Shown here piece after piece: positions 1 through 48,095 of a stretch of 48,095 nucleotides of DNA. Position numbers and translations under genes: made by a program. Within the stretch, counting starts at the first letter, position 1; the number at the start of each line of letters is the position of its first letter. The notes under the pieces are model-generated. The model was given only the letters and a program-made list of their open reading frames with translations. It was not told the origin of the DNA and did not search any database. The stretch is from Bifidobacteriaceae bacterium. Its GTDB lineage: Bacteria; Actinomycetota; Actinomycetes; Actinomycetales; WQXJ01. The stretch lies in assembly GCA_031281585.1 (NCBI GenBank), contig JAITFE010000135.1, positions 1-48,095 of the forward strand, read 5' to 3'.

Positions 1-540
1 TCCACCGCTCAAACGACCAAGACAACCAAGGCGGCCGCCGATACAACCAAATCTGGGATAGGTCCGCACCCCAGACAACCCAGGTCCCACACGCCCACCA
101 ACAAAACTGACGCGCACCCGGGGAGCCTGGCTTTGGTGGCGCCCGCCGTTACCCTGGGCTTGACGCTGGCGCCTCGGATAGCGCAGGTGTTCCGCGCGTC
201 TTTGTTGGAAACGGCCACCCAAGAGCACGTGCGCGCGGCTTGGCTCAAGGAGATCTCGCTCAGGCACCTGCGCTGGCGGCACATTTCCGCCAATTCTCTG
301 GGGCCCGTGTCAAGTGTGATCGGACTGGAGTTGGGCGGCCTTTTGGGCGGCGCGGTCATTACGGAGTCGCTGTTCAATTGGCCGGGAGTCGGCACCGTCA
401 CGGTCCAGGCGATCGAATACAAGGATTACCCCGTCGTAGTTGCGGCCGTGGTCGCCATAGCCGCATTGTTCATAGCCATCAACACCGCGGTGGACCTGGT
501 CAATCGCCGTCTTGATCCGAGGACGGCGGTTAGCCTGTGA
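1..540 (+). CDS. Peptide-type ABC transporter permease, DppB-like (5' partial)
   Basis: This is the C-terminal part of a binding-protein-dependent inner-membrane permease. The reading frame is open to the first base, so the start lies outside the window. From about base 133 the protein matches the DppB/OppB pattern: a hydrophobic TLGLTLAP segment, the EAA-like cytoplasmic loop (residues around EHVRAAWLKEISLRHLRWRH), then GLELGGLLGGAVITE, a FNWPGVG stretch and a closing membrane helix ending LDPRT. The first ~40 codons are Thr/Lys/Pro-rich and do not resemble the usual loop between membrane helices. The gene overlaps the next permease by 4 nt (GTGA), the normal arrangement for a DppB/DppC pair. 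The substrate cannot be read from the permease. The family call is firm. Confidence 0.88.
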   Translation, partial: STAQTTKTTKAAADTTKSGIGPHPRQPRSHTPTNKTDAHPGSLALVAPAVTLGLTLAPRIAQVFRASLLETATQEHVRAAWLKEISLRHLRWRHISANSLGPVSSVIGLELGGLLGGAVITESLFNWPGVGTVTVQAIEYKDYPVVVAAVVAIAALFIAINTAVDLVNRRLDPRTAVSL

Positions 541-1346
541 ACCGCTCGTGGACAAAACTAGGTGTTGGCCTGGCCCTTGTGATTCTTCTCCTTGTGGTCT
601 CCGCGTTGGCTCCCTGGTTGGCGCCGCATAACCCGGAGGAGATGAACCTGCTGGGACGCTACGCGCCGCCGTCGGCCGAGTTTCCTTTTGGGACCGACGA
701 CCTGGGGCGTTGCGTCCTTTCACGGGTCATCTGGGGCGGTCGGCCGGTGTTGGCGGTCACCGTGGCGGCCACCGCGCTCTCAGTCGCGGCGGGCGTGATC
801 CTGGGCGCCCTGACAGTGGGCAATCGCTGGCTGGATATCGTTCTGACGCGTTTGGCCGACGTCCAACTGTCGATCCCGGGTCTGGTCCTCGCGCTATTGG
901 CTGTGACGCTGCTGGGCACCAGCTTGGTGAACATAGTCGTGGTGCTGGCGTTGACGGCGTGGCCGCTGCACTTCCGGGTCGTTCGGACCCATTGCCGGAT
1001 GGTCAAACGGCTCCCGTTCGACGAGGCGTCGGTGCTGGCGGGAACCAAGTGGCCGCGCCGCGCGATCGACAACTATCTGCCCGGGATCGCGTCGGTGCTG
1101 GCGGCCACGGTCGGGGTCAACGCCGCAGGGTCCGCCTTGGCCACGGCAGGACTGAGCTATTTGGGGCTGGGCGTCACCCAAGCCGACTGGGGACACATGA
1201 TCGCCGCGACTAAAGGCCATTTGGCCGATGCCGTGTGGGCGCCCGGGTTTCCCTCCCTCGCCTTGGTGGCCCTGCTGTTGGGCATCCAGTTGATCGCCGC
1301 GAACCGCTCTGGGGCGGCGCTCGTCATTGGAACGGAGAAGACATGA
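537..1346 (+). CDS. Peptide-type ABC transporter permease, DppC-like
   Basis: This is the second membrane subunit of the importer, 269 residues with a GTG start overlapping the previous stop. It has an N-terminal membrane helix (about residues 8-26), then the family pattern PFGTDDLGRCVLSRVIWGGR, several membrane helices, and the EAA loop near residues 160-180 (FDEASVLAGTKWPRRAIDNYLP). It ends with the WGHMIAATK segment and a final membrane helix typical of DppC/OppC. The length is slightly short for the family (usually 280-310), because the tail after the last helix is brief. It would pair with the upstream permease and couple to the fused ATPase that begins at its stop codon (ATGA overlap). 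Confidence 0.92.
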   Translation: MNRSWTKLGVGLALVILLLVVSALAPWLAPHNPEEMNLLGRYAPPSAEFPFGTDDLGRCVLSRVIWGGRPVLAVTVAATALSVAAGVILGALTVGNRWLDIVLTRLADVQLSIPGLVLALLAVTLLGTSLVNIVVVLALTAWPLHFRVVRTHCRMVKRLPFDEASVLAGTKWPRRAIDNYLPGIASVLAATVGVNAAGSALATAGLSYLGLGVTQADWGHMIAATKGHLADAVWAPGFPSLALVALLLGIQLIAANRSGAALVIGTEKT

Positions 1347-3034
1347 GTGTTGCATTGTCGCCGGCCGCTGGCCGGCTAGGCGCGGCCGATCTTCCGCCGC
1401 GCGGCTTGCTGCAGGTGGAGGGGCTGTCGGTGGTTGCCGTCAAACGGGACGGAACTAAGGCTTTTCTGGTCGACAACCTGTCGTTTGCCGTGGCCGCCGG
1501 TTCGACCCACGGGCTGGTGGGCGACTCGGGCTCCGGAAAGTCGATGACGGCCAACGCGATCGCCGGCATCCTGCCGCCACCGCTAAGGGCCACGGGTTCG
1601 GTGGTGCTGAATGGCTTGTCAATCCTGGGGGAGGTCGGTGAACTGGCCAGGCTTCACCGCGCGCAGCGCCTCGGTTTCGTCTTCCAAAACCCGAAGGCGG
1701 CTTTGAATCCGAGGCTGCCCATTGGGACGCAGCTTCGCGAGGCCCTCGCGCCGGGTGACCGGCGGTCCACGGCGACGGCGTTGAAACGGGTGATAGGGCT
1801 GTTGGACGAGGTCCGCTTGCCGAACGCGGCTCAGCGGTTGACCGCCTATCCGCACGAATTGTCCGGCGGGCTGGCTCAACGTGTTGTGATCGCGTTGGCC
1901 CTGGCGCGCGACCCGTCGCTCTTGATCGCGGACGAACCGACCACGGCTTTGGACACGACCATCCAAAAGCAGATTCTGGACCTTGTCGACCAGTTGCGGC
2001 GGGAGCGAGGTCTGGGCGTCCTGTTGATCACGCATGACATTGGGATCGTGGCGGACCGCGCCGACAGGCTAACCGTGCTGGAAGACGGCCGGGCGGCGGA
2101 ACAGGGGGACACAGGCGCCCTCTTGATTCGCGGCGCGGCGCGCTCGCCGGTCACACGCGCCTTGGTTTCGGGCTCGATCGGGTTGGCGCGAGTGAGCACG
2201 CCGCCCGTGGACGGTTCTGCGGCTGAGAGTGAAGACGTGTATGTGGTGTCTGACGCTCGCCGGTCTTTCGACACGAAAGGCCGGCGAGCCAGCCACGTCA
2301 CCGCGCTGGACGGCGTCAATCTGACAATCCAGAGTGGCAAGTCGGTGGGGATCGTGGGCGAATCCGGCTCGGGGAAGACAACGCTGGCGCGGGTCTTGGT
2401 GGGTTTGGAACGCCTCGACGGCGGATCGGTGACTTACATGGGGCAACCCCTGGGACAGCTGTTGGGGAGAAGCCGCAAGGCTTGGCGGGCGGAGGTGCAG
2501 TTTGTCAACCAGGATCCGTGGGCCGCGCTCAACCCTCGCAGGAAGCTGGGACATTCGATAGCGGAGCCGCTGGCGGCAGGCGGTTGGAACGCCACCGCCA
2601 GAGCTGAACGTGTGAGCGAGGTGATGGCAGCGGTCGGGCTTGAAGCCGACCTGGCAAACCGGTTTCCGGGGCAGTTGTCCGGCGGGCAACTCCAGCGAGG
2701 TGTCATAGCGCTCGCCCTGACCCTGCGTCCAAAGGTGCTGATCGCCGACGAACCGGTCGCTTCGCTTGACGTGACGGTGCAAGCCAGGGTGATCGCCCTC
2801 TTGGAGGAGCTCCGCGACCAGTTTGGCCTCACCTATGTGCTCATCTCGCACGACTTGAGAATTGTGCGGCGCCTTTGCCTCGAGGTCGTTGTGATGACCG
2901 AAGGCCGCGTGGTCGAACGCGGCCCGGTCGGAAGGGTCCTCAATGCCCCGAGTCATCCCTATACCCGCAAGCTCGTGGACGCGGTCCCAGGACTGGGCCT
3001 CGCCACCACTCAGAAAGGAAACTCCACACCATGA
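1343..3034 (+). CDS. Peptide-type ABC importer ATPase, DppD-DppF fusion
   Basis: One 563-residue protein carries two ABC ATPase domains, replacing the separate DppD and DppF subunits. In domain 1 the Walker A motif GDSGSGKS is near residue 60, the signature LSGGLAQR near 173 and Walker B LLIADEPTT near 193. In domain 2 the Walker A motif GESGSGKT is near 340, the signature LSGGQLQR near 445 and Walker B VLIADEPVA near 465. Both domains look catalytically competent. The open frame extends upstream to 1235, but the ATG at 1343 overlaps the permease stop (ATGA), follows a GGAGAAG ribosome site and places the first residues where ABC domains begin. The C-terminus ends in the usual oligopeptide-type tail (SHPYTRKLVDAVP). 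Such fused ATPases are common in actinobacteria. Confidence 0.93.
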   Translation: MSVALSPAAGRLGAADLPPRGLLQVEGLSVVAVKRDGTKAFLVDNLSFAVAAGSTHGLVGDSGSGKSMTANAIAGILPPPLRATGSVVLNGLSILGEVGELARLHRAQRLGFVFQNPKAALNPRLPIGTQLREALAPGDRRSTATALKRVIGLLDEVRLPNAAQRLTAYPHELSGGLAQRVVIALALARDPSLLIADEPTTALDTTIQKQILDLVDQLRRERGLGVLLITHDIGIVADRADRLTVLEDGRAAEQGDTGALLIRGAARSPVTRALVSGSIGLARVSTPPVDGSAAESEDVYVVSDARRSFDTKGRRASHVTALDGVNLTIQSGKSVGIVGESGSGKTTLARVLVGLERLDGGSVTYMGQPLGQLLGRSRKAWRAEVQFVNQDPWAALNPRRKLGHSIAEPLAAGGWNATARAERVSEVMAAVGLEADLANRFPGQLSGGQLQRGVIALALTLRPKVLIADEPVASLDVTVQARVIALLEELRDQFGLTYVLISHDLRIVRRLCLEVVVMTEGRVVERGPVGRVLNAPSHPYTRKLVDAVPGLGLATTQKGNSTP

Positions 3035-4605
3035 TGAACAAAACGATTCGCGGCAGACTCCGTCTGCCTGTGGCGACCGCCCTGGCCGCCGCCTTAGCCT
3101 TGAGCCTGGCCGCGTGCAACGAGGAGCCGAACAAGCCCGCGGCGGCAACGGGCGGCGCGGAAAGCCCCGGCCAAAACACCGATCGGGAAGTTGTAATCGC
3201 CTCCTATGCCGGATGGACGTCGCTTGATCCGGCGATCGGAGGCGGAATCCGGGACCTCAGCTTGCTCAGGTCGCTCTATTCGGCTTTGACGCAAACGGAC
3301 AATCAAGGACGACTGCAACCGGACGCCGCGACCAGTTGGGAGCGCACGGAAGACAACGTCTGGCGGTTCGCCCTCCGCCAGGGGTTGGTGTTCCCGAACG
3401 GCGAAAAGCTGGACGCGGCCAATGTGGTCTGGAACCTGAACCGGCAACTCCACGACACCCCCAAGCCGGGCAACTGGATTTCGGCCTCAATCAGCAACAT
3501 CACCGACATTCAGGCTGACGGCGACTATGCGGTGCTGGTCAGCACGGAAGAGCCGGATCTGCTGCTGCCGCAGCGGCTGAGCGGCATCTACCTGGTGTCG
3601 AAAGAGTTCGCGGCCAGCCACGATTTGAACACTGAAGCGCTGGGCACTGGTCCCTACGACCTGGTCAGCTTCGCCCCGGATTCGGAGGTCACTCTCAAAG
3701 CCAAACCCGAGTACTACGCGGGGGCCGCCGCTTTTCAGAACGTTCGCTTTGTGGTCACGCCGGACGTGGCCAACAAAATCAATGCGCTGAAGACCGGTGA
3801 GGTGGACCTCGCCAACATCATTGACCCGGCCGATTTCGAAGGACTTGAGCAGGCGGGCCTGGTGACGGGTTCGGTACCCTCCGCGCGGATCTATCTCCTG
3901 ACGGTCAACACCAATATCAAGCCGTTGGACGACGTGCGGGTGCGCCAAGCCATTTCTCTGGCGATTGATCGGGAGTCCATCATTGAATCGCTCCTCTCAG
4001 GCTTGGTCGACCCGGCGCTGAACCAAAACATCTCGGCGGTGTATGACGCCTACAACGATGAGCTGGGCTTTCCGGAATACGACCCGGCCAAAGCCAAGGA
4101 CCTGCTCAAGCAGGCGGGCGTGGATGACGGTTTCGAGGTCGAGATCATCTCCTCCCAAGGCGGGTCGATCGCGAATGAACAGATCATCCAGGTGATCGGG
4201 CAGCAGTTGGGGGAGATCGGGATCACCGCCAAGGTCTCCACGCCGCCCTCGTCCGTGTTGATGGAGCGCCTCACCAGTGGCGAGACGGCGGCGGGGCTGA
4301 CGCATATCGGCTTTATCGACACCGCCATAGTCGCGGGGGAGACTCTGAGGTACATAGGCGGCACGCACAGCCAATCCTGGACGGACGTGGCACCCGGTTA
4401 CGACGAGGCGGTGGCGGCCGCTCGAAGCGCCAACACCGAAGAAGAGAAGGTTCAGTCCATAAAGGACGCGACTCAAGCGGCTCTGGACAACCAACAGACG
4501 ATTTACCTTTGGCCAATCGCAGCGACCTACGCACACGCCAAGGACCTCAAATGGCAGGCCCGACCCGACGACTACATCCTGCCGTATGAGATCAAGGCCC
4601 TCTGA
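3031..4605 (+). CDS. Peptide-type ABC transporter substrate-binding lipoprotein (SBP_bac_5)
   Basis: This is the extracellular solute receptor of the importer, 524 residues. The ATG at 3031 overlaps the ATPase stop and follows an AGAAAGGAAA ribosome site. An N-terminal signal peptide (basic MMNKTIRGRLR, then an Ala/Leu core) ends in a lipobox LAAC with the acylated Cys at residue 29. After it comes the SBP_bac_5 fold: LDPAIGGG, then a RFALRQGLVFPNGEKLDAANVVWNL-type block near residue 115, GTGPYDLVSF, and the central VNTNIKPLDDVRVRQAISLAIDR block near residue 290-310. The ligand is unknown. The family binds di/oligopeptides, nickel, opines and other small molecules, and the oxidoreductase genes downstream suggest a dedicated small substrate rather than general peptides. 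Confidence 0.93.
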   Translation: MMNKTIRGRLRLPVATALAAALALSLAACNEEPNKPAAATGGAESPGQNTDREVVIASYAGWTSLDPAIGGGIRDLSLLRSLYSALTQTDNQGRLQPDAATSWERTEDNVWRFALRQGLVFPNGEKLDAANVVWNLNRQLHDTPKPGNWISASISNITDIQADGDYAVLVSTEEPDLLLPQRLSGIYLVSKEFAASHDLNTEALGTGPYDLVSFAPDSEVTLKAKPEYYAGAAAFQNVRFVVTPDVANKINALKTGEVDLANIIDPADFEGLEQAGLVTGSVPSARIYLLTVNTNIKPLDDVRVRQAISLAIDRESIIESLLSGLVDPALNQNISAVYDAYNDELGFPEYDPAKAKDLLKQAGVDDGFEVEIISSQGGSIANEQIIQVIGQQLGEIGITAKVSTPPSSVLMERLTSGETAAGLTHIGFIDTAIVAGETLRYIGGTHSQSWTDVAPGYDEAVAAARSANTEEEKVQSIKDATQAALDNQQTIYLWPIAATYAHAKDLKWQARPDDYILPYEIKAL

Positions 4606-4651
4606 CGCGTCCGCGCCCTTCACCAACCATCTATGAAAAGAGGAAGAAACC

Positions 4652-5152
4652 ATGCCTTTGAGCGAATTAGCTGATTACATACCCTTCAAACGTGAGTTGC
4701 TGGCAACGCCTTCAGGGCCATCCGATCTGAAGCTCGCCGCCCGTGTGTCGGTCGAAGGAAGAGCCGGTGTGCGCAAAATCCGGATCCGGGACCACCTGAT
4801 CGTGTCCGATGTCCGGCATGTCGGCGGCGGTTCGGACCTTGGGCCGATTCCCGGCGAATTGGGGTTGGCGGCCCTGGCGGGCTGCTTGAGCCACGGCTAT
4901 GTCATCCAAATTGCCAAACGTGGCTACGAACTGCGCAAACTCGAAGTGGCGGTGGAGGAGGAGCCCACCCCTGACGGCTTCGACACCCCAATTGGGCTGG
5001 TCTACCACGTGACCGTGGACACTGACGCCCCCGAGGCCGAGCTTAAGGAGATTTTCGATGTTGTGGCGGAGAAGAGTTTTGTGCACAGGCTGCTGGCCGC
5101 CCCGACTTCCATTCGGGGTGGAATCACCAACGAGCGACAGGACGCTCGGTGA
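4652..5152 (+). CDS. OsmC-like protein
   Basis: A 166-residue protein of the OsmC/Ohr fold. The diagnostic segment is PGELGLAALAGCLSHGYV with Cys78 at the start of the central helix. In classical OsmC/Ohr peroxidases a second cysteine about 60 residues later (VHRxCP) completes the redox pair; here the equivalent position reads VHRLLAAP, so it is absent. Organic-hydroperoxide reduction by the two-cysteine mechanism is therefore unlikely, and a binding or single-thiol role is more plausible. It starts with ATG after an AAGAGGAAG ribosome site 46 nt past the lipoprotein gene and overlaps the next gene by GTGA. It is therefore translationally coupled to the flavoenzyme and probably serves the same pathway. 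Confidence 0.85.
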   Translation: MPLSELADYIPFKRELLATPSGPSDLKLAARVSVEGRAGVRKIRIRDHLIVSDVRHVGGGSDLGPIPGELGLAALAGCLSHGYVIQIAKRGYELRKLEVAVEEEPTPDGFDTPIGLVYHVTVDTDAPEAELKEIFDVVAEKSFVHRLLAAPTSIRGGITNERQDAR

Positions 5153-6345
5153 ACGCCCCGGCCCGACCGGCCGCCGACTACCCTTACCTGTTGCGAGGGC
5201 TGGACTTGCCGGACCACTTGACGGCGCGGGCGGAGGCCGCCAAGGCCGCCCTCCGTCCTGACGTTGACGCGCGCGAGGTGGCCGGTGGCGCGCCCGAATT
5301 TGAAAAGCAGGTCTTGCGGGACAACGGGCTGCTGATCGGACCGTGGGCGGATGGCGGACCCGAAACATGGGGTGAACTCTATGGGGTTCTCGCTGAAGTC
5401 GGCACCGTCGATCCGTCAGCGGCTTGGCTGGCGGGGTACCACCACCAGCATGTCTTGTTGCTAATCGAATCAGGTAATGAGGCATTGGCCCAGTGGGCGG
5501 TCAGGGAAACCGTCGCCAACGGCTGGCTGTGGTCGGGCGCCAATCATCCCTCCGGTCAAAGCGAGAGCACGGTGGTCCAAGTCGAGGGCGGCTGGCTGCT
5601 CAACGGGCGGAAGGATTTCGCCACCGGCAGCTTGGTGGGAGATCAATTCATCATCCAAGAGCGTTTTCCAACGGAGGCGGAGCCCAAACGGCGCGTGGCC
5701 TTGGTGGTGGACGGCCACTCGCCCGGACTCGTCCCCTTGAACAATTGGGAAGGCATCGGCATTGTCCGGTCGTCCTCGAACTCCATCGAACTGCGCGATG
5801 TGTTTGTGCCGGAGAGCAAGTTCATCAAGTTCAGTTCGCTCGAGTCGGGGCCGCCGCTGGTGTCTGAAACAGCGGCATCGCCGGCGTTTCAGCTGATGTT
5901 CGTCAATGTCTACCTGGGCATTGTGATCGGCGTGCTCAGGCGGGCCTACGACTTCCTGCACGGTGACAACGCCGGCCAACCTGACCGGCGCCTTTCACTC
6001 AGCCAGGTGCAGGAGATCTTCGGCGAATTGGTCGGCCAAGCGGGCTTGCTGCGTTCGGGGCTGCTCTACGCGAACGAGAGCCTGGACCGGTATCTCAAGG
6101 CGCCCGGCGACGCGCGAGCCGTCGACCGCCTGAACCTTGACGTCGCGGCCTTGAAAACGCCCGCCCATCAAATTGTTGTGGACGCCACCACCAAGATCTT
6201 CGAAACGGTTGGTTCGCGTGGCGCCGTCAATAGCACTGGTTTCGACCGCTATTGGCGGGACGCTCGCCATCACACTTTGCATGGCGAACAGCGAGCGGCC
6301 TACCGGAACCTGGGAGTCCACGCCCTCGCGGTTTCTCAGCCCTGA
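5149..6345 (+). CDS. Acyl-CoA dehydrogenase-fold flavoenzyme (DszC/SfnB-like monooxygenase)
   Basis: A 398-residue flavoprotein of the acyl-CoA dehydrogenase superfamily. Visible hallmarks are an N-terminal helical domain with an alternative-exit residue set (VDPSAAWLAGYHHQH), a middle beta-domain with WLLNGRKDFATGS and the RSSSNSIELRDVFVPE block, and a C-terminal helical bundle ending RYWRDARHHTLHGEQ. That ending (RDxRxHTLH) is characteristic of the DszC/SfnB/HpaB-like group D monooxygenases, which use reduced flavin and oxygen, rather than beta-oxidation dehydrogenases. The family carries out S- or N-oxygenations and needs a flavin reductase; the nitroreductase 59 nt downstream could supply it. 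Start GTG at 5149 overlaps the OsmC stop. The substrate is not determined by the sequence. Confidence 0.85.
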   Translation: MNAPARPAADYPYLLRGLDLPDHLTARAEAAKAALRPDVDAREVAGGAPEFEKQVLRDNGLLIGPWADGGPETWGELYGVLAEVGTVDPSAAWLAGYHHQHVLLLIESGNEALAQWAVRETVANGWLWSGANHPSGQSESTVVQVEGGWLLNGRKDFATGSLVGDQFIIQERFPTEAEPKRRVALVVDGHSPGLVPLNNWEGIGIVRSSSNSIELRDVFVPESKFIKFSSLESGPPLVSETAASPAFQLMFVNVYLGIVIGVLRRAYDFLHGDNAGQPDRRLSLSQVQEIFGELVGQAGLLRSGLLYANESLDRYLKAPGDARAVDRLNLDVAALKTPAHQIVVDATTKIFETVGSRGAVNSTGFDRYWRDARHHTLHGEQRAAYRNLGVHALAVSQP

Positions 6346-6404
6346 GCGTGGCCAACGGACCAAGTGGACGCCCAATCCATCTCATCAACCAGCAAGGAAG
6401 ACAA

Positions 6405-7079
6405 ATGCCAACACTCAATCGCGCCGACCTCTCGGCCGCCATCCGCAACCGGTTTGCCATCCGCGAATACGACAAAGACAATCCCGTCAGCCCGCAAGAC
6501 CTCGATTTCATCCTGGAGGCGGCGCACTTGGCGCCCTCCTCGATGGGCCTTCAACACTGGAACCTGTTGGTGATCACCGATCACGCCCTGTGGGACAAGC
6601 TCAAGCCCGTGGCGGGTGGCCTGCACAACTCCCTGGACGGCGCCAGCCACCTGGTCATTTTCACGGTGGTGGCGCCTGATCGATTGCGGCCGGGCGGCGA
6701 GCACACCCTGGGCCTTTGGCGAGCTTGGGGGCATAAGGGCGAAAGCCTTGAGCGGCGTCGCAGCAACTTGGAGGCTTTTCTGCGGGAGAACCACAAGATC
6801 CGAACTGATCGCGAGGTTATCGACTGGGCCGCGCGTCAGGCTTACATCGCGTTGGGCAGTTTGATCCAAGCGGCAGCCCTGGTGGGGGTCGACAGTTGCG
6901 CCATCGAGGGTTGGGTCCCGGCCGAGGTCAACCGGGTGTTGAGCGAGGCCGGAGTCATCGACCTCAGCCACGAGCTCGCGGTTGTCGGGGTGGTCTTGGG
7001 CCACCGCGCCGGCCCTCCGGACCATGAGCGCCGCCGCCGCCCAAAGGACGAGGTGATTCGTTTCGTCCGCGGGGCCTGA
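6405..7079 (+). CDS. Nitroreductase-family FMN oxidoreductase
   Basis: A 224-residue protein of the NAD(P)H:FMN nitroreductase fold. The N-terminal block RFAIREYDKDNPVSPQDL, the HLAPSSMGLQHWNLLV helix-strand (FMN phosphate binding and dimer interface) and the later IALGSLIQAAALVGVDSCAIEGW segment are typical. The open frame runs upstream to 6252, but the ATG at 6405 follows an AAGGAAG ribosome site and gives the usual N-terminus and length. In this context it may reduce flavin for the DszC-like enzyme or reduce a pathway intermediate; both are inference. The 59-nt gap to the upstream gene contains no obvious promoter, so it is probably co-transcribed. Confidence 0.9.
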   Translation: MPTLNRADLSAAIRNRFAIREYDKDNPVSPQDLDFILEAAHLAPSSMGLQHWNLLVITDHALWDKLKPVAGGLHNSLDGASHLVIFTVVAPDRLRPGGEHTLGLWRAWGHKGESLERRRSNLEAFLRENHKIRTDREVIDWAARQAYIALGSLIQAAALVGVDSCAIEGWVPAEVNRVLSEAGVIDLSHELAVVGVVLGHRAGPPDHERRRRPKDEVIRFVRGA

Positions 7080-7151
7080 CAAAGAATCAGGCGGCCGCCC
7101 GCCGTGCTCCTTTCCGGGTGTGGTCCCCAGGCCGGTGGTAATGTCCAACAC

Positions 7152-7736
7152 GTGCAAACTCCCCCGGACGCCTTCCGCTTCCGGTCAGGTTTCGCCTGCA
7201 TTGATTTGACGGCCACTTTCGCCTGGCATGGACGGCTGAGCGGTCAGGACCGCCTGGCCCGCCCGGCTGACCTAGAGGCGTGGCTCGCCGCCAGCCCACT
7301 CGGTCCCACGGTGAGCGCCGCCACCGAGGACGACCTGAAATTGGCCCGCGAACTGCGTGGGGCCATTTACCAGTTGGCTTCGGCACCGCACTTTGGCCGC
7401 GCTGTCAACGCACGCGACGTGGAGTACCTGAACGCCGCCGCCGGGGAGCCGGTGCGGGGTCCAAGGTTGGTCGGGGATGGCTCGCCCTTCCAGACTGCGG
7501 ACATCGACGCGCCAAGGGAAATGCTCGGCGTGCTGGCACAGCAAGCGGTTCGCCTGCTCGGCGGCCCGCTGCAGGGGCGCATCAAGGAATGCGCTTATCC
7601 GCCGTGCTGGTGGTTGTTTGTGGATCGATCACGGTCAGCCAACCGCCGGTGGTGTTGTTTGCAGTGCGGGCAGCGGGTCGCTTCACGCAACTACCGGTCC
7701 CGCCGCCACGGCCGACAACCTGCTGCGGGCGCGTAA
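7152..7736 (+). CDS. CGNR zinc-finger (ABATE-domain) protein, probable regulator
   Basis: The N-terminal part (FRFRSGFACIDLTATFAW onward) matches the ABATE stress-response domain found upstream of CGNR fingers. The C-terminus has the CGNR zinc-finger layout ECAYPPCWWLFVD, RSRSANRRWC, LQCGQR, with the four cysteines expected to hold zinc. The name-giving CGNR box reads CGQR here, a small deviation. Proteins of this family are presumed DNA-binding regulators, so it may control the upstream transport/oxidation genes. The start is uncertain: GTG at 7152 gives the more family-like N-terminus (194 residues), while GTG at 7104 would add 16 residues. It lies 72 nt after the nitroreductase and is followed immediately by a large palindrome. 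Confidence 0.82.
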   Translation: MQTPPDAFRFRSGFACIDLTATFAWHGRLSGQDRLARPADLEAWLAASPLGPTVSAATEDDLKLARELRGAIYQLASAPHFGRAVNARDVEYLNAAAGEPVRGPRLVGDGSPFQTADIDAPREMLGVLAQQAVRLLGGPLQGRIKECAYPPCWWLFVDRSRSANRRWCCLQCGQRVASRNYRSRRHGRQPAAGA

Positions 7737-7741
7737 ACGAC

Positions 7742-7799
7742 GAAAACGGGGACGGTACCTATTTCCGGCTCGCCGGAAATAGGTACCGTCCCCGTTTTC
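7742..7799. repeat. Perfect 28-bp inverted repeat with 2-nt loop (REP-like/bidirectional terminator)
   Basis: Bases 7742-7769 and 7772-7799 are exact reverse complements, separated by TC. Each arm contains GGGGACGGTACCTATTTCC flanked by A/T runs (GAAAAC ... GTTTTC), so either transcript would end in a strong hairpin followed by U residues. It sits between two converging genes (stops at 7736 and 7806), the right place for a bidirectional terminator. The length and perfection exceed a normal terminator and resemble palindromic REP-type elements. No second copy is present in this window. Confidence 0.9.
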
Positions 7800-7805
7800 C
7801 GGTTC

Positions 7806-8981
7806 TTAGGCGTTGGCGGCGCGCGTTAGGGCCTGGTCCAGGTCTGCCCACAGGTCGTCCACGTTTTCGATGCCGACCGACAGGCGGATCAGGCCTTCCG
7901 GGACGTCGATGAACTCGCCGGGCCAGCGCCGCCGGCGCTCCAGCATCGATTCGACCCCGCCCAGGGAAGTGGCCGGCGCCCAAGACTTGGTCTGCGCGGC
8001 CACGGCGTCCGCCGCCTTCGCGCCCCCTGCCAGCTCAATCGAGATGATGCACCCGAAGCCCGTCATCTGGCCCTTGGCCGTGGCGTGGCCGGGATGCGAG
8101 GCCAGCGACGGATGAATGACCCGCTCGACTGCGGCGTGCGACTCGAGCCGCCGCGCCAGGGTGGCGGCCGAGGCGTTCGACCGCTCGGTTCGCAAAGCCA
8201 GGGTCCTAAGGCCGCGCAGGAGCAGGAAACCGTCGAACGCGGACGGGGTGGCTCCGCGAATCCGGCGGAAGTCCCGCAAGGCGGTGTCCTGGTCCGCTGA
8301 TCCCGCCACCGCGGCCCCCAGAATCAGGTCGCTGTGGCCGCCCAGGCACTTGGAGGCCGAATGGACCACCACGTCCGCGCCCCAGTCGAGGGGCCGCTGG
8401 CCCAACGGGGTGGCAATCGTGTTGTCGACCGCCACAATCGCGCCGACCTCGTGCGCGGCGGCCACCAGCGCGGGGCCGTCGGCGATCTCCAGCAGCGGGT
8501 TGGTCGGCGTCTCGATCCAGAGCATCGCGGCCGGGGCGCTTCCCTCGCCGCCGGCCAGCGCCGCGATCACGTCTTCGGTGCGGTCGATCGGCAGGGTGGA
8601 CAGCCGGATGCGCCCGTGGGAGGCGAGTTCGCGGGCCAGGGCCAAGGTGCCGTTGTAGGCGTGCGACGGCATCACCAGGCGCCCGCCCATTGGCATCAGC
8701 GAGAAGGCGGCGTCGATCGCGGCCATGCCGGATGAGAACAACACCGCGTCGTGCGGGCCGCCCTCGAGCAGGCCGATCACCTGTTCGGTCGGGTGGTTGG
8801 AGGGATTGTCATAACGGGCGTAGGACGGCTCCCGCTCGCCCGGAATGCCTCTCGAAATAAAAGTGGAACTGAACAGCACCGGGGGATTCACAGGTTCGCC
8901 CTGCTCCCATTCGGGCCTGCCGGCGGCTACCACCGCCGTGTCGGGGGACAAATCCGCATAGAAACTACGGGCAAGTGCCAT
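7806..8981 (-). CDS. metB: Cystathionine gamma-synthase-like PLP enzyme (trans-sulfuration family)
   Basis: A 391-residue Cys/Met-metabolism PLP enzyme. The PLP lysine lies in VVVHSASKCLGGHSD. Other landmarks are the SYARYDNPSNHPTEQVI block, the FSSGMAAIDAAFS cofactor loop, ETPTNPLLEIADG, and the C-terminal SLGGVESMLERR followed by LIRLSVGIENVDDLW. These fit cystathionine gamma-synthase/lyase; the exact reaction (succinyl/acetyl-homoserine plus cysteine, or cleavage) cannot be fixed from sequence. The open frame reaches 9227, but the ATG at 8981 is 8 nt downstream of a TAGACT box and starts a normal N-terminus, so leaderless translation is likely. A methionine/cysteine role agrees with a possible sulfur function of the convergent operon, but the link is only positional. 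Confidence 0.87.
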   Translation of the reverse strand: MALARSFYADLSPDTAVVAAGRPEWEQGEPVNPPVLFSSTFISRGIPGEREPSYARYDNPSNHPTEQVIGLLEGGPHDAVLFSSGMAAIDAAFSLMPMGGRLVMPSHAYNGTLALARELASHGRIRLSTLPIDRTEDVIAALAGGEGSAPAAMLWIETPTNPLLEIADGPALVAAAHEVGAIVAVDNTIATPLGQRPLDWGADVVVHSASKCLGGHSDLILGAAVAGSADQDTALRDFRRIRGATPSAFDGFLLLRGLRTLALRTERSNASAATLARRLESHAAVERVIHPSLASHPGHATAKGQMTGFGCIISIELAGGAKAADAVAAQTKSWAPATSLGGVESMLERRRRWPGEFIDVPEGLIRLSVGIENVDDLWADLDQALTRAANA

Positions 8982-9213
8982 GACTGTAGAGTCTACGGCC
9001 GTCCCGGCGGGCGAAACGAGGCAACAGATAACAAAACGGCCACGGCTTGCGGGGCTGCCAGACGGCATCGGCGGACCGGGCGGACTGAGCGGACCAGACG
9101 GCATCGGCGGACTCGGCGGACTTGGCGGCCGTTCGGCGTTGTTCGCTGACGGCTCCGCCCGGCGCGAACGGTTGACGACCGCCAGACGTGGGCGCGCTGT
9201 TACGGTATTTGGC
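8982..9213. other. Intergenic region with short GGCGGAC-type repeats
   Basis: This is the divergent spacer between the metB-like gene and glmS. It contains the -10 boxes of both genes. Bases about 9061-9130 form a run of degenerate CATCGGCGGAC / GGCGGACT units, including two copies of GACGGCATCGGCGG at 9061 and 9098. The same motif recurs elsewhere in the window. No convincing gene is seen. Confidence 0.6.
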
Positions 9214-11070
9214 ATGTGCGGAATCATTGGCTACGTGGGCCCGGTCGACTCGGGACGCCCGCTGGAGGTGGCGCGCGAGGCCCTGGCGCGGCTGCAATAC
9301 CGGGGCTATGACTCCGCCGGGATTGTGGTGGCGAACGCGCGGGGCCTGCACTTTGTGAAGAAGGCCGGCAAACTGTCCGTGCTTGAGGAGGCGTTGGAGG
9401 CCCAGCCCCTGCCCCCCGCGACGGCGGCGATTGGGCACACCCGTTGGGCCACCCACGGCGGCCCAACCGACGTCAACGCCCATCCGCACCTGAGCGAAGA
9501 CGGCTCGGTGGCCGTGGTCCACAACGGCATCTTGGAGAACCACCAGGCGCTCCGCGCGGAACTGATGGGGGCGGGCGTCGCCTTCCAGTCGGAGACCGAC
9601 ACGGAAGTGGCCGCCCATCTGCTGGCCCGCGCCTATTCCGAACTGGGGGACCTGCCGGAGGCGATGCGGGCGGTGGCGCGGCGGCTCGAGGGCGCGTTCA
9701 CGCTGCTGGCGGTGGCGGGGGACAATCCCCACCTGGTGGTCGGGGCCCGGCGCACGTCGCCGCTGGTGGTAGGACTGGGGGAGGGGGAGAACTTTCTCGG
9801 CTCGGACGTGGCCGCGTTTGTCGCCCAAACCGACCGGGCCCTCGAACTGGGCCAAGACCAGGTGGTCACCATCACCCCGACCAACGTGACCGTGACGGAT
9901 TTCGACGGCCGGGCGGTCCAGCCGCGCGAGTTCACGGTGGACTGGGACGCCTCCGCGGCGGTCAAAGGCGGTTTCCCCACTTTCATGGACAAAGAGATCC
10001 ACGACCAGCCGGACGCGGTGCGGGACACGCTGCTGGGCCGCCTGACGCCGAACGGCCAGTTGCAACTGGACGAATTGCGGGTGGACGAATCTCTGCTTCG
10101 GTCGGTGGACAAGATCGTGGTGATCGCCTGCGGCACCGCCGCCTACGCCGGCCATGTCGCCAAGTACGCCATTGAGCACTGGTGCCGCATCCCGGTCGAG
10201 GTCGAATTGGCGCACGAGTTCCGTTACCGGGACCCGGTGGTGGGCGCGAAGACGTTGGTGGTGGCGATCTCCCAGTCCGGGGAGACCATGGACACCATCA
10301 TGGCCATCCGCCACGCCCGCGAGCAGGGCGCGAAGGTGATCGCGGTGGTCAACACCATGGGCTCGACGATCGCCCGTGAATCGGACGCCGCCCTTTACAC
10401 GCACGCCGGGCCGGAGGTCGCGGTCGCGTCCACGAAGGCCTTCCTGGCGCAGATCACCGCCACCTACCTGCTGGGGCTTTACCTGGCCCAACTGCGCGGC
10501 ACCATGTTCCCGGACGAGATCCGGTCCGTGCTGCGCGAACTTGAGGCCATGCCCGCCAAGGTGCAGCGGGTGATTGACGGCGAAGGCGCGATCAGGGCGC
10601 TGGCGGACCGGATGAAAGACGTCAGCTCGGTGCTTTTCCTGGGCCGGCATGTGGGCTATCCGGTGGCCATGGAGGGTGCCCTGAAGCTCAAAGAACTCGC
10701 CTACATCCACGCCGAGGGGTTCGCGGCGGGGGAGCTGAAACACGGCCCGATCGCCTTGATCGACCAGGGCCAGGCCGTGTTTGTGGTGGTGCCGAGCCCC
10801 AGGGGCCGCGACGTGCTCCACGACAAGGTTTTGTCCAACATCCAAGAGGTCCGCGCCCGCGGCGCCCGCACTTTGGTGGTGGCGGAGGAAGGCGACGACG
10901 CGGTGGCCCAGCACGCCGAAGCCGTCTTTTGGGTGCCGCAGACGCCCACGCTGCTGGCCCCGTTGGTGGCGGTGGTGCCGTTGCAGATCTTCGCGTGCGC
11001 GTTGGCCACGGCCAAAGGCTTGGACGTGGACCAGCCGCGCAACTTGGCCAAGTCGGTTACCGTCGAGTGA
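9214..11070 (+). CDS. glmS: Glutamine--fructose-6-phosphate aminotransferase (isomerizing)
   Basis: GlmS makes glucosamine-6-phosphate from fructose-6-phosphate and glutamine, the first step toward UDP-GlcNAc and peptidoglycan. The 618-residue protein begins MCGIIGYVG, with Cys2 as the Ntn amidotransferase nucleophile. The N-terminal domain carries IGHTRWATHG and VVHNGILENH. Two SIS sugar-isomerase domains follow, with the sugar-phosphate loops VIACGTAAYAG and AISQSGETMDT, and the C-terminus ends NLAKSVTVE as in the family. The open frame extends upstream to 8980, but the ATG at 9214 puts the catalytic cysteine at position 2 as required. A TACGGT box ends 7 nt before the ATG, suggesting a leaderless mRNA. 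No glmS ribozyme-like leader is present. Confidence 0.98.
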   Translation: MCGIIGYVGPVDSGRPLEVAREALARLQYRGYDSAGIVVANARGLHFVKKAGKLSVLEEALEAQPLPPATAAIGHTRWATHGGPTDVNAHPHLSEDGSVAVVHNGILENHQALRAELMGAGVAFQSETDTEVAAHLLARAYSELGDLPEAMRAVARRLEGAFTLLAVAGDNPHLVVGARRTSPLVVGLGEGENFLGSDVAAFVAQTDRALELGQDQVVTITPTNVTVTDFDGRAVQPREFTVDWDASAAVKGGFPTFMDKEIHDQPDAVRDTLLGRLTPNGQLQLDELRVDESLLRSVDKIVVIACGTAAYAGHVAKYAIEHWCRIPVEVELAHEFRYRDPVVGAKTLVVAISQSGETMDTIMAIRHAREQGAKVIAVVNTMGSTIARESDAALYTHAGPEVAVASTKAFLAQITATYLLGLYLAQLRGTMFPDEIRSVLRELEAMPAKVQRVIDGEGAIRALADRMKDVSSVLFLGRHVGYPVAMEGALKLKELAYIHAEGFAAGELKHGPIALIDQGQAVFVVVPSPRGRDVLHDKVLSNIQEVRARGARTLVVAEEGDDAVAQHAEAVFWVPQTPTLLAPLVAVVPLQIFACALATAKGLDVDQPRNLAKSVTVE

Positions 11071-11169
11071 CGGCCGGTTGGCCCGGCGGCGGCTGCCCGC
11101 GGCTCCGCCCCGCTTGGCGGTTTGCCCGCCTGGTCGTTCGGTTGTTCAATCGCAAAAGGGGGTAAACAG

Positions 11170-12033
11170 ATGGGATTCGACGATGCCGCCGCGCTCGCTT
11201 GGGTGAACGGCCAGTTGACGCCCGCGGGGCAGGCGACCTTGCCCTTGCTGGACCACGGCATCACCGTGGGGGACGGGGTGTTCGAGGCGATAAAGGTGGT
11301 CAACGGCCGGGTTTTCGCGCTGACCAGGCATATTCGCCGGATGGCCCGCTCCGCCGCTGGGCTGGGGCTGGAGTTCCCCGGCGAGGACGTGGTTCGGCGC
11401 GTTGTGGCGGAGGTGGTGGAGGCGAACGCCGCCCTGCTGACCGGCCCCGCCGACGTCCTCAGGATCACCTTGACGGCGGGCAGGGGAGCCGTCGGGTCGT
11501 CCCGCGTGGCCGGCGCCCGGCCATCCCTGTTCGCGTTGGTCACCAGCCATGACCTGGAACCAGCCACTACCAGCGTGATCACCGTGCCGTTCACCCGCAA
11601 TCCGCATGGCGCCCTGGCCGGGTTGAAGACCACTTCCTACGCCGAGAACGCCTTGGCGTTGGCGTTGGCCCAGGCCGCCGGCGCCTCCGAGGCGCTGTTC
11701 CCCAACACCGAGGGTCGGTTGACCGAGGGCACCGGGTCGAACGTCTTCCTGGTGTTGGACGGGCGGTTGGTCACCCCGCCGCTCGCCGACGGGCCGCTGG
11801 GCGGCGTGACCCGCGACCTGCTGCTGGAGTGGACGGACGCGGTCGAGGAGTCTGTGCCGATGGCCGCGTTACGGGAGGCGGAGGAGGTCTTCATCACTTC
11901 GACCGGGCGAAACGTGCAGGCGGTGGTGCAAATCGACGGCGTGGCGGCGGGTGGCGGCCGGCTCGGCCCGGTCACGCGCCGGGCGGCGGAGGCGTTCGCG
12001 GCGGGTCAGGCCCGCAGCTTTGACCCGGCGTAA
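11170..12033 (+). CDS. pabC: Class IV aminotransferase / aminodeoxychorismate lyase-like
   Basis: A 287-residue fold-type IV PLP enzyme. Landmarks are LLDHGITVGDGVFEAIKVVNG near the N-terminus, the PLP lysine in AGLKTTSYAENALA, EALFPNTEGRLTEGTGSNVFLV, and the late EEVFITSTGRNVQAV segment. This set fits 4-amino-4-deoxychorismate lyase (folate precursor p-aminobenzoate) and also branched-chain or D-amino-acid aminotransferases. The absence of other folate or branched-chain genes nearby leaves the reaction open. The ATG at 11170 follows an AAAGGGGG ribosome site 6-7 nt upstream; the open frame to 11122 is less likely coding. It occupies the position between glmS and nnr where acpS is often found in actinobacteria. 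Confidence 0.82.
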   Translation: MGFDDAAALAWVNGQLTPAGQATLPLLDHGITVGDGVFEAIKVVNGRVFALTRHIRRMARSAAGLGLEFPGEDVVRRVVAEVVEANAALLTGPADVLRITLTAGRGAVGSSRVAGARPSLFALVTSHDLEPATTSVITVPFTRNPHGALAGLKTTSYAENALALALAQAAGASEALFPNTEGRLTEGTGSNVFLVLDGRLVTPPLADGPLGGVTRDLLLEWTDAVEESVPMAALREAEEVFITSTGRNVQAVVQIDGVAAGGGRLGPVTRRAAEAFAAGQARSFDPA

Positions 12034-12071
12034 AGCGCAATTCTCCCCCGATTGCGAATAGGCTAGCAACG

Positions 12072-13667
12072 ATGATTTCCAGTTATACCGCCGCTCAAGT
12101 CGATTCCGCCGAGAGGGCCGTGATGGAGCGGCTCCCGCAAGGCGAGTTGATGGCCCGCGCCGCCCAGGCGGCTGCCAATGTGATCCTGGGAGAGCTCCGG
12201 AAACGGCGCGGCAACGCAGCGGGAGGCACGGTCTTCCTGCTGGTCGGCACCGGCAACAACGGGGGCGACGCGCTGTTCGCCGGGGCCCGGCTGGCGGGCC
12301 GGGGCGTGGCCGTGACGGCGGTGGCCGTGGGCGTCCGCGTCCACCAGGCGGGACGGGCCGCGTTCGAGGCGGCCGGCGGCCGCCTGCGCACCATCGCGGA
12401 GGGCGGGCCCGGCATTTACACGCCGATCGAGCAGGTCGCCGAACAGGCCCGCGGCTGCGACGTGATTGTGGACGCGCTGCTCGGCATCGGCTCGCGCGGC
12501 CCCCTCTCCGGGCATTCGGCCGCGCTGGTCACCACCCTGATTGTGGAGGCCGGGCTGGACGCGCCGCTGCGCTACCGGCGCCAAACGCGGCCCACGGTGG
12601 TGGCTGTGGACTTGCCGAGCGGGATCGGCGTCGATGACGGCTCGGTGGGCGGACAGGTTTTGCCGGCGGACGTGACGGTGACCTTTGGCGCTTACAAGCC
12701 GGCGGCGCTGCTGCCGCCCGCCTCGGGGCTGTTCGGGAGGGTCGAACTGGTCGACTTGGGCCTGGCGCCGCACCTGGAGGAGGCGGGGGCGCCCACGGCC
12801 CGGCGGATTCAGGCGGCCGACGCGTTGGGGCTGTGGCCGGTGCCGCGCCGGTCGGACCACAAGTACAGCCGAGGCGTGCTCGGGGTGGTGGCCGGTTCGG
12901 AGACCTATCCGGGCGCGGCGGTGCTGACCACGGCCGCCGCCGTCGCCACCGGCGTCGGCATGGTGCGTTACCTGGGGCCGGACCGGGCGGTGGAACGGGT
13001 GCTGTCGCGGCGGCCGGAGGTGGTGCCGGGCGGCGGGCGCGTGAACGCGTGGGCGCTGGGGCCCGGCGTGGCCCCCGGCGCGGATGACCAAATCTCCCGC
13101 ATTGGGCGGGCGTTGAAGTGGGCCAAGGCCGAACGGGTCCCGTCGGTGCTGGACGCCGGAGGGTTCCAGCTTCTGCCGGAGGCGCCCGCTCGGCTTGACC
13201 CGTGGATCATCTTGACGCCCCACGCGGGCGAGATGGCCACGTTGCTGAGCGACCGGGGAGTGGCGACCGAGCGCTCCCAGGTTGAGCGGCAGCCGGTGGC
13301 CTACGCCAAGCTCGCGGCCGAGTTGGTCGGGGGCACCATCTTGCTGAAAGGCCCGGCCACTGTGATCGCGGGCCAGGACGATTCGCTTTACGTGGAGGAC
13401 GAGGGCACCCCGTGGCTGGCCACGGCGGGCACCGGCGACGTTCTGACGGGCCTGATCGGCGCGCTGCTGGCCGGACACGGCGACTCGGTGGCGATTGTGC
13501 CGGAGCTCCCGGCCCAACTGGCGGCCTTGGGCGCCATGGTCCACGGCCGGGCGGCGGTCCGGGCGTGCGGCGCGGACGCGGCCGCCGGCTCGATCGGCAA
13601 ACCGATCGCCGCCCTGGACGTGATCCAGGCCCTCCCGGACACAATCGAGTCCCTCCTCCGCCGCTAA
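12072..13667 (+). CDS. nnr: Bifunctional NAD(P)H-hydrate epimerase / ADP-dependent NAD(P)H-hydrate dehydratase
   Basis: This enzyme repairs hydrated NAD(P)H (NADHX/NADPHX). The 531-residue protein has both domains fused. The N-terminal YjeF_N epimerase domain carries GTGNNGGDALFAGARL near residue 58 and VDLPSGIGVDDG near 180. The C-terminal YjeF_C kinase-fold dehydratase carries HKYSRGVLGVVAGSETYPGA near 258, ILTPHAGEMATLL near 380 and AGTGDVLTGLIGALLAG near 455. The ATG at 12072 lies 7 nt after a TAGGCT box and has no ribosome site, so leaderless initiation is likely. It sits directly upstream of alr, an arrangement widespread in actinobacteria. Confidence 0.95.
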   Translation: MISSYTAAQVDSAERAVMERLPQGELMARAAQAAANVILGELRKRRGNAAGGTVFLLVGTGNNGGDALFAGARLAGRGVAVTAVAVGVRVHQAGRAAFEAAGGRLRTIAEGGPGIYTPIEQVAEQARGCDVIVDALLGIGSRGPLSGHSAALVTTLIVEAGLDAPLRYRRQTRPTVVAVDLPSGIGVDDGSVGGQVLPADVTVTFGAYKPAALLPPASGLFGRVELVDLGLAPHLEEAGAPTARRIQAADALGLWPVPRRSDHKYSRGVLGVVAGSETYPGAAVLTTAAAVATGVGMVRYLGPDRAVERVLSRRPEVVPGGGRVNAWALGPGVAPGADDQISRIGRALKWAKAERVPSVLDAGGFQLLPEAPARLDPWIILTPHAGEMATLLSDRGVATERSQVERQPVAYAKLAAELVGGTILLKGPATVIAGQDDSLYVEDEGTPWLATAGTGDVLTGLIGALLAGHGDSVAIVPELPAQLAALGAMVHGRAAVRACGADAAAGSIGKPIAALDVIQALPDTIESLLRR

Positions 13668-13817
13668 CCCAACGTAGGCCCACCCCCCATCCCCGCAGGT
13701 CTGCCCGTCCCCCTGTCGAGACGCTGGGGACGCACGTTTCCCCGGCCGCACGGGCACCCGTCCGGGCGTCGGCGGACGGGAGAACCAGGGGCGGGCCAGT
13801 CGGTAGGATCGACGGCC

Positions 13818-15098
13818 ATGAGCCACTCGCGCCTGATCGTGGACCTCGGGGCCATCCGCGCCAACGCCGCCCGTCTGCTTGAAGCCGCCAACGGCGCCGA
13901 GTTGATGGCGGTCGTCAAAGCCAACGCCTACGGGCATGGGGCCGCGCCGGTGGCCCGCGCGGCCATCGAGGCGGGGGCCTCCTACCTGGGGGCCGCCCAG
14001 TTGGCGGAAGCGCTCGACGTGGCCGCGGCCCTGGGCGCGGCGCGGCGCGGCGCGCGAATCCTCGCCTGGATCTACGGGCCGGACGCCCCCTTTGGCGCCG
14101 GGATTGAAAACGGGATTGAACTGGGGGTCTCCTCCGAACCGGCCCTGGACGCCATCGCGGAAGCCGCCCGCGCGCTGGGGGAACCGGCCGTGGTCCATCT
14201 GAAACTCGACACGGGCCTGGGGCGGGCGGGCGCGCCGCGCGACCGCTGGGAGGGCCTGGTGCGCCGGTCGCTGGCGTTGGCCGCAGAGGGCGCCGTCGAA
14301 CTGCGGGGCGCCTGGAGCCACTTCGCCTACGCGGACGATCCGGGGAACCCGACCATCGCCGCGCAAATGGAGGCCTTCGCAGACGGGCTGGCGCTGGCGG
14401 AGCGCCTGGGCGCCAGCTTCGAGGTGCGCCACCTCGCCAACTCGGCGGCTTTGTTGACCGGCCTGCCGGTCACGTACGACCTGGTCAGGCCCGGTTTGGC
14501 GCTGTACGGCCTGAGCCCTGTCCCGGAGGTGGCCAGCCCGGCCGAATTGGGCCTCAGGCCCGCCATGACCTTCGAGTCTTTCCTGTCCCTGGTCAAGACC
14601 GTTCCGGCCGGGCAAGGGCTGTCCTACGGGCACGCCTACGTGACGCCCGTCCGCACGGTCACGGGGCTGGTGCCGCTCGGCTACGCGGACGGGATCCCGC
14701 GCGCCGCCTCCAACGCGGGCCCGGCGCGGGTGGGCGGCCGCAACCTGAAGGTCGCCGGACGGGTCTGCATGGACCAGTTCGTCCTGGACCTCGGCCCGGA
14801 CGCCCCCGACCGGGCGGGCGACCGCGTGGTCCTCTTCGGGCCCGGAGCAGACGGAGAACCCACCGCCCAACACTGGGCCGATGCCGTCGGCACCATTTCC
14901 TACGAAATCACCACCCGGTTGCCCGCTCACCTCGAGCGGGTCTACGTGAACGCGTCCCCAGGGCCGGTGCCGCCGCCCGGCGGGGAGGCGACGTCCCAAG
15001 GGATTGGGGCGCGGCCGGGAGAGGGCGCGGAACCGGCGGGCACGGCCGCCCAGTCGCCGGATCGAGATGGCCGCCCCCGCGCGGGGGCGGAGCGTTGA
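13818..15098 (+). CDS. alr: Alanine racemase
   Basis: Alr interconverts L- and D-alanine for peptidoglycan. In the 426-residue protein the PLP-binding lysine is in AVVKANAYGHG near residue 36. HLKLDTGLGRAG near 133, the LRGAWSHFAYADD strand, the YDLVRPGLALYGLSP segment and the second-subunit tyrosine region GQGLSYGHAYVTP near 262 are present, as is the GRVCMDQFVLDLG block. The racemase fold ends near residue 375 with ITTRLPAHLERVYV; about 50 Pro/Gly/Ala-rich residues follow that are not part of the fold. The ATG at 13818 lies 8 nt after TAGGAT, so the mRNA may be leaderless. The stop overlaps the TTG start of tsaE. Confidence 0.95.
   Translation: MSHSRLIVDLGAIRANAARLLEAANGAELMAVVKANAYGHGAAPVARAAIEAGASYLGAAQLAEALDVAAALGAARRGARILAWIYGPDAPFGAGIENGIELGVSSEPALDAIAEAARALGEPAVVHLKLDTGLGRAGAPRDRWEGLVRRSLALAAEGAVELRGAWSHFAYADDPGNPTIAAQMEAFADGLALAERLGASFEVRHLANSAALLTGLPVTYDLVRPGLALYGLSPVPEVASPAELGLRPAMTFESFLSLVKTVPAGQGLSYGHAYVTPVRTVTGLVPLGYADGIPRAASNAGPARVGGRNLKVAGRVCMDQFVLDLGPDAPDRAGDRVVLFGPGADGEPTAQHWADAVGTISYEITTRLPAHLERVYVNASPGPVPPPGGEATSQGIGARPGEGAEPAGTAAQSPDRDGRPRAGAER
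15071..15090. promoter_or_regulatory. 20-nt perfect GC palindrome before tsaE start
   Basis: Bases 15071-15090 read CCGCCCCCGCGCGGGGGCGG, a perfect self-complementary sequence. It is in the last codons of alr and ends 4 nt before the TTG start of tsaE. As RNA it could form a hairpin at the place where the tsaE ribosome site should be, and no purine-rich site is otherwise visible there. It may tune coupled translation; this is inference. Confidence 0.5.
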
Positions 15099-15634
15099 CC
15101 GCCGGCCCAACCGCCACTGTGGGGCTTCCCACGGCCGAGCACACCCGCGCCCTGGGGCGGCGCCTGGCCGGATTAACGCGCGCGGGCGACCTGCTGATTC
15201 TCTCCGGGGACCTGGGGGCCGGCAAGACCACGTTGGTGCAAGGTCTGGGCGAAGGGCTGGGTGTGCGCGGAAGGATTAGCTCGCCGACTTTTGTGATCGC
15301 CCGCTTCCACCCCGTCCTGGGTGCCGGGCCGGGCTTGCTGCACGTGGACGCATACCGTCTGGACGGCTTGGACCAGCTCGACGACCTTGACCTGGACACC
15401 GAGGCCGAGGCGGCCGTGACCGCCGTCGAATGGGGTGCGGGCCTGGCCGAGCGGCTGGCCGCCGACAGGCTGGAGATTACCCTCGACCGTCCCCACGGCG
15501 AGGGGGCTGGAAGGCAAGAGGAGCGGCGGGCGCGGCTGGACGGCATCGGGCACCGTTGGCGGGGCGTCAACCTGGCGGAACTGGCGAGCGTTGCCTCGCC
15601 CGCCGGTCCGGGCGGACGGGACGTGGCGGGTTAG
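15095..15634 (+). CDS. tsaE: tRNA threonylcarbamoyladenosine biosynthesis ATPase TsaE
   Basis: TsaE is the P-loop ATPase that works with TsaB and TsaD to make the t6A base at position 37 of ANN-decoding tRNAs. In this 179-residue protein the Walker A motif GDLGAGKTT is near residue 39, followed by RISSPTFVIARFHP (switch-like SPTF motif), LLHVDAYRLDGLDQLDDL and AVEWGAG, all typical. The C-terminal ~30 residues are variable. The chosen start is TTG at 15095, overlapping the alr stop (TTGA); GTG at 15119 is an alternative. The stop codon TAG overlaps the stop of the small gene on the other strand by three bases. Confidence 0.92.
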   Translation: MTAGPTATVGLPTAEHTRALGRRLAGLTRAGDLLILSGDLGAGKTTLVQGLGEGLGVRGRISSPTFVIARFHPVLGAGPGLLHVDAYRLDGLDQLDDLDLDTEAEAAVTAVEWGAGLAERLAADRLEITLDRPHGEGAGRQEERRARLDGIGHRWRGVNLAELASVASPAGPGGRDVAG

Positions 15635-15840
15635 GCGGGCGGGTCGTTGGGCGTCACCGCAGCGGCAGGTGCGGGCGGCTCCGAGGGCGGCACCTTGATC
15701 GCCATGGCGCCGCTGTCCAAGACGCTGTCCCAAGGCGGGCCCTCGGCGACCCACTCGTGGATGTCCTGGCGCTTGCGCTCCTTCTCCTCGTTGAGATACT
15801 CCAGTCCGGGTTGGAAGAACTCCAGTGGATTGCCGGTCAC
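15631..15840 (-). CDS. Small conserved-looking protein (DUF6191-like)
   Basis: A 69-residue protein beginning with the pattern GNPLEFFQPGLEYLNEEKERKR, which I recognise from short actinobacterial proteins of unknown function (DUF6191-like). An acidic/basic helix is followed by a Pro/Ala-rich tail. It is on the opposite strand to its neighbours and converges with tsaE, their stop codons overlapping (TTAG). The GTG start at 15840 is 6 nt downstream of a TAGACT box with no ribosome site, the same leaderless layout as nearby genes. That shared layout is the main support for it being real. The function is unknown. Confidence 0.65.
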   Translation of the reverse strand: MTGNPLEFFQPGLEYLNEEKERKRQDIHEWVAEGPPWDSVLDSGAMAIKVPPSEPPAPAAAVTPNDPPA

Positions 15841-15920
15841 AAATTGAGTCTACGGGGGGCGGGCGGTCGGGCCGGGCGGAACGCGCGACAGCGGCAATCG
15901 GCGTGGTTAGGCTTGGGGGC

Positions 15921-16784
15921 GTGCCCCAAGCCCGTCCCATCGGCCTGAAAGCCGCCCTGATCCTGGCGGTCGCGGCCCAGTTGTCGGTTAATGCGGGCTC
16001 CGGGTTCGCGGTCAGGGCTTTTGACCTGGCCAGCCCGGCGGCCATGGTCGTTTTCCGGAACGGCCTGTCCGCGCTGGTGCTGCTGGTGGTGTTCCGGCCC
16101 CGGCTGCGCGGGATCAGCCGCGAGGGCTGGCGGGCGACAATCGCCTACGGGCTCTCCATGGTGGTCATGAACAGCTTCTTTTACGAGGCGATCGACCTGA
16201 TCCCGGTCGGCCCGGCCGTCACCATGGAGATGCTGGGGCCGTTGGCCCTGTCCGTTGTCTTGGTGCGGCGCTGGCGGGCCTGGCTCTGGGCGGCGCTGGC
16301 GTTGGCGGGGGTCGCCACGCTGTCCGGGTTTTCGCTGGCCGGGGTCAACGTCTTGGGCACCGTTTTCATCCTGATCGCGGGAGCGGCGTGGGCTTGCTAC
16401 ATCCTCGCGGCCCGCTGGGTGGGACGGTGCTGGCCCAGCGGCGACGGCCTGGCGATCGGCCTGGCGGTGGCCGCCCTGGCCTCCTTGCCCCGCGGCCTGC
16501 CGGACCTGATAGCGCCCGCCGTGACGTTGGAGGCGGTCGGCTGGGGGGCCCTGGTAGCGCTGCTCGGCACCTTGGTGCCCTACGGCCTGGAGATGGTCGC
16601 CCTGCGCGGTATGTCGGCCGCCACCTTCGGCGTCACGAGCGCCCTGGCGCCAGCCTCGGCGGCACTGTTCGGCTGGATGATCGCGGGGCAGGGGATGGAC
16701 TGGTGGGCTGCGGGCGGAATGGTCCTGGTCATGGCCGCGTCGGCGGGGGCCGCCCGCGACGAGGCCCTGGGGCGCGCCCTATAA
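15921..16784 (+). CDS. EamA/DMT-family transporter (RhtA-like)
   Basis: A 287-residue integral membrane protein with about ten hydrophobic segments arranged as two EamA repeats. Repeat 1 includes FAVRAFDLASPAAMVVFRNGLSALVLL and PVGPAVTMEMLGPLALSV; repeat 2 includes LGTVFILIAGAAWACYILAARWVG and ALLGTLVPYGLEMVALRGMSAATFG. The pattern is close to RhtA-type threonine/homoserine exporters, though the substrate is not certain. The open frame starts at 15825, but GTG at 15921 lies 7 nt after a TAGGCT box and gives the right N-terminus. It interrupts the usual tsaE-tsaB linkage. Its stop codon forms part of the -10 box of tsaB. Confidence 0.87.
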   Translation: MPQARPIGLKAALILAVAAQLSVNAGSGFAVRAFDLASPAAMVVFRNGLSALVLLVVFRPRLRGISREGWRATIAYGLSMVVMNSFFYEAIDLIPVGPAVTMEMLGPLALSVVLVRRWRAWLWAALALAGVATLSGFSLAGVNVLGTVFILIAGAAWACYILAARWVGRCWPSGDGLAIGLAVAALASLPRGLPDLIAPAVTLEAVGWGALVALLGTLVPYGLEMVALRGMSAATFGVTSALAPASAALFGWMIAGQGMDWWAAGGMVLVMAASAGAARDEALGRAL

Positions 16785-16794
16785 GCTTCGAAGA

Positions 16795-17493
16795 GTGACC
16801 GATTCATATCTGCCCGGCCCGGTCCTGGGCCTCAGCGCCGCGGGGCCGAGCGCCGTGGGCCTGGCGGTCCCCGGCGAAGCCGACCGGTCGGCGACCCACG
16901 ACCAGCCCAGAGCCCATGTCGAGTCCATGGCGCCAATGGTGGCGGAGGTGTTGGACCGGGCGGGATTGTCCCCGCGCGACCTGGCCGCCATCGCCGTGGG
17001 GCGCGGCCCCGCCCCGTACACGGGCCTGCGGATCGCCCTCGCCACTGCCCAGACGCTGGGCCTGGCGCTCGACCGTCCGGTTTGGGGCATTTCAGACTTG
17101 GACGTCCTCGCCGCCGATGCCGCCCGCCGCCTCCATCTCCAATCCGGCGTTTCCGTTTTGGCGGTTTTGGACGCCAAACGACGCGAGGTCTACTGGGCCC
17201 GTTACAGGGTTGACGCGGCCGACATGCTCGACGGGCTGACCAGGTTGGAGGGCCCGTCGGTGAGCGCGCCCGCGGTGGTCCCGGCGGCGTCAATCGTGGT
17301 GGGGCCCGGCGCGGAGCGCCACGCGGACCAATTGACGCCCGTGGTCGGCGAAGCCGTCGGCGTGGACCCGGCCCTGCTGGCCCGCCTGGCCGCTTGGCGG
17401 GCCGCCGCCGGCGCGCCGGTTCCCGCCCAGCCCATCTACCTGCGCCGCCCGGACGTGGCGGCGCCCGCGCCGCGTAAGCGCGCCACCCCGTGA
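16795..17493 (+). CDS. tsaB: tRNA threonylcarbamoyladenosine biosynthesis protein TsaB
   Basis: TsaB is the ASKHA-fold partner and scaffold of TsaD in t6A synthesis. The 232-residue protein carries the typical AIAVGRGPAPYTGLRIALATAQTLGLAL block near residue 65 and VLAVLDAKRREVYWARY near 120. The C-terminal part is variable, as is normal in actinobacteria. The start is GTG at 16795, 7 nt after TAAGCT, a -10-like box that begins inside the stop codon of the preceding transporter gene. It overlaps the next gene by GTGA, so tsaB and rimI are translationally coupled. Confidence 0.93.
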   Translation: MTDSYLPGPVLGLSAAGPSAVGLAVPGEADRSATHDQPRAHVESMAPMVAEVLDRAGLSPRDLAAIAVGRGPAPYTGLRIALATAQTLGLALDRPVWGISDLDVLAADAARRLHLQSGVSVLAVLDAKRREVYWARYRVDAADMLDGLTRLEGPSVSAPAVVPAASIVVGPGAERHADQLTPVVGEAVGVDPALLARLAAWRAAAGAPVPAQPIYLRRPDVAAPAPRKRATP

Positions 17494-17975
17494 GCGAGCC
17501 TGACGCTCCTCCAGGCCAGCCGCCTGAGAACCAGACGGTGGTGCGGGTGGCGCGGCCGGACGACATCGGACGTCTGGTCGAACTTGAGCGTGTGGCGTTC
17601 GGGACAGAGGCGTGGACGCCGGAAATGGTGGCGGGGGAACTGGCTGGCCCCCACCGCCGCTATTTCGTGGTCGAGGCTGGCGGCCGGGTGGTCGGCTACG
17701 CCGGCGTCTTCTTGGGGCTGGACGTCGCCGAGGTCATGACGATCGCGGTCGAACCGGCCGCGCGCGGGCTGGGCCTGGGCCGCCGGTTGATGGAAACCCT
17801 GCTGGATCAGGCGCGCCGGGGCGGGCTGAAGCAGGTCGTTTTGGAGGTCGCGGTCGATTCAGCACCCGCGATCGGCCTCTACGAGTCGCTGGGTTTCGCG
17901 CAGATTGGACGGCGGCCCCGCTACTACCAGCCCTCCGGCCGCGACGCCTTGGTGATGCGCCTGCGGCTGAGTTGA
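17490..17975 (+). CDS. rimI: Ribosomal-protein-alanine N-acetyltransferase-like GNAT protein
   Basis: A 161-residue GNAT acetyltransferase. The acetyl-CoA pyrophosphate loop is VEPAARGLGLGRRLMETLL near residue 88, preceded by the AEVMTIAV strand and followed by LEVAVDSAPAIGLYESLGFAQIGRRPRYY, the standard RimI C-terminal half. RimI acetylates the N-terminal alanine of ribosomal protein S18 in E. coli; in actinobacteria the gene is conserved between tsaB and tsaD, and the substrate range is broader or unproven. Start GTG at 17490 overlaps the tsaB stop. About 18 Pro/Glu-rich residues precede the fold. Confidence 0.9.
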   Translation: MSEPDAPPGQPPENQTVVRVARPDDIGRLVELERVAFGTEAWTPEMVAGELAGPHRRYFVVEAGGRVVGYAGVFLGLDVAEVMTIAVEPAARGLGLGRRLMETLLDQARRGGLKQVVLEVAVDSAPAIGLYESLGFAQIGRRPRYYQPSGRDALVMRLRLS

Positions 17976-18011
17976 CTGTGGGCCGGCTCGCTCCTCGGCT
18001 AGGGTATCGGG

Positions 18012-19052
18012 GTGCTTGATGACCCTTTGGTGCTTGGGATCGAGACCTCCTGCGACGAGACCGGCGTGGCGCTGGCGCGGGGCTTCGAACTGCTCCACGA
18101 CACGGTCGCCTCTTCGGTCGAGGAGCACGCCCGCTACGGCGGGATTGTGCCGGAGGTCGCCTCGCGGGCCCATTTGGAGGCGATGACGCCCACGGTCCAA
18201 GCCACTCTGCGCGCGGCGGGGGCCGCGTTGGCGGACGTGGACGCGGTGGCTGTGACCGCCGGACCCGGCCTGGTCGGGTCCCTCGCGGTTGGCGTCGCCA
18301 CCGCGAAAGCCCTCGCGTTGGCCCTGGGCAAGCCTCTTTACGGCGTTAACCATGTGATTGGGCACGCGCTGGTCGACCAGTTGGTCCACGGTGCGTTCGA
18401 CGGCCCCGTGTTGGCGTTGGTGGTGAGCGGCGGGCATTCGTCGTTGCTCGTCATTGACGGCCCGGAGGTCCGCGAACTGGGCCAGACTTTGGACGATGCC
18501 GCCGGGGAGGCCTTCGACAAAATCGGCCGGGTTCTGGGTCTGCCGTACCCAGCCGGCCCGCACATCGACCGGCTGGCGCGCGGCGGCGATCCGCGCGCCA
18601 TCGCCTTCCCCAGGGCGCTGACCAGGCGGCAAGACCTGGAGAAACACCCCTACGATTTCTCGTTCTCGGGGCTGAAGACCGCAGCGGCCCGGTGGATCGA
18701 AGCCGCCCAGGACGAGGGGCGGGAGGTGCCGTTGGGGGACTTCGCGGCATCGTTCGCGGAGGCGGTCGCGGACGTGCTGACGGCCAAGACGATCGCGGCG
18801 GCGCGGGCCTTCGGGCTTGGCACGGTGGTGATAGGCGGCGGCTTCTCCGCGAATTCGCAGCTGCGGGACAAGGCCGCCCAGCGCTTCGCGGAGGCGGGCT
18901 TGGCGCTCCGCATCCCGCCCGTCAAGTACTGCACCGACAACGGCGCCATGATCGCCGCGGCCGGCGCCCACGCCCTGCGCCACGGCCTGGCGCCGTCCGG
19001 GCTTGGTTTCGGCGCGGATTCGGCCATGCCGCCCACCCAACTGGTCGCCTGA
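18012..19052 (+). CDS. tsaD: tRNA N6-adenosine threonylcarbamoyltransferase TsaD
   Basis: TsaD transfers the threonylcarbamoyl group to A37 of tRNA. The 346-residue protein has the ASKHA nucleotide loop [13 protein letters not shown] near residue 9, the [16 protein letters not shown] block near 43, and the metal-binding histidines in [10 protein letters not shown] near 115. [44 protein letters not shown] and [12 protein letters not shown] complete the family set. The start is GTG at 18012, 6 nt after TAGGGT with no ribosome site; leaderless initiation is likely. It closes the alr-tsaE-tsaB-rimI-tsaD block. Confidence 0.97.
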
Positions 19053-19096
19053 CGCCAACGGGACGGTGCTCGCCGCATTCGACGGGCATTCGACCG

Positions 19097-19288
19097 GCCG
19101 AGGGTCCGCTTCTATCTCGGCGAGGCGCCCCAAGTGAGTCAGGGCCGGAGGCTCGGCCTCTGCGGTGAGTCGGGGCAGGAGTCTCGCCGTGTTCGAGCCG
19201 CCGAGGGTCCGCTTCTATCTCAAACGGGCGGCCTGGGTGAGTCAGGACCCGACCTGCACCGCGTTCGAGGCGGCCCGAGCGGACGCGC
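19097..19288. repeat. Imperfect ~103-bp direct repeat downstream of tsaD
   Basis: An exact 22-bp sequence at 19097-19118 is repeated at 19200-19221 (103-bp period). Each copy is followed about 13 nt later by GTGAGTCAGG and later by GTTCGAG or a close variant, so the whole unit is duplicated imperfectly. The region lies between the tsaD stop and the end of the convergent carboxylate-amine ligase gene. Short open frames cross it but none looks like a protein. Confidence 0.7.
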
Positions 19289-20428
19289 TCACCCGCCTGG
19301 CCGGTTCGCCTCCATTTCGCGGACCAAGGAGGTCACCACCGGGCCCAGTTCGCCGGCGTGGGCGGCCGCGACCGCGCGTTGCCGCTGGTAGGACGCGCCC
19401 GCGGCGATGATCTGATGGATGAAGTCCAACTCTTCGAGGCAGTCCAGGCGCGCCGCCACCGGTTCGAGGCGCGCCAGCACCTGCGGCAAGTGCTCGGTGA
19501 CCAACTGCTCGTCGCCGGCGCGGTTCAAGATGATGATGGCCTCCATGCCGTAGCGCGCCGACCGCCACTTGTTCTCCTGGACAAACCAGGTCGGCATGGT
19601 CGGCACGTCCTGGCCGGCGTCGAGCAGGGAGGAGAACTCTTCGACCAGGCATTGCACCAGGGCGGAAACCGCCGCGACCTCCCGCAGGGTGGGCAGCGAG
19701 TCGCAGACCCGCACCTCCACGGTGCCGAACCGGGGCGCGGGGCGGATGTCCCAGCGGATCTCGTTGAACACGTCGATCACGCCGGTGTGGAGCATGTCGG
19801 CCACGTAAGCCTCAAGCTCAGGCCATTCGTCGAACTGGAACGGCAGCCCCGCGGTCGGCAGTTGCTGAAACATCAGGGCCCGATTCGAGGCGTAACCGGT
19901 GGCCGCCCCTCCCCAATACGGCGACGAGGCGGACAGGGCCTGCAAATGCGGCAGATAGCAGAGCAGACCCCGGACGATCGGCAGGACCTTGCGGCGGTCC
20001 TCGACTCCCACATGGGTGTGGACGCCGTAAATCAGCATCTGGCGCCCCCACCATTGCGTGCGGTCCACCAGCCGCAGGTAGCGCTCCTTGTTGGTGACGA
20101 TTTGGCCCTCCCAGCGCGCGAACGGGTGCGTGCCCGCCGCCATCAAGTCCACCCGCAGCGGGTCCGCCGCCGCCCGGATCAGGCCGATCAACTGGTCGAT
20201 GTCCGTGATCGCCTCGCGAATGGTCCGCGACGGCTGCGAGGCCGCCTCCACGGTGTTGAGCAGGAACTCTTGCAGAATCCCCGGGTAAGGTTGCCCGTCC
20301 GGCAGCCGCACGGACTCCAAGATGGTTTGGGCCACCTGCCGCAGGTCGCCCGAATCCCGGTCCACCAGCGCGACCTCCCATTCGATCCCGACCGTCGAGC
20401 GTGGCGAGGCGGCGAACGGCAATGTCAT
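19289..20428 (-). CDS. YbdK-family carboxylate-amine ligase (glutamate--cysteine ligase 2-like)
   Basis: A 379-residue GCS2 protein. Visible family blocks are VGIEWEVALVDRDSG at the N-terminus, QEFLLNTVEAASQPSRT near residue 55, AAGTHPFARWEGQIVTNKERY near 96, the LIYGVHTHVGVEDRRK strand near 133, SASSPYWGGAATGYASNR near 167 and RFGTVEVRVCDSLPTL near 235. The family ligates a glutamate carboxylate to an amine with ATP and shows weak glutamate-cysteine ligase activity in E. coli; the physiological product here is unknown, and an organism using mycothiol would not need glutathione. ATG at 20428 overlaps the upstream methyltransferase stop by 4 nt (ATGA) and has a GGAAGGA ribosome site, so the two genes are coupled. 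Confidence 0.92.
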   Translation of the reverse strand: MTLPFAASPRSTVGIEWEVALVDRDSGDLRQVAQTILESVRLPDGQPYPGILQEFLLNTVEAASQPSRTIREAITDIDQLIGLIRAAADPLRVDLMAAGTHPFARWEGQIVTNKERYLRLVDRTQWWGRQMLIYGVHTHVGVEDRRKVLPIVRGLLCYLPHLQALSASSPYWGGAATGYASNRALMFQQLPTAGLPFQFDEWPELEAYVADMLHTGVIDVFNEIRWDIRPAPRFGTVEVRVCDSLPTLREVAAVSALVQCLVEEFSSLLDAGQDVPTMPTWFVQENKWRSARYGMEAIIILNRAGDEQLVTEHLPQVLARLEPVAARLDCLEELDFIHQIIAAGASYQRQRAVAAAHAGELGPVVTSLVREMEANRPGG

Positions 20429-21828
20429 GGCGAGTCCTTCCGGGCGGTCAGGGGTTGAGCGATCACCACCGATTGTCGCGCACCCAGTCGCGTCAGGATG
20501 ACAACGGCTGCCTCGTCGCCTTTCAGGGTCAGGCGTTTGCGCAGTTCGGCCGGGTCCACCGCGGTGCCGCGCTTCTTTACAACCACTTGCCCGATGCCGT
20601 GCTCCCGCAGATAGCCCCGCAACCGTTTCAGGTTGAACGGGAAGGCGTCTTGCACCCGGTAGCCGGTCAGGAACGGGTTTTGGGGATCCGCCGCGTCGGC
20701 CGTCACGTAAGCGATCCGGTCGCTCACCAGGGTCGCCGAGCCGAGGGAGGCGGCGGCCTCCGCGATCAGGGACGCGCGGATGACGGCCCCATCCGGCTCG
20801 TAAATGAACTCTTGGAGGGGACCGGTGGCCAGGCGCTCGACGGGGGCGCCCGCAGAGTCCGGGTGGTGGACCTGGAGCGGGCGGACGGCATCGGCGGCGG
20901 GGCTGGCCGGGCCGTCTTTCTGGCGGGCTGACGGCCGGGGGTCGGCGGGGGATGCAGGGACGGGGACGTTGGGTGGGCGGACGGCATCGGCGGCGGGGTT
21001 TGTGCCTCGCCAAGGCAGGCCTTGGGTCAGGTGGTGGGCGCGGCCGCGGCGGAGGACCAAAACGGTGCGAAAGGGGCCGTCGGCGTGCTGGCGGGCGGCG
21101 GGGGAGCGGAGGCGGCCGAACCAGAGGGCGGCCTCCACGACGTCGCCGTTCACTGAGACCCACTGGGCCTCGGCGGCGGGCGGGACGGCGCGGTGGGCAA
21201 TGCCGGGCGCGACCTTCACCCCAAGCGGATGCGTGTCGGCCAGTTCAATGAGGCGGTCGAGGGGCGGATCGTAGGCGGCCGGGTCGAAGACGCGCCGGCC
21301 GGCGTCAGTGCGGCGGGAGGGGTCCGCGAAGAGGGCGTCGGCTTTGGAAAGGTCTTGTTCGAGGGAATCGGCGGCGACCACTCGCGCCTCGGGGAAGGCG
21401 GCCAGGTTCGCGCGGGCCACGGCGGCGGTGACGGGGTCGCGTTCGTAGACCGTCACCCGCAGGCCGAGGGCGGCCATGGCGAGGGCGTCCGCGCCGACCC
21501 CTCCGGTCAGGTCCGCCACATGGGTCCCCTCCGGCGCGCCGCACCCCAAGTAGCGCTGGGCGTGGCGGGCGGCGACCTCCAACCGGGTGGCCTGCTGCAA
21601 CCCGTGGTCGGTGAACAGCAGCTGATCCGCGAACTCGCCGAACTTGGCGCGCGCCTTGGCCCGCAAGCGGCTCTGCGTGAGCGCGGCGGCGGCCAGTTTC
21701 GGGTCGACTCCGCGCTGGCGCAAGCCGTCTGACAGCTTGATGGCGAGCGCCGGGTCGTATTCGGGAAGCCTGGCAAGGAGATAACGGCCCTGGTCGGAGG
21801 TCAACAGCGCCACATCCTCCAGATCCAC
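20425..21828 (-). CDS. Class I SAM-dependent methyltransferase with THUMP-like C-terminal domain
   Basis: A 467-residue protein common in actinobacteria. The N-terminal helical part (TSDQGRYLLARL) is followed by a Rossmann methyltransferase domain with the SAM loop VADLTGGVGADALAMA near residue 110, VYERDPVTAAVARANL and LFADPSRRTDAGRRVFDP. The C-terminal THUMP-like domain ends VVVKKRGTAVDPAELRKRL and VVILTRLGARQSVVIA. Between the domains (about residues 278-330) is a Pro/Ala-rich linker containing two copies of AADAVRP, each encoded by the dispersed GACGGCATCGGCGG repeat. The target is unknown. GTG at 21828 sits 6 nt after TAAGCT, so the transcript is probably leaderless. Confidence 0.88.
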   Translation of the reverse strand: MDLEDVALLTSDQGRYLLARLPEYDPALAIKLSDGLRQRGVDPKLAAAALTQSRLRAKARAKFGEFADQLLFTDHGLQQATRLEVAARHAQRYLGCGAPEGTHVADLTGGVGADALAMAALGLRVTVYERDPVTAAVARANLAAFPEARVVAADSLEQDLSKADALFADPSRRTDAGRRVFDPAAYDPPLDRLIELADTHPLGVKVAPGIAHRAVPPAAEAQWVSVNGDVVEAALWFGRLRSPAARQHADGPFRTVLVLRRGRAHHLTQGLPWRGTNPAADAVRPPNVPVPASPADPRPSARQKDGPASPAADAVRPLQVHHPDSAGAPVERLATGPLQEFIYEPDGAVIRASLIAEAAASLGSATLVSDRIAYVTADAADPQNPFLTGYRVQDAFPFNLKRLRGYLREHGIGQVVVKKRGTAVDPAELRKRLTLKGDEAAVVILTRLGARQSVVIAQPLTARKDSP

Positions 21829-21956
21829 CGGTCCAGCTTAAGGCCGCGCAGGCCGGGAAGAGCCGGCCGGTCAAGCGGCGTCTTCGATTAGGCCCAGTTC
21901 GGCGCCGCTCCCGCTCGCTTCCCCCGGCCCATTCTGGCGGGGGCCAACGTACGACC
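21829..21956. other. Short intergenic region, no gene seen
   Basis: This holds the TAAGCT box of the methyltransferase gene (21835-21840) and a weak GC stem near 21930-21955 that could end transcripts of the higA remnant. Nothing else is supported. Confidence 0.4.
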
Positions 21957-22165
21957 TCAACTGGCGGCGGCGAGCACCTCCACCTGGTCGATCTCCTCCC
22001 CGTGCTGGTCGCGCTCGCGTTCAATGTCGTAGCGGTCCTGCGCGTTGAGCCAGTAACGCTCTGACAAGCCGAGCGCCTTGGACAGCCGCAGCGCTGTCGC
22101 CGGGGTGATCGATCGCTTGCCCGCCAGGATCTGGCTGATCCGGGTCTGCGGCAGGTGGCGTCGCG
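21957..22165 (-). pseudogene. Truncated HigA-type (XRE) antitoxin, C-terminal remnant
   Basis: On the minus strand the frame ending TGA at 21957-21959 encodes LPQTRISQILAGKRSITPAT, then ALRLSKALGLSERYWLNAQD and RYDIERERDQHGEEIDQVEV. This matches the last two helices of the HigA/VapI antidote HTH and its tail. Family members carry about 30 further residues upstream, including the first HTH helix; here the frame upstream of LPQTR turns into unrelated Ala/Pro/Arg-rich sequence without a suitable start codon. No HigB toxin is next to it. It is a 5'-truncated relic, immediately beside an intact and unrelated TA pair on the other strand. Confidence 0.75.
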
Positions 22166-22252
22166 GCGTGGCTGCCGCTCCCGGATTTGGCGCGAGCGTG
22201 GCCGCCGCCGCACGGCGGTCGGGTGTTGCCCAAATGGTGTACAGTCTTGAGC

Positions 22253-22534
22253 GTGTCCAGCGCGCAGGTGGTGAAGAGCGAACGGTTGGCGGCCCGCGTC
22301 ACGGAAGCGCAGAAGCGCCTGGTCGAGCGGGCGGCCAAGGCCGAGGGGACCTCGGTCGCCGATTTCACGGTCGCCGCGGCGGTGGAGCGCGCCCGCGAAG
22401 TCCTGTCAAACCGCACGCTGTTGGAATTGGAGCCGGCCGAATGGGAATCGTTCTGCTCGGCGCTTGACCAGCCGCCGGAGCCAATGCCGGGCCTGGTCGA
22501 ACTGCTGCGCCGCCCCTCCGTCTTCGCGCCGTGA
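22253..22534 (+). CDS. DUF1778 (TacA-like) antitoxin
   Basis: A 93-residue antitoxin of the DUF1778 ribbon-helix-helix group. The N-terminus (SERLAARVTEAQKRLVERAAKAEG) and TSVADFTVAAAVERAREVL form the DNA-binding RHH unit. The acidic C-terminal part ending PMPGLVELLRRPSVFAP is the toxin-wrapping tail seen in TacA. The open frame begins at 22187, but GTG at 22253 lies 7 nt after a TACAGT box and removes sequence that does not resemble the family, so leaderless translation is likely. It overlaps the GNAT toxin gene by GTGA, the standard TA arrangement. The RHH domain is expected to repress its own promoter. Confidence 0.9.
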   Translation: MSSAQVVKSERLAARVTEAQKRLVERAAKAEGTSVADFTVAAAVERAREVLSNRTLLELEPAEWESFCSALDQPPEPMPGLVELLRRPSVFAP

Positions 22535-23049
22535 CGCGGTTCAGCGCGCCTCAACCTTTGGCCGAATCGTGCCAGGTGGCGGATTTCGACTGCGGAGACG
22601 AATCGCTCAACCGCTGGTTGGCTAACCGGGCGTGGCGCAATCAGGTTGGGGGAGCGAGCCGCGCCTACGTGGCGGCGCCCCTCGGCGATCCGCTGGCGGT
22701 TGCCGGATTCTACGCGCTGGCGGCCGGTGAGGTCCGCCGGGTCGGCTTGCCCGGCCACGTGCGGCGCAACATGCCAGAACCGGTTCCCGTGGTGGTCCTG
22801 GGCCGGCTGGCAGTCGACCTCCGTTACCAGGGGGCGGGCCTGGGGTCCGCGTTGTTGGGGGACGCGGTCCGGCGGGCCGCGCGAGCGGCCGGCGTGATCG
22901 GCATCCGCGCCATGGTGGTCCAAGCCCTCGACGGCGCCGAGGACTTTTACGCGCGCCTGGGTTTCGCCGAATCGCCGCCCGGATCGGGGCGGTTTGTGGC
23001 GACCATAGCGCGGCTGGCCGCCTCCATGGCCGTGGCTGATCAGGCGTGA
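22531..23049 (+). CDS. GNAT-family toxin (TacT/AtaT-like acetyltransferase)
   Basis: A 172-residue GNAT protein of the type that acetylates the amino acid on charged tRNA and blocks translation (TacT, AtaT, ItaT). Landmarks are FDCGDESLNRWLANRAWRNQ near the N-terminus, VAGFYALAAGEVRR, PVVVLGRLAVDLRYQGAGLGSALLGDAVRRA (acetyl-CoA loop) and ALDGAEDFYARLGFAESPPG. The conserved C-terminal tyrosine in YARLGF is the residue usually needed for toxicity and is present. The GTG start at 22531 overlaps the antitoxin stop. Which aminoacyl-tRNA it modifies is not predictable. Both genes look intact. Confidence 0.9.
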   Translation: MTRFSAPQPLAESCQVADFDCGDESLNRWLANRAWRNQVGGASRAYVAAPLGDPLAVAGFYALAAGEVRRVGLPGHVRRNMPEPVPVVVLGRLAVDLRYQGAGLGSALLGDAVRRAARAAGVIGIRAMVVQALDGAEDFYARLGFAESPPGSGRFVATIARLAASMAVADQA

Positions 23050-23191
23050 GACCAGGAGTGCCCAAGGATCAAGAGGCGGCCGCCAAGACCAGGTTGCGCG
23101 GTTTCACTTGACGTTTCCGTGCGTGCGGCGATGGCGTGGGCCGCGCGTCAACACGGCTCAAGTCGTAGACCGCCCGGACCGACCTGGCCGC

Positions 23192-24931
23192 TCAATCGTC
23201 CGTGGCATCATCCGGGGACACCGCGCTGCGGGCGTGCAACGCGGCGATGACGGCCGTCAGGCCGTGGGTTTTGAACGGGCTTTCGTTCAGCCAGCCGTGG
23301 AAACTGATCGGCTCGGCCGCCGCTTCCTGAGCCGCTGTCCATGCCTTTTCCACCTCCAGCAACGCCAAAGCTCCCTCGAGAATGCCGCGCATGACGGGTC
23401 CGTATGCCGCCGGGTCGGCCTCCACCAATGGTTTGAACCGTTCGGCCATGGCCGTCAGGTCGCCGGACGCCTCTTCCATGCGTCCCCGGTGCATCCAAGA
23501 CTCCATCGTCTGGCCCAGCAAGGCCGTGGCAAGTTCGAGGTCCTCTTCGCCGAGCGCGAACTCACGCAGTTCGCGAAGTGCCTCCTCGGCCTCGTCGCCC
23601 TGACTCCCACATAAGAGCGTGTTGGTCCGCGACATCAGCGCGCGAACACGTTGGTCGAGGTCGACCTCGCTCGGGTCCGACGCCAAGATCTCACCGCGAA
23701 AACCATCAGCTTCCCCTGGGAGCCCGTGCGTTTCGAAGAAGCAACTCAAACGCCCCGAGGATCCCGATTCGAGCCCGTGGCGCCGCTCGACTGCCATCCC
23801 CTCCCGCAAAGTCTCAACGATCTCCCTGCGCGCCTCGGCGTTGGGCAGCCGCGATTGCAGGATTTCAGCCCGCATCCAGAATGAGTGCAGAATCCGCTGA
23901 AGATGCTCGCGGGCCGCCTCGGCCGGTGTTTCCTCGTCCGAATCCGCCGGCGCCGCAGCGTGAGCGAGGAATAACTCCAAGTCCTCCGGCGTAGGCGGTG
24001 TCAACTCGCCGGCCAGGCCTTCGGCGTCAAGTTCTTGCCATTCGGCCACCTTCAGCACGCGTTCGGCGGCTTCGACGTCGGCTTTCAGCCCGGCGAAGCT
24101 GAGGGCCTCGAGCGCCCCCGCCACGTCGCCCGCCTGGAACCGGCGGCAACCCTCCAGGTTGCGCGGTGTCACGCTCAGGGCGGGGGACAGATTGTCCATC
24201 ACGTTCTCCATCAATTCCAGGAACTCGTTTTCTGCTTGATGGATGCGCTCGGCCAGCCTGTCGTGTTCGGCGTTGATCCGTTCCATTTCCCCGGCGGCAC
24301 GCGGAATCTTGGCCAATTCGGCGTCTGTCAGTTGCCCATCCACTGCGGCGATCTGCCGCCGCAAATCGCCCAGACCCTCGAACTCGGCGTATTGCCGGGT
24401 CTTCGGCAAGTCGACCAACGTCTCGCCGTACGTGACCGCTTTGCCGTCGCGGGCCGCGAGCCACAGGTAACCGGAGCAATAGCCGTTGAATTTGACCGCC
24501 AGGCCCAGTTTGACGTCCTCCAAGGTGGCCCAGCTATAGGAGCGATGATGTCGGTCGTTCTCAATCTGGGCGCGGAACTCGGCCAATTCGGGCGTCATCT
24601 CTTGGCCGGGTTCGAGGTCCTTGAACCAGGCGGCCACCCAATCCCTGTCCCACGCCGCAGATTCGCAGGCGGCTTGCGCGGCGAGATACTCATCTTTGGC
24701 CTGTCGGCTGAGCTCCGTGCCGAACAAGAACAGCCACTGACCCGGCGGCTCCGCGACATGGTTCGGGTCGCCCGGCTCGGATTCCGGCAGGCCGTCCACC
24801 TGGCCCGTGACGGCAAACTCCACGTCCGCGTGCCGGTACGCCCGGCGCAGCCGACCGAGGAACACGGCCAACTCGGACAGTTCCTCCGCCAATTCGTCCA
24901 TTGGAACCAAACGGAGAATGACCGTTTCCAT
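23192..24931 (-). CDS. Unrecognised 579-residue protein
   Basis: I do not recognise a family. The protein is acidic and largely helical by eye. The N-terminal ~170 residues mix strands and helices (ILRLVPMDELAEELSELAVF, then EFAVTGQVDG and GQWLFLFGTELS). A likely coiled coil follows near residues 235-265 (GEMERINAEHDRLAERIHQ). The C-terminal half is a run of Ala/Leu/Glu-rich helix pairs that could be TPR-like, with segments AGDVAGALEALSFAGLKADV and DEAEEALRELREFALGEE. It has no signal peptide or membrane segment. ATG at 24931 is preferred over the open frame to 24994. It lies next to a TA pair in the least conserved part of the window. Codon bias (high GC in third positions) and length argue that it is a real gene. 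Confidence 0.72.
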   Translation of the reverse strand: METVILRLVPMDELAEELSELAVFLGRLRRAYRHADVEFAVTGQVDGLPESEPGDPNHVAEPPGQWLFLFGTELSRQAKDEYLAAQAACESAAWDRDWVAAWFKDLEPGQEMTPELAEFRAQIENDRHHRSYSWATLEDVKLGLAVKFNGYCSGYLWLAARDGKAVTYGETLVDLPKTRQYAEFEGLGDLRRQIAAVDGQLTDAELAKIPRAAGEMERINAEHDRLAERIHQAENEFLELMENVMDNLSPALSVTPRNLEGCRRFQAGDVAGALEALSFAGLKADVEAAERVLKVAEWQELDAEGLAGELTPPTPEDLELFLAHAAAPADSDEETPAEAAREHLQRILHSFWMRAEILQSRLPNAEARREIVETLREGMAVERRHGLESGSSGRLSCFFETHGLPGEADGFRGEILASDPSEVDLDQRVRALMSRTNTLLCGSQGDEAEEALRELREFALGEEDLELATALLGQTMESWMHRGRMEEASGDLTAMAERFKPLVEADPAAYGPVMRGILEGALALLEVEKAWTAAQEAAAEPISFHGWLNESPFKTHGLTAVIAALHARSAVSPDDATDD

Positions 24932-25040
24932 GTCGGGGCACCCGGCCTTTCCTGGCTGGTCGACCAGTCGGCTTGGGCGAGAGCCCAAGCCCAAGCAGAT
25001 GATACCGGCGGCGCCGGCGGCCGACGGCTCACTGCCGCAG

Positions 25041-25115
25041 CCCTATTGGGGGCGGAGCACGGCCCTGTCTTTGTCTGCGGCTACGCCACCGTCACCGCGG
25101 CCCTATTGGGGGGCG
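25041..25115. repeat. Two copies of CCCTATTGGGGG 60 bp apart
   Basis: CCCTATTGGGGG starts at 25041 and again at 25101, exactly 60 bp apart, each followed by CGG within a few bases. The second copy contains the stop codon of the DUF4395 gene on the minus strand. The element is inverted-repeat-like (CCC...GGG) and may help end transcription. No gene lies between 24932 and 25102. Confidence 0.5.
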
Positions 25116-25591
25116 GGCTGTGACCGTGCGCGGTGGGGGAGCAGCGCGTAGACCCAGCAGCCCAGGCAGAAGCCCAGCGCTGATTCCAGGAAGGCGCAGA
25201 GCGCCAGGATTGAGGCCACAACCGTTGCCGCCGGGACCGTGGGCGCCACCGGGCTGAGCCAAAGCAAGACCGCCGTGACGACGGAGAATCCCAAGCCGAG
25301 GCGGGCGGCGAAAACCTTGGGCGCGGCATCGACGGGCTTGCGCGGCGCGTGGAAAGCGGATCCCAAACCCCGCGCCAACGTGGCCAGCGGGCTGTACTTG
25401 GGCTCGGCGAACGCGCGGACCGCGAAGTCTGTGGCCAACAGGGAGGCCACCAGCGCCGGGATCCACGCCGGAACCAGCCAGGCCAGCGCCACCGTGGCGA
25501 CGGCCAAGACAAATGTCAGCCCGGCCACGATCCGGGCGGTCGTGTTGTCGCGTTGCTCCCCGGAGATGGGGCACGAGAAATCGATCGGCAT
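25103..25591 (-). CDS. DUF4395 family membrane protein
   Basis: A 162-residue membrane protein. The conserved N-terminus (MPIDFSCPISGEQRDNTTAR), two central hydrophobic segments, then a last pair of helices ending ALCAFLESALGFCLGCWVYALL, with the paired cysteines FCLGC, identify DUF4395. Members are often found with thioredoxin-like or rhodanese proteins, and the CxxC at the membrane suggests a redox or sulfur role, but function is unproven. The ATG at 25591 has a GGGAGGA ribosome site and, further upstream, a TAGGCT box, so this mRNA has a normal leader. Confidence 0.88.
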   Translation of the reverse strand: MPIDFSCPISGEQRDNTTARIVAGLTFVLAVATVALAWLVPAWIPALVASLLATDFAVRAFAEPKYSPLATLARGLGSAFHAPRKPVDAAPKVFAARLGLGFSVVTAVLLWLSPVAPTVPAATVVASILALCAFLESALGFCLGCWVYALLPHRARSQPAPQ

Positions 25592-25994
25592 GGCGTCCTC
25601 CCACTGTCACGCGCGAGCCTAACCCGCCCCCGCAGGCGGGCGGGGCCAGTGTTAAGGCCCGATGCCTGGTCAACCCCGACCGCCAACGCCGCCAACGCCG
25701 GCGCCGCCGCCACCACCGCCGATGCCGTCCCCTCCGCCCGCCAGACACCGCACGTCGAGCGCCCGCCCAGCGGGAAACAAGCGGGATCGGCGGAACAGAT
25801 CCACTGCGGTTAGGCGGCAGCGCGGGCTGGTGAAGCGGGAAAGAGGTGGGATCAGCGCAAGAAATCGACGGCGCGATTCCGTCAGCCCGCGCGGCTATGG
25901 CAGGCTTGTCCTAGCGGAAAACACGGCGGGCGCCGGCGCGGCCCCGCGTGGCCCGTCGGCCCGCTTTCAAGGCGATCAATGAGGAGGCGCGCGG
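25592..25994. other. Intergenic region with GCC-rich low-complexity stretch
   Basis: These 403 bases separate DUF4395 from the ribokinase gene and contain no convincing gene. Bases 25680-25745 are a GCC/ACC-rich low-complexity run containing one reverse copy of the dispersed repeat (CCGCCGATGCCGTC near 25717). The last 60 bases hold the leader of the ribokinase gene, with a GAGGAGG ribosome site at 25979-25986. Confidence 0.5.
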
Positions 25995-26951
25995 ATGGCG
26001 CAGGAGACCCCAGTCGGGGGATTTCAAGTGGTGGTTGTCGGGTCGGCGAACGTCGACCTGGAGGTGCGGGTGCCGAAGTGGCCGGACCCGGGCGAATCGG
26101 TCGTGGCCACCTCCTCGGAGCGGTTCCCCGGCGGCAAGGGCGCCAACCAGGCGGTGGCGGCCGCCAAGGCGGGCGGCGTGCCGACCGCGCTGATCAGCGC
26201 TTGGGGCGCGGACACGGATGCGGGGCTGCTGAGGGACTTCTTGCGGGGCGCGGGCGTGGACACCAAGGCGGTGCGCACGGTTGACTGCCCCACCGGCATG
26301 GCCCTGGTGATGGTGGACCCAGACGGGACCAACGTGATCGCGGTGGTGGCCGGGGCGAACGGGCGAGTCGAATTGGACGACAAGGACGTGCAGCTCATCG
26401 CCAAGAGCCGCGTGGTCCTGGCCCAATTGGAAGTGCCGGTGCCGACCGTCGCCAAAGCCGCCCAGGCGGCCAAGGAGGCGGGGGTGATCTTTGTCCTCAA
26501 CGCGGCCCCGTCCGCGGCCTTGCCCGCCGACTTGCTGAAGAACGTGGACGTCCTGGTCGTCAGTCAGCACGGCGCGAGGGAGATCGCCGCCCAGCACTTC
26601 GGCATGTATCCCTCGGATGACGCCTCCCTGCTGCACGCGCTCCAACGACTGGTCCCCTCAATTGTGATGACGCGGGGAGCGGAGGGATTGGTCGTGGCCC
26701 AGGCGGGCCAGGACACCGAATTCGTGCGCGCGTTGCCTGTCGAACCAGTGGATCACACGGGCGCTGGCGACACCTTCAACGGGGTCCTCGCGGCGCGCCT
26801 GTCAGACGGCGCCGCGTTGGGGGAGGCGGCGCGGGCCGCCACGGCCGCCGCCTCGATCGCGCTCAGCCGTCCCGGCGCGGGTCCGTCAATCCCGAACGCG
26901 CGCGAAGTGGCGTTGGCGCTGGCGACCGGCCACGTGCCGCCCGCAAGCTGA
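25995..26951 (+). CDS. rbsK: PfkB-family carbohydrate kinase, ribokinase
   Basis: A 318-residue sugar kinase. It has the first PfkB signature FPGGKGANQAVAAAKAGG near residue 46 with the typical NVDLEVRVPKWPDPGE lead-in, AGANGRVELDD, and the second signature DHTGAGDTFNGVLAARL near 250 containing the catalytic aspartate (GAGD). This set is the ribokinase subgroup, phosphorylating D-ribose or a related sugar/nucleoside with ATP. No ribose transporter is adjacent, so supply could come from nucleoside turnover. The start is ATG at 25995 with a strong ribosome site. Confidence 0.92.
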   Translation: MAQETPVGGFQVVVVGSANVDLEVRVPKWPDPGESVVATSSERFPGGKGANQAVAAAKAGGVPTALISAWGADTDAGLLRDFLRGAGVDTKAVRTVDCPTGMALVMVDPDGTNVIAVVAGANGRVELDDKDVQLIAKSRVVLAQLEVPVPTVAKAAQAAKEAGVIFVLNAAPSAALPADLLKNVDVLVVSQHGAREIAAQHFGMYPSDDASLLHALQRLVPSIVMTRGAEGLVVAQAGQDTEFVRALPVEPVDHTGAGDTFNGVLAARLSDGAALGEAARAATAAASIALSRPGAGPSIPNAREVALALATGHVPPAS

Positions 26952-27092
26952 GACTGCTCGACCGAAGGCCCCGCTGCGGTCCCCACCGCAGGACCGGCGC
27001 GGGCCGCCGGGCGCCGGGGACCGCGTGCTGAGCGCCGGGAACCCTCGGCAGAGTCCGGCAGGCGGATAATCCCGCCCACCAAGCGGACACGC

Positions 27093-27119
27093 TTAGCACT
27101 CGGCTTGACCGAGTGCTAA
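27093..27119. promoter_or_regulatory. CIRCE operator (HrcA binding site)
   Basis: TTAGCACTC at 27093-27101 and GAGTGCTAA at 27111-27119 are perfect inverted repeats with a 9-nt spacer, the exact CIRCE consensus bound by the heat-shock repressor HrcA. It overlaps the -35 region of the groES promoter. Confidence 0.97.
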
Positions 27120-27133
27120 TGCGGTCATAAAGT
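27105..27133 (+). promoter_or_regulatory. groES promoter (-35 TTGACC, 17 nt, -10 TAAAGT)
   Basis: TTGACC at 27105-27110 and TAAAGT at 27128-27133 are 17 nt apart. The -35 box lies in the CIRCE spacer, so HrcA would block RNA polymerase directly. The predicted leader is about 125 nt long. Confidence 0.85.
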
Positions 27134-27264
27134 AGTTGTGCTTGGCCATCTGGCCAGGCAGCCCGCACGGGAACCCAGGTCGTGACACCGCGACGGCACG
27201 GGCTTGGAACCCACGGGCAGTCCATCCGTAGTGAAACTCCTAGATCGCGAAAGGGAGGTCCGCA

Positions 27265-27558
27265 GTGTCGGTCTCCATCCAACCGCTCGAAGACCGGATC
27301 GTCGTGACGCCAATTGAGGCGGCCGCGCAGACGGCTTCCGGTCTCTACCTACCTGACACAGCCAAAGAAAAGCCCCAAGAGGGCGAAGTTGTCGCCGTCG
27401 GCCCCGGCCGGATTGACGACAACGGCAATCGCGTCCCGTTGGACGTGGCTGTCGGCGACAAAGTCATCTACTCGAAGTATGGCGGCACCGAAGTCACGTT
27501 CGGGGACGTGGATTACCTGATCCTGTCCGCTCGGGACATTTTGGCGAAGGTCGTCTGA
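27265..27558 (+). CDS. groES: Co-chaperonin GroES
   Basis: GroES is the 10-kDa heptameric lid of the GroEL chaperonin. The 97-residue protein has [16 protein letters not shown] at the N-terminus, the mobile loop region [22 protein letters not shown] with [23 protein letters not shown] and the ending [14 protein letters not shown]. Start GTG at 27265 has a GGGAGG ribosome site at 27253. A CIRCE operator and promoter lie upstream and a terminator follows at once. No groEL gene is adjacent, as in actinobacteria where groEL copies are encoded elsewhere. Confidence 0.98.
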
Positions 27559-27579
27559 CCGGTCCGAGCAACCAACGCT

Positions 27580-27625
27580 AAAGCCCCTGTCGGGGCCAGA
27601 ATCATCTGGCCTGGACAGGGGCTTT
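27580..27625. terminator. Strong intrinsic terminator between groES and MFS gene
   Basis: AAAGCCCCTGTC (27580-27591) pairs with GACAGGGGCTTT (27614-27625), and an inner stem GGCCAGA/TCTGGCC encloses a 4-nt loop. T residues on one side and A residues on the other make it usable by both convergent genes. Confidence 0.92.
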
Positions 27626-27628
27626 GTG

Positions 27629-28876
27629 TTATTCCGGGCGCCCGCCCAAGGCGGCGCGGTCGGCTTGATCCTCGACGTAACCCCTGCGGCAGGCGACAAG
27701 GCCGCCCACCAGGCCGAGCGGCATGGTGGACATCAGGAGGACCAACGGCCAAAGCCACCCGCCGGTGGACGCGTAAAGCTGACCAAACACGAAGGTGGCG
27801 GCCGCAGCCACGACGTAGGCGATGGCTTGGCCGAATCCGGACACCGCCAGGAGGGTCTGCGAACTGCGCGTCCTCAGGTTCATGAGGGTCAGCGCGCAGG
27901 CGTAGTTGCCGTCGCCCAGTCGGGTCAGAACCACCCACCACCAAATGCCGTCCAGCGGGGCCAGCGCGAACCCGAGCAGGCCGCCGGTCCAACACAGGAA
28001 CATGACCACAATCGCGATTTGGGGATGGCGCAGGCGCACCGTCAGCGCCGGCGCCAGGAGGGCGGGCACCAGCGACCCGGCGGTGAACGCGCTCAGCACC
28101 AGGGCGGCCTGGGGTTGGCTGGCGCCCGCGTCCGCCACGATCTGGGGGACCCAGCCGATCAGCGCGTACGCGGCCGCCGAATTGCAGGTCAGCAGGCCGG
28201 TAATGCCCCAAAACAAGCTTGAGCGGACCAGTTTGACCGGCTGGGGCGGGGCCGTGGCGGGTTTCGGCTGGCCGCGCAGGCGCCGCCGGCGGTTGAGCCG
28301 GTACGGCTGGATCAGCCAAGGCAGCGCCGCCAGCCCGGCCCCGGCGGCCCAGACGCCCACCGCCCACCGCCAGCCCAGGAGGTCCGCCAGCGGCACCGCG
28401 AACGTTGGCGGAATGGCTTGGCCCAACACCAGGAACACCGTCGATGCCGTCGTCATCAGCCCGATTCGATCCGGAAAGTAGCGCTTGATCAGCGGCGGGA
28501 CGCCAACGTTGGCGGTGCCGAGCCCCGCCATTATCAGTCCGGTGGTGATCAGGAAAACGACCTCGTCGCTGGTGACCGCCCTGGCCACCGTGGCGGCGGC
28601 CGCCACGCCCATGCCGCCCGCCAGAACCCGCTCAAGGCCCCACCGGCGGCCGAGGAGCGGCGCCAGCGCGCCGAAGGCGGCGAACATCAGCGGCGGCGCG
28701 GTGGCGATCAGGCTTTCGGTGGTGGGGCTGAGCGCCATGTCCGCTCTGATGAGGGCCAGCATTGGCGCGACGGTGGTGACGGCGGCGCGAAGGTTCAGCC
28801 CCAGGATGACGAGCCCGGCGAGGACCGTCAGGCGGCCCCGCCAGATTGACCGCGTCGAGGCGGCAGGTGTTGACAT
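27629..28876 (-). CDS. MFS transporter, CynX/NimT-like
   Basis: A 415-residue major-facilitator protein with about 12 hydrophobic segments. The start of the fold, LNLRAAVTTVAPMLALIRADMALS, is the hallmark of the CynX/NimT (cyanate permease / nitroimidazole transport) subfamily, followed by TAPPLMFAAFGALAPLLGRRWG and PPTFAVPLADLLGWRWAVG. The substrate is unknown. ATG at 28876 is chosen; the open frame reaches 28915 with a TTG and would add 13 unremarkable residues. No good ribosome site is visible. The gene converges with groES at a shared terminator. Confidence 0.87.
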   Translation of the reverse strand: MSTPAASTRSIWRGRLTVLAGLVILGLNLRAAVTTVAPMLALIRADMALSPTTESLIATAPPLMFAAFGALAPLLGRRWGLERVLAGGMGVAAAATVARAVTSDEVVFLITTGLIMAGLGTANVGVPPLIKRYFPDRIGLMTTASTVFLVLGQAIPPTFAVPLADLLGWRWAVGVWAAGAGLAALPWLIQPYRLNRRRRLRGQPKPATAPPQPVKLVRSSLFWGITGLLTCNSAAAYALIGWVPQIVADAGASQPQAALVLSAFTAGSLVPALLAPALTVRLRHPQIAIVVMFLCWTGGLLGFALAPLDGIWWWVVLTRLGDGNYACALTLMNLRTRSSQTLLAVSGFGQAIAYVVAAAATFVFGQLYASTGGWLWPLVLLMSTMPLGLVGGLVACRRGYVEDQADRAALGGRPE

Positions 28877-28936
28877 TGGATTTCGTGGCAAAGGTGGTTC
28901 CGTGTGGATGACCAATAAAGGCTACCTCTGCCCCCC

Positions 28937-28963
28937 GGACCGGCCCGTCTGGGGGGCCGGTCC
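28937..28963. terminator. GC hairpin downstream of guaB3
   Basis: GGACCGGCC (28937-28945) pairs with GGCCGGTCC (28955-28963), with a 9-nt loop. It lies just past the guaB3 stop on the minus strand. There is no long T run directly after it, so it may be a rho-independent terminator of the GC-only kind usual in actinobacteria. Confidence 0.6.
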
Positions 28964-28987
28964 GTCCAAGTTTCGGAGCGGGCCGCG

Positions 28988-30112
28988 TCAGGCGGCCGAG
29001 TATGGGGCCACCACGACCTCGACCCGTTGGAACTCCTTCAGGTCGACGTAGCCGGTGGAGGCCATGGCGCGCTTCAGCGCGCCAATGAAATTGGCGGAGC
29101 CGTCGGCCGTGCCGGACGGCCCGTACAGGATCTGCTCCATGGTGCCGACGGTGCCGACCTGGACGCGCGAACCGCGCGGGAGGCGGGAGTGGTGCGCCTC
29201 CGGGCCCCAGTGCCAGCCCCGGCCGGGGGCTTCGGTGGCCCGCGCCAAAGCGGCGCCCAGCATGACGGCATCGGCGCCGCAGGCGATGGCTTTGACCACG
29301 TCGCCGGAGCGGCCCACGGCGCCGTCCGCGATCACGTGGACGTAGCGCCCTCCCGATTCGTCTAGGTAGTCCCGCCGGGCGGCCGCCACGTCCGCGATCG
29401 CGGTCGCCATGGGTGCGTGGATGCCCAGGGTGACGCGGGTGGTGTGGGCCGCGCCGCCGCCAAAGCCGACCAGAATCCCGGCGGCGCCCGTCCGCATGAG
29501 GTGCAGCGCGGCCGTGTAGGTCGCCGCGCCGCCCACTATCACCGGCACGTCCAGTTCGTAGATGAAGCGCTTGAGGTTGAGCGGCTCCGAGTCAGAGGAG
29601 ACGTGTTCGGCGGAAACCGTGGTGCCCCGGATGACGAAGAGGTCAACGCCCGCGTCCACCACGGTGCGCCAAAGGTCCCGCGTCCGTTGCGGCGACAGCG
29701 CCCCGGCCACGGTCACCCCCGCCGCGCGAATCTCCTCTAGACGCTCTGTGATCAGGTCCGGCTTGATGGGCTCTTGGTAGATCTGCTGGAGGCGGGGGGT
29801 GGCTTCCGCCTCGGGCAGGGCGGCGATCTCCTCGAGCAGCGGCATGGGGTCTTGGTACCGGGTCCAGACTCCCTCCAGGTCCAGCACGCCCAGGCCGCCC
29901 AACCGGCCGAGTTGGACGCAAGTGGCCGGCGACATGACCGAATCCATCGGCGCGGCCACGATCGGAGTCTCGAAATGGTACGCGTCGATCTGCCAGGTGA
30001 CCGAGATGTCCTCCGGTCCGCGGGTGCGCCGCGCCGGCACCACCGCCACGTCGTCCAGTGAATACGCCTCGCGTCCGCGCTTGCCGCGGCCGATTTCGAT
30101 CTCGTTGCTCAC
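28988..30112 (-). CDS. guaB3: GuaB3 family IMP dehydrogenase-related protein
   Basis: A 374-residue TIM-barrel protein of the IMPDH/GMP-reductase superfamily without CBS domains. The N-terminus SNEIEIGRGKRGREAYSLDDVAVVPARRTR, AAPMDSVMSP near residue 60, VIVGGAATYTAALHLM, VAAARRDYLDESGGRYVHVIADG and ACGADAVMLGAAL are characteristic of the actinobacterial GuaB3 group. At the loop where IMPDH has its catalytic cysteine (GSICTTR) this protein reads GFGGGAAHTTRVTLG, with no cysteine, so ordinary IMP dehydrogenation is doubtful. The open frame reaches 30790, but GTG at 30112 is 8 nt after a TAGGCT box and gives the family N-terminus. Confidence 0.92.
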   Translation of the reverse strand: MSNEIEIGRGKRGREAYSLDDVAVVPARRTRGPEDISVTWQIDAYHFETPIVAAPMDSVMSPATCVQLGRLGGLGVLDLEGVWTRYQDPMPLLEEIAALPEAEATPRLQQIYQEPIKPDLITERLEEIRAAGVTVAGALSPQRTRDLWRTVVDAGVDLFVIRGTTVSAEHVSSDSEPLNLKRFIYELDVPVIVGGAATYTAALHLMRTGAAGILVGFGGGAAHTTRVTLGIHAPMATAIADVAAARRDYLDESGGRYVHVIADGAVGRSGDVVKAIACGADAVMLGAALARATEAPGRGWHWGPEAHHSRLPRGSRVQVGTVGTMEQILYGPSGTADGSANFIGALKRAMASTGYVDLKEFQRVEVVVAPYSAA

Positions 30113-30244
30113 GGGGGTAAAGCCTAGCCGCCGGTGCCGTGTGGCCGGCTTTGGCGGTCGCGTCGGCGATTGGCACACCGGTCGTCTTGGCCCGCCCGCG
30201 CCTGTCGGCGCAACGCTGTCAGAGGCGAGTGGGAGAGTTGTCGC

Positions 30245-30925
30245 ATGAGGGATTTGGTTGGATTCGACACGGAGACCACAGGCGTCAGGACGGGGCAGGA
30301 TCGGATTGTGACCGCGGCGTTGGTGACCCGCGCGGCGGGCGCGCCCGAACAGGCGGTCACCTGGTTGATCGACCCGGGGGTGGAGATTCCGCCCCAGGCC
30401 ACCGCCGTTCACGGTATAACTACTGCCAAGGCCCGCGCGGAGGGGCGCCAGCCTGGGGAGGCCCTTGAGGAGATCGCCGGCCAATTGGTCCAGGCCCTGA
30501 TGGGAGGCCTGGCGGTGTTGGCCTTCAACGCCTCGTATGACCTGCGCATTCTTGACGCCGAATTGGCCCGGCACGGATTGGCGGGCCTGGGGGAGCGGTT
30601 GGGCGGGGAGATCGCGCCGGTGATCGATCCATTGGTGATCGACCGGGGCGTGGATCGCTACCGCAAAGGCAAACGCAAACTGGGAGACCTGATGGCGGTG
30701 TACGGCGTCCAGCCCAGCCCCAACCTGCATGACGCGCTTGAAGACGTGCGTCAGTCGATCGCGGTCTTTGACGCGATCGAGGCGCGCCATTCGCAGGTCG
30801 CGGCCATGGAATCTGCGGCTTTACACGCGTGGCAGCAAAACGCCCACCGCGAGTGGGCGGCCCATTTCAACGGGTGGCTGTCCTCACGGGGCCGGCCGGC
30901 GGATGTGGACCTGGATTGGCCGTAA
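30245..30925 (+). CDS. DnaQ-like 3'-5' exonuclease (DEDDh)
   Basis: A 226-residue exonuclease-domain protein. Exo I is VGFDTETTGV at residues 5-14 (metal ligands D, E), Exo II is LAFNASYDLRIL near 97, and Exo III is HDALEDVRQSIAVF near 165, containing the catalytic histidine and aspartate, so the DEDDh set is complete. After the fold, about 50 residues rich in His/Trp/Glu follow. It resembles stand-alone DNA polymerase III epsilon-like proteins of actinobacteria. ATG at 30245 has a GGGAGAG ribosome site; the open frame to 30134 is less likely. Confidence 0.92.
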   Translation: MRDLVGFDTETTGVRTGQDRIVTAALVTRAAGAPEQAVTWLIDPGVEIPPQATAVHGITTAKARAEGRQPGEALEEIAGQLVQALMGGLAVLAFNASYDLRILDAELARHGLAGLGERLGGEIAPVIDPLVIDRGVDRYRKGKRKLGDLMAVYGVQPSPNLHDALEDVRQSIAVFDAIEARHSQVAAMESAALHAWQQNAHREWAAHFNGWLSSRGRPADVDLDWP

Positions 30926-31075
30926 GGGTGGCGACGGCGGCGAATTGGCCAATGCCGGGCCCGTGCGGGGAATCCCATTTTTGCGCTCCAGCGGGGCTGC
31001 TCGCAGCGGCGCGCGCTGAGCACTACTAACATGGCAGGACAGCAGTTTCCAGATTCCGGAACGGTGGGGGAAGAA

Positions 31076-34000
31076 ATGTCAAGAATCCGGCGCGCCTCAG
31101 CCGCAATTGTGGTCGCGGTCCTCGCAATAGCGGTCACGTTGGTGGTTGACACCAAAGAAGCGGAGGCGGCTGCGACCCTCCCCTTCAGACAGGCCTTCAG
31201 CGCCAACGCCAACGGCACCGTCCTAACCATCGGGAACACCCTTATGACCTGCTCTCCGACGGTTAACAATTGCACCAACGCATTGGGCGGCGGCGCGTAT
31301 GACAACAACTACTTCTGGATGCGACTGTTGGACGCGGACCAAGATCCGTCCACTTTCAATTCTTCGATGTCCACGTTGGCTTTGCCGGACGGGGCCCAAG
31401 TGCTGTGGGCCCGGCTGTATTGGGGGGCCAGGCTGGACGCCGGCGCCTCGGGCTCCGGCACTGCGGGCGACGCCTCAAAGGCGGCCCAGGTCGCTTTCAA
31501 GGCGCCGGGCGCTTCCGCCTATCAGACTCTGACGGGCACGCAACTCGCGCAGAACGGGGGACAGCAGAACGCCTACCAGTCGTTTGTGGATGTGACCAAC
31601 CTGGTGAGGGACGCCGGGAACGGCGACTACTGGGCTGGAAACGTGCAAGCCGGGTCCGGGACCGACCGCTACGCCGGTTGGGCACTGACAATCGCCTACA
31701 CCGCCCCCGGCCTGCCCCTGCGCAACCTGACCGTGTTCGAGGGCTTCAACACCGTGGGCTCTGGCTACCCCCAGAACATTGACGTGAGCGGGTTCACCGC
31801 GCCGCTGAACGGCCCCGTGGACGCGCAGTTGTCAATGGTGGTGTATGAGGGCGACCTGTCCCAGACCGGCGACTACGCCCTGCTCAACTCCAGCCAGTTG
31901 GCGACCGCCGTGTCGCCCGGCACCAACTTCTTCGACTCCATCAACTCCCTCAACGGCGCGTCCGTCACCACGCGCACGCCCGCGGACAGGAACATGCTGG
32001 GGTTCGACATCAAGAACTTGGGCGCTTCCGGGATCATTCCGAACGGCGCGACCTCGGCCCGGTTCAGCTTCTCATCCGCCGGGGACGTCTACTATCCCGG
32101 TGTTCTGGCCCTGGCCATCAACCTGTACGCGCCGGACTTCACCACGTCCACCAAGACGGCGGTCAACCTCACCAGCGCGGACGTCGCCAAGCCCGGAGAC
32201 GTCATCCAATACGTGTTGACCTATAACAACACCGGCCAAGACCCCGCGGCCGGCTCGCGCGCGTGCGACCCGCTGCCCGCGGGCCTTGATTACGTGCCGG
32301 GCTCCATGACGCTGTTGACCACGCCGGATCCGGCGGTCGCGCCCACGTTGCCGCTGGCCATGCCGGACAACGGCGCCAGCTTCGGCAGCTACGCCGCCGG
32401 TAAGGTCTGCGTCAATCTGGGGCGGGGCGCCACGCCGACCGCCGGAGGCACCATTGAGGTCGGGGACTCCACGTCCTTCCAGTTCCAGGGCAAGGTCTCC
32501 GATTCGGCTGGCGGCACCACTCTGCGGAACATTGCGCACCTGGACTATCAGACCGGCACCACCCATGTGGCCGCCCAGTACGACACGCCGCCGGTTCTTA
32601 CCCCGGTGGCCCTCAAAGCGGATGTGCGTATTCAAAAGTCGTTGGCCCCGAGCGAAGCCGTCGCGGGACAGGGCGGGCAGACCACGCTGGTCGTCACCAA
32701 CGCCGGGCCAAACCAGGCGACTGGCGTGGTGGTGACCGATCCGCTGCCCGCCGACTACACCGCCACCAGCGTGACCTGGGTCACGGCGCCGGTGTCCTCC
32801 CCGGCGCAATCCGGCACCTGCCCCGTTCCGGCGGCCGGCGCTCCGGTCGTCTGCCCCCTGCCGGACTTGGCGCGCGGAGACCAGGCCCAGGTGCTGATAG
32901 CCGGGGCGACGGCATCGTCCTCGGTGGCTACAACGCTGTCCAACGTGGCGTCCGTGGCGACCACCTCGTTCGACCCGGACCTGTCCAACAACGTCGACAC
33001 GGCCTCGATTCCCATGACCCACCAGGCGGACCTGAAGATTGAGAAGACACCCGCCACGGCCACGGTGACGCCGGGTGAAAAGATCAGCTGGACGTTGACC
33101 GTGACCAACCAGTGCAACCACGCGACCAGCACAAACCCGGGCGGCTGCCTCTCGGACGCGGTGGGCGTGGTCATCTCCGACACGGCGCCGGACCCGGCGA
33201 AGCTGGTTTTGACGAAGGCGACCGGCGCCGGCGCGAGCGGAACCACCCAAGTCGCGGTGACCTGCCCGGCCACGCTGCCGTCCCCCTCGACCTTCCAGTG
33301 CCAGGTGGCCGGCGACGGCCGCTTGCGGCCCGGCCAAACGGCCGTGATCACCGTCGAGGGCTACGTCATGGGCAACCTGACCGGAGGAACGGTCCAGAAC
33401 CAGGCGGGCGTGACTTCCGACACGTTCGACCCGGTCCAAAGCGACAACACCGCTACCGCGGTGGTGACGCCGGGCCAGCCCGTGGCGGACATTCAACTGA
33501 AGAAGAGCGGCCCGGCCACCGTCATGGCCGGCGGGCGCTACAACTACACCATCACCGCCCAGAACTTCGGGCCCTCTGACGCTTCGGCGGTGACCGTCGC
33601 GGACGCCCTCGCCGGGACCGGCCTGGTGGCGGACGGCTCGACCTTCGCCACCTCGGACCGGGGCACCTGCGCGGTCGCAGCGGGCACGGTCAGCTGCGAC
33701 CTGGGCTCGCTGCCGGGTCCCAGCGCGCCGGGCAGTGCGGATGGCGGCGCCATCGCGACCATCACCATCACCGGCGTCTTGGTGCCGGCGAACTCCAACG
33801 CGACCTCCCTGACCAACACCGCCGCGATCACCTGTGCGGGGCAGGCGTGCCCCGCGCCGCCCGGGCCCACCCCGCACCCCGACTCGCCCTCCGTCACCAG
33901 CGACGTTCAGACTTCGGCCGACCTGTCGGTGACCAAAGTGGGCTCCACAGCGGCGGATCCGCCGCCGAACAGCCAGGTCACGTACACCATCACGGTCAAG

Positions 34001-37000
34001 AACAACGGGCCGTCCGACTCGCGGGGCGCCTGGCTGATGGACTCGGTGCCGGCAGGCTTGACCCTCTCGGCGCTCAACGTGACGACCGGCGGCGGAACCT
34101 GCAACGAGGTGTTGGGGACCTGCGACCTGGGCACCGTTCCGGCGGGCGCGACGCGCGTGATCACGGCCGTGGGCACCGTGAGCCCAGTCGGTCTGACGGA
34201 GAACGAGCAGACTGTCGAGGTGGGGTCGTTGTGGACAGACGATCCTGATACGGGCAACAACGAGGCGATCTGGAAGCACTCGCCGAACCCGCAGGCCGAC
34301 CTGGCGCTTGAGAAGTCCACGCCCCCGCCCGGTTTCAGGGCCGGGGTGGCGCATGAATACCAGTTGGTTGTCACGAACAACGGGCCTGACGCCTCCGGGA
34401 CCATAACCATCACCGACACCCTCCCGGACGGCGTGACTGCGGGGGCTTTTGACGCGTCGGTGCCCTGCACCGCCAGCGCCGACAAGAAGACTGTCACCTG
34501 CCTGCGGGCCGCCTCCCTGCAGGTCGGTCAGTCCTGGGGCTTCTTGTTCCCCGTCAACGTGGACCCCGGCCTGGAGCGGGGCACCCCGATCTTCAACACG
34601 GCCACCGTCGAGTCCCCATTGGACGACCCGAGCCTGGCGAACAACACGGCTTGGACCTTGGACCTGGTCCACAGCGAAGCGAATGTCAACGTGGAGTACT
34701 CCATCCTGTATCCGGGGCCGGGGTCCGACCCGTGCGCCAGCCCGACCGGCACGGCGCCCGCCTACACCGGGGCCGGCTCGCTCAGGTGCGCGCAGATCCG
34801 GGTTGGGAACACCGGTCCGTCCACGGCGCGCGACGTGCAGATTCGTTCTGATGTGGCCGTTTCGGCCATTCCCGACCAGACCTCGTTCCCCGATTGGTGC
34901 ACGGCGGTCAACCAGGAGTTGGTCTGCAACCTGGCCGCCTTCACCGGCGACAACGAACTGCGTCCGGGCATGTCCTTGTCCTTCAAGTTCCCGTTCACAA
35001 TCGCCCCGAACACGCCCGCCGGAACCTACGTCGACTGCGGCCACTCCGCGACCTGCGCGGGCGGCCCAGGCGGCTGGGCGACCGTGGCGACTTCGACCTA
35101 TGAGACGGACTTCTCCGACAACCTGGACACCGCGCCGTTGGAGATCGGCGCGCCGCAGACCAACCTGCAGATGGCCAAGACCGCCCTCACCACAATCCCG
35201 AACCCGAACGGGGACGGCCACGACTCATACGTGGCTGGGGAGAAGTTCGGGTACCGGATTGACTTGTCGGTGCCCGCCCGCCTGGACACGGGTTACGGCC
35301 TGAGCATCCCCGCCGCAGACGCCTCAGACGTCCAATTGACAGACACGGTCCCCGCCGGTTTCCTGATCACCCAGGTCAACACCTCCCAAGGGACCTGCGA
35401 TCCGATCACCACGCCGGTGGCCTCCGTCAGTTGCTCCCTTGGAACCGTCAAGGCCTCCACCGACGCGGCCAACACGCAGGTGATCTCCGTCTACGTCTAC
35501 GGAACGGTCCCAGTCGGCGCGACAGCCGAGATCATCCCCGACGGCGGAGCGGTCAACATCGCGCTGGCCACGTCGCCCACGCCGGGCCCCGGAGGCGCGC
35601 CCACCAGCGTCACGGCCACGGCGGCCACGGACGTGGTCGAATTGGGCGACCTGGCCGTCAGCAAGCTCGCCGACGTCCCGGTTTCCTATGCGGGCGCGTC
35701 CGTCGGCTACACCGTGACCACCATCAACAACGGCCCGTCCAACGCGCCCGATGCCGTGTTGTTCGACACGCTGCCACTGGGGCTGACGCTCGACCCGGCC
35801 AACTCGCCGGGCTGCGCCTTGGAGCGCACGGAGTCTGACGGCCGACAGGTCGTCAAATGCGAACTAGGGGACATCGCGGTCAGCGCGTCGGTCAACACCC
35901 GGATAGTCGCGACCTCAGACCCGAGGGACTTGCGGCCCTATTGGTGCCCGGGCAAAGACGGGGTGAACGGGCAGCGTTGCGACTCCGTTGTGTTGCCGCC
36001 AGCGGACTTGGGCGACGAATACCCGCGTGATCTCCTCAACCAGGTCGAGGTGACGTCAGCGGCCGTCGACACCAAGACGGCCAACAACCGGGCGAGCGTC
36101 ACCACCCAATTGCGGGCGTTGGCGGACATCGCCATCACGGCGGGCGTCAGCACCGACACGCCGTCCGCCGGCTCGGAGCTGACCTACTCGCTGACGGGGG
36201 TCAACAACGGGCCCTCGGCGCTGGACAACCCGGTCGTGGTGTCCGTGTTCCCCAAGGGCTTCCAAGTTCTCGCGGTCGACGAGTCCTACATGGACTGCAC
36301 CACATCCCATGTGGGCGAAGGCCTGGAGGCGGTGTACACCGTGACCTGCGTGGGCTGGAAGGTGACGCCCATCCGGGACTCGTTCCAGCCGGGAATCAAC
36401 GTGCCGGGCACCGTCACGGTGCTGGTGCCGCCCGGCATTCCGGCCGGCGCCTACGACGCGACGGCGCAGGCCTATTCGCGCAGCCCGGTGCGTTGCACCG
36501 ACCCGACCGATCCGCCTGCGGGCGCCGGCACCTGCGAGTCCGACTATTCGAACAACCAGGTGACGGTGACGGTCAACGTGGTCCAGGTGGCGGACACATC
36601 GATTGAGAAGCGCCTGGTGGCGCCAATTCCAATCCAGGCGGGGGCGGAGGTCACCTACGAGTTGACCGTGGCCAACGCCGGCCCCTCGGTGGCAAACAAT
36701 GTCACCATCTCCGACACGGTGCCTGAAGGCTTGACGTACATTTCCGGTTCCTTCGGCTCAGGCGGGACCTGCCCCGCACCCGAGTTCAAGGACGACCAGA
36801 CCGTGGCCAACTGCGGACTCGGCGCCCTCGCGCCCCAGCAGAGCATTGTTGCAACGCTGGTCTTCCGGGTTGACGACGGCTTCACCGGCGAGGTTTGCAA
36901 CGCCGCCATGGTCGGGTCTGGGGCGCTTGACAATCAGATCGGCAACAACACCTCGACCGCGTGCTCAACGCCCGCGCCGCAGACTGACGTGGGGGTCGAG

Positions 37001-37594
37001 TTGACGGCGGACACGCCGCAGGTGGCGGTCGGATCGGCTGGGCGGCTCACGGCGGTGGTGACCAACCACGGGCCGGCGGCCGCGCCCGCCACCCAGGTCG
37101 TGTTCACCCTGCCCGCCGGGTTGGCTGACGCGCAAGTCGTGGCGGCCAGCGCCTCCGGCGGCGGACCGCTGCCGGGCTGCACCTCGTCCGGGCAGGTTTT
37201 CACCTGCGTGATCGGCGAACTCGCGGTCGGCGGCACCGTCACCTACACCATCACGGGAACCGCGACGGGAGCGCCCGGCGACTCGCTGGCGGTTCAGGCG
37301 GCGGTCACCCACGACTTGGTCGACACCGACCCGGGCAACGACACGTCACAGGCTTCCCTGTCGCTGACAGCGGAGCCGAGCCCGTCGCCGACTGAGCCGT
37401 CGCCCGGTCCGACCGGGGCCACTCCGGCCCCGACCGCTTCGGGACACGCGGCGAGTCCCAGCCCGTCGGGAGGCGGCTCAAGCGAATTGCCGTTCAGCGG
37501 CAGCCACGCCCCGGTCCTCGGAGTCGCGGCCGCACTGGTCGTCCTTCTCGGGTCGGCGCTGGTCGCCCGGAGCCACCGACGCCTGAGCCGCTGA
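31076..37594 (+). CDS. Giant DUF11-repeat surface protein with LPFSG cell-wall anchor
   Basis: A 2172-residue exported protein. ATG at 31076 follows a GGGGGAAG ribosome site; the signal peptide (SRIRRASAAIVVAVLAIAVT ... EAEAA) fits this start better than the ATG at 31031. An N-terminal ~330-residue domain (YDNNYFWMRLLDADQD, LWARLYWGARLDAG, VFEGFNTVGSG) is followed by about 12 tandem DUF11-type Ig-like repeats. Each carries variants of ADLxxxK, YxxTVxNxGPSxA and VTDTLPxGL, with paired cysteines in several. A Ser/Pro/Thr-rich linker precedes LPFSG at residues 2138-2142, then a hydrophobic helix and a basic tail SHRRLSR, a sortase sorting signal with Ser in place of Thr. Repeats of this kind form stalks for adhesins. 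Its ligand is unknown, and no sortase gene is in the window. Confidence 0.9.
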   Translation: MSRIRRASAAIVVAVLAIAVTLVVDTKEAEAAATLPFRQAFSANANGTVLTIGNTLMTCSPTVNNCTNALGGGAYDNNYFWMRLLDADQDPSTFNSSMSTLALPDGAQVLWARLYWGARLDAGASGSGTAGDASKAAQVAFKAPGASAYQTLTGTQLAQNGGQQNAYQSFVDVTNLVRDAGNGDYWAGNVQAGSGTDRYAGWALTIAYTAPGLPLRNLTVFEGFNTVGSGYPQNIDVSGFTAPLNGPVDAQLSMVVYEGDLSQTGDYALLNSSQLATAVSPGTNFFDSINSLNGASVTTRTPADRNMLGFDIKNLGASGIIPNGATSARFSFSSAGDVYYPGVLALAINLYAPDFTTSTKTAVNLTSADVAKPGDVIQYVLTYNNTGQDPAAGSRACDPLPAGLDYVPGSMTLLTTPDPAVAPTLPLAMPDNGASFGSYAAGKVCVNLGRGATPTAGGTIEVGDSTSFQFQGKVSDSAGGTTLRNIAHLDYQTGTTHVAAQYDTPPVLTPVALKADVRIQKSLAPSEAVAGQGGQTTLVVTNAGPNQATGVVVTDPLPADYTATSVTWVTAPVSSPAQSGTCPVPAAGAPVVCPLPDLARGDQAQVLIAGATASSSVATTLSNVASVATTSFDPDLSNNVDTASIPMTHQADLKIEKTPATATVTPGEKISWTLTVTNQCNHATSTNPGGCLSDAVGVVISDTAPDPAKLVLTKATGAGASGTTQVAVTCPATLPSPSTFQCQVAGDGRLRPGQTAVITVEGYVMGNLTGGTVQNQAGVTSDTFDPVQSDNTATAVVTPGQPVADIQLKKSGPATVMAGGRYNYTITAQNFGPSDASAVTVADALAGTGLVADGSTFATSDRGTCAVAAGTVSCDLGSLPGPSAPGSADGGAIATITITGVLVPANSNATSLTNTAAITCAGQACPAPPGPTPHPDSPSVTSDVQTSADLSVTKVGSTAADPPPNSQVTYTITVKNNGPSDSRGAWLMDSVPAGLTLSALNVTTGGGTCNEVLGTCDLGTVPAGATRVITAVGTVSPVGLTENEQTVEVGSLWTDDPDTGNNEAIWKHSPNPQADLALEKSTPPPGFRAGVAHEYQLVVTNNGPDASGTITITDTLPDGVTAGAFDASVPCTASADKKTVTCLRAASLQVGQSWGFLFPVNVDPGLERGTPIFNTATVESPLDDPSLANNTAWTLDLVHSEANVNVEYSILYPGPGSDPCASPTGTAPAYTGAGSLRCAQIRVGNTGPSTARDVQIRSDVAVSAIPDQTSFPDWCTAVNQELVCNLAAFTGDNELRPGMSLSFKFPFTIAPNTPAGTYVDCGHSATCAGGPGGWATVATSTYETDFSDNLDTAPLEIGAPQTNLQMAKTALTTIPNPNGDGHDSYVAGEKFGYRIDLSVPARLDTGYGLSIPAADASDVQLTDTVPAGFLITQVNTSQGTCDPITTPVASVSCSLGTVKASTDAANTQVISVYVYGTVPVGATAEIIPDGGAVNIALATSPTPGPGGAPTSVTATAATDVVELGDLAVSKLADVPVSYAGASVGYTVTTINNGPSNAPDAVLFDTLPLGLTLDPANSPGCALERTESDGRQVVKCELGDIAVSASVNTRIVATSDPRDLRPYWCPGKDGVNGQRCDSVVLPPADLGDEYPRDLLNQVEVTSAAVDTKTANNRASVTTQLRALADIAITAGVSTDTPSAGSELTYSLTGVNNGPSALDNPVVVSVFPKGFQVLAVDESYMDCTTSHVGEGLEAVYTVTCVGWKVTPIRDSFQPGINVPGTVTVLVPPGIPAGAYDATAQAYSRSPVRCTDPTDPPAGAGTCESDYSNNQVTVTVNVVQVADTSIEKRLVAPIPIQAGAEVTYELTVANAGPSVANNVTISDTVPEGLTYISGSFGSGGTCPAPEFKDDQTVANCGLGALAPQQSIVATLVFRVDDGFTGEVCNAAMVGSGALDNQIGNNTSTACSTPAPQTDVGVELTADTPQVAVGSAGRLTAVVTNHGPAAAPATQVVFTLPAGLADAQVVAASASGGGPLPGCTSSGQVFTCVIGELAVGGTVTYTITGTATGAPGDSLAVQAAVTHDLVDTDPGNDTSQASLSLTAEPSPSPTEPSPGPTGATPAPTASGHAASPSPSGGGSSELPFSGSHAPVLGVAAALVVLLGSALVARSHRRLSR

Positions 37595-37632
37595 GCCGCG
37601 GGCACGCAAGCAAATCGGGGGGAGAGAGGCCC

Positions 37633-40135
<2,503 letters not shown>

Positions 40136-40152
<17 letters not shown>

Positions 40153-40441
40153 CCTTGACCCGGTGATCCACGCCGCTTCGCGTCTGCGATTGGTAGCAAT
40201 CCTGGCGGCGCTGGCACCGGCAGAGGCGATTTCTTTCGGCAAGCTGCTGAGGATCGCCGAAATGACCCAGGGCAACCTGTCCACCCACCTGACGAAGCTG
40301 GAGGCGGCCGGTTACGTCCGCATCGACAAGACCTTCGAGGGCAAGCGGCCGGCCACCTATCTGCAACTGACGCCAACCGGGCGCTTGGCTTTCGAGCGTT
40401 ACCGGGAAAACCTGCAACAACTAATACGGGGAAGCGAATGA
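40136..40441 (+). CDS. Winged-helix transcriptional regulator (ArsR/MarR-like)
   Basis: A ~101-residue single-domain DNA-binding protein. DPVIHAASRLRLVAILAALAPAEAISFGKLLRIAEMTQGNLSTHLTKLEAAGYVRI is the helix-turn-helix with recognition helix around QGNLSTHLTKLE, followed by the wing KTFEGKRPATYLQLTPTGRLAFERY. This is the common regulator that controls an adjacent ABC exporter by sensing a ligand. GTG at 40136 (or 40139) has a strong AAGGGGAAGG ribosome site; the open frame from 40112 is less likely. Its stop overlaps the ATPase start (ATGA), so regulator and transporter are one operon. Confidence 0.9.
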
Positions 40442-41616
40442 ACGAGCACGCAATTGAGATCGCCGGCGCGGTGAAAACCTACCGCAAGGGGGCGCCGCCA
40501 GCGCTGAACGGACTGGACCTCGAAGTCCGCCGGGGCGAGATTTTCGGGTTCCTGGGACCGAACGGCGCGGGCAAGACCACGGCGATGCGGGTGGTCATGG
40601 GGTTGGCCGCCTTGGACGCCGGCCGCGTCTCCGTGTTGGGCTTGGCCCCCGGTTCGCAGGCGGCGCTCGCCCGGACGGGCGCGTTGATCGAGACCCCGGC
40701 GCTGTACCCCGCCGCGAGCGGCCTGGGCCACCTGCGGGCTGTGGCGCGGTGGAGCGGGGCGGGCCCGGAGCGGGCAAGTGAGGCGCTGGACCTGGTGGGC
40801 TTGACGAGCGCGGGCTCCAAGAAGACCAAGGACTACTCGTTGGGGATGAAACAACGGTTGGGGGTGGCGACGGCCCTGCTGAAGGATCCGGAGTTGCTGG
40901 TGTTGGACGAACCCGCCAACGGTCTGGACCCGCAAGGCATGAGCGACATGCGGGAGTTGCTGGCCCAGCTGCGGCAGGCCGGACGGACAGTGCTGCTGTC
41001 CTCGCACCTGCTGGGGGAGGTCGAACGAATCTCCGACCGGGTCGGCGTGATCGTGGACGGCCGCATGATCCGCACGGCGTCCCCCCGCGAGCTGCGCGAC
41101 GAGGCGATCACCAAGGTGTTGATCGACGCGAGGCCGCTTGATGAGGCGGCGCGGGCTGTGCGGGAGTCGGGGCTGGTGCCGCCGGGCGCCATCGCCATCG
41201 GGGGTGGCGGCCAACTGGATGGTTCGTTTGACCGGCCAGCCGGGGCAAACGGCTGGTCCGGCATGGAACCGGCCGCCCTCTCGGCGAATAGTGCGGCCGG
41301 CTTGTCCTCCGGCGCGAGCGCCGGATCCGGGGAGGCGCTTCACGCCCCCGCCGGCTCGAGGCTGGTGGTGGGGTTGGGCGAACCGGGTCCGCGCGGACTG
41401 GTAGGGGAGGCCCTGGTGCCGGAGTTGGTCGGCTGCCTGGTTCGTGGTGGCCTGATGGTCTACGGGGTTGAGTTGGACCGGCCGGACTTGGCCGAGGCGT
41501 TCCTGGCGTTGACCCGAGCGGCGGGCGAAGCCCGAGCCGACGGGCCGCCCGGCAGCCCAAAGAAGCAACCGAGCCGCAGGGCGGAACGCCTCGCGGGCGG
41601 GGAGGCGACGGCATGA
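40438..41616 (+). CDS. ABC transporter ATP-binding protein (CcmA/BcrA-type exporter)
   Basis: A 392-residue ATPase. Walker A GPNGAGKTT near residue 38, signature YSLGMKQRLGVA near 135 (the LGMKQR form typical of drug/lantibiotic exporters), Walker B LLVLDEPANGLDP near 152 and the H-loop LLSSHLLGEVERISD near 187 are all present. After about residue 235 comes an unusual tail: a long Gly/Ser/Ala-rich linker (about residues 255-300) and a short fold ending VYGVELDRPDLAEAFLALTR, the usual C-terminal segment of these ATPases, displaced by the linker. It is coupled to the permease by an ATGA overlap. Confidence 0.93.
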   Translation: MNEHAIEIAGAVKTYRKGAPPALNGLDLEVRRGEIFGFLGPNGAGKTTAMRVVMGLAALDAGRVSVLGLAPGSQAALARTGALIETPALYPAASGLGHLRAVARWSGAGPERASEALDLVGLTSAGSKKTKDYSLGMKQRLGVATALLKDPELLVLDEPANGLDPQGMSDMRELLAQLRQAGRTVLLSSHLLGEVERISDRVGVIVDGRMIRTASPRELRDEAITKVLIDARPLDEAARAVRESGLVPPGAIAIGGGGQLDGSFDRPAGANGWSGMEPAALSANSAAGLSSGASAGSGEALHAPAGSRLVVGLGEPGPRGLVGEALVPELVGCLVRGGLMVYGVELDRPDLAEAFLALTRAAGEARADGPPGSPKKQPSRRAERLAGGEATA

Positions 41617-42611
41617 GCGCCCCCGACTTGACCCCCGACGGCTGTTCGACGGGCACCTCCGAGGCGACCGCAGGCTCTGCCGCCTCCGCCACGCCCACAT
41701 TCGCGCCTGCCACCGCACCTCCTGCCGCGGCTTCAGCGCGCGCGCCGGAGCGGATGGGTTTCCCCTGGCGGGCGGCTTGGTCGCAGTTGGCCGGGCAGCG
41801 GTCGTTGTGGTGGATCCTGGTCGCTTGGGTGGCTGAAACGATCGGCTTCGGCGTGGTCCTGAACCATGTGATGTACCAGAACCTGGCCAACGGATCGTTC
41901 GGCGTTCAGGCCGACTCGGCGCAAGTCGAGGCGTTCCGGGATTCGCTTCTGCCCCAAAACCTCGCCTCTTTCGGGGCGGGCGCGGTGCCGTTCTACGGCG
42001 CTGCCATGGCGCTGGTGATCGGCGCGTTGGTGGTCGGGAACGAATACCGGCACGGCACTGTGCGCGTCCTGTACACCCAGGGGCCGGGTCGGCTGGCCGT
42101 GATCGGCTCCCAGTTGGTCGCGCTGGCGGCTTTCCTGGGCATCATGACGGTGGCGACCTACGCGGCCGACTACATCGGCCTGGTCGGCGCGGCCGAGGTG
42201 CGCGACTGGCCGGTTGGCGCGCCGCAGGCCGGGCCGCTGCTGGTCGCCATGGGGTCCACGTGGCTGATGACTCTGGCCTACGGTCTGGTCGGCGCCGCGC
42301 TTGCGGTGGCGACGCGCGGCACACTCTGGTCCCTGACGATCGGCTTGCTGTGGATTCTGGGCGTGGACACGCTGCTGATCGCCATCGCCAAGGCGGTCCC
42401 CTGGCTGACCGGCCCCGGGCAGGCGCTGATCGGCGCCGCAACCTCCAACCTGGCTGTCGCCAACGGCTCTTACCCGTGGTGGCCCGCAGTTCTTTCGACC
42501 GAGGTGACCGCGGCCGAGGGCTGGATCGCTGCGGGGGTCCTGGCGGCCTGGTCAACTGCGGCGGTCGCCGCCGCCCTGTTCCTGGTCAAGCGTCGCGACA
42601 TCGGCCCGTGA
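41613..42611 (+). CDS. ABC-2 type transporter permease
   Basis: A 332-residue membrane subunit. After ~50 Ala/Pro-rich residues come PWRAAWSQLAGQRSLWWILVAWVAETIGFGVVLNHVMYQN, then five further hydrophobic segments including FYGAAMALVIGALVVGNEYRHGTVRVLYTQGPGR, a block typical of ABC-2 permeases (GxEYRHGT), and a final AGVLAAWSTAAVAAALFLVKRRD helix. With the ATPase it would form an exporter of unknown substrate, probably regulated by the winged-helix protein. The ATG at 41613 overlaps the ATPase stop. Confidence 0.88.
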   Translation: MSAPDLTPDGCSTGTSEATAGSAASATPTFAPATAPPAAASARAPERMGFPWRAAWSQLAGQRSLWWILVAWVAETIGFGVVLNHVMYQNLANGSFGVQADSAQVEAFRDSLLPQNLASFGAGAVPFYGAAMALVIGALVVGNEYRHGTVRVLYTQGPGRLAVIGSQLVALAAFLGIMTVATYAADYIGLVGAAEVRDWPVGAPQAGPLLVAMGSTWLMTLAYGLVGAALAVATRGTLWSLTIGLLWILGVDTLLIAIAKAVPWLTGPGQALIGAATSNLAVANGSYPWWPAVLSTEVTAAEGWIAAGVLAAWSTAAVAAALFLVKRRDIGP

Positions 42612-42715
42612 CCGCGCCCTGGCGTCCCGAACTCCCCGCAACGGCGCGGCCCCCCGGACTCGCTCGTCGCGGAACGGTCCGGACAGCCCCTCCCCACGCG
42701 CTGGCCGGTGGTCCC

Positions 42716-43792
42716 TCAGCCTTTCGGCACCACCAACTTGCAGGGCGTGGCCTGGTCGAACGGGCACTCGAAATGGAGCCATTCGGCGTCCGTTGACCGC
42801 TCGACCGGGCTGGTGGAGACTTCGGCGTCCCAGCCGTGCGCGGCCAGCCTTGCCACCACCTCAGCGAGGGTCATTTCGGCAATGCCGTCCATCAACTGCC
42901 CGAGGCTTGTCTGGTCCGGAAGGATCGTCAGCGTCAGCGGATTCCAGCCTGCTTCGATTCCCCAGGTCTCGCCGTTGAAGGTCGGTTCGATCGCCGCGAG
43001 TTCGGCTAGGAGGGCTCCGCGGTCGGTGCCCGAGCCCGCGACGACCGGCAGTTCCGCCGTCGCCGGGGCCTGGGCCCCGGCGGGTTGGGCGGTGGCGGCG
43101 AACATCTTCGAGTGCAACGTTTCCACCGGCTCGACCGGCTCGGCCAGAACTGAGATGCCGGGCTCCGCCAGCGACAGGCCGCACTGTTCAACCCCGCATT
43201 GCCTCAGGCCAACGCTGGCGCCGTCGTGGACGGTGACCAGGAAGAACGGTTCGAAGCCCTCCTGCGTCATCCGGTCCGTGAGTTCGCCGGGCCCGCCGAG
43301 CGAAATGGCAAAGAAGCCTTCGGTCGGCTGCTCGGACCAGGCGGCGTCCACGTCCTGGGCGGTCGGCTCCAGCCTAAGGCCCATGGCGAGCGGGAACCCG
43401 CTCGAGGGGCTGAGTTGGTAGGCACCCGTCTCTGCTGGCGCGAAACGGAAGGTTTGGGCGATGTCGGGGACCACGGCATCGTCCGCTGGGAACCAAATCC
43501 GGAAGGCGGCCCATCCACCCTCCGGCAGCGGCAGCGCAAACGTGGCGCTGGGGCCGTACGCGGCGGTTGGTGCGGTGTCGACGGCCACGACCTCGGCAAC
43601 CAGGGCGGCGGCGTCCGCAGACGGCGCGGCCGTTGACGGGGCGGTGGGCGCGCCGCTTAGACGGGACGATTGGCTGGAGGCCAGGACGGCGGCGCCGCCG
43701 ATTGCCACCACGGCCGCCGCCCCCACCGCCACGGGCATCCACAGCGCGCGCGGCCGCGTCCGGCGCCCATCCGGAGCGGCGGCCGTGCGCAA
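42716..43792 (-). CDS. Membrane-anchored extracytoplasmic protein, remnant anti-sigma partner
   Basis: The protein has a single membrane segment (MPVAVGAAAVVAIGGAAVLA) preceded by Arg-rich sequence (RRLRTAAAPDGRRTRPRALW) and followed by ~330 extracellular residues with no recognised domain; two cysteines (RQCGVEQCG) and a C-terminal pair (FECPFDQATPCKLVV) are present. Such proteins usually follow an ECF sigma gene and carry a cytoplasmic sigma-binding domain before the helix. Here that domain is missing: upstream sequence in this frame to 43948 is only the off-frame shadow of the sigma gene. The start is unclear: TTG 43792 or ATG 43738. The frame is shifted by -1 relative to the sigma gene, consistent with a deletion junction near 43800. 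Confidence 0.65.
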   Translation of the reverse strand: MRTAAAPDGRRTRPRALWMPVAVGAAAVVAIGGAAVLASSQSSRLSGAPTAPSTAAPSADAAALVAEVVAVDTAPTAAYGPSATFALPLPEGGWAAFRIWFPADDAVVPDIAQTFRFAPAETGAYQLSPSSGFPLAMGLRLEPTAQDVDAAWSEQPTEGFFAISLGGPGELTDRMTQEGFEPFFLVTVHDGASVGLRQCGVEQCGLSLAEPGISVLAEPVEPVETLHSKMFAATAQPAGAQAPATAELPVVAGSGTDRGALLAELAAIEPTFNGETWGIEAGWNPLTLTILPDQTSLGQLMDGIAEMTLAEVVARLAAHGWDAEVSTSPVERSTDAEWLHFECPFDQATPCKLVVPKG

Positions 43793-44175
43793 GCGCCGGA
43801 GGAACGGTCGAGTTCCAACGCGATCCGGCGGCTCAGTTCGGTGGCCCGTCCGATGGCTCGCCACTCGTGGGCCAGAACGTTGCGGGCGGTGACGAAAAGC
43901 CAGCCCGCGCTGGGCGGCGGGTCCAAGCCGCGGCGGGTGCGTTCCCACGCGATCCGAAACACCTCGGCGGCCACGTCCTCGGCCTGGTCAACGCCGCCCA
44001 GGCGGCGACGCGCGTACGCCACCAAACGGGCGTGGTGGTCGCGGTACAGGGCGGCGAATTCTCGAACCGCCTGCGGGTCGCTCGCCGAACCCGCGTCGCC
44101 CGATGCCGTCCGCCCGCCCCCCGCTCCAGCGGCCGGTTGGGCGGCGGTGCGGTAACGCTGGATGACTTCCTCCAC
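43657..44175 (-). CDS. ECF sigma factor, region 2 only (region 4 missing)
   Basis: The first ~110 residues contain a clear sigma-70 region 2: FAALYRDHHARLVAYARRRLGGVDQAEDVAAEVFRIAWERT, then WLFVTARNVLAHEWRA. In normal ECF sigma factors region 4 (the -35-binding HTH) follows within ~30 residues. Instead, after ELSRRIALELDRSS the frame runs into Arg/Pro/Trp-rich shadow sequence of the neighbouring membrane-protein gene to the stop at 43657. The N-terminus (GAGGGRTASGDAG) is encoded partly by the dispersed GACGGCATCGG repeat at 44101-44111. Start GTG at 44175. It is probably a broken gene; a programmed -1 shift creating a sigma-membrane fusion is the alternative. Confidence 0.7.
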   Translation of the reverse strand: MEEVIQRYRTAAQPAAGAGGGRTASGDAGSASDPQAVREFAALYRDHHARLVAYARRRLGGVDQAEDVAAEVFRIAWERTRRGLDPPPSAGWLFVTARNVLAHEWRAIGRATELSRRIALELDRSSGACARPPLRMGAGRGRARCGCPWRWGRRPWWQSAAPPSWPPANRPV

Positions 44176-44235
44176 GAAGGGTTAATTCCCGGTCAGGCCC
44201 CAAACGTTACAGTCCGCCGAACGGGACTGGGGGCG

Positions 44236-44844
44236 CTACGTGAAGCTGATTTTGACGTCCGGCGTGCGGGTGCGTTTCAGCTCGAAGAAGTCCGGGTGGG
44301 AGGCGAGGAGTTGGCAGCCGTCCCAGACCCGGCCGGCGTCCGCGCCTTGGGGGGCGCGGGACAGGACCGGGCCGAAGAATGCCGGGCCGCCTTCCAGCGC
44401 GATCACGGGCGAACCCACGTCAGAGCCGACCAGTCCCATGGCTGCCTCGTGATCCGCCAAGATGACCTGATCCCAACTGGTGTCCTGGGACGCTTCGACG
44501 GCGGGCTTCTCCTCGAAGCCGAGGGTGCGCGCGGTCTGCGCGACCAACTCGGAGTTGGCGACCGCCCCGTCAATGAACAGGCCGTTGCCCAGCAGCTGGT
44601 AGGCCTGCTCCATCACGGCGTCGCCCTGCTCTTGGCGGACGAAGGCCAAGAACCTCTCCAAGTTGAGCGAGGCGCGATGGCCGTCAGCGTGGGGCCAATC
44701 GCCGCGTCCTTGGTTGAGGTAGTACAGGGACAGCAATCGCGGCGTGATCTGAATTCCGCGCACCTCCCGCACCTGGGTCAGCCATTGATAGGTCACATAG
44801 GTCCACGGGCAAATCGGGTCGAACCAAAACTGGGCTGTTTTCAC
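44236..44844 (-). CDS. DsbA-family oxidoreductase, mycothiol-dependent nitroreductase-like (Rv2466c type)
   Basis: A 202-residue thioredoxin-fold protein with a helical insertion. It begins KTAQFWFDPICPWTYVTYQWL, matching the FDPxCPW start of Rv2466c-like mycothiol-dependent reductases. The active motif here is CPWT rather than CPWC, so only the nucleophilic cysteine remains, as in monothiol enzymes. Later landmarks are RLLSLYYLNQGR, SWDQVILADHEAAMGLVGSDVGSPVIAL and FGPVLSRAPQGADAGRVWDG. Start GTG at 44844 lies 6 nt after TACCAT (leaderless layout). It suggests that the organism makes mycothiol. Confidence 0.9.
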   Translation of the reverse strand: MKTAQFWFDPICPWTYVTYQWLTQVREVRGIQITPRLLSLYYLNQGRGDWPHADGHRASLNLERFLAFVRQEQGDAVMEQAYQLLGNGLFIDGAVANSELVAQTARTLGFEEKPAVEASQDTSWDQVILADHEAAMGLVGSDVGSPVIALEGGPAFFGPVLSRAPQGADAGRVWDGCQLLASHPDFFELKRTRTPDVKISFT

Positions 44845-44936
44845 GTTGGAATGGTAACCGAGCCGGGCCTGCCTGGCCCAGATGCCGGGCTAGACGCTCG
44901 CGCTTTGGCCTGGGCGGCCAGACGGCGCCGAGACGC

Positions 44937-45527
44937 CTACGGCTTGGCGGCTGTGCCGCCGCCGGGGTCGCAGAGGCCGCCCTCGACCACGGTTTGGGCG
45001 GCCGTGATCGCGAAGTCCTTGACCTTGCCGCCTTCGGCGTGGACGCCAACGCACCAGGAGCGAGGGCCCTCAAAGTCGGACGAGGCCTGAAGCTCGACCC
45101 CCTCCGACCGGGGCACAACGATTTCCCTCTCGCCCGTGGAGCTGCGGACGGTGAGGATGTAGCCCTCGGTGCCCTGGTCGAACTCGATTGTCCCCCGGCC
45201 CTCGTCCCGCAGGCCGACCGCCTCGCTGGCGACCTCTTTGCCAATGCCCTGTAGGTCCCATTGAGCGTCGGAATCCGCCGTCTTGGCCCGCTGGCTCAAG
45301 AACAGCGGGATTGCGATGGCCGCGAGGATGACGAACGGCAGCACCAGGGCACCCACCACGATCCCGACGATCAGCCCGGTCCTCTTCTTGGCCGGCGGGC
45401 CCGGGACTAGCGGGGGCGGCGCCGGATGGTGAGAAGCAGCACCGGGGTAGTAGCGGCCGTCGGCCGCCAGGTAATGTCCGGGCGGGGGCGGGCTGAACGG
45501 GTTCGGAACGGGCGCTTGCTGGCTCAC
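44937..45527 (-). CDS. Pilin-like single-pass membrane protein with N-terminal DUF2510-like segment
   Basis: A 196-residue protein. The cytoplasmic N-terminus PPPPGHYLAADGRYYPG recalls the DUF2510 short motif, and a Pro-rich linker and KKR stop precede the helix GLIVGIVVGALVLPFVILAA. This continues as IAIPLFLSQRAKTADSDAQWDLQGI, which strongly resembles the N-terminal helix of type IV pilins (ILAAIAIP.FL.QR.KA). The C-terminal domain has a disulfide-ready cysteine pair (SWCVGVHAEG ... GGLCDPG), as in the D-region of pilins. There is no prepilin peptidase site directly before the helix. GTG at 45527 has a GAGGAGG ribosome site. Function unknown. Confidence 0.78.
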   Translation of the reverse strand: MSQQAPVPNPFSPPPPGHYLAADGRYYPGAASHHPAPPPLVPGPPAKKRTGLIVGIVVGALVLPFVILAAIAIPLFLSQRAKTADSDAQWDLQGIGKEVASEAVGLRDEGRGTIEFDQGTEGYILTVRSSTGEREIVVPRSEGVELQASSDFEGPRSWCVGVHAEGGKVKDFAITAAQTVVEGGLCDPGGGTAAKP

Positions 45528-45639
45528 CGGATCCTCCTCGAAAGCGACTGGGGGAAGGTCGTTTGGCTGGACAAGCCCATCGACCGCGGTCAAGAAGGCG
45601 TCAGGCAGCCGCTCCGCGGTCGGCAGAACCGGGGATCGC

Positions 45640-46428
45640 CTAAACGCGGATCAGGCGGGCGCCTGCGGCCACGAACCGGTTGGCTGTCGAGGTCGACAGC
45701 TCGTGTCCGGTGATCAGCATTTCGAAGTCCTGCACCTCGGCGAACTTGACGAAGCTGGCCACGGAGAACTTGTGATGGGCGCCAATGAAGATTCGCCGTG
45801 TCGCGGCTTTCAGGGCTGTCTCTTTGACGGCGGCCACAGCGGGGTCCGGCGTGGTCAGCCCACGTTCGATCGAGACGCCGTTGGCGCCGAGGATGGCCAG
45901 GTCGATCGTCAGTTTGGCCAGCATTTCCGCCGGCCAGTGGTCCGCCACCGCCAGAGTGGCCGCGCGAAGCCGACCGCCCAGGATAACCACCTGCACGTTT
46001 GGCCGTGCGGCCAGGGCGGTCGCAACCGGCAACGACGCGGTGACAACCGTCAGCGGCCGGTCGGAAGGCAGACGATGCGCGACCAACTCCGTTTGGTAGC
46101 CCTCGTCGAGGTATATGGTTTGCGCTGGGCCGAGACGGCCGATCACAGCGTTCGCGATCCGCTGTTTCTCCTCCGGATTGATGCTGCGCCGGACCCCCAG
46201 GGCGATCTCGAAGCCGCCACTCTCAACCGCGTACGCGCGGCCGTAGGCTCGCCGGATCAGGCCCTGGGACTCAAGCAGTCGGAGATCACGCCTGATCGTC
46301 TCGGCAGACACGTGCATGATTGGCGGAATCCGGGACACGTCGATTCGTCCCTGCGAGCGGATGAGGGACAGCAACTCTGATCGCCGAGTGCTCGGTCCGG
46401 GACTCGGGCCGTCTGCGGGCTGGGTCAT
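45640..46428 (-). CDS. DeoR-family transcriptional regulator
   Basis: A 262-residue regulator. The N-terminal HTH RRSELLSLIRSQGRIDVSRI ... VSAETIRRDLRLLESQGLIRRAYGRA is the DeoR type. The DeoRC effector domain follows, with YLDEGYQTELVAHRLP, LTVVTASLPVATALA, VVILGGRLRAATLAV, LAILGANGVSIERGLTTPDPAVAAVKETAL and IGAHHKFSVASFVKF. Members usually sense a phosphosugar and repress sugar catabolism genes; no such genes are adjacent, so the target is unknown. ATG at 46428 is chosen for its natural N-terminus; the open frame reaches 46656. Confidence 0.92.
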   Translation of the reverse strand: MTQPADGPSPGPSTRRSELLSLIRSQGRIDVSRIPPIMHVSAETIRRDLRLLESQGLIRRAYGRAYAVESGGFEIALGVRRSINPEEKQRIANAVIGRLGPAQTIYLDEGYQTELVAHRLPSDRPLTVVTASLPVATALAARPNVQVVILGGRLRAATLAVADHWPAEMLAKLTIDLAILGANGVSIERGLTTPDPAVAAVKETALKAATRRIFIGAHHKFSVASFVKFAEVQDFEMLITGHELSTSTANRFVAAGARLIRV

Positions 46429-46785
46429 GGGTGGGGTCGCTTCCTTGTTGGAGGAGTCGTCATGGTCAGTGTTTGATGTGGTGTCGCCATCGAATGGCTT
46501 GGGCTGCTCTTGAGGCGGGACAGCGGGTCTTGGCGCCGCCGAGTGCCCTAAGGCGTGGCCTCCCAAACGGCTCACCAGACCGACCGCATCCTGGCCGTGG
46601 GGATCGAGATCGTGGTGGTTGTCCAACAGAGTCGCGTACTTCGCCGGTGATCGCAATGGTACGCCCGCGACCCCGAACTCCTGGCCACTTCTGCGGTCGG
46701 TCTGGTGTCCTAACCGCCGGCTCGTGCCCGGCGGAACCGTGAGGTGAGCGCGGAAGGCGGATGGCCGCTCACCCCGTCAGCAAAT
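46429..46785. other. Intergenic region without a supported gene
   Basis: These 357 bases separate the DeoR gene from the DUF916 gene. Minus-strand sequence upstream of the regulator start is open for 76 codons but is not family-like. A hairpin lies at 46743-46773. I see no other feature. Confidence 0.45.
46743..46773. terminator. Hairpin downstream of DUF916 gene
   Basis: GGTGAGCG (46743-46750) pairs with CGCTCACC (46766-46773). It lies 12 bases past the stop of the minus-strand DUF916 gene. There is no T run, so its role as terminator is tentative. Confidence 0.45.
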
Positions 46786-47952
46786 TCAGGTGTTTGCCAC
46801 CGCCTTCCTCGGTTCGGCGGGCGACTTGGCGATCGCGCCGTCTTCCGAAGTGGGACTGGCGGGTGTCCGTCTTGACGGAGCGGGCCGCTGACGGCGCAGC
46901 TTGGCGGTTCTGCGCCGTCGGATGATCAACACGGTCAGCAACGCGATCAGGAGAACGGCAATGGACACGGTCACCCAGGGGAAAGCCATGATGCTGGTCT
47001 TCTTCTCAACAGGCGGAGAGTCTCCCACGTCCTCGCGGGGTGCCGGATCCACCACCCCTCGCAGATCGAGTCGGCCCAAGGCGACCATGGCGGCGGTGTC
47101 CATTGGATAGTCGAGCGACTGTCCGGGCAACAACTCGGGGACCTGGACGGCGGTGGTGCGCCTGGTTTGCCAGCCGAGCCAATCGGCGCTTTCGAGATAC
47201 GCCTCGCCCGCAAGCCGGACATTGCCCGTATTGGTGACCCGCAGGACGGTTCGAACGCTTCCCCAAACGTCGAGTATGTCCGCATCGAAATGGGGATCGA
47301 GCAACTCGGCGCTCAGCGCGGGGCGCAGGGGACCCGCGACGCGGACGTAGAACCGCATGCCAACGCGTTGCTCAAGGCCGATTGTGGTGGTCGCGGCCGT
47401 CTTGTTCTCAGCGGGAAGCGACGCGACCAGGCCAGCCGCGTGGTCGCCGGGCTCAGCGTCAGGCGGGACCCGGAACCAGAACGAAAGATTGATTCGAGAT
47501 CGAGCGGGAATCGTAACCCGCTTGGCGCTCAACTCGAACCAGGCGCCAGCCCCCGTCGGTGTTTCCGATTTCGGCTGAATGTCGAAGCCGCCGTTCGGTG
47601 TCATGACCGCGTCACGCGCGTAGATGTCGAGTTCGATTTCTTTGGTGCTGTAGTTGGCGACGGCCAGATAGTCCATGACCCCGTCGCCCGGATTCATTTC
47701 GTATTCGAACACGCCGCGATCGGTTGGCCCATCCGGCGTGGACGGCGCGACTCCCCAAGTCAGACGCTCGCTCTGGCGTTGGCCGGGGCTGAGGGGCGAA
47801 GGTTCGGGTGAGGGGGTGGCGGGCAGCGGACCCGGCTGAACAGCGGCGATGCCGGCCGGCGCGAGAACCAGCGCAGGCACGGCCAGCGTTATGACGGCCG
47901 CGAAGGTCGCGGCGCATCGGATGAATAGACGTTTCGTCCTCGGGAGTTGCAC
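46786..47952 (-). CDS. DUF916 / WxL-interacting surface protein
   Basis: A 388-residue exported membrane protein. The signal peptide KRLFIRCAATFAAVITLAVPALVLA is followed by a Pro/Ser linker and the DUF916-type beta-domain: LTWGVAPSTPDGPTDRGVFEYEMNPGDGVMDYLAVANYSTKEIELDIYARDA, then VTIPARSRINLSFWFRVPPDAEPGDHAAGLVAS and VLRVTNTGNVRLAGEAYLES. A C-terminal helix (WVTVSIAVLLIALLTVLIIRRRR) and a basic tail anchor it in the membrane. Such proteins are the partners of WxL-domain cell-wall proteins. Start GTG at 47952 with an AAAGGGA ribosome site. It lies downstream of the truncated surface-protein gene at the window edge. Confidence 0.87.
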   Translation of the reverse strand: MQLPRTKRLFIRCAATFAAVITLAVPALVLAPAGIAAVQPGPLPATPSPEPSPLSPGQRQSERLTWGVAPSTPDGPTDRGVFEYEMNPGDGVMDYLAVANYSTKEIELDIYARDAVMTPNGGFDIQPKSETPTGAGAWFELSAKRVTIPARSRINLSFWFRVPPDAEPGDHAAGLVASLPAENKTAATTTIGLEQRVGMRFYVRVAGPLRPALSAELLDPHFDADILDVWGSVRTVLRVTNTGNVRLAGEAYLESADWLGWQTRRTTAVQVPELLPGQSLDYPMDTAAMVALGRLDLRGVVDPAPREDVGDSPPVEKKTSIMAFPWVTVSIAVLLIALLTVLIIRRRRTAKLRRQRPAPSRRTPASPTSEDGAIAKSPAEPRKAVANT

Positions 47953-47980
47953 GAGTTGTCCCTTTCGACGTTTGGTGGGT

Positions 47981-48018
47981 GAGGGGCGGGGCCCGTTGTG
48001 GTGGGTTGCCCGCCCCTC
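47981..48018. terminator. Stem-loop between surface-protein genes
   Basis: GAGGGGCGGG (47981-47990) pairs with CCCGCCCCTC (48009-48018), loop 18 nt. It lies between the stop of the upstream surface gene and the DUF916 start on the minus strand and has no T run. It may be an attenuator or an RNA-stabilising stem giving unequal expression of the two genes. Confidence 0.55.
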
Positions 48019-48031
48019 GGTTGTGTTGGGT

Positions 48032-48095
48032 TTACAGGACTGAGAATGTGATGAGGGCTTGGTAGATGCCGGCCGCGATGGTGGTCGGTGCTTGG
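48032..48095 (-). CDS. C-terminal end of a WxL-type surface protein (partial)
   Basis: The last ~20 codons of a minus-strand gene are visible, reading APTTIAAGIYQALITFSVL and then TAA at 48034-48032. The ending resembles the last beta-strands of WxL-type surface domains (A/P-TT-hydrophobic-G-Y-x-A-x-hydrophobic-T). The next gene downstream is a DUF916 protein, the usual WxL partner, which supports the reading. Only this short end is present, so the call rests mainly on context. Confidence 0.6.
   Translation of the reverse strand, partial: QAPTTIAAGIYQALITFSVL

Follow-up and report, generated by a model that had tools for sequence, protein, structure and literature searches.

A perfect palindrome between convergent genes of a Bifidobacteriaceae bacterium as a probable copy of a transposase-linked, dimeric repeat element

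A long, perfect palindrome between two convergent genes raises the question of whether it is a lone transcription terminator or one copy of a mobile repeat. We analysed the window in which it lies (the whole 48,095-base stretch, contig C135 of a 3.98-Mb assembly in 169 contigs, hereafter G000). A listing of inverted repeats in the window (minimum arm length 14 nt, maximum separation 60 nt) revealed 16, with the pair at 7742-7799 being the longest and the sole gap-free perfect pair of its size. Its arms (7742-7769 and 7772-7799, 28 nt each, 100% complementary) enclose a 2-nt loop, TC (7770-7771), which differs among the copies described below; the perfect 58-nt repeat of the original prediction was thus borne out. 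The left arm, on the plus strand, contains the half-site GGGGACGGTACCTATTTCC at 7748-7766 with outer GAAAAC and inner GGC, and the right arm, on the minus strand, is a perfect inverted copy with its half-site at 7775-7793. At up to 3 mismatches the half-site had two matches in the window, both in the palindrome (mean and maximum of 100 shuffles, 0). As single-stranded DNA, the 58-mer had a predicted fold of -33.7 kcal/mol (z -12.6) and the RNA of 7736-7806 one of -53.3 (z -9.8), while a 28-nt arm alone folded no better than shuffled sequence (-2.2 kcal/mol, z 0.27).

The neighboring genes are convergent, as had been predicted. The palindrome starts 5 nt past the stop codon of an ORF for an ABATE and CGNR zinc-finger protein (7104-7736, plus strand) and ends 6 nt from that of an ORF for a Cys/Met-metabolism PLP enzyme (7806-9227, minus strand). 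The latter was closest to the NCBIfam models for cystathionine gamma-lyase/synthase, with scores under their cut-offs, and its true start is probably at ~8879 according to a crude codon-usage gene caller. Rfam returned zero matches at the gathering threshold in 7000-8600, and 7730-7810 had no match at E 1e-3 among 72,556 plasmid and 50,697 phage records.

Genome-wide, the half-site is abundant. We found 192 matches to GGGGACGGTACCTATTTCC at up to 3 mismatches (88 forward and 104 reverse; reversed control, 0), and a two-armed pattern with only GGGGACGGTACC fixed on each side matched at 55 places, so the single-copy outcome that would have pointed to a simple terminator did not occur and a lone terminator is ruled out by copy number. 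Entries on C33 and C71 among the 55 places are overlapping ends of a single copy, in which the two contigs end and overlap (C33:19206, L028; C71:14997, L050); palindromes therefore seem to break assembly. Overall, the genome holds about fifty near-identical palindromes, and many further half-sites are single or in direct orientation. We assembled a copy set from the window, the transposase locus described below (L010) and 64 stretches among the matches listed, a set partly selected by similarity, which contained 137 half-sites (up to 4 mismatches) forming 49 palindromes and leaving 39 unpaired. Doublets in this partly similarity-selected set were nearer the consensus than single half-sites (0.20 versus 0.71 changes per 18 positions). 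Complementarity of the flanks outside GGGGAC was 0.94-1.0 at 1-4 nt and fell to 0.90, 0.71, 0.50 and 0.27 at 5, 6, 7 and 8 nt, respectively, which indicates an element of ~60-64 bp with the consensus RRAAAY-GGGGACGGTACCTDTTTCC-GGC-NN-GCC plus its mirror. At up to 1 mismatch, the same type had 160 matches in its own genome, 1 in G001 and 0 in the others of 39 genomes, while a phylum sample of 396 genomes yielded 1 match in one other genome. Judged by these searches, the family is almost confined to its own species.

We also searched the genome for a gene of the TnpA_REP type and found two Y1_Tnp genes, L010 (C137) and L009 (C142). L010, a Y1/HUH transposase gene present in one copy, has the repeat of the palindrome on both sides: a perfect family palindrome lies ~140 nt before its ATG, and at its 3' end is a half-site whose TAG is the L010 stop codon. 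L009 has a different GGGGAC repeat, inverted, on either side. The L010 protein scored 43.3 bits against Pfam Y1_Tnp (cut-off, 23) and 69.3 against the NCBIfam REP-associated tyrosine transposase model, which is under its cut-off of 80. Its H60-x-H62 and Y119 are invariant in 12 relatives, and a profile of these relatives had TnpA_REP 4er8 as its top match among solved structures (E 7.5e-7), compared with E 0.16 for L010 alone.

The many copies, together with the match to repeats flanking a transposase-like gene, make a small mobile element very probable; both its origin and its mobilisation can very probably be traced to the L010 transposase. Its best reading is a REPIN-like dimer of a terminal repeat of the TIRYT kind. 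From the sequence comparisons, we are fairly confident that the palindrome is one of the copies of a non-autonomous, species-specific element of ~60-64 bp, which would be a head-to-head dimer of a TIRYT-type RAYT terminal repeat mobilised by L010. We infer that the single-copy transposase at G000:C137 would recognise its repeat, with the GGGGAC motif, on single-stranded DNA, in which form the dimer would fold into a long hairpin. It would then cleave the repeat and move or copy the dimer, by way of a single-strand intermediate, into new, mostly intergenic sites near gene ends.

Downstream of the PLP-enzyme orthologue, a family copy was present in none of seven congeners (at L174 only ~190 nt remain to the contig end). 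This agrees with absence at the site in related genomes, but the palindrome is located at a synteny break: synteny does not extend to the left flank, which leaves no clean empty site for comparison. No match (E <= 0.001) to the window's CGNR gene was found in any of nine congeners, on which basis window 578-7736 may be a species-specific block. This stretch carries genes for an oligopeptide-type ABC transporter and for OsmC-like, acyl-CoA-dehydrogenase-like, nitroreductase and CGNR proteins, and it ends at the palindrome. A putative gpsA-like gene lies near the PLP-enzyme gene in five of the seven congener loci (L172, L173, L175, L176 and L178) and had no match in the own genome, in a search that had no positive control and is hence no proof of absence. 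Rearrangement between copies may have occurred at the palindrome site. In G004, the closest congener by PLP-enzyme protein, another GGGGAC inverted repeat is found at the orthologous place, with arms of 21 nt that are 44 nt apart; at this locus (L172) it lies directly downstream of the PLP-enzyme gene and contains GGGGACGGTGATTGTG.

This G004 repeat at the orthologous place is one of several observations that would suit a host transcription terminator, with a hairpin multiplied by selection or recombination and not by transposition. A second is the excess of copies between convergent genes. After L050 and L063 were dropped from the copy set, for gene context as for the arm comparison below, the 47 remaining palindromes comprised 19 in convergent, 14 in tandem and 3 in divergent settings, 3 within called genes and 8 without a placement; for single or direct half-sites, in 23 groups, the corresponding numbers were 4, 10, 3, 3 and 3. 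Convergent settings thus accounted for 19 of 36 placed palindromes versus 5 of 34 other gene pairs in the window (p = 0.001), based on the calls of the crude codon-usage caller, which overlooked the CGNR gene next to the palindrome of the window. The same caller placed copies inside ORFs at L055:1187, L057:1019, L020:1179, L060:1179 and L070:1181. A third is the minus strand, on which the hairpin is followed by a T-rich tail and accounts for 3 overlapping matches of the 7 terminator-like matches in 1.6 kb (shuffles, 1.2). In the same 1.6-kb scan, however, the plus strand had no terminator match at the palindrome, where the tail has four T. Further evidence against a host terminator is that the same stretch of 40-odd letters recurs at dozens of loci that, flanks included, are unrelated, that the family is missing in congeners, that many half-sites are direct or single and that copies flank a transposase gene. 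We therefore regard a host terminator as an improbable origin of the family. As a mobile dimer, the palindrome perhaps also acts as a terminator at its own site; between convergent genes the hairpin may end transcription, in which case insertions there would be tolerated or kept. According to Di Nocera et al. 2013 (PMC3733652), REPs are located mainly between unidirectional and convergent genes.

Relatives of the transposase bear on another alternative, in which the palindrome belongs to a different transposon as a MITE, or serves as a protein-binding site, and the copies beside L010 are there by chance. With about fifty copies, one could land beside any gene; the second Y1 transposase, L009, has another repeat; and the transposon types covered by our search were Y1_Tnp only. 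Against chance, the repeat is present on both sides of L010, and the same plan recurs elsewhere. Y1_Tnp matches were found in 8 of 59 sampled genomes, the own genome counted, and five other loci of the genus have their own GGGGAC-type repeats inverted on both sides: L009, L083 (G004), L084 (G001), L085 (G009) and L087 (G005). These repeats are related yet different (for example, AAAATGGGGACAGGCCCCTTTCTGG in G004 and AAATGGGGACGGTCCCATTTTCAG in G005). The flanks of two more transposase loci in the genus, L086 and L089, had no such repeat pair, L089 being at a contig end. The G005 transposase and its flanks are the same as in the record Bifidobacteriaceae bacterium isolate Pcl387_bin33. Across bacteria, we kept 80 named loci from 272 encoding a relative, and among the 73 with enough flank, GGGGWC upstream and GWCCCC downstream were found in 39, whereas the controls gave 7 (opposite orientation) and 12 and 4 (reversed motif). 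A chance association of this kind is accordingly very unlikely, and we retain the L010-linked dimer.

Counts of each repeat type over ten genomes of the genus revealed that the types are, as far as these matches tell, largely species-specific. The repeat of the G004 transposase locus had 15 matches, confined to G004. The G001 type had 197 matches in G001, 25 in the own genome and 1 (with 2 mismatches) in G009, while its reversed control had 1 in G001 and 2 in G002. This GGGGACGGTCCTTTCGTC family is strongly amplified in G001, partly as direct arrays with a period of 48 or 26 nt (C15:6189-6350 and C277:5144-5265; L199 and L202). The G005 type had 5 matches in G005, 1 in G003 and 37 in the own genome, where one match was exact and those with 2 mismatches were mostly members of the own family. 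All 5 matches in G005 are at the transposase locus, so that this repeat is not amplified, which counts against the mobile reading. The exact match in the own genome is a palindrome at G000:C143:65057-65100 (L193), whose partner arm has 1 mismatch, and may be left over from an older family. L010 shares about 60-62% identity with its G005 relative, and the two occupy the same gap between two genes, putatively GlgB-like (91% identical) and thioredoxin/TPR-like (67%), but in reverse orientation relative to them and with different repeats (L010:341-3138 versus L091:1436-4592). Related transposases with different repeats, in different species of one genus and for two species in the same gap, make it possible to test directly whether transposase and repeat have evolved together.

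The two arms of a copy tend to vary together. At position 14, where copies have A, G or T, the arms agree in 46 of the 47 palindromes (shuffled mean, 18.2; maximum, 29). Agreement was also above shuffled pairing at positions -1 (45), -5 (42) and -6 (33). In the set defined by GGGGACGGTACC only (50 of the 55 palindromes listed, of which 2 were dropped to leave 48), the inner 7 nt agree between arms in 44 of 48 copies (shuffled mean, 10.1; maximum, 21), with 11 copies holding 8 rarer versions symmetrically versus 4 discordant copies. In the core outside position 14, the copy set had 5 symmetrical changed positions (4 palindromes) versus 9 asymmetrical ones (6 palindromes), and one-sided changes therefore do occur. 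Pairs of direct repeats, used as a control, agree at position 14 in 10 of 13 cases and at -1 in 7 of 13; palindromes therefore stand out clearly from this control at -1 but less so at 14. No association was seen between outer and inner variants (p = 0.75), and descent from a few founders is thus not an easy explanation, kinship lying outside these statistics. The original prediction also held that a perfect palindrome of this size is unstable in many hosts, which would suggest recent arrival or selection; recency does not follow, because the genome has about fifty such palindromes, in many diversified yet symmetrical versions.

One pair of copies is particularly informative. The palindromes at G000:C25:788-834 (L025) and C112:6629-6675 (L063) are located in a duplicated stretch of 974 nt that is 96.7% identical; they have the same arms, and their sole difference is an inverted 3-nt spacer, TCT versus AGA. 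This suggests the change expected from template switching, with assembly error as the alternative, and it strengthens the idea of arm homogenisation. We put forward, tentatively and as somewhat short of an even chance, that an active process keeps both arms of an element identical, probably replication template switching in the hairpin (quasipalindrome correction) or copying through a single-arm intermediate. Arm homogenisation and spacer inversion were reportedly the topic of an earlier paper. If the arms are indeed kept identical, the family would be a natural, genome-wide record of RAYT-linked arm homogenisation, and its copies could offer material for studying the formation and maintenance of perfect palindromes in bacteria. 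According to PMC8794818, perfect stems can be both created and repaired by template switching.

Placing the family among known repeats, the original prediction of a REP-like palindrome mobilised by a RAYT stands in its dispersed copies and in a transposase bracketed by the repeat, and not in the GT[AG]G foot or a half-site hairpin. A canonical GTAG REP or REPIN is highly unlikely and was rejected: inverted doublets, RAYT linkage and doublets nearer the consensus would favor it, but its two defining features are lacking, since a GT[AG]G foot is absent on direct reading of the half-site and flanks, and a half-site on its own gave no stable hairpin. For the same two reasons, the TIR/TIRYT kind fits better than a classical REP. 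We also considered a CGTC-tagged REP, as ACCGTCCCC contains CGTC, and did not adopt it because such repeats are described (PMC3733652) as having a stem of 8-9 bp next to the tag and no link to transposases. Like REPINs, as presented by Bertels and Rainey 2011 (PMC3116915), the element is a hairpin-forming inverted doublet linked to a RAYT, with doublets better conserved than singlets and compensatory stem changes; unlike them, it is without a GTAG/GTGG-type foot and its single unit is not a hairpin. RAYTs flanked by two inverted REPs are described by Nunvar et al. 2010 (PMC2817692).

The transposase itself resembles in part TnpAY1 subclass 2.1, to which most TIRYTs belong according to Quentin et al. 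2018 (PMC6006769) and which is defined there by NH[VYF]H, W[EQ] or FQ, Y[IV]HLNP and a C-terminal HTH. L010 shares the FQ motif and the YIHLNP tyrosine motif, but it has NHAH where the subclass has NHVH, NHYH or NHFH, and its length is 200 aa versus a median of 238. Our results add an abundant example of TIRYT-linked repeats for a Bifidobacteriaceae lineage, in a transposase group (subclass 2.1) near whose genes that survey reported an absence of REP-like sequences.

The closest likeness is to the TIRtron/TIRYT systems of Di Nocera et al. 2013 (PMC3733652), in which tyrosine transposases lie between inverted repeats that have GGGGWSAS in common and TIR families are dispersed. Both systems have a Y1 transposase (HUH plus tyrosine) between inverted terminal repeats that open with a GGGG[AT][CG]-type motif, and both have dispersed repeat families, some of whose members are dimers or clusters and some self-complementary. 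The motif here, GGGGACGG, has 7 of the 8 letters of GGGGWSAS, whereas the G004 repeat, GGGGACAG, fits it fully. The element described here further differs from the TIRYT repeats of that study in being a perfect palindromic dimer of ~60 bp with a variable 2-nt centre, in a new lineage.
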